DNA from: Rhizoclosmatium globosum
Taxonomy: Eukaryota > Chytridiomycota > Chytridiomycetes > Chytridiales > Chytriomycetaceae
DNA length: 64,000 nt
Assembly (NCBI GenBank): GCA_002104985.1
Contig: MCGO01000008.1
Coordinates: 372,001 to 436,000, forward strand
Reading direction: 5' to 3'
Part shown: positions 1 to 64,000 of the stretch, in pieces
Layout of the letters: each line of letters starts with the position of its first letter
Numbering within the stretch: position 1 is the first letter of the stretch
Made by a program: the position numbers and the translations under genes
Notes under the pieces: model-generated
Seen by the model: the letters and a program-made list of their open reading frames with translations, nothing else
What the model was told of the DNA's origin: nothing
The model's database searches: none

Positions 1-347
1 TAAACACTCGCATCCAAAAATCGAGCCTAACTCTGTTCCACTCAGCGAACAAGAATCGAAGAAGGACCAATAACCCTTTACTCTCAATTCTCATCCCTCT
101 TCTCCCTCAAAATATCTTTTCCAAACAACCCATTTGTAGCATTTCCCTTGTTATCTAATACCTGCAAGAAAGCAAACGAACAAAAAGACTGTATTGTTAT
201 TTAGGAATAAAAGACTTGTTCCCCTCCCTATACATGGTTCCACTTTCTGACTCAGACTACTCCCATCAAACTGAATGCACTGTCGACTTGGGACACTTTT
301 GCTCCACTGGACTCTTGATGGATAAATCCACACCACTATCGTGCACT
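1..347. other. Intergenic stretch, no gene seen
   Basis: This stretch holds the 3' flank of ARL13 and whatever lies to its left. I see no protein family, RNA gene or repeat in it. Short open frames on both strands have no recognisable features. Confidence 0.5.
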
Positions 348-2660
348 TTACCGCCGATGGGTGGAAGGAGCGACTTTTTTGGCATGGCTGAAGCTGCCAA
401 GAAATAGGGATGATGGGTGGCTGTTGTTGTTGGGGCTGTTGAGGAGGTGCAGTAGGCGTCGATTGTTGTTGTTGTTGTTGTTGTTGGTCAACGCGTTGTT
501 GCGGTTGTGACTTTCTCGTACTTGACCCTGATGTTGGGCGTGACGCGGATTTTGGTTTAGAAGTTGCAGAGACTGGTGGTGTCGTTGACGTGGGGGAGGT
601 GGTTTCTGGTGTTGCTGTCGTCTTGAAGATGCTGAAGCTGGGCGAGAGGAGTTTCGCGTTGGACCTGATGGTGGGGATGGTGGTTTTGTTGTTTCAGTGT
701 GTTGGCGTAGAGACGATGAAGATGAAGATGTTGGTTTTGTAGAGGTGGGTGGAAGTGGGGGCGGGTGGTCCGGAATCGCGTCTTGTATTGTTGTTGTTGA
801 TGGAAGGGGTTTAGCAGGTCGAGGTGGTGGTGTATCTTGTAGGGATAGCTTTTGTGGGATTTCGTATTCATTGCCGACTGTTACTGCTTCAATTGATTGT
901 TGAGATAACGGTTGAGGTGGCGGAATGGGTGAATCTCTTTGAGTGACAACATGTTCAACAACAGGTCTTGGCATTGGCTCAATATCTGATGCCTGGGTCG
1001 TGAGCTTTTTTGGCAACTCAAAAAGATCTTCAACTTCGGCCGCAATGATTTCTGCAGAATTTGGAAGTATTACTGACTCCTCATCCTTTTCATTTTGGTG
1101 CAATTCATTTTCGACAGGTTCAACCACTACAACTTGACTTTCAACAGAATCAGTCACAGCATTGTGTTTGATTTCAGCTTGTTGCTTTTTGTGTTCCTCA
1201 ACGCGTTTCTTTTGTGCTTCCCGCTCTCGATCCCACTCAACCCGTTGGTTCGTCATGTCCACTTGAATCCTTGAAGAAAGTGTGGGGAGAGAAGAATGTA
1301 CTTTTTCGAGGAGCCAAAGTAAGGCTGAAAAAAAAAAAAGAGAAGACGAAAGGCATAAGTTATATGGGTTTACATAATTATGGTATTTAACACTGACCAA
1401 GTTTGATTCTCGGATCGCTGTGCGCTCTTGTAAAGATACGTTTTGTTTTGACGAGTTCAGCAGTGCACGGCTGAATTAATATATTATTTCCCAAGATTCC
1501 GCATTCTTTGGCCAGTTTTAAGGCGGATGGCTTTGGTTCTTGCGAGTCATGACGCGAATCAATAAGTTCCTCCAAGTTCAACTTCAGCACCAGCTCATTA
1601 ATATCATTCATTGCTTCAGGTTTATTCTGCTTGTTTGCGAGACTATCGTTGGTGTGATATGAGGTTCTGAGGTGAGTATGCGACTAGGATACATACATGA
1701 CAAGTGGCTTTCCTTTCATTCTATTGTCCAAATATATTTTTCGTAGTGCTTCTGAGCTTCTTCAAAGCGAAGAGGATCTGATGCATCGAGAACATAGATG
1801 CATCCATGGACTATGATGATAAAATTACTTGATAGGTAAAGGAGCAATCAGACAAGCAATACCTCGGCCAAATAATTGAGCCAAATATTTCTTATCTTTG
1901 ATGATCCGCCGACATCATAAAGGGAAGCCTGAGTGTCTGGAATGCGTGCAAATCGGGTTTTGTATCCAACAAGTCCTCTTTTCGGTTTCACCACCAACTT
2001 TGACGTCGTGAATCCCCAACTTCCGGTTGCAGGAGGTGCTCCAGGATCTATGCACGTGTTTAGTCTATCTTACTTTGATTTTTCTCTACTGTTTCTCCGA
2101 TGCATCAAAATACACACACATATTTCACTCGTTCCTCGCTCAAACATAAGTTTTCTTGTCGAAAATAATCAATTTGGATTCGCTACGCGAAAAGTCGTTC
2201 GCTTCACTCACAGTTCCAATCAAACTGGATTCATACCTCCTTTCAGACGCATCAAGACAGTAGACTTTCCAGATCCATCAATTCCAAAAATTGAAATAAC
2301 GACAGGATTGCATGAGGAGTCAGCCACTTTCTTGAAGGATGATTTTTTCAATGATTTGGAAGGGGCTGGTGGAAGAGAAATGGACCAAGATCGCGGGTCA
2401 GGAAGAATGACAGAAGAGTAAGAAGGGTGGCGAGAGAGGCTGAAGCGTGTTTGATCACGACTGGTCCATGATTTAAACCAATGCCTTGTTGCAAAGCAGG
2501 TTGATGCACGTTGTTGTTGTTGTTGTTGATGGAGTAAGAGGGAAGAGGTAGAATCCAGCGGACTTGTCTTTCTACTAGATCTTGAGAAAGTAGATTTCAG
2601 CGGGACGGGAGTAGTAATGGATGCATATCGTTGAGAGGAAGAAGAGCCCTCAAGTGACAT
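348..2660 (-). CDS. ARL13: ARL13-like ciliary small GTPase
   Basis: ARL13 is an ARF-family GTPase of the ciliary membrane that acts as exchange factor for ARL3. The exons read, in order: a low-complexity N-terminal extension of about 115 residues, the P-loop GIDGSGKST, a switch I region ending GFTTSK, the switch II motif DVGGSS, then VYVLDASDP-type and ANKQNKPEA (NKxD) motifs and the IQPCTA motif. A charged helical stretch (WDREREAQKKRVEEHKKQQAEIK region) and a long proline/asparagine-rich tail follow, as in ARL13B. The usual ARF catalytic Gln after DVGG is absent, which is typical of ARL13. A (CAA)n tract near 465-485 encodes poly-Asn. I chose the ATG at 2660 because the upstream in-frame ATG would run into PAT1. 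The long N-terminal extension is unusual. Confidence 0.82.
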
Positions 2661-2701
2661 TTCCAGTTTCGTTTTTTGGATCCACAGAAAAGCAAGCAAC
2701 A
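2661..2701. promoter_or_regulatory. Short divergent promoter between ARL13 and PAT1
   Basis: Only about 41 bp separate the chosen ARL13 start codon from the PAT1 start codon, so the two genes must share their promoter region or have transcripts that overlap at the 5' ends. No TATA element is evident. This is inference from gene positions. Confidence 0.4.
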
Positions 2702-5700
2702 ATGTCCTTCTTTGGCTTTGACACGTCACAGCCGCCAAGACGCGGAGGACCTGGTCGTGGATCAGGACGCAACAACGACGACGACGACGAAGAGGGCGGC
2801 GTCGGGTCGCGGGTCGACGAGCTTCTCGAGGAAAAGTTCAAGTTCGGCGTCGATCTGAACGGCGACAACGACGGCGACGAGGACGCGGACGCCTTGGCCG
2901 CGGCAATCGACAACGACGACGACGAACTCAACGACGAAACATTCGGGGGCGGCGATGGCGGTGCGGGTGCGTTGTCTTCGAGTCTTAGCGTCTTAGAGAC
3001 CTTCTAAAACTATCCTGCGAAAACACAGGCACAGACTTTGACTTCAATGCAGGCGCAAGTGCCGCATTTGCTTCAAACGACTTCTTTGCCCAACCTCTGA
3101 ATCTGTCGCAAAGAGGTGCGTATGGCGTTCTATTTATGGTGCCCCCCTCCACATCCTTTGGAGCACAACACAGCTTTCTCCACCTTTTTTTTTGATTATC
3201 TCGTTCTCGAAATATTGTTATTGAATGCATTCTATTGACAGCCGCATCTCCGATATCTCCTGCGAAAGGATCAAGGGGGCCTTCCAACGTAAGCCTCCGT
3301 GATACTATTGGTCGTGACTCTAATATTTGTTCAAAATTAGCAACCTGCCGCGGATGTGTGGGCTTCGCCTTTTGGAAAGTCACCAAGCGGTCACTCACCC
3401 CGAACTCAGACCCCTTCCAGCTCCACTGCTCCTAAAATGATGTCTCTAGAAGAAATCGAGGCTCAAATGATGGCAGGTCGGAATCAGCCTCAACAATCAC
3501 AGCTGCAGCAACAATCATTCCCACCATATCAACAACAACCTCCTCATAACCAGCAACATTTCCCACCGCACCAACCACACCAGCAGTTTCCTCCCGGATT
3601 CATGCCACCTCCAAATCCTCAACAGTTTCCCAATCAATTTGGTCAACGAGGTGGTAGCGCTGAAAAGCGCATCATGAGGTGACGGAAATCGAGGAGAGTA
3701 TGATGAAGCAAAAGCAACAGCAACAACAACAACAACAATTTCCACCTCATCAGCACATGATGGGAGTTCCTCCCCACCTTCAATCCTTCCAAAATGGGCC
3801 ACCTGGTCAGTTCCCTCCAAACTTCCAGCAACCCCAACATATGGGTCGGCCAAATATGCCGCCTAACATGCAATTCCATCCTCAAATGGGCATGCCGCCA
3901 CCCCATATGATGGGCGGCCCTCTTCCTCCTGGATCTCCTGCTCACATCCACGCGAGACCCGGATTTGGTCCTGTTCCTCCCGGAATGTTGCAAGGACCCA
4001 ACGGTCCCCTTCTTCAAAACCAAATCTTCAACCAACAAGGACCTCCACAGGGTCTCAACGGACCCCAAGGACCTCATGGTCCACAATTCGGAAACTTTCC
4101 TTCATCCCCTCGAAATGGACCTCAGGGACCAATGGTTGGCGGTGGTCCTCAACAACAACAAGGTCCATCCGCTGGAAGTCCATCGTCTCCATCAGGACCC
4201 CTCAGATTAGAGACTTGCAGCAAGATGAAATGTTGAGAAACGCCCAGGAGATGGCGCAACAGCAACATCAGATGCAGCAACAGCAGCAACAACAACGTCC
4301 TGGAGGGCGTGGCGATTATGGACAAATGCGATACAACAATTTGCAGGCCCAGAACAACCGCAAGAACGTTTTGTTGCACACTGGTTTTTCAAACGATGAG
4401 AACTTGCAACGTGGTGCAACTGGAAAAGGACCTGGACCTTTCGATGGTGGTTGGAGTCATCAAAGTAACAGAACTCCTCGATGGGTAAGTGTTTTGGCTT
4501 TGCTTAGTTCTTGATCAAATTTTAATTCTATTCCAATCAATAGGTTCGTTATGCAGACAGTATGACCCAATATGAAAGGAAACCATTGCAAAGATCCAGA
4601 TTGCGCAGTTGGTCAGCGAGAACCCACTCCGCGATGACTTTTACTACCAGATCTACTCTCAGTTCCGATCTGGGGAAGGAAATGTCTCAACTGGTGGTGC
4701 AAACTGGAAGCAGAATATGTTAACCAAGGCAAGGATTCCAGCTCTGAAATGCAGGCTCAGATGAAGAAACTGATTGAAGGAAAGAAAATGAAGCCAAAGG
4801 GCACCACGCGTATGTTCATATTTCTTGAGGATCTTCGAATCTGGATTTGCTGAATTTTTTGTTTACAGTTGCAATGGAAGGAGCTCTCGGAAAGATTTCA
4901 TTGACATCTGTCAAGAACCCACGTAAGCTGATTCAAATCAACCAAGCGGCAAAAGAAGTCCACGCCGTTCCTACCTTTTCTCGTTTGACTCGCCGCAAAA
5001 TTTGAAGTCTATCGAAAAAGTCTATTCATGTGTCTTGAACATTGAGATGCTCAAACGTCGTCAACCTGACCCTGAAGACTTTGGAACAGAGGAGGATGAG
5101 CAGTGGGAGGCTGAAATGCAGCAAAACATTCATGAATGTGGGAGGAGTTGAGTTTGTCGGAGAACATTCCATTTACGTGCGTACCTTTTCATTTGCTTGA
5201 CTTTGAAACTTATCAAATTGTAGACTACCACACCCTTTCCCTTACTTCTTGTCCTACTCAAAGGGAAAACGTGTATTCCCCCGTATCATTCCATACTTAA
5301 CCCCAGACCAAATGTTTTCGGCCTTGACAACCCTCTTTTCACGTGCAGAGAGTCTGGATGTTTGCAATATGCCAGCCGGATCTCAAGACGAAGCTATTGA
5401 TCTCTTTATATCCACCGTGATTCCACCTTTGGTTTCATTTATTTCTGAGGTTCCTCTTCAAGTTGTCAACGCCTTCATGCGTATTCTCCTTGAACGCCAC
5501 AACATGGTGTGGTTGGCAAAGTCGAAGGCCGGTCTTGCGTTTTTGGCGCTCTTGTTGAGTCGCGCTGAGATTTTGAAGCAAGGTGGAGGTACTCAGCAAG
5601 GTTTGAGACCACCTGCTGCTGATGACTTGTCGCTTTGGTGAGTTGTTTTTTGGACCTTGTGTTTGGAGCAAATGCCCTTCGCTTCAGGCGGTGATTGCGT

Positions 5701-6216
5701 TCTATTGTCTCTGGCCCTGTTTGCACTGGCAAATATCATTTTTGAAACTGAGGTTTCTTCCTATAACTGGAACGGTGTTGTGATGGACTTTTGTGATGCT
5801 CAGCCAACAACTCCTTGAAGTTCAAAGAAGAGATCCATTCCACCCCTTATTATTTATATTGCTTCAAACGTTTCTAACCTCTCGTTTCTGGTTTTAGGAC
5901 TGAATTGTACAACTTCTTGTTTGCCTCCCTCCAAGGTAACTTCGCCGCCATCTTCCCACCTGCGCTTGCCGACGATACCGTGGTAAAGCACACGACGAGT
6001 ATACATCTGGCAGTTCTTGGCCGCTATGGCTGTCGGCGCCACGAGTGCAGACCACCACGAGTTTTGTTGACTGAAGTTCGTGACAAGATCTTTGAAACCA
6101 GTCGTCGTGGTAACTCGAGCGAGGATCCAGACGATATTCGTGCCCTTGCCAACGTGAATTTGTTTTTGAATGCGTTGGGTTTGGGTATTGACGCTAGCCA
6201 GTTGGCGGCGATGTAA
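2702..6216 (+). CDS. PAT1: PAT1, mRNA decapping activator
   Basis: Pat1 bridges the Lsm1-7 ring, Dhh1/DDX6 and the Dcp1-Dcp2 decapping enzyme in P-bodies. The protein opens with the family signature MSFFGFDTS and an acidic NDETFGG/TDFDF segment. It continues with DVWASPFG and an EEIEAQM motif, a long Gln/Pro-rich middle (about 3480-4330), and the alpha-helical C-terminal domain (Y-F-L..KGKRVFPRIIPYLTP, LLLSRAEIL). It ends in NLFLNALGLGIDASQL, matching the family C-terminus. Introns begin near 3116, 4483, 4809, 4923 and 5177. The reading frame breaks at about 3680 and 4200 inside conserved low-complexity sequence, and again in the 4.5-5.2 kb and 5.6-6.0 kb parts. These look like single-base assembly indels, because the encoded family sequence continues in another frame. 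Confidence 0.9.
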
Positions 6217-6504
6217 AAACGGCCACGATTTCTCTTCATCCCTTTTGTTGAGAGTGTGATTGTTTTTCTTTTTGCTGCAGCCAAGTTTATATGTTTCCCC
6301 TTGAGCTGTGGCGTTGTTGTGGTGGTCTTGATGTTTGTTTCGTTTTTCTTCGTAGGCAGGGATCCCGTGTGCATATGTTATCTGCTGCGTTTTCTTCCTA
6401 TCTTCTTCTTTTGTTTTATTATTCTGTGACTTGTTTTGGGACTAATCCGGATGAATTTGCTTTTCTGGGTACGTCAATAAAAGGTTGGAATTGTCAGGTT
6501 TGGA
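6217..6504. other. Intergenic region PAT1 to CEP78
   Basis: T-rich stretch of 288 bp with no coding signature. It presumably holds the PAT1 3' UTR and the CEP78 promoter. Confidence 0.4.
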
Positions 6505-9499
6505 ATGACGACTAGCTGCCATCGACACAGGATTCTAGGTACCTCTGGTCTCCCTACTATCACCTTAATTGATTGTATTGTTAGATGGTGGAGGCACAAC
6601 GCCATTTGGGCAAACCTACTTCCAAGCCTGTCTGAATCGTCAATCACCGGTCCTTGCCCAGGTCATTTCCCCTGCACTGGAAATGCGACGACATCTTCAC
6701 ATTGATATTGATAGTATAAAGAAAGAGGAAGACTGGGAACCCATCATGAAAGCTCTCCGCGTCAACGAGGACTTGAAAGAAATCCGACTTCGTTCAAACA
6801 TGGGTCCTGGAATGCAAGGAATCTCTTCTGATGTAATCATTGATGTAGGAAATAGTATACAGCGGGGAGGATATGATCAATATGACGAAACTTCTTCAAT
6901 GTCTACAACAAGGAATGTGCAGTTAAACTATGCGACGCAACGAGGGCTTCCTGATGCCTTAAGGAAGAAAGATCGAGTTCAGAGAGGGTCTGCCCATGTC
7001 AGAATGGGAAAGGTTGCGATCAAGTTGATGAGGTTTGGGGTTTCTGGAATATTGGCGAATCGATTCACTTATTTGCTCACATCTCCAGCTCAATCAAAGA
7101 GTGCATGATTCGATCCAACAGAATAACTGTCTTGGAAATTGCTGGTGTTATTTAACTCCATCTGCTCTGGACATTCTGCAAAAAGGACTGCTTGCAACTC
7201 AACAATTCGAGAACTCTCTCTGGCGCGATCGAATATCGGAGACGATGGTTTATTTAGTACGTTTTGCCTAAGTTTGGTCAATCAACTGACGTGCCTTAGC
7301 TTTAATTCCCGGGATCAAAGCAGCAAAGGCGCTGTGCAGTGTCAATTTAGCGGCTTGCCAATTGACACCAAAAGGTGCTGACTTTCTGAGCAACTTGATC
7401 AAAGTAAGACATGATGTTTGCCTAACTTGACTTATTGTCACTAAAACACGTTCTATGCTGGTATAGAGTCAAGCAGTTCAACGACAGGCTGCACATTGGG
7501 TTTCAACGCTTCGAGCACATCCACTTGATCCACTTCGAGAAGGATATCCGACGAAAGAGCTTTATAACGCTGTGATGGCTGGTCCAACGCTTGAAGTTCC
7601 AATCGGAACACCAACTCCCATACGACGATTAAACCTATGTTGTAACAGTTTGGGGATGATGGACTTGATATATTGTTGGATGGTTTAGTAGAAGAGATAG
7701 GAATGCTTGCGATTGATGTCCAGTACAACAACATTACGGATGCAGGAGGCCGCATCGTTGAACAGATCGTCCGACTGAATGGCGAACTCGTAATTGTAGA
7801 TGTGCGAAACAACCGTATAGATCCTATCCTACTTCGAATTATCACGTCTCTTTTGCAAGTGAACATGACGAGGAGATTGAAAGCTGCCGAAATGCCTTTG
7901 GATACGAATGGAAAACGAAAGGTAACATCGCTGTTTCGAAGTTTCGCCTGATTTAACATTGACAAATGTTTCTTTTATAGCCCCAACCCCAGCAGGTGGA
8001 ATGGTTGTCCGAAACACACCCATTGGAATCAACGTTTCACAGTACCTCAACAACATCAACCTCATCTATTCCATACGAGAGCGTACGAGTAAAGATTCGG
8101 CAAGCAAATGTCTGAACCACCTTCGTCGGCATACGTCAAGCTCCATCAAAAAGCAAACATTTGCAACAACACAAGCGGCAGAGGCTGAATTACGAAGAAA
8201 ACGTAGGAAATGGGATGAAGTTGAAGATGCTGCAAAAATTCATATTCCAAAAGGAAACTTGGTTGGTGTCCTTTCCCAATACGAAACGGAACTAATGTCA
8301 TGATTAAGTATCCTCAAAGTAAGCAATCAAAAAACTATAAACAGACGAAAGCTTCAAAGTCGAAACAGTATGAAGAAGCCGTGCCTGCAAAGATTCCAGC
8401 TCCTGCATGGACAACAGAAAAGCCACCAGTGTTATTTGAGTCTGTACGTTTAATGAGCCGGACCCAGAAGACGTAGAATTGGAAATTATTTCCGATAAGC
8501 TGAATAACTTACTCAGCAATCGCAAACCGGAACCAAAAAGTAAAGCGGAACTTTCTACAACTCGCGAAGCACACCTTTGGGCTGAAAATCAAGCACTCAA
8601 GCAAAGACTTTATGAAAGTCAAAGGAAAGGTTTGAAAAGGAATTACAAAAGCCTGTGAATAATTGGATGGATCATTCATCACGAGAAACGTTGACACGAG
8701 ATGAAAATGCTTGGAGTCGACCTTCCAGAAACAAAGTTACATTAAGAGAACCACAGAGAGCCACCACAGAATCTTCTGAATCATTGAAATACATTCTCCA
8801 GGATTATTGTGATATGCCCGAACCCCTCTGTAAATGACTCACACAAAGTGGTAATGATGATGTACCTGCAAATCCCCTGGACCGAGCCATCATAGATAAC
8901 TTACTTGACTTACACATTGGAGAAAAATCGTATGCTATTCCACTCGCAGACGAAAAATCCCTGCCGCCACTCCCCACAAAAGTAATGCCAAGAAAATCCA
9001 ATCTTGAGTCTATAGACAAGCTTGCAGCTGAACTGGACTGTTTATTAAGCAATCAAATTTAAACGATGACGTTGAACCAACCGTCGAGCTTGGTACTGAA
9101 GTTGAGTTTCAAGGAACATCTAAACATATTGAAACTGTTTCCTCCATCAAAAATACCAGTGAGTTGTTTTGTTGTTTTTTACTACAAGATAGCCTGAGAA
9201 TAACAACGTGTTTAAGTTGAAGAAACCGTCAGTGCCTTCTTACAAACCAGGATTTAAACCAACAAACTATGACTGATATTTTAACTACATACTGTGGAAT
9301 GAGCGCAAGTACACTTAATATCTTTGGAGAGTCTTCAGAAAATGGAGGACCTGGAGGAATCGAGATGTTAAAAGCAGTAGACGAATCACTTACGAACTTC
9401 ATGCACTTGTTGGAGGAAATTGAGAAAGGAGACGGCCAATGTCAAGAAGAATCCCGAGGACGAAGGAAGGAACGAGAGAAACTTCTTGCCGTACAATAA
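6505..9499 (+). CDS. CEP78: CEP78-like leucine-rich-repeat centriolar protein
   Basis: CEP78 is a centriole/basal-body protein of ciliated eukaryotes. A 35-bp first exon (6505-6539, MTTSCHRHRIL) splices over a 45-nt intron (gtacct...ttgttag) to GGGTTPFGQTYFQ. The family landmarks follow in order: a paired-residue motif near MKALRVNEDL, LRR segments with ELSLARSNIGDDGLF, a region RRLN-CNSLGDDGLDIL, then DVQYNNITDAGGRIVEQI and LVIVDVRNNRIDPILLR. These match the CEP78 LRR array. The C-terminal half is low in complexity and helical, ending in a conserved-looking stretch around ESLTNFMHLLEEIEKG. Frame shifts near 7130-7330, 7620, 8300-8460 and 9060 are probably assembly indels or unresolved introns. 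The gene fits the other ciliary genes in this window. Confidence 0.72.
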
Positions 9500-9560
9500 G
9501 AATAAAGCTTTGTACACATATTTATTCAAGCAAAACGCGAAAAGAATGTTTTACTGACGA

Positions 9561-11665
9561 TCACAAAGGTCTACTTGGCATCGGATATGGCAATCCAGAT
9601 GATGGTGGTGGATATGATGAGCCATAGGCAGGAGGAGGATTCCTAGGATCGTAATATGGCGAAGATGTCGAAGGAGGAGGGGGAGGGGCTCCACCAGCAG
9701 AACCACTGTAGGTTCGAGGGCGCGGTCGAGCTTGGCCCATCTCCATATGCCATCCTTCCATTGGAATCATAATGAGGGTATGAGTACATAGGGCGAGATG
9801 TCATTTGCGGAGAAGGAAGAGTGCCCCATGTAGAATTGGATGTTGGAGGAGGAGGACGGCTGGGGTCCGATGGTCGATAGGGTGCCTGTCCAGAAGATGG
9901 AGGAGGATACTGTCCATATGGAGAAGAACTGGACTGAGGATACATAGGTCGAGGGGCTTGCGATCCGGGATAGGGCAATCTTCCTGAGATGGAGGGTAAC
10001 CTGAAGGTGGGGCGGTTGACGGGGGGTATGGACCAGAAGGAGAATATCCAGAGGGATATGCAGACGATGGAGGACGACTAGAATATTGTCCCTGTTGTGA
10101 GGGTAGGTAGCTTGCCATGCTTCCAGGAGCTGGGGGCCTGGACGGGTACGGTCGAGGCAAACCGGGCTGGGACGAAGAGGTATATTTGGATTATATGGTC
10201 TTGGTGGACCACCAGGATACGGGCCATATGCTGGATAATTGGGTGGAGGGCGCGATAATGACGAGATATGTTGATATCCCTGAGGTGGAGGAGGCCTCGC
10301 TCCTGGCGCGGAACTTCCTGAAGCAGTTTTAGGAGGAGCCGCTGATGCAGGATAAGTAGTTCCATGAGAAGGAACTTTGAAATCCATTTTAGTTGTAGTT
10401 GTTGAGGAACTTGGTGTCGGCCGACCATTGTTCATCACGCCAGAAGAAGGCTTTGGTGAGGCAGATACAGCACTTTTCACATCTTCAAGCGCAGAGAGGA
10501 GTACATCGTCGTTTCCGGAAACTTTGGCTTTCTTTCGCATTCCAGCTGGATTGCGACCAGGACTGAACTCTTCCGTAGATAACTTTCTAGGCTTCCGGCC
10601 TCTTTTCAATCCTTCCGGTTCTACCTTATCACTAGACGGACTCGATTCATTTGAGCTCATTGCTTGCTCAATTCCAAGTGATCCACCATCGCGTTCCCAT
10701 AACTGAGCCTTTGCCAAAAGACAACTTATCCGACTCCACGAACAATGATAGTTTCTTCTTTGCCAACGCAGCAGCTTTCTCTTTATCGTGTGGTGATAAT
10801 TTCTCATATTTATCATCAGTCCATTTCTTGACGTTCTCAAATGGTTCATTCTGCCATCCGTTCTTGACCTTGTAGTACGCATACGTCAAACGCTTTTTCA
10901 GAGTCCCAGCCAGCTAGAATAGAAAGACAAATAATTAATTACTGATGTAAGAATGAAGGGGGCCGTAAAATTTGCGTGCCCAAAAGAAATTTTTGAGGGT
11001 TCCAAAATTGTCGGTTGAGTATCAACATCCAAATTGTAGATTCTAGGCCTTTCACAACCCAAAAATAGAAAAAGGAGAGAAAAGAGAGGTTAAATGGAAA
11101 AGATACGTACTACGAGTGCATGTTTGTACCGAACATCGTTTTCAGGATTGAACCCAAGCACATCGACAGCCACAGCATTGTTTTCTGATGCTGGGGACGC
11201 AGATGCCTCTGACAGAACTATAGCAGTTCCAGGCACGGGACTTCCTGCGTTCACTGGTGACGAGGAGATGGAAATGACCTCTGATGTCTGTAGCGGGGCA
11301 CTATCGGCGGCAACAGTCGATCCGGCAGGTGCCACGCTTTGGCCAGCATCAAAGAGGGTATCAAAGTAATCATCTGTTATGGGCGTGAGCTCCCGGGACG
11401 GCGGAAAGGCGGCTGGCGGTCCCAAATACATTGCAGATTCGAGGGGAGTGGAGATTTGTTCGAGAAATTTTTGCACCTCCTGAAAAATCGAAGCTGACAA
11501 TGTTCGTGCCTCAGAAGAAAAACGAGGACAACACAGTGAAAGAAAATAGGAAAAAGAAGCGGAAAATATCAGCAGAACCGGAAGACTTTTCTGCACGAAA
11601 TTCACGCTTTGAATCACGGTTTGACTGGTGTCTTGCATCACAGATGTCCAATCACAAATCGACAC
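9561..11665 (-). CDS. Protein with a Whi5/Nrm1-type GTB motif and a Pro/Ser/Tyr-rich tail
   Basis: The first exon encodes MSICDWTSVMQDTSQTV. A likely intron (donor gtgaat, acceptor tttttcag) leads to EVQKFLEQISTP and a Ser/Ala-rich acidic region. A second intron (donor gtacgtat, acceptor tctag at about 10917) joins DVRYKHALV to LAGTLKKRLTYAYYKVKNGW. That segment resembles the short GTB motif by which Whi5 and Nrm1 bind the SBF/MBF G1/S factors. A basic RGRKPRK segment and a long Pro/Tyr/Ser/Gly tail follow. The tail switches frame near 10160, 9975 and 9770 while keeping its composition, which suggests indels. A role as a G1/S repressor is inference from the motif. The rest of the protein is not recognised. 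Confidence 0.55.
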
Positions 11666-11948
11666 TTATGACGATCTTACTGAAAAAATGGCCCTGCAGC
11701 TACTTAAAATAAAATAATACTTTTCTTAATGGTGACTTTGATTTGGTTTAGTAGTGAACGAAATGAGCGAGGAATAGTCATGACATAACAGATATGAAAT
11801 CACGTGGATCGAAAACTCTTTTTCTTTACTTTTGAGAAACACTTCCGAAACTTTTAATTTCTTAAATATACTGAAGATACATGTATGAAACCCCCAAAAT
11901 TCACAAGATGCAATAAAGCAAGAAAGTAAATTTCAAAGCAGTAAAACA
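11666..11948. other. Intergenic region, AT-rich
   Basis: This 283-bp AT-rich stretch lies between the start of the Whi5-like gene and the 3' end of the MIT-domain gene. No feature is recognised. Confidence 0.4.
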
Positions 11949-14749
11949 TCAGTGCGATGAAGAAGATGAAGGAGGCCTAAACGAATGAGCGGAATAAAAC
12001 AAGCTACTCGCACTTGATTCGTTCAGATCAGGAGGTGGCACAGCCTCACCAGCTGCGGCTGGACGAGCTCCATTCTGTGTACGAACATGTAACATATTGG
12101 AATGCAAACTTCTACTTCCTGCTGCTGTAGGAGTAGCTGCGGTACTAATATGCTTTGAGGCAACAGTGGGATCCATGAGGTGTGACGACAAGAGCGCGGC
12201 ACTGGAATCCATGACAAGTGAATGATTCAGGGGCTGCACTTTAGGAGCATGAGGTGGTAAACCGATTGTGCTTGCAATCGGCGTTTTGAGTTGGGAAGAG
12301 GTCAAATAGTCAGGACCCATCGAAGCATCTCCCACTCCGAGACTACCGTCCGCACTTGACGACGAGAACGGAAGTTCTGCTGCAAGTGGAAAGGACTTTC
12401 TTGATGGAGATGGGGTCATTGAAGGTGAAGGTGTAGATTGATCAAGCCCAGAACCAGATGCTCTTACAGCATTTGCACTTGTTGTCGTACTGCTTGAAGT
12501 CATAGAAGCATCCAACGATGCACCGCCTCCATCATCTCTACCTCCACTGATAAACTCAGTAGCAGCCTTTTCTTCCTTCTTTCGTCGAGCAGAATCCTTC
12601 ACTTTGAGCCATCGTTCCTTGTACTTTGTGAGCTCACTCACTTCCTGTTCATGTTGCTCTCTTTGCTGCCTGATTTCCTCTTCGAGAGCCGCTACTCGTG
12701 CAAGTGCTGCTGTTGCATCATTACTTTGAATTCCTGTGCTACCAACGTTTCCTTGGGAGCTAGTTATTCCTGAAGCTGAAGGTGACGAATTAGGTGGTAC
12801 TCGTCCTTTTGATAGAGCAGCAGCATCGACTGAGTTGTATCTTGGTGGTAAAATAGTTGGCGCTAATCCAGTGGACGCTGCCATGTTCGTAGCAGGGGGA
12901 GCATAGCGCTTTGCTTGTCTTTGCCAATCTTGTCTAAACTGGATGATGCTGCTTTTCAACATATTGTTTTCTTGGTCAGCCTGGAAATCAGTTGTCAGCA
13001 AAAATGAAGGGTCAATTCGGTTCACTACCTTCTCCAGAGTCGCCAACCGCTTCGACAGCATGTCCACAGTCTGCTTCAGTTGATCGTTTTCAATCTGAAG
13101 CTCTTCCAGAGTTTTCGCCCTTTAAAACCAAGTCTAAATTAGAACAGGATGCTTCAACAACAAACAAACCTTATCCCCATTACATTCCGCGTATCACTTC
13201 CACCGCCAACTGATCTTAGTTTTCTGGGAACGCCAGGTGCTGCTGACGATGGTCCACTGCCCCGTACAAGTTGATGGCCACCATCTCCGTCACTCACGAG
13301 GCGTACATCACCGCCATCAGGATACGTTTGTTTTGGATCGTATCCAATTGCCCCAGTTCCCCCCAAGTATGAGGCAGCACCCCCGACACCACCCGAATAG
13401 TTACTGTTTACCACGTAGTATGAATTGAGAAGATTTCCTGATATTGAAGCTGAAGGTGATAATTGCTGCTGTTGAGACTGTGTTTGTTGCTTCTGCTTTG
13501 GTGATAGAGATGACAATGCTGGATGCTGAGGTGGGCCTTTGAATCCACGGAGGTTTTCAAACATTTGCGGCTGTGTGACAGGATTGCCTTGTCCTGCATA
13601 TCCTGTTCGCCCTGTAGAAGGTTGCATGGGCATAGGAGCTGCTGTTGGGCTCCACGATTGGGGAATAGATTGTAATGGCGGTATTTTTTGGACTAAGTTC
13701 TCAACGACATCCCAAAATCGAGTAAAAGGATCATCTGACGGTTCTTCATTAGCCTAGTGGTTACTTATTAGTTCAGAAACCATCGTTCGGAATTTAACTA
13801 TGTACCGCATGTGGGATTTCTGCTTGTTGTTGATGATCTAATACGTAATATGAACCAATAGTATCTGTCATATTCGAGTTGGCTGAACGGGGATCTAATG
13901 GTCTCTGATGGGATGGACTTTGATCGAAGCGTGTCCGAGGCTGGACGACAGATGCATCAAGAGACTCAACTGCTACAGTTGCAGGAGCAGCATAATTTGT
14001 TTTGTTGGACAGAGGCGATGGAGCTCGACGTGTCTGAGCTGTCGCAGTGGCAACTTTTGTTTCATCCGACTGACCCACAAAGAAATGCTGCGATCCATAT
14101 CCAGAGAGAGAATCTGTATCACCAGCTGCAAATGCATCAGCCCAAACACCTTGCTGCTGCTGTTGCTGTTGGTGGAGAGTCTTGTTCCGTGCAATATCAT
14201 CAGCTTCGCGTCGTACGGCAGATTCCTGTTTTGAAGCCAGCTTAATGTGATCGGATTGTTTCGGTATATTTTGAGAAGGTTGTTGTTGTTGACGTTCTGA
14301 CATGGTTGGGATTGCGGAATAGTTGACTGAGGTGTCAGCAGCGCGGGAGTTACAGTGGGTGAATTCACAGGCAAAGTCGGTGTTGGTGCGGAGGCGGGAC
14401 GCGCGGCATGTCGGCGCTGGAGGTCCTTCCCTTTTCGGCTGAGAGAGAGTTAGTTTCGAAGAGGGATTTGGCTCTAGACTCTAAGGACCCACGTGTGATT
14501 CGCGTAGAGAAGACGCAGAGTCTTTGCTGCATCGGGATCGGTTGTGTACGTTGTTGCGAGGAGGAACTGCGGACGGGTCAGTTGGGGTGGTTGTTTGTTG
14601 GACACTCAGCAACAGAAACAGAAGTACCTGCTCGGCGGCCCGGAAGTGCGCTTCAATTGCCTGCGCTATCTGTCCGTTTCGCTGTAGTCTTCGGCGGCAG
14701 AGGCAAAGGTGTTGGCCTTGGTCACTGCGGTGGCAGATGCGTCTTCCAT
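11949..14749 (-). CDS. MIT-domain coiled-coil protein (NRBF2/Atg38-like candidate)
   Basis: The N-terminus, from the ATG at 14749, encodes a three-helix MIT domain: ANTFASAAEDYS, NGQIAQAIEAHFRAAEQ, then across a 60-nt intron FLLATTYTTDPDAAKTLRLL and YANHT. A further intron leads to RKGKDLQRRHAARPASAP. A Gln/Ser-rich linker follows (READDIARNKTL), then DDPFTRFWDVVENLVQKI, and a coiled coil starting KTLEELQIENDQLKQTVDML with a second one near ALEEEIRQQREQHEQE. The C-terminus is Ser/Pro-rich. MIT plus a LEELQxENxxLK coil is the layout of NRBF2/Atg38, a subunit of autophagy PI3-kinase complex I, but other fungal MIT proteins share it. Frames break at about 14670 and 14300. Confidence 0.55.
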
Positions 14750-14842
14750 CAAAGATTACGAAAGTGGTGGCAAAGCCAGCGAAATGGATTGAAAGAACAA
14801 CAAACAAATGGGATGACGCAACACAATACTTTATTACGTATT

Positions 14843-16489
14843 TCATTCAAGTTTAAAAAGGTTCTTGGCGTTCCTTGTACTTGCTTCTCCCACCTGCTGA
14901 ACACCAATCTCATACAACTCCGCAAGTTTCACTGCCACGTGGCCCACCAGTGACGGTTCACACACTTTAGGTGCTGGTTTAATGTTGCGAGGCAGCAAAA
15001 ATGGTGCATCAGTCTCAATCATTAAGCGATCCAGTGGAATCTTGTTTGCAAGTGCAGCAAGACCACCACCACGTCCAGGTCTTTCATCCGTGACCCATCC
15101 AGTAATACCAATGTATAATCCAGCATCAAGACAGCTTTCAATGATCTTCATTCTCGCCCGTGTAGCAATGCAAAACACCAAACAACTTGCTACCATTTGT
15201 ACTCTCCGAATTCACATTCTTCACAATCTCCATAAACTTGTCATGCGCACTCCTTTCATGCAAGAAAAGTGGCATTCCCAACTTCAAAGAAAGTCTTGCT
15301 TGATTGTAAAACATAACTTCCTGGTCTGCTGGAGTAGAGAAGTTCCTGTCAAAGTCCAATCCACACTCTCCAACCGCGACAACAACATCGCGATTTTTAG
15401 TTATTAGTTCTTCGAGCCTTCGCATAATGTCTTTGTCCTCGAGAGCTCGCGTTGCATCGTGAGGATGTACCCCAACAGTACATGACAGACGAGGGAATTC
15501 TCCGTCCTTCCCCAAATTATTGAAGTGACGACATAATTCAATGGCTTCAATGCTACTCTTGAGACTAGTTCCAGTAATCATCACATGAACCACATTTGCA
15601 GCACTTTTGGCATTGCGGAGAATATCTGGAAGGGTTTCCTTGTTGAAAGGGTGGTGCGTAAGATTCGCACCAATGTCAATCAGCGGTCCACAGTTTGGAG
15701 GTGGGGGAGGTGGTGCCCGAGGTTGATTCTTTGGCTTTGGGGGATTTTGCACAGGTTTGGCCGCTTTTTTCGCTTTCCCTGCAGACGGTGGCAATCCTGG
15801 AATTACACGATCGGTCGAAACAGATTCTGCCGATGTGGGCGCAACAGGTTCAGGCTTTTCTCTGCGCGGAGCTCCAGCGTTCTCATTCGGCGTCACGTCA
15901 AAGACATATCCGGTTTTCAGTAATGCCTGAGCGATAGCAGCAATGTTTCTCGCATCATCGATTCCTGAATGGTGACGTCCAATCAAAGGGAGGTGAAAGT
16001 GCTTCAGCATATCAGGCATTCCACGGATATCTTTTCCAGTCTGGTTTTTGAGCGCTACTTTGATATTGCACCATTGACTCAGGACAGGAGGAGCGCTTCC
16101 AAGTTTGCTGGTTTTCAGTTGGGACGGTAACATCTTGAACAGATCCCAGTGGCCACAAGTCACGAAAAGAGTATTCGTCTCATCCAATGAATTCGTTCTG
16201 AGAAACTCCAGCATTTGAGCCCAGACCACACGGAACGGAGGTGCGGGATCCACAGTTTCTTGCTGAATCCCTGTCAGCTCCTTGCAAAACGGAGTCAACA
16301 CTGGATTGTGTACAGGCTTGACGTAGGTATGAAACTCTTTGATGATTGGAAACAATGGTAGGGATGTGTCAATCAGGCATGTTGGAAACTCGATGATTTC
16401 TTGGGAAGTAGTTTGGTTTGGTCGTCACAGGTGGCTTCAAAGTCAAGTACGGCTAAATATCGGTACTTTTGGGCAGTAATAGTTGTCAT
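14843..16489 (-). CDS. DEDDh exonuclease (ERI1-type) fused to TatD deoxyribonuclease
   Basis: The N-terminal third is an ERI1/3'hExo-type RNase T-fold exonuclease: YLAVLDFEATCDD (first D and E), CGHWDLFKML (third D) and HHSGIDDARNIA (H and last D). A Pro/Lys-rich linker follows at about 15690-15870. After it comes a complete TatD hydrolase with DIGANLTHHPF, GVHPHDA, AVGECGLDFDRNF, LFLHERSAH, GVLHCYTG, IGITGWVTDERPG and the metal motif IETDAPFLLPRN, ending NAKNLFKLE. The linker and both domains up to HCYTG lie in one continuous frame, so the fusion is real in the sequence. Frames break at about 16405 (inside KLLP..EIIEFP) and 15165 (just after HCYTG). The start is supported by the paralogue at 20885. 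The protein is expected to trim nucleic acid 3' ends; the true substrate is unknown. Confidence 0.85.
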
Positions 16490-16639
16490 AGTGCGAAAGG
16501 TCGGTTTGATGCAGGGTTTGGGGGAAAATCGCAACACTTTTGTGTTGGTTGTGGTGAAGTTCTTCAATGCAGAGATCGCTGTGGAAGAGTTTCCTCAATA
16601 TCGATCATTTGTTTTGTTGCTTATCCATTAGCGAAGATG

Positions 16640-16925
16640 GAAAAGGTATTTATAATAAAAATAATATGTGCTAACATCACGAGGAGTGAGCGGTCTCTGT
16701 TTCACTTTATGAGTTTTCCTATTCGGACCTCTTTCTTCTCGATCGAAACTGTTGAGAAAACTGCTCTGGTAAGGATGACTGTCGCTCCCGACCTTTAAAT
16801 TGTGAAGTCGAAAGGGCTTCACCGTGCTCTAATATCGTAAAAGACGGAGCACAATTGCAATATTTCTGGCATAATCAATTCCAGAATGATATAATCAACT
16901 GGAGAGCTACTTTTGAGTTGAACTC
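16640..16925 (-). pseudogene. Decayed 3' fragment of an ERI1-type exonuclease
   Basis: Read on the minus strand, this stretch follows the 3' third of the exonuclease gene at 20073-20885. The sequence around the catalytic HSGIDDARNIA motif (attctggaattgat..gc.agaa.attgcaa) is recognisable, as are GSDSHPYQS and SFDREERG further on. Stop codons and base changes interrupt it. The equivalent of the last Asp region reads ELIMPEIL. It lies just upstream of the intact exonuclease-TatD gene on the same strand, so it looks like a tandem duplicate that has decayed. Confidence 0.7.
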
Positions 16926-17068
16926 GTTTTAAGTTGCGATGGGACTATCATATTCACAAGTCACGAATACATAAAAGAACCCGGAGTATACGGTCCGGGT
17001 GGCTTTGATTTACCACATGCTGCCATTTCCGGAAGTTCCGGGTGGCCAACTCAATTTGCAACCAACAA

Positions 17069-19020
17069 ATGTTTCCGCCAAAAACGGAAGCCATGGATGG
17101 GTACCGCTCTTGCTTCGCTACTTTATACATGGCGCTGAAGCTTAACCGTAGCATCGACCTCCAAATCCTCCACTTCAACGACCGTTTCGTTGACCTTCTC
17201 TTGACTCTGAATCCTCTCCTTGCTCCCACGTATGGTATCACTCGCTACCCAGACCGCGTCTTTTCTGTATCCAGAACCGCTCATGTCCAGTTCTTCAAGG
17301 GGTTGCTGTACTTGCGCACCCAGGTGGATAAGCTTGCCGAATCATTGCTGACCAAGAAGCAAAAAGAAGAAGTGAAGTTCCTCAAGAGCGCTATTGAGCG
17401 TAGTTTGGTGAGAGAGGGAATCCCGGGTGATGTTGGCTTCGTGTTGGAGCTGGGTAACAAGTTGAGTATGCATTGACTTCCACTCCTCTCTGTGATTCTG
17501 CTAACCCAAACCAATAATCATCAAGCCACATGATAGGCGAACTCGCCATGCTCGAATATTGGTTTTCTCTCCAACCAACCAAAACGGGACAAGACCTCAT
17601 CAACCACAACACAAGGCTCTTGCTCCTCCCTGCCCAATTCACACACATGATTGAAAACTTCAATTTGGGAATCAAGCGTCAAGCAACCCTCACGAAGCGG
17701 TGCACAGAACTATTGATAAAGACAGTGCATGGATTATGTCGTCCGGATTTACCGATTACCCAAGCTGCTAAATTGTCCGGACTGAATCGAGAGAAAGAAG
17801 CGAAAGACTTGTTGGGAAGCCCTGACTTCTTTGTTCCTGCTCTCGTGGAAGTCGTGCAGTCCCTGCGAGGCATAAAAGTATACCTCGAAACAATCTACAT
17901 TCAAAACGCCCGTGATATGGATGGAATTGGAGGAATTCCCGGAGCTGAAGATGCATACCGTCGATACATTTATGAGTTCACGGATTCATATACATCTGCG
18001 GATGAGTTCCACGCGTTGGGTATTGCAGAAGTGGAAAGAATTCAGAAGGAATTGGAGGATGTGAAGGAGCAGTGTGGGTATCGCGGGTCGTTGGCACAGT
18101 TTCAAAGGGATTTGATGGATCGAAGCAAATATCCTCAATTGTTTTTGAGGACGAAGAAGGAAGTGGTTGAGTATTGTGAAAATGTTGTTAAACGTAATAA
18201 GGAGATGATGGCGGGCTTCTTTGATGAGTTTCCCACGTTGGAGTTGAGTGGTGTTCTTGTTTTGGCAGCTGAAAAGTTCACTAATCTTTCAATCAGTTGT
18301 CGAGTGGAAGCCGTAGCTCCTGAGCTCGAATCACAGAGACCAATTGCATCGTATTATAGTGGCACAGATACAACGTAAATAATTTTACATTTGCCAAGGA
18401 ATTCTAAAACACACTGTTCAGTCCTGGAACGTTCTACATCAACACTCACCTCGTGCTCTCTCTCCAATTCATACACTCAAATCAATTTGCCTGCACGAAA
18501 CAAATCCAGGCATCATCACCAAGGCACTCTGGCAAACGCGAACAAATCCAACCATGTTATCCGCAAAATTATGATGAGTGAACCGTATTTGGACGGATGG
18601 GCACTGTACAGTGAGTACCTGGGCAAGGAAATGGGTGTATACGAAACACCCTTTGAAGTGTTTGGTAAACTTACCATGGAGATGCTTCGCGCGTGTCGAC
18701 TTGTTGTGGACACTGGCATGCATGCAAAGGGGTGGAGCGTTGAAGAAGCTGTGGATATATGGGGAGTAAAGTTGCCCTGTCAAAGGAGGAAGTTGAAGGC
18801 GAAGTGATTCGGTACTGCGCATATGTGGGACAAGCTTTGAGTTATAAAGCTGGGAATTGAAGATTAAAGAGCTGAGAAGTTTGGCTGAGAGGGAATTGGG
18901 GTGGAGTTTTCAGTGAAGGAGTTTCATGGAGTCATTTTGAAGGGAGGAGCGTTGCCGTTGGATACCTTGGAGGATAATGTTCGTAAATGGATTCAAGAAA
19001 AGACTGAAGGGCGTGTATGA
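17069..19020 (+). CDS. DUF885 family metallopeptidase-like protein
   Basis: DUF885 proteins are helical, gluzincin-like, secreted or cytosolic putative zinc carboxypeptidases. An N-terminal region (MFPPKTEAMDGYRSCF; FNDRFVDLLLTLNPLLAPTYGI; TRYPDRVFSVS) is followed, across an intron at about 17465-17527, by GELAMLEYWFSLQP and a long helical middle. A metal-binding motif of type HE..PGHHHQGTL is encoded at about 18490-18525 but split by a frame shift. DGWALYSEYLGKEMG and ACRLVVDTGMHAKGWSVEEA follow, the two most conserved helices of the family. The end (EVIRYCAYVGQALSYKAG) is conserved too but split by two shifts near 18765 and 18855. All key residues can be found, so I read this as a working gene damaged by assembly indels. 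I chose the first ATG of the open frame. Confidence 0.8.
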
Positions 19021-19358
19021 AGGTTTCCAAGACAAGAAGGTCTGAAGTTGAATTCTATCAAGAGTGCAGGCGAACGGGAACTCTACTTCTCTTTTCACTT
19101 TCACTCTATACTTTGTTGTAGCGTTGGTTATGCTGTGGCTTCACGTCTCTTTTTGAAATCTTATTGGAATGAATTCTACACTTGTTTTGTATGGGAAGGT
19201 CACGAGTTTATATATCAACAAGTGCAAGAAGGTTTAGTGCGACTACGCCAATTGGAAAATAGATTGATTATTGTTGAAATTTAAGGAATTTACGGGGAAG
19301 TTTATAGTAACAATCTAGATGAGAAGAAGGGAAAAGTAAGGATACTGAGTAACGCTAT
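19021..19358. other. Intergenic region, nothing recognised
   Basis: This 338-bp stretch lies between the convergent DUF885 gene and the coiled-coil gene at 19359. A short plus-strand open frame has no family resemblance. I see no repeat or RNA gene. Confidence 0.4.
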
Positions 19359-20024
19359 TCACTGTCTGGTACTGCTGGTAGAATTGAGTCTGAGCTTTGC
19401 CATTTCCATGTTGATGTTAGCCAGTTCATGGGAAGTTGCCTCGCTTTCCTTATCGATCCTCTGGATGTATTCAAACATGCGTTCCAGCAAGGAGGACTGA
19501 GCCTCCATCTTCTCTGACAAGTCTCTAATAGCGCCTTCGAAGCGGGCGGAGAGAGCGGACACCATTCCAGCTGTTGCTTGTGCGTCAGGATCGATTGCCT
19601 GGGAAAGTGGTTGAGACAGGGCGGCGGCGGCCTGCGACTCGCGGGTCGACTTAGTACGAGGCAGCGAGTGGTGAGTCATGCTCTGGTTCGGCGGCGGAAG
19701 GGGCACGGCGGCCTCCTCGCGAAGACTGGTCAGCGACGCCCGCGCAGACAAGAGCGGAACAACAACCGGGCCGCCCTGGAGCTCTTCGATCGACGCCGCT
19801 CGTCGGAACGCCTTGGGCGGCATCACAGTCGGAAGCACAGGGCACTCGTCTGTTGAATACGCTGCTTGTTCGCGTGAGAGGCGCCGCGTTGCCGACAGCG
19901 ACGGCGAGGCGTACACAGACGACCGCGGTGTTAGCGGCGCTGGCGATGAGCTTGTTGCCCGCGATTCCAAGTGGTGGTCGTCTGCATTCAGCGTCAGCCG
20001 TGTTGTTGGTGGTGTTCCGTTCAT
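19359..20024 (-). CDS. Unrecognised protein with C-terminal coiled coil
   Basis: A single-exon gene of about 221 codons starts MNGTPPTTRLTLNADD. The first 140 residues are Ser/Pro/Arg-rich and look disordered, with several RRxS-type phosphorylation-like sites (ATRRLSREQ, FRRAASIEEL). The last 75 residues form a probable coiled coil (SARFEGAIRDLSEKMEAQSS, LLERMFEYIQRIDKESEA, ELANINMEMAKLRL). I do not recognise a family. The reading frame is intact, and G+C is clearly higher over the disordered part than in the flanks, as often seen in real coding sequence here. An upstream in-frame ATG at 20045 would add seven residues. Confidence 0.6.
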   Translation of the reverse strand: MNGTPPTTRLTLNADDHHLESRATSSSPAPLTPRSSVYASPSLSATRRLSREQAAYSTDECPVLPTVMPPKAFRRAASIEELQGGPVVVPLLSARASLTSLREEAAVPLPPPNQSMTHHSLPRTKSTRESQAAAALSQPLSQAIDPDAQATAGMVSALSARFEGAIRDLSEKMEAQSSLLERMFEYIQRIDKESEATSHELANINMEMAKLRLNSTSSTRQ

Positions 20025-20072
20025 TTGTTGACTACTTATAAACAATTGATTTTACCACTTTATTTAAAAGAA

Positions 20073-20885
20073 TTATCTGCGACGAGGAGGTGAACGGTCT
20101 TTGATTCGACTTTGGTGTGTATTCCTATCCTGACCATAACCTCTTTCTTCTCGATCGAAACTGCTTGAGCCAGCTCCTCTGTCTCCTGAAAATGAGACAC
20201 TACGATCTCCTTGGCTCTGGTAAGGATGACTGCCGCGTCCAGACCTTTCCAAAATGCGAGGTCGAAAAGGGGCTCCGCCATACTCTGGTGTCACATCAAA
20301 GACGTAGCCAAACTTCAACATTGATCGGGCAACAGCTGCAATGTTTCTTGCATCATCAATTCCAGAATGATACCATCCAATCAAAGGAAGGTTAAAGTAT
20401 TTGAGCATGTCAAACATTCCGCGTATATCTCGTCCAGAATAGTCCTTGAGAGCTGCTTTTATGTTGCACCATTGACTCAGGACAGGAGGAGCCCTTCCAA
20501 GTTTGCTGGTTTTCAGTTGGGACGGTAACATCTTGAACAGGTCCCAGTGGCCACAAGTGACGAATAAGGTATTAGTCTCATCTAACGAATTTGTTCTGAG
20601 AAACTCTAGTACTTGAGTCCAGACTATTGGAATGGAGGCGAAGAATCCACAGTTTCTTGCTGAATCCCTGTCAGCTCCTTACAGAACGGAGTCAACACTG
20701 GATTATGCATAGGCTTAACATAGGTATGAAACTCTTTGATGATTGGAAATTTGGAAGAGACGTGTCAATCACGCAGATTGGAAACTCGATGATTTCTGAG
20801 GAAGTAGTTTGGCTTGGTCGTCACAGGTGGCTTCAAAGTCAAGTACTGCTAAATAGCGAAACTTTTGAGGAGTAACGTCTGACAT
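20073..20885 (-). CDS. ERI1-type DEDDh 3'-5' exonuclease, stand-alone paralogue
   Basis: A close paralogue of the exonuclease half of the gene at 14843-16489. It starts MSDVTPQKFRYLAVLDFEAT and keeps CGHWDLFKMLPSQLKTSKLG, VLSQWCNIKAALKD, GMFDMLKYFNLPLIG and HSGIDDARNIAAVA, so all five DEDDh residues are present. Instead of a TatD domain it ends in a short Arg/Ser/Gly/Asp-rich tail (SGRGSHPYQSQGDRS, SFDREERGYGQD, KDRSPPRRR). That tail suggests RNA association. Frame breaks occur at about 20800 and 20615, each a single-base difference from the paralogue. ERI1 enzymes trim histone mRNA, 5.8S rRNA or small RNA 3' ends; which applies here is unknown. Confidence 0.82.
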
Positions 20886-21102
20886 GGTTGGAATGGTGTG
20901 TTTGAGCATGATGTCAAACCCGCTTTTTGAATGAGAGTGGTTCAGTTTGGGTTCAGTCCTCGTAAATGAGGAGCAGCATAAACAACTGCGCAATCTTTTT
21001 ATTAACATTTTTTAATTTAGTTATTTGCGTTGGAAATTGTGTAATATTTCTCATACAGAAGATGATGGTGAATATATTTGTCCGACAATTCTTACGATCT
21101 TG

Positions 21103-22285
21103 ATGACGTCGCTGGCTGAACATACAGAGACCCAGATACTACCAAATGAAGTAATATTGATCTGAATATCTAAGCGCGAACCTTAATGTGCGTTTCAACC
21201 AGGTATTACAGTCGATATTTGAAAAGCTCGACATTTCCCAGCTCCTGATCGTCGGTCAGGTGAACACACAATGGAGAGAAAACTCCCGATCATCATCAAT
21301 ATGGCGGAATATGAATCTATCCATATCCGAAAAGGGTATTCTCTGTTCTATGTCTGGACATTATCGATCTACACTTCCAAATTCTACCCAACCGATCACA
21401 CTGAAACCCACCATTCGTTTTGCACAACTTCATAAAGGATATATTCTGGAGTCGTCAAATATAGTACACATGACGCGATCTATCGCAGTGACCAAACATC
21501 TGACAACTTCATTGAAAGATCAACTGAATTTGGTCCAACATCTCAATGCACCTCTACACGACATATCCGATCATCATCTCATAAAATTCCTGACTCATAT
21601 GCCATCACTGAGGCATATAAGTCTCGAACGGTGTCGAAGCCTGACTGTGAATGTGATCCCCTTTTTGCCAACTCTTGTTCGAGGACTTGTTTCGATTGAT
21701 TTGAGTAACACGTATATGGATGACTCGGCACTTCGGTTCCTCGTGAGAAATAGTCCTTTTTGGTTGAATTGACTATCTCGCAATGCCTCGCGTTACGGAT
21801 GAAGGTGTCATTGGAATCTGCGAGTTTATTGCAGATCGCGTTAAAGTTTTGAAAATTGCGGCGTGCTTTGCTGTTTCAAAGGAAGGTTTTAGGAAAGGTG
21901 AGGATTTTTTTTGAAGTTGTTGTTCGATTATTAAATAGGCTCTTTCAGGACTGTCCGACCTTGCTATTCGTGCATCTAAATTGGAGTATCTTGATCTAGC
22001 TCTAATTCGGGGAATATTGATCACGAAATTATGCTGGAGTTTGCTGCATTGAGAAATGCAAGAATTCGAGCACAGAAGTTGCGAAGGGACGACAATTATT
22101 CCGTTACAAGTGTCAAAGCATTGGTTATTAATATCAAAGGAGATGGATGGGAGTTTACGAAAGACGAGGTGGACGAAGTGCAAGCACTTGATCCATCCCT
22201 GCAACTACTACACAACGCCAAAATGGCAAATCATTCCGAAGACGGTGTAAAAGCTTATTTAGATTACCTCATGGGTGCATATTAA
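21103..22285 (+). CDS. F-box and leucine-rich-repeat protein
   Basis: Exon 1 (21103-21150) encodes MTSLAEHTETQILPNE. A 52-nt intron (gtaata...caaccag) joins it to VLQSIFEKLDISQLLIVGQV, completing a textbook F-box (LPNEVLQSIFEKLDISQLL....W). LRR-like segments follow: HISLERCRSLTVNVIPFLP, GLVSIDLSNTYMDDSALRFL, then in another frame TDEGVIGICEFIADRVKVLK and LSDLAIRASKLEYLDLALI. Such proteins serve as substrate receptors of SCF ubiquitin ligases; the target is unknown. Frames shift at about 21770 and 22015, with an intron near 21900-21950. The C-terminal segment NAKMANHSEDGVKAYLDYLM has no recognised feature. Confidence 0.72.
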
Positions 22286-22363
22286 TTTCATAGAGACTGC
22301 ATTGTATATTTCATTTTCTTTCAGCATTGGCATCAATCATCAATAGAACTGTTCCCTTTAATT

Positions 22364-24158
22364 TTATCCTTGTTGCCATCTACTTTTCCGATTGCTCATT
22401 AACTTGACAATCGCCGAATTCTCATCAATCTCAGTATCCTTCTTTACTGGCCGTTTTCCACTCCCATCCAACGCCACAGCTTCAGCCCGAACAAACTGGC
22501 CGTTCAATACAGCTTCGGGTCCATGCGCAAGTAGCTCAAACACATCAAACACTGTGCTCCCTGGTTTCATGGGTAAACACGAGCTGCTCGTTCCATTGAA
22601 AACCAAAGGGCCAATGACTCCAGGTCTTCCACTGGGAAACAAAACACTGGAGCCCTCAGCATAATTGCAGCAGTAAGTGCCGCATCAACTCCAGTCCCAT
22701 TAAATTTTTCAACAACCCCTTCCACCTTTTTCCATTCCACCTCATCTTTTTCCACTTCGAACGCAACCTTCTTGAAACTTCAGTTTTCGAACCGTAAACA
22801 CTTCTCCGGTAATCAACAGCCCCCAACTCAACTTGAGCCTGCAACCAAGTCTCAGATGCCGCACAAACAGGAACAACAAACTGCCCCCAAAGATTTCCTT
22901 CACACGCGCATATGGCTTCCGCAGGCCCCAAATCAGCCTTATTCATCGCAAGAAGCATAGGAAACCTCGCATCAAGAAAGCATTCACAGCACCCTCAAGC
23001 TTCGCCGGAGTCCAAACTGTTTCGCGTATTGAGGGCCAACAGAGACGTCAAACCCGGCTGCAATCAAGACTTTTGAAACAAGCCATCGCGGCGCTTGATA
23101 CCCTGAAAACATGGCTGGTAGCCTGTTGGGTCGTTTTATGATTGAATCCCATTTTTTGGTGATGTTGTTGAGGATCCAGTGGAATAACTCGGCACGAACC
23201 CAGTGAATGTCATGTAAGGGATCTTGTGGAGTCGGTGTATCTAAAGGTAAAATGTTTCCATCAGAGTCTGAGAGACCTGAAGCGTCAATAATGTGGATCA
23301 AGACATCTGCATCACACAAGTCATTCAAGAACTTATTTCCTCGTCCTTCAAAATGGAATGTTAAAAACGATTTCACATGAAAAGACAGGACAAATACCTC
23401 GCCCTTCCCATGCCCAGGAACCAGTCCAGCGACATCCTTGATAACACATGGAATCAACACCTCCCTGCCCTCTTCTACCCACTTCCGTGGAACATATTTA
23501 GCAGGCACTCTCCAATCCCCCATCGCAATATTCGGATCAATGTAGTAAAAGGATGTGCCGCCACTTTTGCAATCAGACTCCTTGTCGCAGCATTGAAAAA
23601 GGTACTTTTCCCCGCAGACGGTTTCCCCACCAATCCAATCGTGTGACACCATTTACCACGTGCGTTTTTAGATTTCAAGTCCGCGAGAGGTTGTTTCCCA
23701 ATTGTTGATGCTGAAATTATTTCTTCATCTGGGTCTGAGTCGTTGTTATCAATGTCCGATTCGGGTTTGGGATCAATGGACGACGGGTCTGGGTCTGTGT
23801 AGTCTTGGAGGAATTGTGTTGTGGTTGAAATTGCGTCAAATATCATGGGAGAGCCGAGGAGGGGTTGTATAGACTCCGTGACGGTTTTGATAAGGGATGA
23901 TTCGATGGTGGATGAAAATTCGAGCATTCCCATCGTATGACGAATGGAGATGGATGGAGGAGCGTTTGGATATAAGGGTGAGAGTCTGAAGCAAACTTCA
24001 AATTGGCCGTTGAATCGCGTATCTTCTAATGGAATCTTGATAGCAACAATTTGACATCCCCCCAACAGCCCAATTTCTGTGGATGACGTGACAGATACTT
24101 CATCTGGATAGATGGCATTCAATGATTCAATTTCTTCTGCCCTCAAATTTCTAATTCA
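22364..24158 (-). CDS. RWD domain fused to an OBG/YchF-class GTPase (YGR210C-like)
   Basis: The N-terminus is an RWD domain (RAEEIESLNAIYPDE, RLSPLYPNAPP). An acidic linker leads in the same open frame to a GTPase with G1 GLVGKPSAGKST, G3 DVAGLVPGHGKG (split by an intron after GHGKG) and NKFLNDLCDADVLIHIIDASG. HDIHWVRAEL follows, then G4 NKAD in FPMLLAMNKADLGPAEA. The C-terminal part (PGSTVFDVFELLAHGPEAVL, VRAEAVALDGSGKRPV) resembles a TGS domain. The best match I know is the yeast YGR210C group. Frames break near 23545, 23020, 22740 and 22630. The start is unresolved: the open frame reaches back to about 24158 without any ATG before the RWD domain, and it abuts the FSH1 gene upstream. Confidence 0.75.
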
Positions 24159-24823
24159 TCCAGTACAGGTTAGAAGACTGATGAATGAAAGTGAGATATT
24201 GATCGATTTCAGCTCGTCTCATTGGAACTGAATGTCCTTGGTCGTGTTCCAGGAGAAAGGATTTGTGAAATATGAGGTGGCCGTGGCAGACTATCCTGTG
24301 GAGGTACAAGGGTATCCTGCTTTCCAAAAATGTGCAAAGATTTCAAGTGAGCTGGAATAGTGAGCTTTGTGTTGCCAATGCCAGAGCAAGAACACCATAG
24401 CATTTGGTCCAGGTTTGGAGTACCAGAAATCATGGTCCATGATAGTCCAGGGTATCTATCCGGTAAAGACGCAATTATGCACGATGCAAGACCTCCAGCT
24501 GAGAAACCAATGCAACCGTCAAAGGGACCATATCGTCGCCAAACACGATCAAATACAGATAACGCTTCACATACACATCGTGCCCCTTCCACTGAATTCT
24601 TTGCGTGACTGTGTGAGAACCAAGTGCGCATTTGAACCGTGTCGCCGTCAGAAAGAGGCAAGAAGTGCGGGCCATCGAGGTAGACGAGATCAACCTGTGA
24701 CTGAGGCAGGGCAGCTTCCAAGCGGTCGAGGCGGCCCTGGAAGACAGAAGCGGACTGATGAGAGCCGTGCAGACAAAGGACACGTTGGCGAAGTAGTGCG
24801 TTCGTGTCAGCCGAGTAGTCCAT
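24151..24823 (-). CDS. FSH1-family serine hydrolase
   Basis: This is an alpha/beta hydrolase of the fungal FSH/DUF341 group. It starts MDYSADTNALLRQRVLCLHG (the LCLHGxxQS motif), then DLVYLDGPHFLPLSDGD, and the nucleophile elbow GFSAGG in FDGCIGFSAGGLASCI. The acid-loop region is IFGKQDTLVPPQDS. The catalytic His is in another frame, as EHDQGHSVPMRRAEIDQYL, ending at a TAG at 24151-24153. One or two single-base shifts near 24290 therefore hide the true C-terminus. The triad Ser, Asp and His can all be placed. The substrate is unknown. The gene is divergent from the SUMO protease gene, with 50 bp between starts. Confidence 0.75.
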
Positions 24824-24873
24824 ATTGATGTGATGTGTGATTGTGTTTGTGGCAAAGAAACTTCAAGAGGCAA

Positions 24874-26270
24874 ATGAACCCATCTTCCTTCTACGGCTTC
24901 TCCAACGGCCCACCAATCCGACACAAAGTCACTCGAACGTACACGCGCCGAACCGAATCGCCGCCATCGCCGACAACAACAACAACAACTTCAAATCCTC
25001 GACAAAGAGAACCCGCCAATCGAATCCGTGGTCCGCCTTGGCCAGAGCAAAACAGATCAAGGCAACAAAAGACACAAAAGACTCGGCAACAGTCGAAGTA
25101 ATCGATCTGACTGTCGACGAGCCGTGCGAGGTCATTGACTTGACTGGCGATTCGGACTCGGACTACTCCGTAAATCCTGCGTGGGCGGCTCCGCGTTTCA
25201 GCTTTCCCTTCTGTAAAATGACTTCGGATTCTTTGTTGATTGTCTGGATTCACTGAGGACGGGCTTTCCTGACGAGAACAGTGCAGCAGTGGACTCACTT
25301 CTCGGACTCTTCAAAATGTAACCCTCGCACATCTCGCTTGCATCTGAGGCGTTCAACAACGCTTGCCAATCGCTCGTTGAATCCTACTCCGTCAAAACCT
25401 GTACAAAATGAAGCAACTGAACAACTACCAAAACACGATGCACTCAAAGCTTATATTACTGCGAACTTCAATCAATCCGACGCCGTTACTCCTCTCACTG
25501 AGATTCTTAATAATCCCGTCACTCCTGATCTCCTCACAACATTGGTCAATCCAACCTCCTGGCTTTCAGATGAAGCAATCAATGCATTCACGGCGCCCTT
25601 CAAATTGCGTACCCTCGCATCAAATTCTTCAATACTTTCTTTTACTCTGTTCTTGGATCTAAACGGAGGAAGAAGGAAGGATATGATTATGACTCTGTCA
25701 GAAGGTGGACAAAGAAGCAAGTGCGAGCGGGTATTTTTGAATTTGACCGCGTCGTTATTCCAATCAACAAAGGAAACACGCATTGGTGAGTTGATGCATT
25801 TGTTTTTCGAGGTATTTAAACTTGGAAACTTAAAATTTCAACAAACTCACCCTAATAGGTGTTTCGCTTTCATATCCCTTCGTGATCAATTCCATATCAC
25901 GTTTCTTGATTCTCTCCCTGGTTCTACAGTCTTTGCAAAATCGTTCTTCAAAATCTCAAACGATACCTCCAAGACGAATGGGATCAAAAGTAGTTGCCCC
26001 TCAACTTCGGCAAAACGCTCCTCATATTCCATCCATTGATCTTTTGAACTTGTGGATCGTGTTGCTGGTTGTCCCGTCCAGTCAGACGGAAGTAGTTGCG
26101 GCGTATTTGTGTGCTACTACGCATTTTGTGTTGCAAGGTGCGAAGATGTGACAAGCTTTACGTTTTCTCAAACGGATGCCTGGTTGTTTCGGAAGGCCAT
26201 CAGCTACGTACTTGCGTATCCATTGTTGACCGAATTAAATCAGTTGGAAAATGAATCTGATAATAAATAG
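24874..26270 (+). CDS. Ulp1/SENP-family SUMO protease with N-terminal SIMs
   Basis: The C-terminal domain carries the C48 cysteine protease triad: His in INKGNTHW, then across an intron (about 25781-25857) CFAFISLRDQFHITFLDSLPG with Asp, and the Gln/Cys motif CPVQSDGSSCGVFVCYYAF. The substrate-binding part before it reads KKQVRAGIFEFDRVVIPI. The N-terminus is basic and disordered (MNPSSFYGFSNGPPIRHK), followed by two close SUMO-interaction motifs, VEVIDLTVDEP and EVIDLTGDSDSD. The enzyme should process or remove SUMO, with the SIMs aiding substrate choice. Frames shift near 25010, 25240-25400, 25700 and 25940, so the exact exon structure is uncertain. I took the first ATG that gives a protein-like N-terminus. 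Confidence 0.78.
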
Positions 26271-26386
26271 TGCACGCCCTCTCTCTATTCAATGTTATGA
26301 AACAGAGAAAGGGGGAAGGGAGACACTTTGGGGTGTGTGCCTCACCACCAAAAATCTCCAAATTGGAAAAACAAACCAAACCGAAA

Positions 26387-26632
26387 ATGAAGTTCTCTGC
26401 TCTTGTCGCTGCCGTCCTCGTTGCCGTCACTGCCTCTGCCCTTCCCCAAGAGCCAGTCCGTTCCCTCAAGGACTGGTGCTGTGGAACCGATGCTCCATCC
26501 AGCCCAGCTTGCAAGGCCGTAGCTGTTGATTTGCATCCACCCAATTACACACTCCGCTCTCCACTCTCTCAGCTCGCTCTTTCCTTTGATTTGATTATCA
26601 GGAATGGAAACAGTAATAATAAAAAGCACTAG
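26387..26632 (+). CDS. Small secreted protein
   Basis: A short gene starts MKFSALVAAVLVAVTASALP, a clear signal peptide with a probable cleavage near SALP-QEP. A short Cys-bearing segment follows: VRSLKDWCCGTDAPSSPACK. Unspliced it runs to 81 residues. However, a good intron (gtagctg to ttatcag, about 26519-26601) would give a shorter end, CKAEWKQ, which I consider more likely. No family is recognised. Its position between the protease and the kinesin suggests no particular role. Confidence 0.55.
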   Translation: MKFSALVAAVLVAVTASALPQEPVRSLKDWCCGTDAPSSPACKAVAVDLHPPNYTLRSPLSQLALSFDLIIRNGNSNNKKH

Positions 26633-26926
26633 ACGTACTCGACTTCTTGTATTGGTGGTTACCTTCATTGGTGGTGTACCTTTCCCATGTTCAACTCTGA
26701 ATCATAAGACGTCTTCATTTCCAATCGCTGTGAGCACCTAAGGCGTTGTTCGACTTCAAGATGAAGAATGGGTCTGATGTTGTTCTTGTCTCTATGCCAC
26801 AAAGGTTCAGTCAACGCTATCCAGCACCAAGAAAGTATTTGATTTTCGCAGTCCCTATATGAATTAATTGGATTCTGCTCAAATCGCCTTGAAAGAAGTT
26901 TGTGACAATTCTTAAGACAGCACAAG

Positions 26927-29471
26927 ATGGTATTCCTCCCTTCCCCAAACCTACCAACTGATTCACCAATCCCTCACAGGCTGAAAGAGAAGCAGTCAAA
27001 GTTATTGTTCGATGTCGTCCGTTCAGCGAAAAGGAAAAAGCTGGCGGTCACTCATGCATAGTTGAAATCAACAAGGAACTAGCAACAGTGGCGATCCATG
27101 ATCCACGAGAAAACGCGGACCCGCCAAAGACGTTTACGTTTGATTCGGTCTTTGACTGGACGAGTAAGCAGATGGATGTGTATAACCGAACAGCGCGACC
27201 CATTGTCGAGTCTGTGTTGAACGGATATAACGGAACCGTGTTTGCGTATGGACAAACAGGAACAGGAAAGGTATTGTTTTATTTCAAATTTGCACTTGCT
27301 TTTCTTGTCTTTGGGGTAGACTAATCTTCATAAAAACAGACATTCTCCATGGAGGGCATCCGCGATGTCCCCGAACTCCGAGGAATAATCCCAAACGCCT
27401 TTGAACACATATTCTCCCACATTTCCCTCTCCTCCGCCTCCACCCAATACCTCGTCCGCGCCTCCTACCTCGAAATCTACAACGAAGACATCCTCGACCT
27501 CCTCAGCCCGAAAGCAGGAAAACTCGAGCTCAAAGAACGCGCTGACGTTGGCGTGTACGTGAAGGATTTGAAGACGTTTGTGATCAAGGATGTGGAGGAG
27601 ATGGATCGACTCATGACGTTTGGAAATAAGAATAGGAGTGTTGGAGCCACGGAAATGAATGCGCGGAGTTCCAGAAGTCACTCTATTTTTACTATTACTG
27701 TTGAAGCGAGTGATAAGTTGACAGTAATGGAGGGAAAGGGGGTGGTGAGGAGGAAGGTCGGATTCGTGCTGGAAAACTTCATTTAGTGATTTGGCTGGTT
27801 CTGAAAGGCAAAGCAAGACGGGTGCAACTGGAGATCGCTTGAAGGAAGCCACGAAAATTAACTTGTCGCTTTCTGCACTTGGAAACGTTATTTCGTCATT
27901 GGTGGATGGAAAGAGCTCGCATATTCCATACCGTGATTCTAAGTTGACAAGGTTACTGCAAGACTCTTTAGGTGGTAATGCCAAGACTTGATGATTGCAA
28001 CGTTGAGTCCTGCGAGTTACAACTATGATGAAACATCTCTACTTTGCGTTACGCTAATCGTGCTAAAAATATCAAGAACAAACCAAAGATCAATGAGGAT
28101 CCAAAGGTATTTTCAAGCATACTTCAGTATTTTTTGGCTAATTCTTGTTTAAGGACGCCATGTTACGAGAATTTCAAGAAGAGATTAAAAGACTCAAGCA
28201 GCAACTTGAAGCGGCAGAGCACGGCGGAAGTATGGTTGAGGGTCCGGACGGCCAAAAAGTACAAGTTATTGAGGAAATCGAAGAAATTGAAGAAATTGAG
28301 GAGGTTGAAGAGACGGAAGACGAAGATGATGAGGAAGAAGGCGGAGAGCGATCAAAATCAAGTCGTGGCAAACGAAGAAAGGGCGAAAAGCGGAAGGGAA
28401 CGAAAGCCAAGACTCTTCATAATGGTATCTCAGAGGAAAGACTTGCTGAGATGGCTCAAGAAGTTGAGCGAGAGAAAATGGCGATTCTCGAAATTAAGGA
28501 TATGGAAGAATCTCAAAAGAATAAGTTGTTGGAAGAAGTCGAGACTCGAGCCCGTGAACTGGAAGAGGAAAGAGAAGCCCGTCATGCGGTTGCAAACAAG
28601 CTTGCACAACTGGAGGAAAAACTGCTGGTCGGTGGAGTCTCTTTGCTTGACAAGGAGGCACAAATCCAGTTGGAAATGGCACAAAAGGCGGCTGAGCTTG
28701 AGGAGCAAAAACGTAAGGAACGTGAACTACAGCGAGAATTGGAAGATCACGAGGAAACCAACCTACAAATCGAAGAGGAATATGCCTCCTTGCAAGAAGA
28801 AAAGGAAGCCAAAACACGAAAAATCAAAAAGCTGTGGAATATGTTGGTTCAAAATCGATCTGAAATTAAAGATTTGCAAGAAGAGCATCAACGAGAGCGT
28901 GAAGATCTTTTGGATACGATTCGTGAATTGACTCGCGAACTGAAGCTGAAAATGTTGACCATCAACTCATTTGTCCCAGATGAGGCTTTAGCAATGTTGG
29001 AGGAAAACGCAGAATATGACGAAGCTGCCGAAAAATGGAAACTTCTTCACGTAAGTCATGCAGGAAACAACATTCGAGGAAAGCGAAGCCTAGTTTCTGG
29101 ACAAGTCTCAGTGGAGTTGGGTTGCATCGTGAGCATGATTACGGAACTCATTCAGATGATGAGAATAACGTATGGGATCCGCTTTGCATGTTTCCTGACG
29201 CGTATCTCTCCTACGATGTATTGTTAGGAAGTGAAGTCAAAAAGAAGAGGAATGCTGTTGCTGGGAGCTCAAGAAAACGGCCTCAACAAAAGCATCGAAC
29301 GCCCCAGCTGGTAAACGAGCACGACCAGAAAGTGCTGCACCCGGAAACAAACGGAGTCCGTCAAGAGCAGGAAAGGGAGGAAGGGATGATTCGGCAATTC
29401 AGGATGACGTAGCTCCTGAAGCTGCGCCATCTGCACGTGGGTTGGTATCAAAGGGACGTCGATACGCTTGA
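26927..29471 (+). CDS. KIF3B: Kinesin-2 motor subunit, KIF3B/FLA8 type
   Basis: This is a subunit of heterotrimeric kinesin-2, the anterograde intraflagellar transport motor. A coding exon consisting of the ATG alone is followed by a 50-nt intron (26930-26979), then [20 protein letters not shown]. Motor motifs follow: [14 protein letters not shown] / TFSMEGI (P-loop, split by an intron), [32 protein letters not shown] (switch I), DLAGSERQ (switch II), [19 protein letters not shown] and [17 protein letters not shown]. The neck ([28 protein letters not shown]) and an acidic stretch are typical of KIF3B, as are the long coiled coil with [11 protein letters not shown] and the LTRELKLK region. A basic tail ends [13 protein letters not shown]. 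Frames break at about 27745, 27788, 27988, 28035 and 29230-29270. Confidence 0.9.
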
Positions 29472-29509
29472 TGAATTGGTTTATTTTGGTGGAATAAAGT
29501 TGATTGATT

Positions 29510-30328
29510 TTACAAGATCCTACATCCGTCAGCAGAGGCGGCAGCAGCTTTGTCCTTTGCAGCATCTGCCTCATTTGGCTTTTCGATTTGTGCAAGCATC
29601 AATTCGAAAATGCGAGTTACGTTTGTTCCAACTTTAGCACTCTGTGATTTTTTTCATCAAGGAGTTAATGTTGTGGAAGGGTGATGAACTTAACTCACAG
29701 TCTCGACAAACAACGCTCCCCATTTAGCAGCTACAGCCTTTGCCTCTTCTTCAGTTACAGCTCGCTGTCCAGCTTGCCCCAAGTCAGCCTAAGCGAAATC
29801 GATTGAGAAACTTTCGCTTTTGACGACACACAAGCGCTTCTGCCTCACCTTGTTTCCCACCAAAACAATAGGAACCCAATCCATTCCAGTGTCATTAAGG
29901 ATCTTGTCTCTAATGATCCCGCACATATCAAACGAACTTCTTGATGAGATTGAATAGGTCAAAACATATCCATGCGTCCCGATAGTGTGAACAGAGTTGA
30001 GAATAGAGTATTCGTCTTGGCTATATCGAAGGATTGGTTGTGAGCATGAAGACACTGTTGTGCTGTATTTTTGGAAGCCCTCCTACCCAGCTGTATCAAT
30101 GATCTCTGCAGCATATTCCTGTCCTTATGTTTGATGATTTTGGTGAATGTGTTGGCAATCGTTGGATAGTAGCTGTCTGAGAAGGTGCTATCGACGAATT
30201 GAATAATGAGTGAAGACTGTGCAGGACAAGAGGTTAGCTTACAGTCATACATATCAATATTGATATCACTTTCCAACGGAACGGGCTCCGAGAACGGCAA
30301 TCTTTCTGACTTTGGGTGGGGCAGGCAT
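29510..30328 (-). CDS. RHEB: RHEB small GTPase
   Basis: Rheb is a Ras-family GTPase that activates TORC1. Exon 1 encodes MPAPPKVRKIAVLGARSVGK. A 53-nt intron then leads to SSLIIQFVDSTFSDSYYPTI, with NTFTK as effector region. The next exons give DTAG / QDEYSILNSVHTIGTHGYVL, VPIVLVGNK / ADLGQAGQRAVTEEEAKAVA and FVET / SAKVGTNVTRIFELML. The protein ends in CRIL, a CAAX box for prenylation. Gln follows DTAG, and the P-loop has the Rheb-type Arg-Ser (GARSVGKSS) rather than Gly-Gly as in Ras. The first donor site seems to lack one G, probably an indel. The gene lies tail to tail with the kinesin, 38 bp apart. Confidence 0.9.
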
Positions 30329-30503
30329 CGTTGTTTCGTTTTGTGGATGGATTTTGAAACCCACCATTACTCCAAAATCTTATGCTTAAATAATGAATGT
30401 ATGCTTTGCGTTTATTTTTAAGTAATTCACGAATCTCCCCATCCTTCACAATCGATAGAACGTTTCCTAACAGCTATTCATCTTGGGCAAATCACAAACA
30501 GCA

Positions 30504-32788
30504 CTACACAAGTTGGGTGGGGTGGAATGGGATGCCCAGGATGTTGGAAATAGTTGGGGGGTTCACACTTGAGTCTACTTTACATAAGATCACTCGCTTG
30601 GAAACCTCTCCTACCTCATCCTCGTAACAAGCATTAGTGAAATACTCATTTTGCAAAGAGCGAACAAATACAATATGTAGCTTTGAATCCAAAGGAATCC
30701 TGTCCACAGTATTAATAAGGGGGATTTTCTGCAATGCGAGCCCATAATCCTTGGATTCTGCAGATATTTTGCACGTCGATGAGACATCAATTTTTGAGGC
30801 GTTTTTTGGTCTCGACAAATTGGCAAAGTTCCCAATAATCACACCAGAAACTGATTCGGTAAGCCAAGTAGGCCACTGAAGTCCAGGAGGCGACAAGAAG
30901 GGAACATGGAAATTTTGGAGAGGCAAGAGTGGAAAACAAGAGAAATCCAAATTGAGAGTATCAATTGGGGGAGTTCGATTTTGTGACAAATTGAATATAA
31001 GACTCTTGATGAAGTCGTTGATAGACGTGCCATTAACTCCTCCACTATGAGATGCAAGGCATATACAAGTTGTCATGATTGATTCCAACAAAGTACCATC
31101 ATTTGCAGTTTGGTCCAAATTACCTGTGTCAATAATCATCTTCCTCGCTTCTGAACTTTTCAAGCATTCCTTGAAAAACCATAAAAACGGTACTTTCTCA
31201 TCCTCAAACATGAATCCATTTGTAAAACGTCCACCCATCATTGCCAGGTAAAGTAATACGTCTCGTTCGATCGAAGGAAACTCAACAACCTGGGTCCATA
31301 CAGATTCTGACCCCAGTTTGCGGAGATTGGTGTCTAACGTAAAGTTCTCTAGCCCTTGCAGTTCAGCAAAATGCGAAAAAATTAAGGCAGAACACTCTGT
31401 GCCAGAAAATGACTGTTCAGAAACATGCATATCTGACTGCGTCGACCAGCGGGATTATGAAATACTAGCTTTTCTGTTCTGATTCTATGGAATACAATCT
31501 GAATCACGGAATCCAAATCTGGAATGGATCCACTAGGAAGATTACGAAGGTACTCAGAAGCAATGCTGGCAAACCATGGGCGAGAATGAGCAATAATACG
31601 ATGCAGGTGCGGTGAAATGGAGACTGGAAGCCTCAAACTGGGGACCCAGAGGTTTGGAAGTCGGTTGAATACATGACACCAAGTGTGGAGAGGGCCTGAT
31701 CGGCTGCCATGACTTGAAGAATCAAGAAGTTCGGAAATGCGGCTATCGGTTCCAAGCAATATCACTCGCAGCCCGACACTTCGCAGGTTACGTACAAAGC
31801 GGAACCGTTTCTCATCAACAGCAATAACACATTCATCAATAATAATGACTGGATATTTTCTTTCCGTGTAGTTTGTTGCAAGGTGGTTGATAATTTCAAT
31901 ACCCTTCACAGCCTTGATTTCTACAATATCTCCTGATTTCATGTGATTCCCAGTGTTGCATGTCAATAGAAATTGAAGAATAAATCCAAATGTGTGAAGT
32001 TCAAGCTCTCGCAATGAACCACAGCTTGGTGACTGAAAAACGGATTCGTCTCGATTGATGCAAGAATTGAACAATCTTGAAACGGATTCAAAGCATTTGT
32101 ATATGGGTTGCGCTGATTGCGCGGTTGGTGTGGTGTACAACACATAAAGTACTTGTGTATTTTCTAACTGAAGCTTGTTCATCAAGGCAAAGGCTGTTTG
32201 TGTCTTTCCAGTGCCAGAAGAGCCTTCAAGAAAGACGAATGGCGTATATGCATCATCCAGATTCCTCGGTATATCTTGAATTGCTTGGACAATGGTTTGG
32301 AGGTGTTCATCTTCTCGCAACCTTCAGCGACTGCCATATATTCAGAAAATACCGAGTCATTTACGTTGTCTCTGAAAAGTCGACCGCGAATTGTAATATC
32401 ACTGGCGATGGTGGTATTAGTGCTGATGTGTGGACGCTTTGCAGGAGGTGAGCCTTTTTAGTGTAGACGTTAGATCGTGAACAAGCAATGTGGCATATTG
32501 TTTACCATCCTCGACAAAAAACCGCCGCTGTACAGTCGCCACCAACTTCTCTTCACGCAAAGTATTTCATTCTTGTGAACAGTGTTTTCTGCTTGTGAGG
32601 AGTATCTCCTTCTCAATGAGCAGTATTTTGAGCAGAGAGAGCCTCCGAACTGCTTGTGCACTATCTCCGTGCTCTCGCTTCTGCTCTGATGTCCAGCACT
32701 TTTCATCTGTTTCGATTAAGCTCCTAAGTGCTAGTATGTCGGCCTTGACCTCTTGGATTTCAGTCTGAATCGCAGTGATGGCCTCCAT
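30504..32788 (-). CDS. Crinkler-like P-loop NTPase protein
   Basis: The N-terminal part (MEAITAIQTEIQEVKADILA) is a heptad-like coiled coil with LLKILLIEKEILLTSR, the kind seen before the NTPase in Crinkler-type proteins. Next comes VEDGKQYATLLVHDL, then the Walker A TPFVFLEGSSGTGKTQTAFAL. A Walker B-like stretch PVIIIDECVIAVDEKRFRFV follows, with VGLRVILLGTDSRISELL, a sensor-like strand. The C-terminal half is long (FSGTECSALIFSHFAELQGL ... FPSIERDVLLYLAMMGGRF) and ends HPTQLV; I see no known nuclease motif in it. Crinklers are host-directed or nuclear effectors in oomycetes and chytrids. This protein lacks the usual ubiquitin-like N-terminal header, so it may be a related housekeeping form. 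Frame breaks lie near 32575, 32430 and 31430. Confidence 0.5.
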
Positions 32789-32990
32789 TCCCTTTTCCAA
32801 AAAAAGTTAACTTTTTGTTTGTTTCGCATCTCAAACACGCATTCCAAATTCCTAGTACTGCAATCGGTTATATGACCTTCTTGCTTTATAAAAAACCACA
32901 GTTTATTTTGAACAAGTTCCTCAAATGCAAACTGGAGAGTTTAACCATACACACAACATTTTTTGTAACCCAATATTAAAGGTTGAGAAT

Positions 32991-33300
32991 TTAGACGCGG
33001 GATGGGTAAAGCATGATTCTGCAGCTGGCACCGAAAGCCTTTGGTGGCAAGTTGGATCTGAACTTGGCACGAACGACTCCAGAGTTACCGTGTGGGCGGG
33101 TAACCTTTCCCCAGATGACACGGACACGGGATCCGTTGACCTCACGCTGGGCCTTGTAGACGTAAGCAACACGCTTGCCCAAGTAGAACTCAGTGTCCTT
33201 GGTGGTGTTGACGTTCTCAATCTGGAGGAGGGAGGTGTGCTCCTTGGAGTTACGCTGGGCACGGGTGTGTCCGAGGACTCTTCCCTTAGCGAACAATCTG
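32991..33300 (-). CDS. RPL33: 60S ribosomal protein eL33 (L35Ae)
   Basis: A highly conserved ribosomal protein: [56 protein letters not shown], then the family signature [20 protein letters not shown] and [19 protein letters not shown] at the C-terminus. The coding exon opens at an acceptor (ctcacag) near 33299 with one base of the first codon. The tiny first exon carrying the ATG is upstream and not resolved. ATG-containing donors near 33378 and 33498 both fit the phase. Confidence 0.88.
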
Positions 33301-33320
33301 TGAGTAGGTTGCGAGGTTAG

Positions 33321-33786
33321 TTGATGTATCGCTCAAGAGGATTTCGAGGGAAGGATGACGGTGCTGTCCCAGCGAAACGACTTCATTCAGTCCAACCCAT
33401 GCTAGAAAGTTTTGAACCGGATTTTGACTTTGTTGCCAAAGTAAACCCTTCAATGCAGCATTGGCTTCATTGGTTGACAATAGTTTCGACTTTGATGACC
33501 CGCCAGTTACTGATGCATTGGAAGAATAATACGCAGACTTCGTAAAATATCGAGATCGCTCAAGCTAGAGTATATCCAGTTGCGTCCAGTAGCAGTGGGG
33601 ACCTCCGTAACAGAGATGGCATCCCACCATGCCTGAAACTTCCTGGCCCCCATCACCATCAGAAACTTCCAAGACCTCTCGCACCGAGTCCTCCGCCTTT
33701 CGATCCGTCTGATGGTTGCGCTGCAGTGGGATTGGATGTTTGATGCGGTGGGGATGGACATGCCTTTGAGGACGGACGTTGACCAT
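33321..33786 (-). CDS. Unrecognised possible gene upstream of eL33
   Basis: The minus strand here keeps protein-like open frames that switch register. One starts [12 protein letters not shown]. Another reads [21 protein letters not shown] third reads [20 protein letters not shown], followed by [20 protein letters not shown] and [15 protein letters not shown]. No single frame covers it and I recognise no family. It may be one small gene with one or two indels, or partly the eL33 5' exon and leader. Confidence 0.3.
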
Positions 33787-34024
33787 GTTTGTTACAGATT
33801 TTGAGGAGGAAAACTTACTCCCTCACCAACACAAGAACATAATACCACCCACCCCCCGTTCTCCTTTATTCAGACTGTCTCAATTTGTATTTCTACTGTC
33901 GCGATGGCTCATTTGATCTCCATGACTAAAGTTTTACTTAATGCATCCACAACCCATCAAAACACTTATGCATAACAATAAACCATCATATGAATAAGTA
34001 TGCACAATTTTATTGATATCTTCA

Positions 34025-35963
34025 TCAACTATCCATCTCCACCAGAAATCGAGCTCTTCTATTATGGAGCATACTCTGGCAACAAATCAGGCGCCGTAGG
34101 AACCTCATTACAATCCGCACCGGCCCCGGCGTAGGTCGACTCCGCAATTCGATATCACTAACGCCTTCCACAGGCAACATCCACCCGGCAACAACAACAC
34201 TTCCATCTGCTCGTTTCCATCCAGCTTCCACCTCGCTTTGCTTCACGATTTCTAACGCGGTTTCCATCACTTGGATTCGTCGAGCGTTCAGGGCTTCTTG
34301 CGCGCAAAGACGCCGGCTTTCGCGCGTGTGATTGTTTCAGTGGTTGTGTTTTTGGCGGCCGCGATGTATGCGTTTGTGGCGGCGATACGGTCTAGTTTGC
34401 AAGAGGATCGATGGAGGAGAGTTTTCACGAGGGTTTGTGTAATTGTTGGGTCTTGGTTTTGGGATGCAGGAGGTGGTGGGATTGCCTCGTGAGCAGGAAG
34501 GGTTGTATCAATGGAGAAAGCATTTTGGATAAATAAATCGGCTTGAGTTGTCAACAGTTTTGCGTCTGTTTTTTTGAAAGTGTGAGTCTTTTGCTTACGA
34601 TTGACACGGAAGTGCTGTTTACCGAAAATGAATTTGGCTCTAAACCAATCGGGTATTTCAGAATCTTTTTCTTCAAGCAGTCGAAGAAGAGTGACAGCTG
34701 CGGTAAATAGCTTTTTGGCAGTTTTGAGCTCCCCTTCAGCTGCCTTGTGTCGATCCATTTGGTCAAGCGCAGAGGAAAAATTGCTTTTGGAGCTTAGTAT
34801 TCGCAGTCGGAGAGCAATGTCTTCTTTGTCTTCTTCAAATGTCTATTGATCGGTTGTAAGTGCGAAATTCTGGGTGAAAGTGGTGTTGGTTGTACCCTAT
34901 CCATCAATTCCTGCAACTCCTTCCGCCATTTCGATAGCTGGACGTTTCTTTCATCCATGGACTCAAGCTGTTGGAAGACGTTAGTCAGGATCAATAGTTA
35001 ACAATGGCAAAGATCATACCAGAATGATTTCTCGTATCAGTCTATCAGATGTATCGTTCGCTTGCTTTTTCATGAGCTCTAATGAGTTTCGAGATTCCAG
35101 GAGCTCTTCCTTTAGTTTCTGCTCTCGTTCTGACAGGTTTCCCTAATAAATGACAAATCAGCTTCAAAATGTACGGTCTTCTCGATTTCAAAAGAGCAGA
35201 ATATAACGGTAAGGGGCGAAGGAGCGTAAAAAGACCACATGGCTGCAGGAAGGAGCGATAAACACAGTTTCGTGAAGAGTCCACATCAACAAGAAACAAA
35301 GAATCCAAGAATATTACGAGTTAAGTACAAGTATGACAGAAGGGAGTCATGAGCCACCAAGTATAACGTGAAAGGGGCTGACACAGTTTGAACCCTCTTT
35401 GCATCAATATCCTTTAAAGCACTCCACAGCAGGACACAGGGCAGATCTAGACTGCATTATAAACGTACCCAAAAAGAAGCTTGAATGGCGGCGAAAGAGA
35501 ATTGAGTGGCCAGGGCATTCTTTTGATCCAAGAGTTTGCGTACATTGTCTTCTCGCCTTGACAGTTCCTTCTTATCAATCTCCATTCTTTGCATAATGTT
35601 TGCAATCAGACGTTTCTGTGAAAGGGGACAAGGTGGGAGGGCAGGCGATGGAAAACGGTTAGCCAATCGGGTTCCATTTTGAGTCTATTATGAAACAGAG
35701 CTAGGTACCTGAGCAGGTAGCTTCTCATCAAGATCGTAGTTTGCGGCGATGGATTCAGCCAGTGGTTCTGAAAGAGAAAGACACAGAAGTGAGCCCAAGG
35801 ACAACTGGCAAGGGGTGCTCAGTAATGAATGGGATTGCTCACCATAAACATGCAAGGCTGAGCGAAGCTGGTGGGGCACTGCATTTGTTGACAATGAAAT
35901 GGAAGAGTTTGCAGCTGAAGTTGAGCGGGAGTGTGTGTTCAGGGGTGAAGGTATGTTGTCCAT
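34025..35963 (-). CDS. Unrecognised multi-exon coiled-coil protein
   Basis: The gene starts MDNIPSPLNTHSRSTSAANS. A short exon encodes EPLAESIAANYDLDEKLPAQ, and then helical segments follow across several introns: KRLIANIMQRMEIDKKELSR, NVRKLLDQKNALATQF, SEREQKLKEELLESRNSLEL, LESMDERNVQLSKWRKELQE. A segment AEGELKTAKKLFTAAVTLLR and a Gln/Pro linker come next, then QTLVKTLLHRSSCKLDRIAA. In another frame ALNARRIQVMETALEIVKQS leads to AGWKRADGSVVVAGWMLPVE. The C-terminus is either at 34025 or, after a shift, at about 34061 (APDLLPEYAP). It is a soluble, mainly alpha-helical protein with at least five exons. I do not recognise the family. Confidence 0.55.
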
Positions 35964-36090
35964 TTCTCAGATGAGTTGTTTGTGTGTGTTTGTTTTCATG
36001 AAGTCAACTCAGTCCACACATATTCGTCTGAAAGGACATTCTACCTAAATTCCGGAAGACAAAAATTTATTCAGGGAGCTCACATTATTA

Positions 36091-36136
36091 GGGGGGGGAC
36101 GAGCCCCCCTTCCCCCTAAACCCCTCGACCCCCTTT
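36091..36136. repeat. G-run/C-run hairpin sequence
   Basis: A run of eight G, then ACGAG, then six C forms a near-perfect hairpin. It continues into further C-rich runs (CCCCC TAAA CCCC TCGA CCCCC). It could be the stump of a small non-autonomous element or a simple low-complexity tract. No target-site duplication was found by eye. Confidence 0.3.
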
Positions 36137-36522
36137 TGACAATGGTTGTATGTTGGCTTTATTATGTGTATCTCATGCATTATTGGATGTCGGAATTGAT
36201 AGGCTGTCACTAGTTCGTAGCTTCTACAGAATGACAAGATCTCAGTACGTTCGAGTCACAGTGATCAAAAGAATTAATCAAGTCATTGAAAAATGAAGAA
36301 GAGAGGGAATGAAGAATTCCAGAAATTCGGAGGGGAAGACCTCATTCGATGATTCAATAATTTAACTTTAGCCTTGTTATGTAGCTTATAGTTACATGAT
36401 GAATAAAATGACACAGTCAATTAGGTTTGTCCACAACAGGAAGTTACCACTGAATGAAGGCAATTTATAGCATGATATTTACATGAGCTGAAAACGTTTA
36501 CCAGAAAAGATTCATCCATGTT

Positions 36523-36560
36523 GAATTCTAAGGCGCGTGCTGGTTTTTAAATCGGCGTCG
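36523..36560 (+). repeat. Shared upstream element, copy A
   Basis: The sequence GAATTCTAAGGCGCGTGC followed by TGGTTTTT and, after a short gap, TCGGCGTCG recurs at 48637-48681 with one mismatch in the first 28 bases. Here it lies about 60-100 bp upstream of the dCache gene start. It could be a promoter element or the end of a dispersed repeat. Confidence 0.6.
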
Positions 36561-36619
36561 CACTTCTGGAAGGTGATCAAAACGGACACCACCACCACCA
36601 CCAACAGACTCAATCACAA

Positions 36620-38390
36620 ATGTTCCTCCTTCCACCCGCGCAGTCTGCACCGCTCAAGCACCATCTTCTGTACTGGTTCATCTTGTGTGCCCTAGTATCG
36701 CTGTTCTTCTCTGAGGCGATTGCAGTTGGATTCATCGGCGGATCGCTCTTTTCCCTGACAAACACGGCCTCGTCGCTGCTGACGACCCAGGCCTCGAACG
36801 CACTCGCTTCCTCAATTGTCTCTAACTCGGCCCAGCTGTTCGAGGACGCCCTGGCTGACGTCATCTTTGCGATGACTGCCTCCTCAACTGCCATTGGCGA
36901 CACCTACCGCCAGGACTACAGCACCGGCTACGAACCGAGCTTCTATGGTTCTCCAGAGCTCCTTGATTCTCCCATGGCCAGCCAAAGGACTCGGACCAAT
37001 TTCCTGGAATGACGATTAGTTTGACTCACTCTGTCTGGATCTTGGCAGGATACAATGCAACCTCAAACGGGAAATTCACTCCACCGCCTTTGAATTACAC
37101 AACGAACAGTACTCTGAATAAGGTGGCCCATGTCGATACCTTCATTAGACCACTTTACAAGCTCAGCCCAAATGTGTTATCGGTTCAAATTGGTTTCGAT
37201 GACTCTGGATTATTCAAAAGTTATCCTGGAACTGGCGACAATCTCAATTTGGGTACTTACGATCCACGAACGCGTTCTTGGTACCAGGCAGCTCTCAAAA
37301 ACCAAGCCTCTCCTTCTTCTTTTGCAATCGCCAATCCATACCTATCTGCTTTTGGTCGAGGCTGGGTCTTGACCACTTCCAAAGTGTTTTACAATAAGGT
37401 AGATGGAACAGTGGCCGGTGTGATTTCCATTCAATCACAGCTCTCCGAATTCTCCAAACTCTTGTCGTCATTTACAGTCAGCGGCTCCAACGTGGCAGTA
37501 TTCACGGCCGACCCAAACGGCTATGTCGTTGCGTCAACTAAGATAAAATTCGATGATTTGAACCCAAGTCCAACATATTTCAGTTACAAGAACACTTCGA
37601 GTCCAACGTTTTCAGATAGTTTGTGGAACCAGATTATATCATCGTCCTCAAGCTCTTTTAATACTCAAACGTCCAATTTCGGGTCGACAACGTTCACGGT
37701 ACTTAATATTCCATAATTTGGTGATTTACACTAATACAAAACATAGGACCCTCAAACCAATATTCCATACTTAATTCTTTGGAAAACTCTCTCGATTTAC
37801 GCATCTGATGCCGCATCAAAATCCGGAACTCCTTCATGGGTAGCCGTTGGATCTGTCCCTATCTCTCAACTCCAGACAATCGTCGACACAACCACCGCGA
37901 ACCTCAAAAAATCCGTCCCTCTCAGCATTGGAATCAGTGTCGGTGTCTTTGCAGGAACAACCCTCATCGTTCTCCTCCTCGTCATCGTCTTTGCCAACCA
38001 AATCGTGAAACCGTTGGCTCTCTTGAGTGCCGAAAGCTCTCGCGTGAGTAACAACATTGGTGGAAAAGATTTATGGGAAGGTGTCAACGACAAGGACGTC
38101 AGCCGGTCTGGCGTGGATGAAATGGACAAGTTCAAGGACAGTTTCTACGAAATGGTGAGGAGAGTCCGGGAGGCGAGTTTGCAGAACCAACATACACGAG
38201 GGATGTCGTGAACAATAAGGTGTTTGTAAAGGCTGTTGTCGAACATGAGTTGCCGAGCTTCGAGAGTGTGGAAGTTCAGTCGATTTTGGATTTGTTGCCG
38301 GATGAGCCCCCACAGTATGAGGAGGCAGATCCAAATGTGTATGCCAATGCTCGAGCTCCTGCTGGCGGATTTGGAACCTTCAGAAATTGA
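36620..38390 (+). CDS. Membrane sensor with dCache ectodomain and HAMP-like segment
   Basis: An N-terminal transmembrane helix (LLYWFILCALVSLFFSEAIA) precedes an extracellular dCache domain with the hallmark YDPRTRSWYQAAL and the second-strand motif GTVAGVISIQ. Further on are GSNVAVFTADPNGYVVAST and, after an intron near 37690-37746, SGTPSWVAVGSVPISQLQ. A second transmembrane helix (SVGVFAGTTLIVLLLVIVFA) runs into a HAMP-like start, NQIVKPLALL. The cytoplasmic part is only about 110 residues (GVDEMDKFKDSFYEMVRRVR; VEVQSILDLLPDEPPQYEEA) and carries no kinase, cyclase or vWA domain. Frames break at about 37005 and 38205. It is convergent with the vWA receptor gene, about 100 bp away, and its C-terminal tail has a relic copy at 41697-41927. 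It probably binds a small ligand; signalling partners are unknown. Confidence 0.75.
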
Positions 38391-38491
38391 CAGAGCTGTT
38401 GAAGTAAATAAAAACGTTAGTAGTGTTGAGCATAAATAAATATTATAGTGATTTGACTCTGGATTCATTTATATAGTTATGAAACAATATA

Positions 38492-41400
38492 TTACAGAGA
38501 TTCCACGTTCACATTTCCACGTCCGGCCATTATGTTGGCAGCCCTTCCAAATGCATTCTTAATACCATCTGCACTGTCTTCGGAACGAATCAAAATTCCC
38601 TTATTACCGCCAGCTAAACCAACAAGCTTTTGAATCTCAGGGTCTGAAGACAGAGTACCGACCGTAATGACAATTAACCCAATGTCCTTATGCTGGCTGA
38701 AAATTCTCTGAATAGATTTCATTGATTCAACTTTGTTGGGACTGAAGTCTTCGCCGTCTGTCAAAGCAACTATCCATTTATCACCTTTTGACTTGGGAAT
38801 CGAGATAATATCTCTAAGAGCAAACGCAATAGTATCATAGAATGCTGTTCCGCTCTCCGTTTTGGTATTATTGTCAATAAGGTTAAGCATAGCATGAAGG
38901 CCATTAGTTTGATCCGATTTCGTCCTTTCTGAAAATACATGCTCGAAGTGACGGCTAAACTTGATGAGAGATATGGTGTCTGCGTTGGTACAATCATTTT
39001 CAATAATGTCTTTGATTGAAGCCCGACAAGTACGAATACGTGAGCCCCTCATGATCCTGCAATTCAAATAAAATAAGAACCTAATCCATCATCATCATAA
39101 AACACAGTACCTGAAGTATCCAATACAAAAATAACGCATTTTTTCATGTCAGCACTTGTAACAATTTCACCAAACAAAGGTTGCGCCATGACCCTCAACA
39201 CCTTCGCGAGTTCAGGTCTATTTACTCCGTTGCTTAAGTCTGTCTCTTCGGACAATGTAATCAAACGCGTAAGAACAAGCTTTTGGATGAACTTGACTGC
39301 AACATCAAACCGCTGGAGCACGTACATATACCATGTTACAGCCTCAGCATATTTGTGTTGAGCTTCACAGAGGAGTCCCATGTTCAAGCAAGCGTACTGG
39401 AATGCAACTGGGTCGTTGTTTCGTGTTCTGACTAAATGAAACGCGTCCGTGATGAGCTCTTCAGCTTGGCAAGTTTGTTGACGCTTGGTGTGAGGTACAG
39501 TTGACCAAGATTCCCTGATACTTGTGCAATTCCCTCAAGGTTGTCTGTTTGCCTGTGAAGGGCCAGAGACTTTTCAAAAAACGATTCCGCATTTGCAGCG
39601 TCGATACGTCCAAGGACGCCGTCCACTGTATTTTCTTTGAATAGCACACCCATATTATTGAGTCGGTTGGCGAGAACTGTTCGAAGAGTTGCCTGAGTAT
39701 CTTCGCCGTTGGATGGGTTATTCAACATATTAGTCGCTGGTAAAATTGTTAAAAGGATAAACGTGAAAAGAGATGAAGTTCTAGTTACCAATTGCGACGG
39801 CTCGATTATAAGAATGGACAGCCTTCTGAAACTCGCCATCAAGCATTCGATACACATTTCCGAGATTGTTGGCGCAGACTCCCTGGCCTCGTTCATTTCC
39901 CAATCGAATCATCATAGCTTCTGCAGCAAGATAGTTGTCAAGAGCTAACATGAGGTCGTCATTGTAGTATGCGGTATTTCCAAACCGGACAGCAGTCTGA
40001 CAACGGTAAGTTGATTTTGTTGATGATGTAATTACCACTTACCAAAAGGTTCTTGAAGTTATCGTTAACATTGTTTAGCTCTTGCGAAAACAGAGGCTTG
40101 TTTTCAAATTCAAAGTGAAGCTCATTGACAGCAATATTTCTTAAGTTTGCCACCATACTTTCCATGGGGTTCAGAATTTTTTGAGCCAAAGAGCCTGTCA
40201 CTCGGTAACTAATCCAAGCAGCAATGACAGTGCAGAGTACGGTGATTGTAACTGCAACGGCCAGAAGCGTTACATAAGACCTTTTCATACTGTCCGATAG
40301 AGCAGAAATGTCGGAATTTGGCGCGACAACAATGAGAATATGAGAAGTAGAATTAACTGTAGCCGCAGAAAATGTCCAAGTAGAACCGTCTGGCTTCTTG
40401 AACGTTCCAGTTCGGTTCGTGTCCTTCAGGGCATTGACTTGGTTCAAAAACGCGGTAGTAAGACCGGCATCGCTGTTAAATTCTACTGCAGAAACGGACG
40501 TCGTCATGTCAGCATTGTAAATATTCAAGCTGGTTCGGGATTGAGGATATAAGACGACATTTCCGCCTTTCTGTTTTGGAATAATATTGTGAGTTTCTTC
40601 AAAGAAAGTGATAGAAATACCTCAATTATGTAAATGTAACCGTTGTTCAGGATTGGAGTGTTGGCTAACTTGTTTGCAAGCGATGCGACAAGAATCTGCA
40701 AGCTGATGACTCCGTAGAACTGCTTGTTCTTGTACAGACTGATAGAGGCACCAACAAGAAGCTGACCAGTGATTGCCGATGGGTAAGGTTTGGTGAAGAC
40801 AGCAGGGGTGATTCCATTAGGAGGACCAGGTTTGGAAGGAGGGTATGCGTTGATGGCAGTCAAGTAGAACTGGCGACAAATTGGCTTAAACCCAGCAGAT
40901 CCACGGAATTCCGGGGCGACGTCTTCTCCATTACAGAATGTATTATTGAGTGGGTTAAACGTTGACAGATTGTACACTAATGGATAGATTCTCCAACCAC
41001 CGTCGGGGAATGCTATTTGGATTCCTCGAATACGAGGCTGATTCACAACGGCAGCACGGAAAACATTGTCGAGATTCGCAGTGATATCTGGTTGCATCGC
41101 CTTGAATTGGGCCAATGTTGTGATGTTCATGTTGAAGTAGGCAGATGCATCCTGCGGATTTGGAGGAAGTGGTGGATCAACGCCATCCAGCTGACCAGCA
41201 AAGTAGGAAGGGTAGATTGAAGCAGTTGGCACCTTTGGATCCTCAGAAGAGCCATCTAGGCCGAGCACATTGCGTGCCTGGGTGGCAGCAGCAGTGATTT
41301 GAACGGCAAAGTCTGAGAAGATATTGTCGACGAGTCTGACGAGAGTTAGGTTTACCGATAGTAACACTCAAACTACGAAACCTACTTTGCCGCACCGGCA

Positions 41401-41570
41401 GCGTTGTTTCCAAAGTGCGAATACTCATTGGCTTCCAATCGCGCTTGAATGTTGTCAATCTCGCCAGGCACCTTGGCGAAGAAGAGAACCATGGCACAGA
41501 GGCCGATCAACAGGAAGCCCAGAACGATCGGAACAACCAGGCGCACGAGGATCTGTCCAGAGAACTTCAT
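38492..41570 (-). CDS. dCache-HAMP-TPR-vWA receptor-like protein, copy 1
   Basis: A signal-anchor helix (VVPIVLGFLLIGLCAMVLFF) is followed by a large extracellular dCache domain (RGIQIAFPDGGWRIYPLVYN; CRQFYLTAINAYPPSKPGPP; LLVGASISLYKNKQFYGVIS). A second helix (VTLLAVAVTITVLCTVIAAW) leads to a HAMP-like segment (LAQKILNPMESMVANLRNIA). The cytoplasmic half has TPR-like repeats (ANNLGNVYRMLDGEFQKAVH; NLGQLYL; ACLNMGLLCEAQHKYAEAVT). A C-terminal von Willebrand factor A domain follows: FVLDTSG split by an intron, TAFYDTIAFAL and ALTDGEDFSPN. One missing A just after the intron hides the MIDAS sequence DTSGSMRGS. Several introns are present. It ends NIMAGRGNVNVESL. The vWA probably binds a protein partner when the sensor is occupied; that is inference. 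Confidence 0.78.
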
Positions 41571-41696
41571 GTTTGGAGAGCAGTGGTCTTTCTCTTGATA
41601 GTTTAAAACAGTTTCTTGGCTGGCGGCTGAGTGAACAAATATTTGCGGACTTGAAGAACCCAAACACCACCAACCCTCTCTAACATTGGACGCTAA

Positions 41697-41927
41697 ATGG
41701 AGGCTATGCAAGAGAAGAACACGAGTATGTCAGAAGTTGATGAAATGGACAAGTGTGAGAGCCTGTTTGTAGAATCAAGTCGGAGAGGCAACATGATTGA
41801 AAACAAGGCCTTTGCCATGACGAACGTTCAAGTTGGTCAAGATTCTATCGAAGTGCAATCTATTTTTGAATTATCGCCGAACCAGCCAACTCAATATCAT
41901 GTGGTTTGTCCGTCCAAGTTCCCTTAG
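41697..41927 (+). pseudogene. Relic of the C-terminal tail of the dCache-HAMP sensor
   Basis: The open stretch reads SEVDEMDKCESLFVESSRRG, then MIENKAFAMTNVQVGQDSIE and VQSIFELSPNQPTQY. It aligns with the C-terminal tail of the sensor at 36620-38390 (GVDEMDKFKDSFYE..., NNKVFVKAVVEHE...VEVQSILDLLPDEPPQY). No membrane or dCache part is present upstream. It ends 60 bp from the 3' end of the second vWA receptor gene, mirroring the spacing of the intact convergent pair. It is a leftover of a duplicated pair, though a short transcript cannot be excluded. Confidence 0.72.
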
Positions 41928-41986
41928 TTCAAGCAATGCTCCAGTGCAAAAAATACAGATTTATTTTAATAACAGCAAATCAAGCA

Positions 41987-44900
41987 TTATAACGATTCAA
42001 CGTTGACATTACCACGACCTGCCATAATCTTGACTGCCTTTCCGAACGCCTCCTTGATTCCTCCTGAATTGGCTTCCGAACGAATCAACATGCCCTTTTT
42101 GTCACCAGCATACGACACCATCTTCTGGATTTCAGCTTCTGTTCGCAACGCTCCCACCGTAATCACAATTAATCCGATATCCTTATTTTGGTGCAACACA
42201 TTCTGGATATACTGCAACGACTTTATCTTGTTCGGGCTTCCATCTTCGCCATCCGTCAAAGAGATGATCCATTTGTCACCTTTAGACTTTGGCGCTGGAG
42301 AGAGATCTTCAAGTGCATAAGCTACCGCATCGTAGAAAGCAGTTCCACCTTCTGCTTCGGTGTTGTGGTCGATTTGGTACATCATTCTCTGAAGGTCGTT
42401 CTTTTTGGTCGCATTTGTGAATACAGGTTGGAATCGGTGGTCAAACTTGATGAGAGAGATAGTATCGTCGACAGAGCAATTATCATTGATGATAGATTTG
42501 ATTGATGTTCGGCAAGTGCGAATAAATGTTCCTGACATTGAGCCTGGAAATGCAAAGGGTGAGATGCTGAGAAACATTTTAACCAGAAGGAGTATTACCT
42601 GAAGTGTCCAACACAAACGTAATATTCTTCTTAGCAGAAACTTTTTCTTCTTGTAAGTCTCCAAAGAGTGGCTGAGCCATCTTCTTCAAAGCGTCAGCAA
42701 GCTCCGGCCTGTTGACTCCCTTCATTGGATCCTTTTCAGCGCAAATCGCAATCAATCGCGTCAACACAAGCTTTTGGATAAACTTGACCACGACATTGAA
42801 CTTTTGCAGAACGTACATATACCACGTAACTGCTTCGGCAAACTTCCCTTGAGCTTCACATAGGAGTCCCATGTTCAAGCACGCGTACTGGAATGCAACT
42901 GGATCGTTGTTTCGTTTACGAACAAGGTTGAACGCATCAGTGATGAGTTCGGCAGCTTGGCCAATTTTGTTGACGCTGGGTATGAGGTATAGTTGTCCCA
43001 GATTTCCGGATACTTGAGCAATACCCTCCAAGTTGTCATTCTGTCGATGAAGAGCGAGAGACCTTTCAAAGTAAGACTCGGCATTGGACACGTCAACAGG
43101 ACTCAGAACATCATTGACTGTGTTTTCTTTGAATAACACACCCATATTGTTCAATCGATTGGCTAATACAGTTCGAAGTGCTTTTTGGGTTTCAACATCG
43201 TTTGTTGGAGTATTGAGCATGTTTGTTGCTGAAATTTAAAATGTTTAGATAACTAAAAATATGACGAAAGTTTAAGTACCAATCGCGACAGCTCGGTTAT
43301 AGGAATTGACCGCCTTCTGAAACTCTCCATCCATCAATCGGTACACGTTTCCGAGATTATTAGCGCAGACACCTTCTCCACGTTCATTATTCAATCGAAT
43401 CATCAAAGCTTCTGCAGTCAAGTAGTTATCAAGGGCAAGCATCAAGTCATCAGCATAGTACGCAGAGTTTCCAAATCTGACAGCAGTCTACACGACAGTG
43501 TTCAGTCATAAGAAACAAGGAGAACAAAGATATCTTACCAACAGGTTTTTGAAATTATCGTTCACGTTATTGAGTTCTTGAGAGAGCAGTGGACGATTTT
43601 CGAACTCAAAGTGAAGTTCATTCGAGGAAATGTTTTCAACTTTTCCACCATATTCTCTACGGGATCGATAATCTTGTGGGCTAGCTTGTTGGTAGTTCGG
43701 TAACTGATCAATGCGGCAATAGCAGTTGCGAGTGCAGTGGTTGAAACAGCCACTGAGAGCAGCGTCAAGTATGACTTATGCATGCTCGTTGACAACTCTG
43801 ATATATCAGAGTTGGGTGCGACTACAACAAGAATATGAGCTGTTGTGTTGACAGTGGCAGCCGAAAGCGTCCAAGTTGAACCATCCGGTTTCTTGAACGT
43901 TCCAGTTCTGTTGGCATCCTTGACAGTGTTCACTTGGTTCAAGAATGCGGAAGTAAGGGCGGCGTCATTGTTGAATTCAACTGCAGCAACTGTAGTCGTC
44001 ATATCTGCATTGTAAATATTGATGCTCGTTCTGGATTGCGGGTAAAGGACGATTTTTCCCTCTGTCTGTTGTGTCAACGTTAGTCAGAATAGATCATAAA
44101 TCGATTCAACATACATCGATAATGAAGATATAACCATTGTTCATAATTGGAGTGTTGGCTAACTTGTTTGCAAGTGACGAGACGAGAATCTGCAGACTGA
44201 TGACTCCATAAAACTTGCTGTTTTTGTACAGACTGATAGAGGCACCAACAAGAAGTTGTCCGGACACAGCTGCAGGATAGGGCTTCGTAAAGACAGCAGG
44301 GGTGATTCCACTTGGAGGACCAGGTTTGGAAGGAGGGTATGCGTTGATGGCAGTCAAGTAGAATTGGCGACAAAGTGGTTTAAAACCAACAGATCCACGC
44401 AATTCCGGTGCAACGTTTTCTCCGTTACAGAATGTGTTGTTGAGAGGGTTGAAGGATGCCAAATTATATACTAATGGATAGATTCTCCAACCACCATCAG
44501 GGAATCCAATCTGAATTCCTCTTACACGTGGTTGATTCACAACGGCAGCACGGAAAACATTGTCGAGATTTGCAGTGATATCTGGTTGCATCGCCTTGAA
44601 TTGGGCCAATGTTGTGATGTTCATGTTGAAGTAGGCAGATGCATCTTGTGGATTTGGAGGAAGTGGTGGATCAACGCCATCCAGCTGACCAGCAAAGTAG
44701 GATGGGTAGATTGAAGCAGTTGGCACCTTTGGATCCTCAGAAGAGCCATCTAGGCCGAGCACGTCGCGTGCCTGGGTGGCAGCAGCAGTGATTTGAACGG
44801 CAAAGTCTGAGAAGATGTTGTCGACGAGTCTGAGACAAGTGGGTTAGGGTTGGGTTGAAAGTGGGTGACACTCTATGAACCGAGCTTACTTTGCGGCACC

Positions 44901-45074
44901 GGCAGCATTGCTTCCAAAGTGGGCGTACTCGTTTGTCTCGAGTTGGGCCTGGATTCCGTCAATCTCGCCAGGGACTTTGGCAAAGAAGACGGTCATTGCG
45001 CTGAGGCCAATCAGAAGGAAGCCAAGGACAATCGGGGCAACGAGTCTGGCCAGGATCTGCTGAGAGAACTTCAT
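41987..45074 (-). CDS. dCache-HAMP-TPR-vWA receptor-like protein, copy 2
   Basis: Tandem paralogue of the gene at 38492-41570 with the same layout. It has a signal anchor (LVAPIVLGFLLIGLSAMTVF), a dCache ectodomain almost identical at DNA level, and a second helix (LLSVAVSTTALATAIAALIS) followed by a HAMP-like segment (LAHKIIDPVENMVEKLK). TPR-like repeats come next, then a vWA domain with an intact MIDAS: FVLDTSG joins SMSGT across a 3' intron, with TAFYDAVAYAL and SLTDGEDGSPN. The end is again AGRGNVNVESL. One frame break lies near 43640 in the HAMP segment. The vWA half differs far more from copy 1 than the dCache exon does. It is probably a receptor whose cytoplasmic vWA recruits a partner. 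Confidence 0.8.
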
Positions 45075-45464
45075 CCTTCTTTTTGGTGTGTCAATCGATC
45101 AAGGGCGATTTCAGAGGTTTAAATGAAGGGAGGCCTAGTCCGCCTACTATTATTTTCAGAGACGAAGAACATTCATCTTCGGTTTGTCTTTGCCGATCTT
45201 GACCACATGTCATGGGCGAATGGCCAAATGGTTACCGCGCTCGACTATGAATCAAGAGGTTCTAGGTTCGTCCCCTGGTACAGATCCTGTTGCTGAGAGG
45301 AAGAAAGCCGGAAAAACTCCGGGTAAACCCCAACGGAAAATGAGATCAGATAAAAAAGATAACAGTGTGAAAATTGCATTCGAGAAAAAAACACGAGCCA
45401 ACTGATGAGGCCTTGCCTCCTATCTATTCTTCTCATTCTTTTGGTCGCCACTTCTGTCATTCAT
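45075..45464. other. Intergenic region left of the Fanzor gene
   Basis: This 390-bp stretch contains the upstream region of the vWA receptor, a tRNA-like sequence (45213-45292) and the leader of the Fanzor gene. I found no convincing terminal inverted repeat or target-site duplication by eye. Confidence 0.4.
45213..45292 (+). other. tRNA-like sequence with pol III A and B boxes
   Basis: It contains an A-box-like TGGCCAAATGG (45221-45231) and a B-box-like GGTTCGTCCCC (45265-45275) at tRNA spacing. An anticodon arm CTCGA-CTATGAA-TCAAG (one mispair) and a T arm CTAGG-TTCGTCC-CCTGG can be drawn. The acceptor arm does not pair and the anticodon loop would give ATG, so it is not a normal tRNA. It looks like a decayed tRNA or the head of a tRNA-derived SINE, and it lies about 170 bp left of the Fanzor coding start. 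Confidence 0.45.
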
Positions 45465-48400
45465 ATGGCTCAAAACAACTTCCATCGCACTCGCCATGTT
45501 GGAGCAAGACAAGCTACTCGACCAGAACTACGTTGTGTAATGGGGCCACTCTTACAAGAGTTTGCAAGAAATGTGTCCCTCCTACGCTCCGATGCCATGC
45601 TTGCAATCAACCTTCACCTAGAGCGCAACCCAACTGGTATTTAACAGCTCAAATTAATATCGTTTAAATTCATTGGGACTTAAAATTAGGTCACGATCAT
45701 CTTGACATTGAGTTTTCAGAATCCTTCTTCCAATTTGCACTCAAGTATGCTTCTGGAAATCTGCTCGCCAATAATTATCATGCCCCACTTCCAATTGGTT
45801 TTGTACTTCCTGGCAATCCTGTTGGCACACCCTACATCCTTCCAGTTGGTGCAGCCCTTCAGGCACACCAAAACACCCGCCGTTCTGTCACAAGACATTA
45901 CTTGTTGGAAACTTTCCAAAACTTTCATCATCCATTTAGTTGTGACAACAATGGTTTTCAGAATGGACAACCCATCCAACCTGGTCTTCGAATGGTTCCC
46001 CTCTTTAACTGTCCCAGCTATGAATGGGAGCAAGTTATTGCCATTGAAGCCAAACGATTGCGTACAGACTTTGAAAATGCACTTGCTCGCAGATTCATTG
46101 CCAATTTAGGCAAGCTGGCTGAGGAGGTTTGTTGATCTTGTCTGAAATTTACTTTAAATCTTACAACATAATTCAGGTTTTCAACTTTCATTGCTTCCTG
46201 CATGGATACCAACCTACCGCTGTTATCAAGGCAACTGCAAAGACAGCAATATACAATTACCTGACCCCACCATTTGGTGCCCCACTTGCACTTCCTGTAG
46301 CAGTTCCACAGGCAGTGACCAACAATATTGTTGCATTTCTTCTCCATCACAGACAGTTTCTTGTTGCCATGCCCTTCAATAACATTCAGCGTGGCCCACA
46401 CTTTGAAATGAATCTTATTAGGGCAATGTCAAGAATGGGCAATAATATTTTGGCTTATACCAGAGAGTAAGTTTTTATCTGTCAAGCCTTCATTTGCTAA
46501 TTTCAAACATACTACCATTGAAACAGTTTTATTCGCCCAGATATGGCACTCCTTGGAAGTGAAGCTTATTTTCCTCTTGCACCACTTCCAACCAATGCTA
46601 CCACGGCTCAAGCAGTCTTTTGTGGGATAGACTATCGTGTTCTATGTCAATATTTTATGCCACGACTGAGGGACCTTTTGGGGCCTCTTGCTGTTCCACT
46701 TCCTCAACCACCAGGTGGAGTTAACTTTCCACCTTCACTTGTAGCTGCTGCTGCACATTTCCAGCACATCATTGTACCTGCATTGGGAATAATTAGTCCA
46801 CCAAATGGGGTTGGAAGATACAATGGTCATGGAGGGACTCGAGCTGAACATCGTGGCATAATTGGACTGTTTTTTCGAGTTGAATCTGTTCGCTGGAGTC
46901 GCCACTTGAGGAATGATGTTGATTGTATGTAAAACTTTATTGCATTGAATAATTCTAAAGGGCCCTAGCTTCATATTATCTTCAAACTGATGGCAGAAGC
47001 TTTTCATGGACTCTGAATACCAGACAAGCCTTTGTTCAGAACAATCTTGCAGCAAATGCCAACAGAGTTCCTCACAAAAGTTGGACTGATGATGCAAATT
47101 CACTCCCACAAAATTATAACTATAACCAATTCATGATAAATGGTCGTGGAATGGTGCGTGTGGATCATCACATAAACAATATGGGAATTGTGAATCAAAT
47201 TCAAGCTGGAATCTTGGATCCTCACAATGTTATTAGTGTTGACCCAGGTTTGATTTCTGTGTTTGGCTTACTAAATCAGCTTCTAATATTTATTTTACCT
47301 ATTTAGGTATCAGGAATGTTGTAACTTGTGTCAATAGTGATATCCAGCTCCAAATCAACAATGCTGCTGTTGCTCCAGTTCCAGTACCTCCGCCTGCACA
47401 TCCTCCATCACGACAAATTATTCATGACCACGTTGTTCAGGTTTCCCATGGTCATATGCGTCAAATCAATGGTTCTAAGCTCTCTGAAAAGAGGGAAGAG
47501 GTGTTCCGAGACAATGATCACCGCATCAACTTTGCATATGATGTCCTTGCTCAAAATTCTCCACGTGTTATTGGTCAACGTACACTGGGTCATTGGTGTC
47601 AATGGACCTGGATGGTCAAGCATTTCCAGTCAGAATTCTTGTTGCAAGAGTATTCTCGTCCCCAGCATCTAAAGTGGAAGCAGAGCAGTCGTATGAAACA
47701 CCAGCGGGCTGAACAAGCTCTCATCAATCGTATGGCTGGGCGCATGACAGACACTGATTGGAACAGTATGCAAGGCAGGATTGTTCCTGGAGCAAGAAAA
47801 CTCCGCCGTCGAACACGCCGCTTGAATAATATTCCAGCTTTTCCTGTTGCACCAGTCTATTTTGCTTATGGCGATGGATCTTGGAATCACCAGAGACCAT
47901 GGGCACCTGTTCCCAACAATGTCAGTTTAACGCAATGGTTGGCAATACTAAATATGTGTTTTTCACACAGAGAATCAGAGAAAAGGCTGCTCATGAGCAC
48001 TTTGTGTTTGTTATTGATGAGCATTTGACTTCACAGCGGTCCCATCGTCTCAGTGCTGGCTATGAGGCAGGAGGTGTGTTCCAATATCCACCAGTTGTGA
48101 CAGTAAGTAATCAACAAAGTAAGTCTTACATTAATGTTGGACTAGGTTCGACGTCCTATTCTTAGATGCCCCCACAAGAAACGCAAGTTTCAGGATCTTC
48201 ACTGGAGAAAATACTGCATTGATGATGACAAACAACCAATGCATCCCTTTGTTCAATGCCCTGATCTTACTAACATCCAGAGTTCAGTTTATGGTCTTGT
48301 TGAGTGCCCACTCATTCCAGGACCCCCTACTGTATGTATGCTTGTGACTGGTACCAGCACTAACATTTGTTGCTAAGATTGTGGACAAAGATATTCAAGC

Positions 48401-48470
48401 TGCATGCAACATTCGCCACTTGCTGTTTCATTACAATCATACTGGTGGTCGACCTGCAGCTTTCATTTAA
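45465..48470 (+). CDS. Fanzor, eukaryotic TnpB-like RNA-guided nuclease homologue
   Basis: Nine exons (45465-45636, 45690-46126, 46177-46466, 46527-46924, 46969-47247, 47307-47920, 47971-48102, 48146-48331, 48378-48470), all with GT-AG introns, join into one open frame of 866 residues. RuvC-I is SVDPGIRNVVTCV (D524). RuvC-II is FVIDEHLTSQRSH (E747). RuvC-III is VDKDIQAACNI (D841), followed by a GGRPAAF end typical of Fanzors. D524 to the TS pair at 750-751 spans 225 residues, as in the family. A TDGRSFSW strand, LKWKQSSRMKHQRAEQALIN helices and a YGDGSW motif also fit. The zinc-finger cysteines are atypical. An alternative ATG at 45405 adds 20 mostly hydrophobic residues. Fanzors cut DNA guided by an RNA encoded at or beyond the 3' end of the gene; activity here is inferred. 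Confidence 0.85.
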
Positions 48471-48952
48471 CAGCCCTGGATACATTCCTGATTAACAATA
48501 CAAAGAAATTTGGTATGGCCTTGCTTTCCTTATGGCATAATTCTAATTATTTTTTACAGGTATGTTTTTTTCTTTTACCTTTTGTTTTTTTTTAATGTTC
48601 TTCTAAAATGTTAAATACAGTAATCGAATTCTGGTCGAATTCTGAGGCGCGTGCTGGTTTTTCTTTTCTCATTCGGCGTCGGACTTTCACAGCCGTGACT
48701 CATCAAATGCACCGTATTAATATCAGCCCCTTCTTTCTTTCCTTCTTTAATGTCGTTAGTTGTTGCCTCAGTGAATTTATTAAATAACTACTGCCAGTAG
48801 TACCCAGAACTCCTTGACTCTAAAACATATTTGATATGTCTCTCTTCCCATTTTCCATCAGTTCTTACAAAGTTCCTCTCTATGCATTAATCCATTATTG
48901 GATTTTCCACTTAGTGATTTCTGAACAAACAAGGCAAGACACAACAACAACA
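48471..48952. other. Fanzor 3' flank and upstream region of the IQ-CH-DH gene
   Basis: This 482-bp stretch begins with AT-rich sequence that continues past the Fanzor stop, where a guide RNA would be expected by analogy to known Fanzors. The shared element (48637-48681) comes next, then the leader of the next gene. An open frame from 48836 runs in phase into the downstream start codon but looks like leader sequence. Confidence 0.4.
48637..48681 (+). repeat. Shared upstream element, copy B
   Basis: Second copy of the element at 36523-36560. The part GAATTCTGAGGCGCGTGCTG is followed by GTTTTT, a 9-base insertion relative to copy A, then TCGGCGTCG. It lies about 270 bp upstream of the IQ-CH-DH start codon. 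The EcoRI-like GAATTC is itself repeated just before it (48626 and 48637). Confidence 0.6.
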
Positions 48953-51900
48953 ATGTTCCGACTGTTTGGCGGCCCAAAGAAGCCGGCAACGGGCACGGGC
49001 AGTAGCGACCAGATTGACACGTCCTCGCCACCGATGCGCACAGGAAGTGCAACGCCGTCGTCGCCGGGATACCAGCAGCAACACCAGTATCCACAGCAGC
49101 CACAGCAGCCTCTGCCACAACCACCAAACCAGCCAATCCCAGCGCACTTTCTTGCACCTCAGCCACCACTTCGAATGCCGCAGTCGCAGTCGCCGGGTCC
49201 ACTGTCGCCGCCCGTCAACTCATCCTTTGCGGGCAACCTGGGCCCCCGCGCCCCGTCCCAGACTTCGCAGACTTCGCGGATGGCGTCGCCGGCCTATGCT
49301 CCGCCGGCCTTTGTCCCGCCTGAGCGTCGTGGTTCGCAGACGGCCCGGATGCCAACGAGTCCCACGCCATCCCAACAACAACTGCCGCCACCGCCTCGCC
49401 CACCAATGCCAACTGGGCCAAATGGTCCCCCGCAGCGCCCACCAGTCACGCAGCCACAGGGCCCCGACACCTTTCTTCCTATTGCTGCCCTCTTGCATCA
49501 CTTTGCTCTCCTCATTGGCCCCTTCCTCCCCCCAACCCACCTCAACGCTCCTCCCACACAGGATGAAATGCTTGCAGCCACTGTCGCTTACTTGAATTCT
49601 GTCAAGATGCCTCCACAGGACATATCCATCAGCAGAAACCCTCAACAAGGTTTTATTGTCCGTGTCTCGTTTAGAGGCATCAAGCAGCTCGAAAGAGCTG
49701 TGGAAGGCAAAAGAGTTGAAAAGGCTGTTCTTGTGTTCCAAAAGAGATGGAGGGGTGTGTTGGCGAGACGTTTTGTGAATCAATTACGTGCCGCCAAGGC
49801 CAAGGAGTTGGAAGAGCGGGCAGCAAAGGAAGTTGAACGGCCGGTTCGTTCTAGACCTCGTTCGGGTGTACCTGTTTCAGTACCTGCTCCAGAGGCTGTG
49901 GCTGCCGCCAACTCATGGAACACACCTGATGAAAAGAGATTATCTGCTTCTGGAAAGAGACTATCCGCTGATGGAAAGAGATTGTCTACTGCTGAGCGTG
50001 AAGAACGTCGTCGTAGCAAAGTAATTGCCTTCAAATCTCATCTTTACAAAGTATCAGATTCTTATGAAGAAATCATCAACAGTGTTAAGGTGTGTATTCC
50101 CTTTATATAAGTGATATAAAAGGAAACTAATATACATAACACTAGCAAGGAGGAGATGCCCCATCAGAAGCGGAAATGGAATTCATGAGACTCATGAACA
50201 GCGACGAAACTTTCCGCCTGGCTCTGAACTTGCGTGCAATGCACAAACTTGAAAAGCCGATCACTCTTGAAGAAGCTCAACGAAATTACGAAGCCCAGGG
50301 CGGTGTCCCCGGCCGCTCTCCTGCCCAAATGTACCATGACTACAGCCCACGTGTGGTTGAATGGATCGTTAATGTTCTCAATCTTCAACCACAACCATCC
50401 ACAGACTTGGTTACACTCCTTCGACCCGCCGACATTTTGTGTCTCCTCGCCATTCAAATGTTCCCCCACGTCCAATGTAAACTCCTCAACAAGGGCCCCG
50501 AATTCACTATCCACAAGGCCGTCTTCTTTTTAGAGTTGTGTAAAACTGTTGGTGTGAAGCCGGGAATGCTGTTTAGTTTGAAAGACTTGTTCTTGGGTGG
50601 TGTTGATGATGATTCCACTCGTAAGAGTGGGTTGACTGTGTTGCGAACTGTGTGTGCGCTTGAAAGGCAGGCGAGGAGAAGAGGGTGGGATGGACCGCTG
50701 ATGGTGCTGAAAGTTGAACGAGCAAGTCAACAACAACCTCCACCCGCTAAAATCGAGGAAACTGCCGCTGCTTCTGTTGCTCGCAGTAATGCTGCTTTTG
50801 CGGCAGGAAGTGTTGCCCCGGCTGGGACGGAAAACGCGATTGGTACTGAAGCGGCCGTTCTTACGTTGAGTAGTTTGACAAAGCGAGGCTCTAAAATTCA
50901 AGGCCGACCTGGAGTGAATGGACAGCGTATGTCGGGTGGATTCTATGATCCATCGAATGGTGGCAAGAGAAAGTCTGGTACTTTGTCTGTTCGCTCTTCT
51001 CAAGAAAGTATGCGTCGCTCACAATTGCAGTCTTTGCAGCAACAACAGCAGCAATATGTGACTGCTTTGCCAGGAAATTTCAAGTTCTTGTCGAGAGATG
51101 ACAAGGTTGCCTTGTTGGTTGCACTTACTCCAGGAGAGGCAAGAGAGTCGTTGCGGATCCTATACTCTGCACAGAACGAGCGATTTGAATATGAAGACTT
51201 GATGGCTGTTGTCTGGGAGAAGGAGCATGCTGAGACCGCAAAACAGGAAGAGCATGAGAAGCGTGTTCGCGCAGCTATCCAAGTTCGCGAGTCTTTGGGC
51301 AAGCGTAACGAGGCCATCTTCTCGCTGCTGAAGGATGAGGTAAAATTTTAAATTCTTTTCTTGCCTGACTGATTTGTCTCTACAGGAATCACATCTTGCA
51401 AACTTGACTGCATTATCGGAGTACCTTGAGAAGACTCTCCAATATCGCCTGCGTCTCGCTAAACGCCGTTCCCGTGGTCTCCCAACCCTCATTCAACTCT
51501 CTCCAACAAAGACTATCGATATTTTTGCCCCTCGGGACTCTGAATCATCCACAGCCACTACCCTCCGTGTTGAAACTGAAACACAAGAAATCGCTCGTCT
51601 TGATCAAGTTGTCAGAGATCTTGTTGTTCTTCACTCTGGTCTTGTTGAAGATCTGAAGTACCTTGTCGAAATGCAGGATAGTGGCGTTGTCGGCGTCCTC
51701 CCAGCTGGAGACGTGTTTATGCAATTTAGTGGAGAAGCTGGCAGCTTATATGTTCAATTTTGCACTGCAGCTCTTGGCGAGGGAAGTACTGTTGTAGACG
51801 TTGTTTGTGGCGAAGAAGTATGGGAAGGAGAGGACGTCAAGAACGTGGAAGGCGATGAGGAGTCCTTGAGTATCTCGTTTGTCAACAGCGTTGTCAAGAG

Positions 51901-52195
51901 ATATATCGGAGAACGCCAAGCTACTCTAAACAACCGAGCGGATGAGGTGCGATGGTATTTGGCGGGTCCTTTGAGACGGTTGCAGGCGTACCGTGAAATT
52001 TTCGAGGAGATTGTTGCTGGCAATGGAGTTGTTGAGGGAGGTGAGACACGAAAAGGGTTGAGCCAAGTTCTGAAGGATGATCAGGATGTTGGAGCTGAAT
52101 GGAGGAAACTGATTAAGGAAGATAGAAAGTTGGAAGTGACTGCTATCAAATTGGGAAGTGTCGCGAGTGCAATTAGCAAGCGCGTGGTTGTTTAG
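48953..52195 (+). CDS. IQ motif, calponin-homology and DH (RhoGEF)-like protein
   Basis: The start MFRLFGGPKKPATGTG leads a 200-residue Pro/Gln/Ser-rich disordered region. An IQ-like motif follows (VLVFQKRWRGVLARRFVNQL). After an intron near 50091-50146 comes a CH domain (PRVVEWIVNVLNL; LLRPADILCLLAIQMFPHVQ; HKAVFFLELCKTVGVKPGML; FSLKDLFLGG). After a further low-complexity part and an intron at about 51343-51385, the C-terminal half resembles a Dbl-homology domain (EIARLDQVVRDLVVLHSGLV; AGDVFMQFSGEAGSLYVQF; GPLRRLQAYREIFEEIV). CH followed by DH is the order in Cdc24-type GEFs, but no PH or PB1 domain is seen. The frame is intact. A role in Rho/Cdc42 and actin control is inference. Confidence 0.58.
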
Positions 52196-52257
52196 ACTGT
52201 CGTTTTATGTTCATTTATTGCTTGGAATTATAAAGATCAATATGTAGAAATGCTAGT

Positions 52258-55200
52258 TTAGAACATTTTGCCTGCTCCCTTGCTTTTTGTCTTCTTCTCC
52301 TTTTCCATCTTTATCTTTTCCATTCGATCTTTGTATATTTGGTCTACACGACTCTTCATATCGTCAAACTCTGAAATAATGTCTGCAAATTGGGATGACG
52401 AGAGGGAATATAAAGTACAATTTGTTGCAGCTTGAACAGAGGCAGTCCGTGGAATATTGGCTATTAGCGCGACCTCTATTGCATAAAATTGAATAAACTC
52501 TTCACGTAAATGACTGAAAAAGACGAACCTCCAAAGAATGCACCGTCTTTGAAACTTGTAACAAGCCGTCCATTCGTGAGAATATTGACAGTTCCTGTCT
52601 GAATAAAGAACATCTCTTCTCCAATTTCTCCTTGATTAAAGATAAAGTCTCCAGTCACGTAGTACACGGCCTGAAGAGCCGTTGAAATCTTTCCGAGGTA
52701 AATTTCGTCGCGACCATCTTTCAGCTCTCTCTTCAAGAACGGCACTTTTTCAATCAATCTCCTGCAGTTAATACTTGCAAGTTCCTGTTTGTTTTTGGAA
52801 AGTATTAGTGGATAACCCATTTGGCGTTAACTCAAACCATTCTCAGAGAATTGTTCATATCAGCAAGCAAAGTTTGTTCTTCGAAATATTTCCCTCGATA
52901 CTTGTATTCGTAATATCCAAGTACTTTTTTCTGAGTTTGCTCGTCAATGTGCTTCCAGTTGAGGTATTCCGTCAACTCGTCAATTTTTTGTCGATATAGC
53001 CTTCCCGATGAGTCATACGCAACAGCAGCAGATGATAGTAGACCAACGAGTAATGCATACTATTGTTAATAAGTAATGATTGCCATACGTGGTTGGAGTT
53101 ACCAAAATAGCACCGCAGACTATGAACAACAACGTCGTAGCTTGTTCCGCTAGAGTCTCAGGCCTGGAGTTTATATTTAGTATCTGATATACGCATGGTG
53201 TAAGTTTAAACAGTAATACTTGAATGTCATCTGGAAAGTATTACCCACGGCCTGGGTCAGCATCCACAAGTACCGTTCATGTATATCTGACGCAAATATA
53301 CCTCCTGGATAATATTTCCAGTGATCAAATTGTACATCCCACGTGCTGAAGTTGTTCAAAGAACCGATGTAATAGATGAAACAAGCTTCGATGTGAAGGA
53401 AGATAACGAAAACGATACCCATAGGAATAATTCGAGAGAGCATTGCCCCAATACCACCAATACTTTCAATATTGTAGACAATTTGTATAAGGAAAGCGTT
53501 GTTTGACATCATGTGCGCTAGACGTTTGAACCGAAGAAGTCGAGGTAGCCAGAGGGGAAACCCAATACCTTCGTAACGTATTAACTGAGACCATGGAACC
53601 ATTGATATAGTATCAAAGACTGCATTTTCTACGATATATTGTCTAATCCAAGGTACCAGTCGGTAGCGTGTTCCAGAACGAGAGGCATCCTTGTTTTTCG
53701 GCTTCTTAACTGGAGTAGAAAGATTGAATATTGATTCCAACAAAAATAAGACAGAGATGCTATGCATGTTTCTATGTGAGAACAAATCGTGGAAGAGAGT
53801 CACTTACGCCCAAGATATTCCCGAAAAAGACAACACATCTGAAAAGTATGCTGCAAAATACGGCTCAATTAAGATGGTGAAGTAGAATGATATGATAAAT
53901 AAGATCCCGCAAACTGAACCGAACATGGACATGGGATGGAAACCAAATTCCAAGAACGTAATTGGTCCATCAGCATCAGATTGCCTCCAATCGGATGGTA
54001 TATAGAAGCCTTTTTCATCGAATGCACGGCAAATGAACCACTTTTGCAAAAACGTCTCAGCCATTTGAAACTCTGGTGTAGGTTCGGCAATTTTAAGGTA
54101 TGAAGAATTTTTACCCCTCGTCAAAGTATTTCGTGAAGCAATAACAGCAGGGTTAAGATGATTTCGGGAAGTGTTCGCGGCAATAGTTCGATTTACATTG
54201 ACTAAAGATTTCGGTTCTGGTGCCTCATCAACTTCCGAGAGAGGTCTTTTCTCGGCTACAGCTTGCTGCAACTGCTTCCACCGTTTACGGCCCTGAGTTG
54301 ACGGTACTGGTTCAACAGTAGCTGGAGTAGTTGTTGGTGGGTCAATTTGCTTTTCTGAATTTTCTGTTGCTCGCTGTGTAACTGACTCCCGGTCATGCAT
54401 ATCTGCAGAAATAACTTCGGGGCTAATGCTGCTTGTTATTGACGTGTCGTCAGTTTTGGAAACTACGCTTTGAAATCGATTTGTTCCCGTTGCGGTTGTT
54501 GGAGCAGCTGTTCTAGAAATACGAATAGATCCGTTTGTTCGTTTTATATTTGGTGAGCCAAATGATGGCGTTCGTTGTAACCCCGAAACAGTTGGCTCTC
54601 CCAATCCCGGAGGCAAATAATGAGGCTGTTTTGAAACACCGTCTCCAACCACGCTTAATTGAGATTGTGGTGACTGTATTGACTCTTGGTGGTATCTTAA
54701 TGAGGACTGGCTCTTCACAGCAATTGTCGGGATTGCTCTTCCCAACCCAGCTGCCAAACTCCCCAATCCCTTCGAAATTGAGGCCGCCAATCCTGTCGGC
54801 TCTTCTTCTGTATTCCCAGAGCGATCTCTCTCTGTCGGCAGTACATTGTTTGACTTCTGTGAGCCCATCCAACTTGTTGGACGGTGGAGCATTCCTATAG
54901 TGATAGACGAAATGGATCCAACGTCTCTCTTTTTGCTCCTATTCAACCCACTTTTGTGCATCATAGTTGCAGATTTTCGCAGTGTGACTGGTGCAGCGTC
55001 AACATTCAAGAACTCGTCCGACTTTATGTAATCTTCAGCATCCCATCGAACACCAGTTTCCCCCCTTCCAATTGTTGGAGTTGTCGTTAAATTGAAGCTT
55101 GGAAGCTCAGGAACCGGGGAAGAGGGTTGCGTTGATGCGGGTGGTTCGAGCATAAGAAGTTGAGAGTCCAATACAGCACGAGATTGCCTATGGCTAGCCA

Positions 55201-55683
55201 TCCATGTACTTGGAGGTCTTTGCATAGGGTTGATGCTATGTGAGATAGAACCACGCGAAGGTTGAGCACGAGGCTCATAAACCGACGCGAAAGAATAATG
55301 GTGGTCTTTTACCATTTCGAACGGCTGATTATGAACTCAGTTTATCACGTTTGAAGAGTTAAAAGGTATAATCTCACATATTTAGGAGTTGCTGTACCAA
55401 TCATCGGTGGTTCTGAAGTTTCAGTTCCCCGTCGTATTGCAGAAGATGTCAAGTTTCCCGGGCTTTCATCAACTTCAGCGACAATATCCACATAGGTAGC
55501 TGTTGCGTTTTTGTTTCAGTAACGAAGAGGACCAAAAAAAGGTGAACCTGGGTCAACTCCTGGAGTTACTAGTGTAACGACACGATCCACGTTTAAAAGT
55601 CCTATAACCAGTTGCGATTGCAGAAACTGAAGCTTTTGCTTTAGCTCAAGAGTCTCGCGAAGCAATGCCGCTGCGTCCAACAT
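52258..55683 (-). CDS. Cyclic-nucleotide-gated/HCN-like cation channel
   Basis: A short coiled coil starts at MLDAAALLRETLELKQKLQF (a further ATG at 55806 is possible). Two introns lead through ATYVDIVAEVDESPG to a long Ser/Thr-rich cytoplasmic region. Six transmembrane segments follow: SVCGILFIISFYFTILIEPY (S1), an S4-like WLPRLLRFKRLAHMM, S5 MGIVFVIFLHIEACFIYYIG, a pore loop RYLWMLTQAVGNTFQM and S6 LLFIVCGAILYALLVGLLSS. A classic C-linker (RQKIDELTEYLNWKH; VLGYYEYKYRGKYFEEQ) and a cyclic-nucleotide-binding domain come next. Its phosphate cassette FFGGEVALIANIPRTASV is split by an intron and keeps the binding Arg. The pore has no GYG. Frames break near 53180 and 52260-52470 is interrupted by introns. 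Confidence 0.82.
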
Positions 55684-55806
55684 ACGATTTCCGCGTGGTT
55701 TTGAAAATCCCAACACCCAGATCAAAAGATTCCTTGATTCCACACAATTTATGACCTTTTTGAAGAAGAATATGGCGAAACCAAAGTAAACTCTTTGAAA
55801 GTCCAT

Positions 55807-57339
55807 TTAAGTGGACAGATATTCTTAGTTTATTGGACTATATAAAAAGAAAAGACAGAGGCGAATGAATAAGAACGCGAAGAGAAGATCGAATCGATGT
55901 GTTTGGGATTGGTTTCAGAGGTGTCAAACCTCCTACTCACAGTAGACGCCACGTGAAGGCTCCAAACAAAGTCTACCAAAATAATAGGGGACAGAGGAGC
56001 TCATACAGATCAACAATAAACAGGTTGCGCACATCACACATCATATTTCATGCCGCGAGCCAGCAGCTTGAGATGCTACATAACATGGACTGGAGCAGAG
56101 AAGGCTAGAGATTTAAAGCACGACCCTGACCCGCGGGTCAGAGCGAGTTTGCCCTTTGACAGGCTGAGCGAGAGTATCCCGTTGGCCTAAGATATCTCAC
56201 TCACTCGTATTAATACGCGCCATCTGAAAGAAGGTGTGGCTTATAGTTTGGAGGCATGTGTGGGGCATCCAGAGAATGTGGGACAGCTTCGAGAGGAAGT
56301 CTCGGAAGACTCTTCTGTTATCGCTGCCCACCTCGATACCCCCTCCTCCCGGACTTCAGCGCAGGCCCCCATCCGTCATTGAAGGGCAAGGCTTTCGTCT
56401 CCTGCGTCCCGAGGGCGTTGGAGTCTTGTTCTTTCGAACGAGATACGTATCAGCAGAGGGCTTATCTTGGCCGAAGGTTCGAATAGACATGCTGGCACCC
56501 ATTTGCAGGAGACCCTGGTTGTGATCTGGTGGGGACTGGAAGCTCATTGTGGGACAGGGAAGCTCGTTGGTTTTTGACATGTTTTGAGAGACGGATGGCT
56601 CTGTTTTATAGCTGAATTTGGAGGGAGGGAAAGATTTTTTGCCTTTGTTTTGACCAACTGACAATTCTGCATCTCCACGCGCAATCTGATTGGCTGCCTT
56701 TTTTGCGCTTTTTGCTTTTTCTTTCCTTTTGGATATTATTGCATGGAGAGAAAGAGGGAAACTCAGGGATCAAAACTGTGTACTTAGGATGAACTACAGA
56801 TGACTAGGGGTTTGCATTTACTCAGTTTCATAATAATATACACACAATCTTTTTGACGCAAACGGCAGACGTAGAGTTTGGAGTCATATATTAGCAGACA
56901 TTAAGTCTGGGCTTCCTTCAAAGTCAATATCCGCTTCTTTCTCTTAAAACACCCTTATCATCCCTCCTGTTCATTGTTTAGACTGCACAAGCCAAAGCTG
57001 AAACGACACATCTACAACGTCCCGCTTTGTTTTCGAAGGCGTGAAGATCCTTCTATCAGTTTGAATTCAATGATTTTCTTTGAGTTGGGTATCTTTAAAA
57101 ATGAAATGAGACTTGTGGTGTGGATTCAATTCATGAAGGCTGATTGGAAGGGACTGCTTATCAACTCATTCGCGACAAGCAAACAATACATGAAGTACTC
57201 GGATCCATGGTCGCATTCAGATAATTCCACAAAGAATGATGTAATTTTTAGTGTTGAAAAGTGTAATACCATTTTATTTATTCTTCGAGCGAACCAAACT
57301 AAAATCAACAACACAAAAATAGCTGCTACTGCATTCTTC
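55807..57339. other. Long intergenic stretch, no gene supported
   Basis: This 1.5-kb region is the longest without a clear gene. The minus strand at 56356-56664 has an open stretch starting MSVGQNKGKKSFPPSK, containing PSADTYLVRKNKTPTPSGRR. It could be part of a small unrecognised gene. No intron pattern, family or RNA gene is evident. The region 56960-57340 overlaps the 3' end of the gene at 57340 on the other strand only in non-coding frames. Confidence 0.4.
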
Positions 57340-58463
57340 TTAGTCCTGAAGCCAACGCTACATAGAAAGTGTTGGTGGGGAAAGCTAGGAATACAAAGCT
57401 TACAGTCCACCCGCTTTCCATACTCCTCCTGTACTTCTTCCTTGTGCTTCATCCAGTCCAACTTAGCGGCTTCTGTCATAGCGTTGAAGATTTTGGGCTC
57501 AATAAATAAAGGAGCATCGCCTTTAAGCACTACGCATAACAGGGAGTTAAAGACAAAGCAAAATATACGCGTCGCTCACGTCCACGGATGTAAATAAGCT
57601 TTCCAAGGTTCTTAGGGTCCTTCGCAACGAATGCTGGTTTCGCTGGCTTTTGTTGAGTCTTTTGGCGTTTGTTAGAACCTCGACGAGGAGTACCACTCTC
57701 TATAAACAATCCCTTCCATTAAAGATAGTAGACAAAAGACTTAAACACTCAACGGCCCGAGTTGGAAGCGCCGCCATTGCCACTCGAAAACCAACAGGGA
57801 TAAGCCGACGTGTACTTCCGTTTGCCTGCAACGCTGGGTTCAAAGCGCCCAGTCTTGTTCGAAAATGCGTTGAGGTCCGATTTCCAAAGCTTACGACCGT
57901 TCAACGATAGATTTTCTTGATCTTCAGCACTGACGTCTGCAATCATTGGCGGATTCATCCCTGATATATAGAGCCAGATTATGAATCGTTGTAGGGAATA
58001 TCAAGTGATTCCGACTTTACCTTCGATACGAGAATAGTAGAATTTGTGTCTGTTGTTGGACTGAGGAACAAAAAAACCACCGTACTTTGCAGTGACAACG
58101 TCTGGACGCAAGTTACCTAATCGAGAAGGGATTTAGCAACAGTGGAAGGAGAAGTATCGATGCAATGTACCGTCTCCAACAAGCACCGGCGGCAAAAGAG
58201 GATTGGTTGTACTCGAATGATTATCAATAGTCGTTTCGACCGGCAAGGGCTCGGTGGGGTTCGGCGGGGTCACTTTACGATTTCTTGGCTTTGGTGGCTT
58301 GCCCAGGGAGGACCTATAAAGAAGAGACAATATGAGAAAGAGTTGTGATATGCGAAATGAAGGGAGGGAGGGATGCGCATGAATGCTGGTGGACAGTTTC
58401 AGGTGTTTCGTTTTCCTTAGTTGGAGTCTCTGTTTGGAGATGAGCAAAGGAAAAGACTCACAT
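57340..58463 (-). CDS. Unrecognised basic protein with split start codon
   Basis: A good donor (gtgagt) splits the start codon: AT at 58462-58463, a 148-nt intron, then G from 58313, giving MSSLGKPPKPRNRKVTPPNP. Further exons give NLRPDVVTAKYGGFFVPQSN, then PPMIADVSAEDQENLSLNGR, KLWKSDLNAFSNKTGRFEPS and KRKYTSAYPVGFR. SGTPRRGSNKRQKTQQKPAK and KDPKNLGKLIYIRG follow, then LLKGDAPLFIEPKIFNAMTE and EEVQEEYGKRRWLQD. All exons join in frame without indels. The YPVGFR motif is faintly reminiscent of the FYRN fold of chromatin proteins, but I would not assign it. The basic charge suggests a nuclear protein. Confidence 0.5.
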
Positions 58464-58843
58464 GTGTTGGAATAGTACAGTTTTTTGAGAGGATATTATT
58501 ATGAGTGACTGAGGGAATGGGAAAGAGAAAGCCAGTTCCAGTTCCTAAAACCAAAAACTTCAAGGCGGGGTTCATTCCCGCCGAGATTTCGGAAAGCGCC
58601 GATACAGGGGTGTATTGAGCGTGAATCCCGCTTCAAAGAGCGGTGACGTGACGATAGGTGCATCGGCAAAGATTGGTCGCTGATCGCTGATGTCCGTCAA
58701 ACTTCAAATCAATGTCAAGCTGAGAAATGTGTTACTTTCAATTTTATTCCACACTTGCCTATATATATGATTCAGCTTCTGATTTTGAGTTATATAACAT
58801 GATTGCAACAAAAAAACACAAACGAATGCATCTGAGATAGAGT
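58464..58843. other. Intergenic region, nothing recognised
   Basis: This 380-bp stretch holds promoter sequence for the gene at 57340-58463 and the 3' flank of the gene at 58844. A GC-rich patch at 58560-58690 has no recognisable feature. Confidence 0.35.
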
Positions 58844-60668
58844 TCATTGGAACCCAGCAAAGCCCTCCAACTCCATTTCAAGATCCATCACTTCTTCGAG
58901 TTCCTCTGAACCTCGGTGGTATGCAGGTGGCGGTAAGACTTCGAGAGCCCTATTTATGTCTTCCAACAAAATAGATCCAACAGTTCCAGAGAATAAGGGC
59001 GATCCTCCCATTCCTGACTCATCCATCTGCATAGGCGCAAAGCTGGGTGAATCTGAGATATGTGTCAGATATGTGTCGTAAGGAAGTTCTTCAGACGATG
59101 AAGTTCCTTGATGCTGGTGAGGTTGTTGTTGCCGAGGCGATGAGGTTGAGGGTTCTAGACTGAGTGATGCTAAGGGAGCGCTTAGAGGTGACATGATTCC
59201 CAAGTATGGAGGAAGTGGCTCATTTTCGGGTTGCTGGTTGTGTTGCCCAAGAACAGGAAGGTATTGGCTTGTGCCGGCTCCATTCCTTAGATGTTGTTTG
59301 TATGCATAATATTCGTGTTCTTGCTGTTTCAGTTGGGCATTATACTGCTGCTGGATCTGGACGAGTGTTTCTGGATCCACTTCTTCGTCCCAAAAAGATG
59401 GAAATGATAGTTGGCTTGAAGGAGAGGATCCGTTCTCGTGTTGCCATTGCCAGAGGTATTCTTGTTGAAGCTTCATATCATGAATGGCTTGCGAGTCCGC
59501 TTTAGTGTCGTAAGAAAAAGGGTAGTTCGGTGGTGGTATGGCTGCAAAGTCCGACGACGAGAAATATGATGGGGCCGAGGAGACATATTGCTGCTGAAGT
59601 GGCAGTGGAGGCAAAGTTGAAACGTTGGGTTGGTAGTAACAGGAGTAAGGGATAGGTTGTGCGGCATGCTCAAATTGATTGACAGCCCCCAACATCTCTA
59701 ATTTACAATCGCGGTCATCCAATTCCTTCTTCTCGTCATCAAACTGCTGTTCTTGACCATAGTACGCTTCATATTCGTACTCTTCTTTCTCCTTAGGGTG
59801 CTCAGACTCCATTTCATCCGATGAGTAAGCGCTGATGCTTGAGATTGAGGATTCAGACACCGCATCGACATCACGGTAGTCATTTTGAGACATTGTTGAA
59901 TAAATGTCGTCGTTGGCTTCTTCCTTCACAGTCTCGTTATCCATGACGTCATTGAATGAAGTGGTTGTTGAACTTGAATCTTCACTAAGGGTTCTGTTTG
60001 GAAATTCGAATGCACGACGACTTTCTGATACTTCTGATTTGATAGCTAATGAAGGGCTGGATGAACGAGAAAGTGGAAGTTCCGCAGCAGGAGAGGATGC
60101 TTTGCTTTTTAAGGAAGCCACCGAACGGCGCTTAGAGATCGAGCTGAGAGGCGATGAGTTGAATAGGGACTGAGCGATTGAGGAAACAGCCGTGATGAAG
60201 GGCTGCTTTGATTGCACGGATCGTTTTCGTGGAGAAGGAGCGAGTTCAGTGGTGGCTGGGCAGTCGCTACTGAGCACCGCCACATCGCGCACGGCAAGCA
60301 GCAGTTCAGTGAAGAGGGCGTGTGTAGCACCGACTGGAGCGTACTTTGCTTTTGCGGCGTGGAATCTGGAATTGGGAGAGTGAGTGAGTGAGTGGGATCA
60401 AAGAACAAGTAATTCAACCAACGCACCGGTCCTTCAAGGCGCCATCGACCCACACCGTCCACTTCGCCTGGGCCCTCGGCAACTCGGCGGCGGCCCGGGC
60501 GACAAGGGCCTCGATTGATTCGGGCGAGTGCGAGTGCGAGTGCGTTGAGGCAAAGGCATCGATGCCGTCGAGAAGCGATGCAAGCTGCTCGTCAAAGGCT
60601 CCACGCCCGTCGAAGCGCGTGCGGTGTGTCGCTGAGAGCTTTAGATTGTGTCTGGTTGTGCGTGTCAT
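58844..60668 (-). CDS. Unrecognised acidic, Ser/Gln/Tyr-rich protein
   Basis: Exon 1, from the ATG at 60668, encodes a small probably folded part (FDEQLASLLDGIDAFASTHS; IEALVARAAAELPRAQAKWT). An intron near 60365-60426 leads to KYAPVGATHALFTELLLAVR, so the first 110 residues look like a helical domain. The remaining 480 residues are disordered: basic Ser-rich (PRKRSVQSKQP; SISKRRSVASLKSK), acidic (SDEMESEHPKEKEEYEYEAY), then Gln/Tyr/Pro-rich (DPETLVQIQQQYNAQLKQQE). It ends in an acidic segment LEEVMDLEMELEGFAGFQ. This composition is common in transcription regulators, but I see no DNA-binding domain. The frame is intact over 1.4 kb. It is divergent from TMEM234. Confidence 0.6.
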
Positions 60669-60746
60669 TGGTGGGTTCCTTTGTTGGTTGGTGGTTGGTG
60701 GTTGGTGTGGTTGAGGGTTTTGCGTGGAACAAGTTTTGCCATCAAA

Positions 60747-61397
60747 TGTCTCTCATCGGTGCGCCTTCCACTCAATTTCAAATCAACATGTGCTCAATTC
60801 AAAAACATTCTTTCAAATCAATCAGAAAACGTCGGAGGTCTTCTTGCTGTCGCTGTATGCTGGGGCTTTACCAATCCATTCATCAAGTACGTCCCAACTC
60901 TCCATAACTTCATAACCCCTTCTGTTTCATCCCTGTAACCTCTCAAAATTCTACAGGCGAGGAAGTGATGGTGTCGAACTCGTTTCGAAAAAGCATGCAA
61001 AGGATCCCTGGTACATACGGACACTTCAGGAGCAGTGGTTCTTGTTGACTCGATGGTAGGTCCGACTGCCTTCCAAACCAAACCTGTTTCACGCTTACAC
61101 ATGATACTATTACAGTACATTCTACCACTTGCCATCAATTTGAGTGGGTCCGCTGTCTATTATTACACTCTCGGCAACTCCAACCTGTCCATGATTGTAC
61201 CCATTACCAACAGCCTCAATCTTGCCTTCACAATTCTCGCTGGTACTCTGTTGGGTGAAGAAATCGGATCTCGAAGTGAGTACACCTAGATTCATACTCG
61301 TAAGCCTAATCTAACCATCCTCTCTGATATGTGGATAGAAACCTTGTATGGTATGATTCTTGTATTTATTGGAATTCTTCTTATGCTCGGATCATAA
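60747..61397 (+). CDS. TMEM234: TMEM234 family membrane protein
   Basis: A 13-bp first exon (60747-60759, MSLI) joins across a 77-nt intron to ENVGGLLAVAVCWGFTNPFI. A second intron leads to KRGSDGVELVSKKHAKDPWY and EQWFLLTRW, then YILPLAINLSGSAVYYYTLG. NSNLSMIVPITNSLNLAFTI and LAGTLLGEEIGSR follow. The last exon is KTLYGMILVFIGILLMLGS. The four helices and the GE-IG motif match TMEM234, a small relative of drug/metabolite transporters. Cellular function is not established. The donor after LLTRW seems to lack one G. Confidence 0.82.
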
Positions 61398-61583
61398 TAA
61401 AGTTAACAGAAGAAAAATCTTTCAATGGAGAATGTACACCTATTCCACTATCATACCCAATGCCCTTTAACTTATACAAACCAGACCTTCCACGACCTCT
61501 CGAAGAAGAGTTCCATCTTTCGATCGCGTTTGATTGATGAATTCCATCTCCTGGTTAGTTGACTCTTCTTGTTTGACAGGAAC

Positions 61584-63511
61584 ATGTATCTGAACCCCTC
61601 ACAGGATGATGTAGCAAATACCGCAACCGTTCAAGCGCCAAAACATACTTCTAGAGACATTACAGACTTGAAAATGCGTAACAAGGTCTGCATCTGTTGA
61701 ACCCGCTCCTTTCAAGTCACTTATCTGTTTCCTCGACTAGATATTACTGGACAACCCAAACCAGCTTATCAAATTCCAAGTATGATTTCATATGCTAGAT
61801 TTGAGGCTTTGAAACAGGTTTTAATTCCATGTGAAATACGCAGGCATTCAAAAAGACTCAACAAACTGATGACGACGACAAAACGGATCGTCGATTGACG
61901 CGTACAAGAAACATAAACTCGTTACCGATTGGAGCATGGGCGAATTGGCTCGTGAAATGTGAGTCGATTCAACGTCGTTCATTCAAATAACACGATCTGC
62001 AGATAATTACTTTCAGTACTTCATCATGTTCTTTATACTCGCGGACTCTGTGTTTATTGGCGTAAAAACAGGTTTGGTCTCTGGGAACTATGGCCATTCC
62101 TAATTCACCAAACAAACCCAGAACTCCAGCCGTATGAATCTCAATATTGGGCATTATTTCAATTCATTACAATTCTGGACTACTTTTCCTGCATCGTTTT
62201 CATCACAGAAATTGTTCTCAAGCTCCTCGACAATTTCGAAGAATTCTGGAACGATGGCTGGAACGTAGCAGATCTTCTCGTAACACTTTTCTCGCTGATT
62301 CCTGAAATAACGGATATGGCTGGAGTAACTGGAACTGCTTTGATGGCGAATGGAATCAATCCACAGAGTTTTCGTGTCATTCGAGCCTTGAAAGTTGTGT
62401 TCCGAGTGGGAAACTTTCAAATCATGATCATCACGATTTTGGAGGCGTTTCATGTAATGGTTGCAAGACGCATTTATCATCCACTAACAGTTTTTGAAGT
62501 CGATGGCGTCTATCATGCTCGTTGTCTTGATTGTCTCATACGTCTATAGTATCGTCGGAGTCTATTTGTACAGAGACTATACAGTATCGACTGACCATGG
62601 TCTATTATACCAACTTTACTTTATGTGAGGTTATTATTAAATCCTTGGAAAGCCTTTAACGTCTTCTTTGAATAGGGATATTGGTCAATCTATGTTTACA
62701 CTGTTTCAGCTCTTAACTCTTGACCAGTGGGATACTGTCAATCGAGGTGAGCGGATTCAGCTCATCTGTTCCCTTGCTAATGTCTTTCAAAGACTTGATC
62801 AAGGAAACTGATTCAGTGTGGTCCAATTTGTACGTCATATCTTGGGTCTGTCTTGGTGCTTTTATATTCCGTAACATTTTTGTCGGAGTTATGGGTAAGC
62901 TTTGGTAGGAGTGAGATTCAATCAATAACCAACAACAACAGTGAACCATTTCGATAAGATCTCCAATACACTTCGTGAAGAAATTGAAGCTAGCAAGAAG
63001 GTCAAAACGTTTGAAAAGATGAAAAAGAGGCTGAAGCGAGAATTAGAAATGCAGGGGAAATTTGAAGGCTCCATGTATGTCCGGATTCCTCTTAGGCTTA
63101 AATATTAACCAAAAATCACGCAATCAGAGCTAATCTCAAAGCTGAAGCTTCAGAAAAAGAAGCCCCGATGAAAAAAAGGAAGTCGCAAGGCTCAATGTCT
63201 AAGAAAGACGGGGAAGCGGCAGTCAAAAGCACCGTTCAGAAGCTTCTTGTGACATCAAGTGGACTGTCAAAAGGTAAAACAATTAGCATTAACTTGAAGC
63301 TGATAAAGAAAACAAATACAAAACAGGATGGGACGAAACGGTGGGAGAGACTTTGGCAGCTCTCGAAGACGCGAATGTGGAAACAATGTGGCCTCGCGAC
63401 TCGCTTTTTGAGTATTTACAAGTGATGGAGTTGTTGCACGAGAATATGGCTGAATATGAAGAGTTACAGAAACTATGCACTGGTTGTTTGCTGGAGTTGC
63501 ATGATACGTGA
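61584..63511 (+). CDS. CATSPER2: CatSper2-like voltage-gated cation channel
   Basis: A single six-helix ion-channel domain: FIMFFILADSVFIGVKT (S1), FITILDYFSCIVFITEIVLK (S2), NVADLLVTLFSLIPEI (S3) and a charged S4 (FRVIRALKVVFRVGNFQIMI). S5 is LIVSYVYSIVGVYLYRDY. The pore is MFTLFQLLTLDQWDTV, the single-Asp filter (TLDxW) typical of CatSper. S6 is VCLGAFIFRNIFVGVMVNHF. A charged helix follows, then WDETVGETLAALEDANVE and MWPRDSLFEYLQVMELLHEN, which resemble the CatSper2 C-terminus. CatSper channels let Ca2+ into sperm flagella; here zoospore motility is the likely setting. Frames shift near 61890 and 62055, with introns throughout. The start is the ATG at 61584 after a splice-like AG and is tentative. 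Confidence 0.8.
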
Positions 63512-63641
63512 TGAACGCCGAACTCAAAATAAATTAATGATTTCAGAATTTAAAAATACGTTAGGCAGGGATGTATTTCGTCAGGGTACATCAATTGCAA
63601 TTGAGCAGAAACGAAGAAAAGAACAACACCACGACCATTCC

Positions 63642-64000
63642 CTACAATCCCAACAAAGATACCAACTCTTCCAGAGAGCCATCCCAACCCTTCTCTCCAA
63701 CTAACTTCCCAAGAGCAAACAGACCCCATCCAACAAGGACAGGAACTCCCCACTTCGAAACTTTTCCAACCACTTTCCCGACAAACGTTGGCTTCCACTT
63801 TTGCACCGCAGCACGGAACAAGCTTAAAACCCAAGGGTTACTTGCGACAGTTGGGTAAGCCAACGACTGAACCCCTTCAGACAAGAAATCATGACGCTTC
63901 CACAAGAGACTACGTTGGTGTGAGAAAGCAAGGAATCCTGCACGGCCATGATAATTGCCCATTCCAGATGCACCAACACCACCGAATGGAAGATCTCCTA
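63642..64000 (-). CDS. Aldehyde dehydrogenase, class 3 (fatty aldehyde type), C-terminal part
   Basis: The gene is cut off by the window edge. The visible part reads [20 protein letters not shown], then [20 protein letters not shown], the end of the catalytic domain of class 3 aldehyde dehydrogenases. A C-terminal hydrophobic anchor follows ([18 protein letters not shown]) and the protein ends ELVSLLGL. The anchor suggests a membrane-bound fatty aldehyde dehydrogenase (ALDH3A2-like) of the ER or peroxisome. Confidence 0.85.

Follow-up and report, generated by a model that had tools for sequence, protein, structure and literature searches.

The stretch of DNA analysed here (the window, 64,000 nucleotides) raises the question of what the gene at positions 45465 to 48470 encodes, and what it does for the DNA that carries it. 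A sequence-only reading had taken it for an intact Fanzor of a zoosporic fungus, and the source, Rhizoclosmatium globosum, is such a fungus. The gene holds up as real, as part of a transposon family that has been active recently, and is probably the nuclease gene of a non-autonomous, TA-inserting transposon, a diverged Fanzor1-like RuvC protein with a flank-derived guide, in an element that would be moved in trans by a pogo-type transposase.

Gene model and protein motifs

Joining nine exons on the + strand of the window gave a single frame of 866 codons and a stop (2601 nt), reproducing both the nine-exon structure and the complete spliced copy free of frame breaks that the sequence-only reading had described. 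All eight introns are of the GT..AG type (43-60 nt).

45465..48470, + strand: Fanzor-like gene, nine exons, 866 aa (exon joining)
45465-45636, 45690-46126, 46177-46466, 46527-46924, 46969-47247, + strand: exons 1-5
47307-47920, 47971-48102, 48146-48331, 48378-48470, + strand: exons 6-9
45405..45407, + strand: alternative upstream start codon, used by P0001, the deposited model of a sister copy
47241..47243, + strand: codon of D524, DPG motif of RuvC-I (joined frame)
48019..48021, + strand: codon of E747, six residues before S754-H-R-L757 (joined frame; spacing rule of PMC10711439)
48390..48392, + strand: codon of D841 in KDIQAACNI, RuvC-III (joined frame)

The frame is open to its end in 15 of the 18 near-identical copies of the gene in the genome (the others being broken by a stop in L035, a frameshift in L043 and a deletion in L048) and is thus beyond chance. 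P0001 ("hypothetical protein BCR33DRAFT_848342 [Rhizoclosmatium globosum]"), a gene model deposited for sister copy L048, is identical to residues 1-725 of the joined frame except for S167G, so that introns 1-5 have been drawn alike by an independent annotation; the comparison covers these five introns, introns 6-8 falling in the deletion of L048. P0001 starts 20 residues further upstream than the 866-residue frame, at the ATG at 45405.

The acidic residues D524, E747 and D841, previously proposed as those of the RuvC domain, have the same positions in the joined frame, and the predicted TS pair (T750-S751) does lie 225 residues from D524, a spacing within the Fanzor motif D-X(125,275)-[TS][TS] that Bao and Jurka give together with a C4 zinc finger (excerpts of PMC3627910). 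The narrower search rule D..x(120-160)..E (excerpts of PMC10711439) does not cover the window protein, which has 222 residues in this interval. The same excerpts give as the Fanzor fingerprint DPG at RuvC-I and a glutamate six residues before the zinc finger, a combination present in less than 1% of TnpB relatives. DPG is present (D524-P-G), and the position of E747 fits the spacing of the shifted glutamate (E-alt), but S754-H-R-L757 stands where C-x-x-C defines E-alt. The C4 zinc finger, reported in "many" Fanzor members (PMC10711439, excerpts), is absent, the interval from S751 to D841 having no C-x-x-C; it retains four cysteines and several histidines, which may form a zinc site of another kind. 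The first C-x-x-C pair is replaced by S..L also in the divergent copies L049, L050 and L053; at this position only S is readable in L052, L051 and L054 are unreadable, and an old copy (L072) has S-H-C-L. RuvC-III reads KD followed by IQAACNI, the Fanzor1 criterion being RD. Structure prediction of the truncated sister P0001, run without an alignment, gave a pLDDT of 31.7, too low to inform on the fold.

The sequence-only reading had named a failure to match Fanzor or TnpB profiles as evidence against itself, and no match was obtained in any library tried. Pfam returned for the whole protein only OrfB_IS605, far below its threshold (E 0.73, 10.5 bits versus a cut-off of 30.5), at residues 517-545, where RuvC-I is expected. 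The C-terminal 349 residues gave 0 families in NCBIfam and PHROGs, and the PDB, searched with the whole protein and with three pieces, returned no TnpB, Fanzor or Cas12 chain, its two weak matches (E 0.049 and 1.6) being unrelated. To our knowledge, no dedicated Fanzor1 profile exists in Pfam, NCBIfam or PHROGs, so these negatives are weak evidence against a Fanzor. Word-based searches of 5.8 billion proteins, which detect only relatives sharing short exact words, retrieved only P0001 from the same genome, both with the whole protein (among at least 7992 candidates scored) and with residues 500-866 (1821 candidates scored). Zinc-ribbon TnpB gave 0 matches elsewhere in the genome. A cyanobacterial "pro-Fanzor" candidate on a Scytonema plasmid was rejected as a profile bridge, reading DLG and not DPG, and loci of E. 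coli InsQ and Aneurinibacillus taken for profile comparison held no Fanzor sequence. No description of the element was found in the main texts of the listed open-licence literature on Fanzor, chytrids and Rhizoclosmatium transposable elements.

Strict Fanzor membership is thus unproven, since a listed feature, the C4 zinc finger, is missing. The 866-residue protein is Fanzor-like, a Fanzor identity is likely, and the system is most likely a divergent Fanzor1 with CCTA as its predicted transposon-adjacent motif (TAM). A nuclease that keeps the triad without the zinc finger would test what share of the fold is required.

Transposon copies and their target site

The gene is the only one in a 3.48-kb element (window positions 45147-48620, or 45143-48622 including target bases), which contains no transposase gene.

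45143..45144, + strand: CC, target-site dinucleotide and predicted half of the TAM, outside the element (17 of 18 copies; unoccupied sites L059 and L060)
45145..45146, + strand: left TA of the 2-bp target-site duplication (single TA in L059 and L060)
45145..45173, + strand: left terminal inverted repeat, 29 bp including TA, ending in exact GAAGAACATT (pattern match C399:417145)
45209..45296, + strand: stretch derived from tRNA-Arg(ACG), acceptor end lost (87% identity over 86 nt to a tRNA-Arg gene of the host)
48594..48622, + strand: right terminal inverted repeat including TA (pattern match C399:420598)
48621..48622, + strand: right TA of the target-site duplication (unoccupied alleles)

The inverted repeats are imperfect (19 of 29 positions matching, counted from TA, with GAAGAACATT exact). 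A protein search of the genome (56.9 Mb, 420 contigs) found many copies, and 25 loci were examined, comprising 18 near-identical copies (L031-L048, the window's own being L036) and seven divergent or broken loci (L049-L055) that are left out of the 18-copy counts. The 18 copies match the unit 45143-48622 at about 99.1-99.8% and lie in unrelated flanks, and older, decayed relatives were seen among weaker genome matches. Fanzors had been introduced as either mobile or domesticated; the present Fanzor-like gene is mobile, being part of a transposon with many copies. The sequence-only reading did not mention this transposon or its copies and ends, and these are better evidence than the features it listed.

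An open frame with all splice sites is kept in 14 of the 18 copies; in L032, whose frame is open, a 21-bp loss from intron 7 takes part of the acceptor with it. L047 is shorter by two residues, L031 carries an insertion of about 0.2 kb, and L048, the sister copy on contig C24, has an internal deletion. Among the distinct coding changes of the 18 copies, 15 are replacement and 9 silent (23% silent expected, transitions unweighted), with no clear sign of selection. No purifying selection was detected in the old copies (dN/dS about 0.8 to 3.9 in all six), as expected for dead copies.

The right end reads CAGTA in all 18 copies and the left end CCTA in 17 (the exception being L035), against a background in which CC precedes 154 of 4990 TA dinucleotides (3.1%; window outside the element, both strands). 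The right flanks show no bias comparable to the CC on the left. A genome-wide search with the joined flanks of the 18 copies yielded two unoccupied alleles, on contigs C170 (for the insertion in the window) and C290 (for L040), each consisting of the left flank, CCTA once and the right flank, and a tandem duplicate beside L044 is a third unoccupied site with a single TA (GATTAACCTATCA). Because CCTA is present once in the unoccupied sites and in the duplicate, the duplicated bases are TA, and CC is part of the target itself. The same single CCTA rules out both an element without target duplication and a Helitron or IS605-like insertion. C170 and the window have 99% identity along 2,643 bp to the left of the insertion and 2,641 bp to its right; one of two near-identical haplotypes or duplicates therefore carries the insertion and the other lacks it, and the movement was recent.

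A comparable element is known from another chytrid, according to excerpts of two papers. SPu-1 of Spizellomyces punctatus, the element of SpuFz1, has a putative TA duplication (PMC3627910) and repeats of about 30 nt with a conserved CA just upstream; the CA recurs in its ghost loci, which also share the right end, its RNA consists of a 75-nt scaffold and 14-15 nt of flank, and its TAM is CATA (PMC10432273). The R. globosum element resembles it in its chytrid host, inverted repeats of about 30 bp, TA duplication (putative in SPu-1), single gene and many copies, and also in the dinucleotide to the left of the left repeat (CA in SPu-1, CC here) and in ghosts with the same right end. By analogy, the TAM is predicted to be CCTA. 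Unlike SPu-1, with its one open reading frame of 633 aa, the element encodes 866 aa in nine exons, lacks the C4 zinc finger, matches no Fanzor chain in the PDB, has a 5' stretch derived from a tRNA, and resembles an intron at its right end. If the prediction is true, a second system from a chytrid, its TAM independent of the first, would join the one that underlies much of the work on eukaryotic RNA-guided nucleases.

Ghost elements and the likely transposase

Three ghost elements of about 835 bp (on C157, C235 and C391) share with the transposon a right end, from the stop codon to the edge, that is 93-96% identical. Their left part is different; they lack the Fanzor-like gene apart from a remnant of its last coding exon, and all three have CCTA at the left end. 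The left 640 bp of the ghosts are 76-82% similar to repeats at C1, C2, C63, C221 and C372 (family X), in which no Fanzor right end was matched. None of the three family-X left ends read (three of the five places) has CC, and the family-X ends differ (TACAGTG); family X may be served by another transposase.

A genome search for the inverted-repeat pattern TACWRTNNTN10GAAGAA gave 74 matches, versus 19 for a reversed control pattern. Ends of known families make up 44 of the 74, and the 30 left represent a mild enrichment over the 19, so that the pattern alone proves little. Among the 30 are two inverted pairs, at C399:330117-340407 (about 10.3 kb) and C89:41536-51286 (9.8 kb). The DDE_1 transposase domain has 29 matches genome-wide, and at C399, C89 and C201 it lies 1070, 1073 and 1072 bp, respectively, inside a correctly oriented repeat, those at C399 and C89 falling within the inverted pairs of about 10 kb. 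A further domain at C410 would agree with this spacing only given a left end that the pattern did not match, and C334, where the pattern match (94196) is about 1 kb from DDE_1 (95217) in the wrong orientation, was not counted. DDE_3 transposases (19 matches) were rejected as partners, none lying inside the two inverted pairs. Because DDE_1 sits at a fixed spacing inside the repeats, a pogo-type element acting in trans is the likely mover; judging from a shared repeat pattern, as distinct from the full repeat sequence, an element of about 10 kb with a pogo-type (DDE_1) transposase likely moves the Fanzor-like transposon.

Fanzor1 genes in Tc/mariner elements such as PUl-4 and PGv-1 likewise sit in TA-duplicating elements. 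The repeats of PUl-4 are identical to those of confirmed Mariner members (excerpts of PMC3627910), unlike the present case, in which the likely partner is a DDE_1 (pogo-type) domain in elements of about 10 kb and the repeat pattern only was compared. Since occupied alleles, empty alleles and a likely transposase partner are found in one assembly, the use of a Fanzor to its transposon becomes testable within a single organism.

Transposases have local target preferences, and CC could accordingly reflect a preference of the transposase for CCTA, with no role as a TAM. This is unlikely: the bias is one-sided and oriented with the Fanzor gene, none of the three family-X left ends has it (although their ends differ and another transposase is possible), and the similar dinucleotide of SpuFz1 belongs to a measured TAM. 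It is quite improbable that the protein is a degenerate passenger of TnpB/Fanzor fold, spread by a transposase in trans without RNA-guided cutting, its frames left intact through a recent burst. The lost zinc finger and the ratio of replacement to silent changes agree with such a passenger, and with so few differences between copies intact frames need no selection; against it, the three acidic residues and the position of the glutamate are kept, the right end is kept by the ghosts, and a transposase by itself would hardly account for the one-sided CC of 17 of the 18 copies. A new kind of transposase, as might be thought of the sole gene of an element with no relatives found outside its own genome, is very unlikely in view of the Fanzor-like motifs, the DDE_1 transposase inside elements with the same repeat pattern, and the ghosts that lack the gene at three sites.

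The right end and a candidate guide RNA

With a Fanzor1-like nuclease in a trans-mobilized transposon as the preferred reading, the DDE_1 transposase of the 10-kb elements would insert the transposon, and the right end would give rise to a guide RNA whose guide is the first host bases beyond TA. Each copy would be programmed against its own empty site, CCTA being required just before the target; a cut there would lead to repair that copies the element back, so that excised copies would not be lost. The last steps are modelled on bacterial TnpB, for which gene-drive-like retention is described (excerpts of PMC11870625). As in TnpB of IS605/IS607, the system would combine a flank-derived guide with a transposon-adjacent motif, both of which are predicted here. 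TnpB proteins usually read D-hydrophobic-G and have their glutamate some 50 residues ahead of the zinc finger (excerpts of PMC10711439), unlike the window protein, which has DPG and a glutamate six residues before S754-H-R-L757 and which no TnpB profile reaches at its cut-off.

48471..48512, + strand: 3' noncoding exon-like stretch, candidate guide-RNA scaffold, common to the ghosts
48513..48559, + strand: intron-like unit 1, GTATGG..CTAAT..ACAG, 47 nt (sequence; shuffles)
48560..48620, + strand: intron-like unit 2, GTATGT..CTAAA..ACAG, 61 nt, its acceptor being the last base of the element (P0001 model; shuffles)
48623..48642, + strand: host flank, predicted guide of the window copy (analogy with SpuFz1; 17-bp gap in the unoccupied allele)

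In the empty C170 allele 17 bp are missing, positions 2 to 18 to the right of TA, the net length differences from the window over the two flanks being 1 and 2 bp. C290, with an overall identity of 95% and several substitutions in its left part, lacks one base at position 6. The predicted guide target is therefore altered in both unoccupied alleles (n = 2), which may serve as a lead. If the spliceosomal guide suggested below is real, these small deletions (17 bp in C170, 1 bp in C290) would be scars of cutting, comparable to resistance to gene drives.

Each of the two intron-like units has a donor, a branch-like site (CTAAT or CTAAA) and ACAG. When the right end was shuffled with its dinucleotides preserved and the last 10 nt fixed, a terminal intron arose in 9 of 20,000 shuffles and the double arrangement in none of 20,000; with 27 nt of the repeat fixed, the donor arose 51 times, the AG/GT junction 3 times and the double arrangement 0 times in 20,000, in tests that were devised after the sequence had been seen and in which the final AG belongs to the inverted repeat. 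Independently of these tests, precisely the 61-nt unit is left out of the deposited gene model P0001, which runs on into TA and host flank; its tail agrees at every letter with the 61-nt splice and not with the unspliced reading. Joining 48512 to TA creates a 6-bp hairpin (UACAAA-GAAA-UUUGUA), closed by TA, right before the predicted guide; among seven GT sites between 48440 and 48600, only 48513 gives this hairpin. A 6-bp stem was obtained in 1,059 of 50,000 shuffles, and one with a GNRA loop in 9 of 50,000. With 16 nt of its own flank appended to each copy, the inner pairs exceed a probability of 0.5 in 16 of the 18 copies, the exceptions being the window's own L036 (about 0.4-0.5) and L041 (0). 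The folding energy of the right-end RNA is not better than that of shuffles, and Rfam gave 0 matches over the window at the gathering threshold.

These observations tentatively suggest, at less than even probability, that the predicted guide RNA is matured by the spliceosome, the right end being an intron with its 3' splice site at the element's final base, so that the scaffold is joined to TA and flank. Splicing would start at 48513 and take a single step, or two by way of the AG/GT junction at 48559/48560. A spliced guide RNA is named in no title or abstract opening among the listed literature on Fanzor and splicing. If the proposal is true, a guide RNA made by the spliceosome is a new route to a guide, and a transposon writes its insertion site into RNA by splicing; this possible splice-made guide is the part that most deserves an experiment.

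The tRNA-derived stretch near the left end (45209-45296) was not called a tRNA by ARAGORN, which called no tRNA in the window. It contains what we take to be an A-box and a B-box-like sequence, and might, at a guess, act as an RNA polymerase III promoter for an RNA of about 230 nt. The folding energy of the 5' stretch RNA is not better than that of shuffles. A run of nine T would stop polymerase III, and the right end has such a run, so the flank-bearing predicted guide RNA should come from polymerase II. The tRNA-derived stretch is present in all 18 near-identical copies and in the divergent L050, and L042 and L046 have deletions of 17 and 13 bp, respectively, in it or just after it.

CpG changes among the near-identical copies

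Measured against their consensus, the near-identical copies of the element (window 45143-48622) show a C-to-T or G-to-A change 40 times, counted as cells and not as independent events, and 25 of these changes are located in CpG. The consensus was built from 17 copies, with the internally deleted L048 omitted. The CpG share of these differences is this large although the consensus contains only 72 CpG sites, which points to cytosine methylation of the element.

An insertion in copy L031

The copy L031 (G000:C367) carries approximately 207 bp extra after the site equivalent to window 45214, where the tRNA-derived stretch begins, with a repeat of approximately 10 bp (ACATGTCATG) on both sides. 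This insert is a small, unrelated element that landed just upstream of the tRNA-like sequence.

DDE_1 transposases and a ghost element

At L032 (G000:C334:281899-282444), a Fanzor-like copy is followed 1 kb downstream by the start of a DDE_1 (pogo-type) transposase frame, at a spacing that does not fit the family with the shared repeat pattern. Two stretches of approximately 10 kb (G000:C399:330117-340407 and C89:41536-51286) are bounded at both ends by the inverted repeat pattern, each with a DDE_1 transposase close to one end and a remainder of approximately 8 kb. Upstream of the C235 ghost element (L056, G000:C235:330000-331300), an open stretch appears to resemble a bZIP basic region.

Left neighbour gene and possible second haplotypes or duplicates

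The gene left of the element has relatives at 76-77%, both nearby and on other contigs.

Regions concerned
window 42500-45142, left of the element
C170, unoccupied allele of the window's insertion
C399:411259
C399:499236
C207

Within the assembly, C170 and C399 have the look of either second haplotypes or duplicates of recent origin, and so do C207 and a different part of C399.
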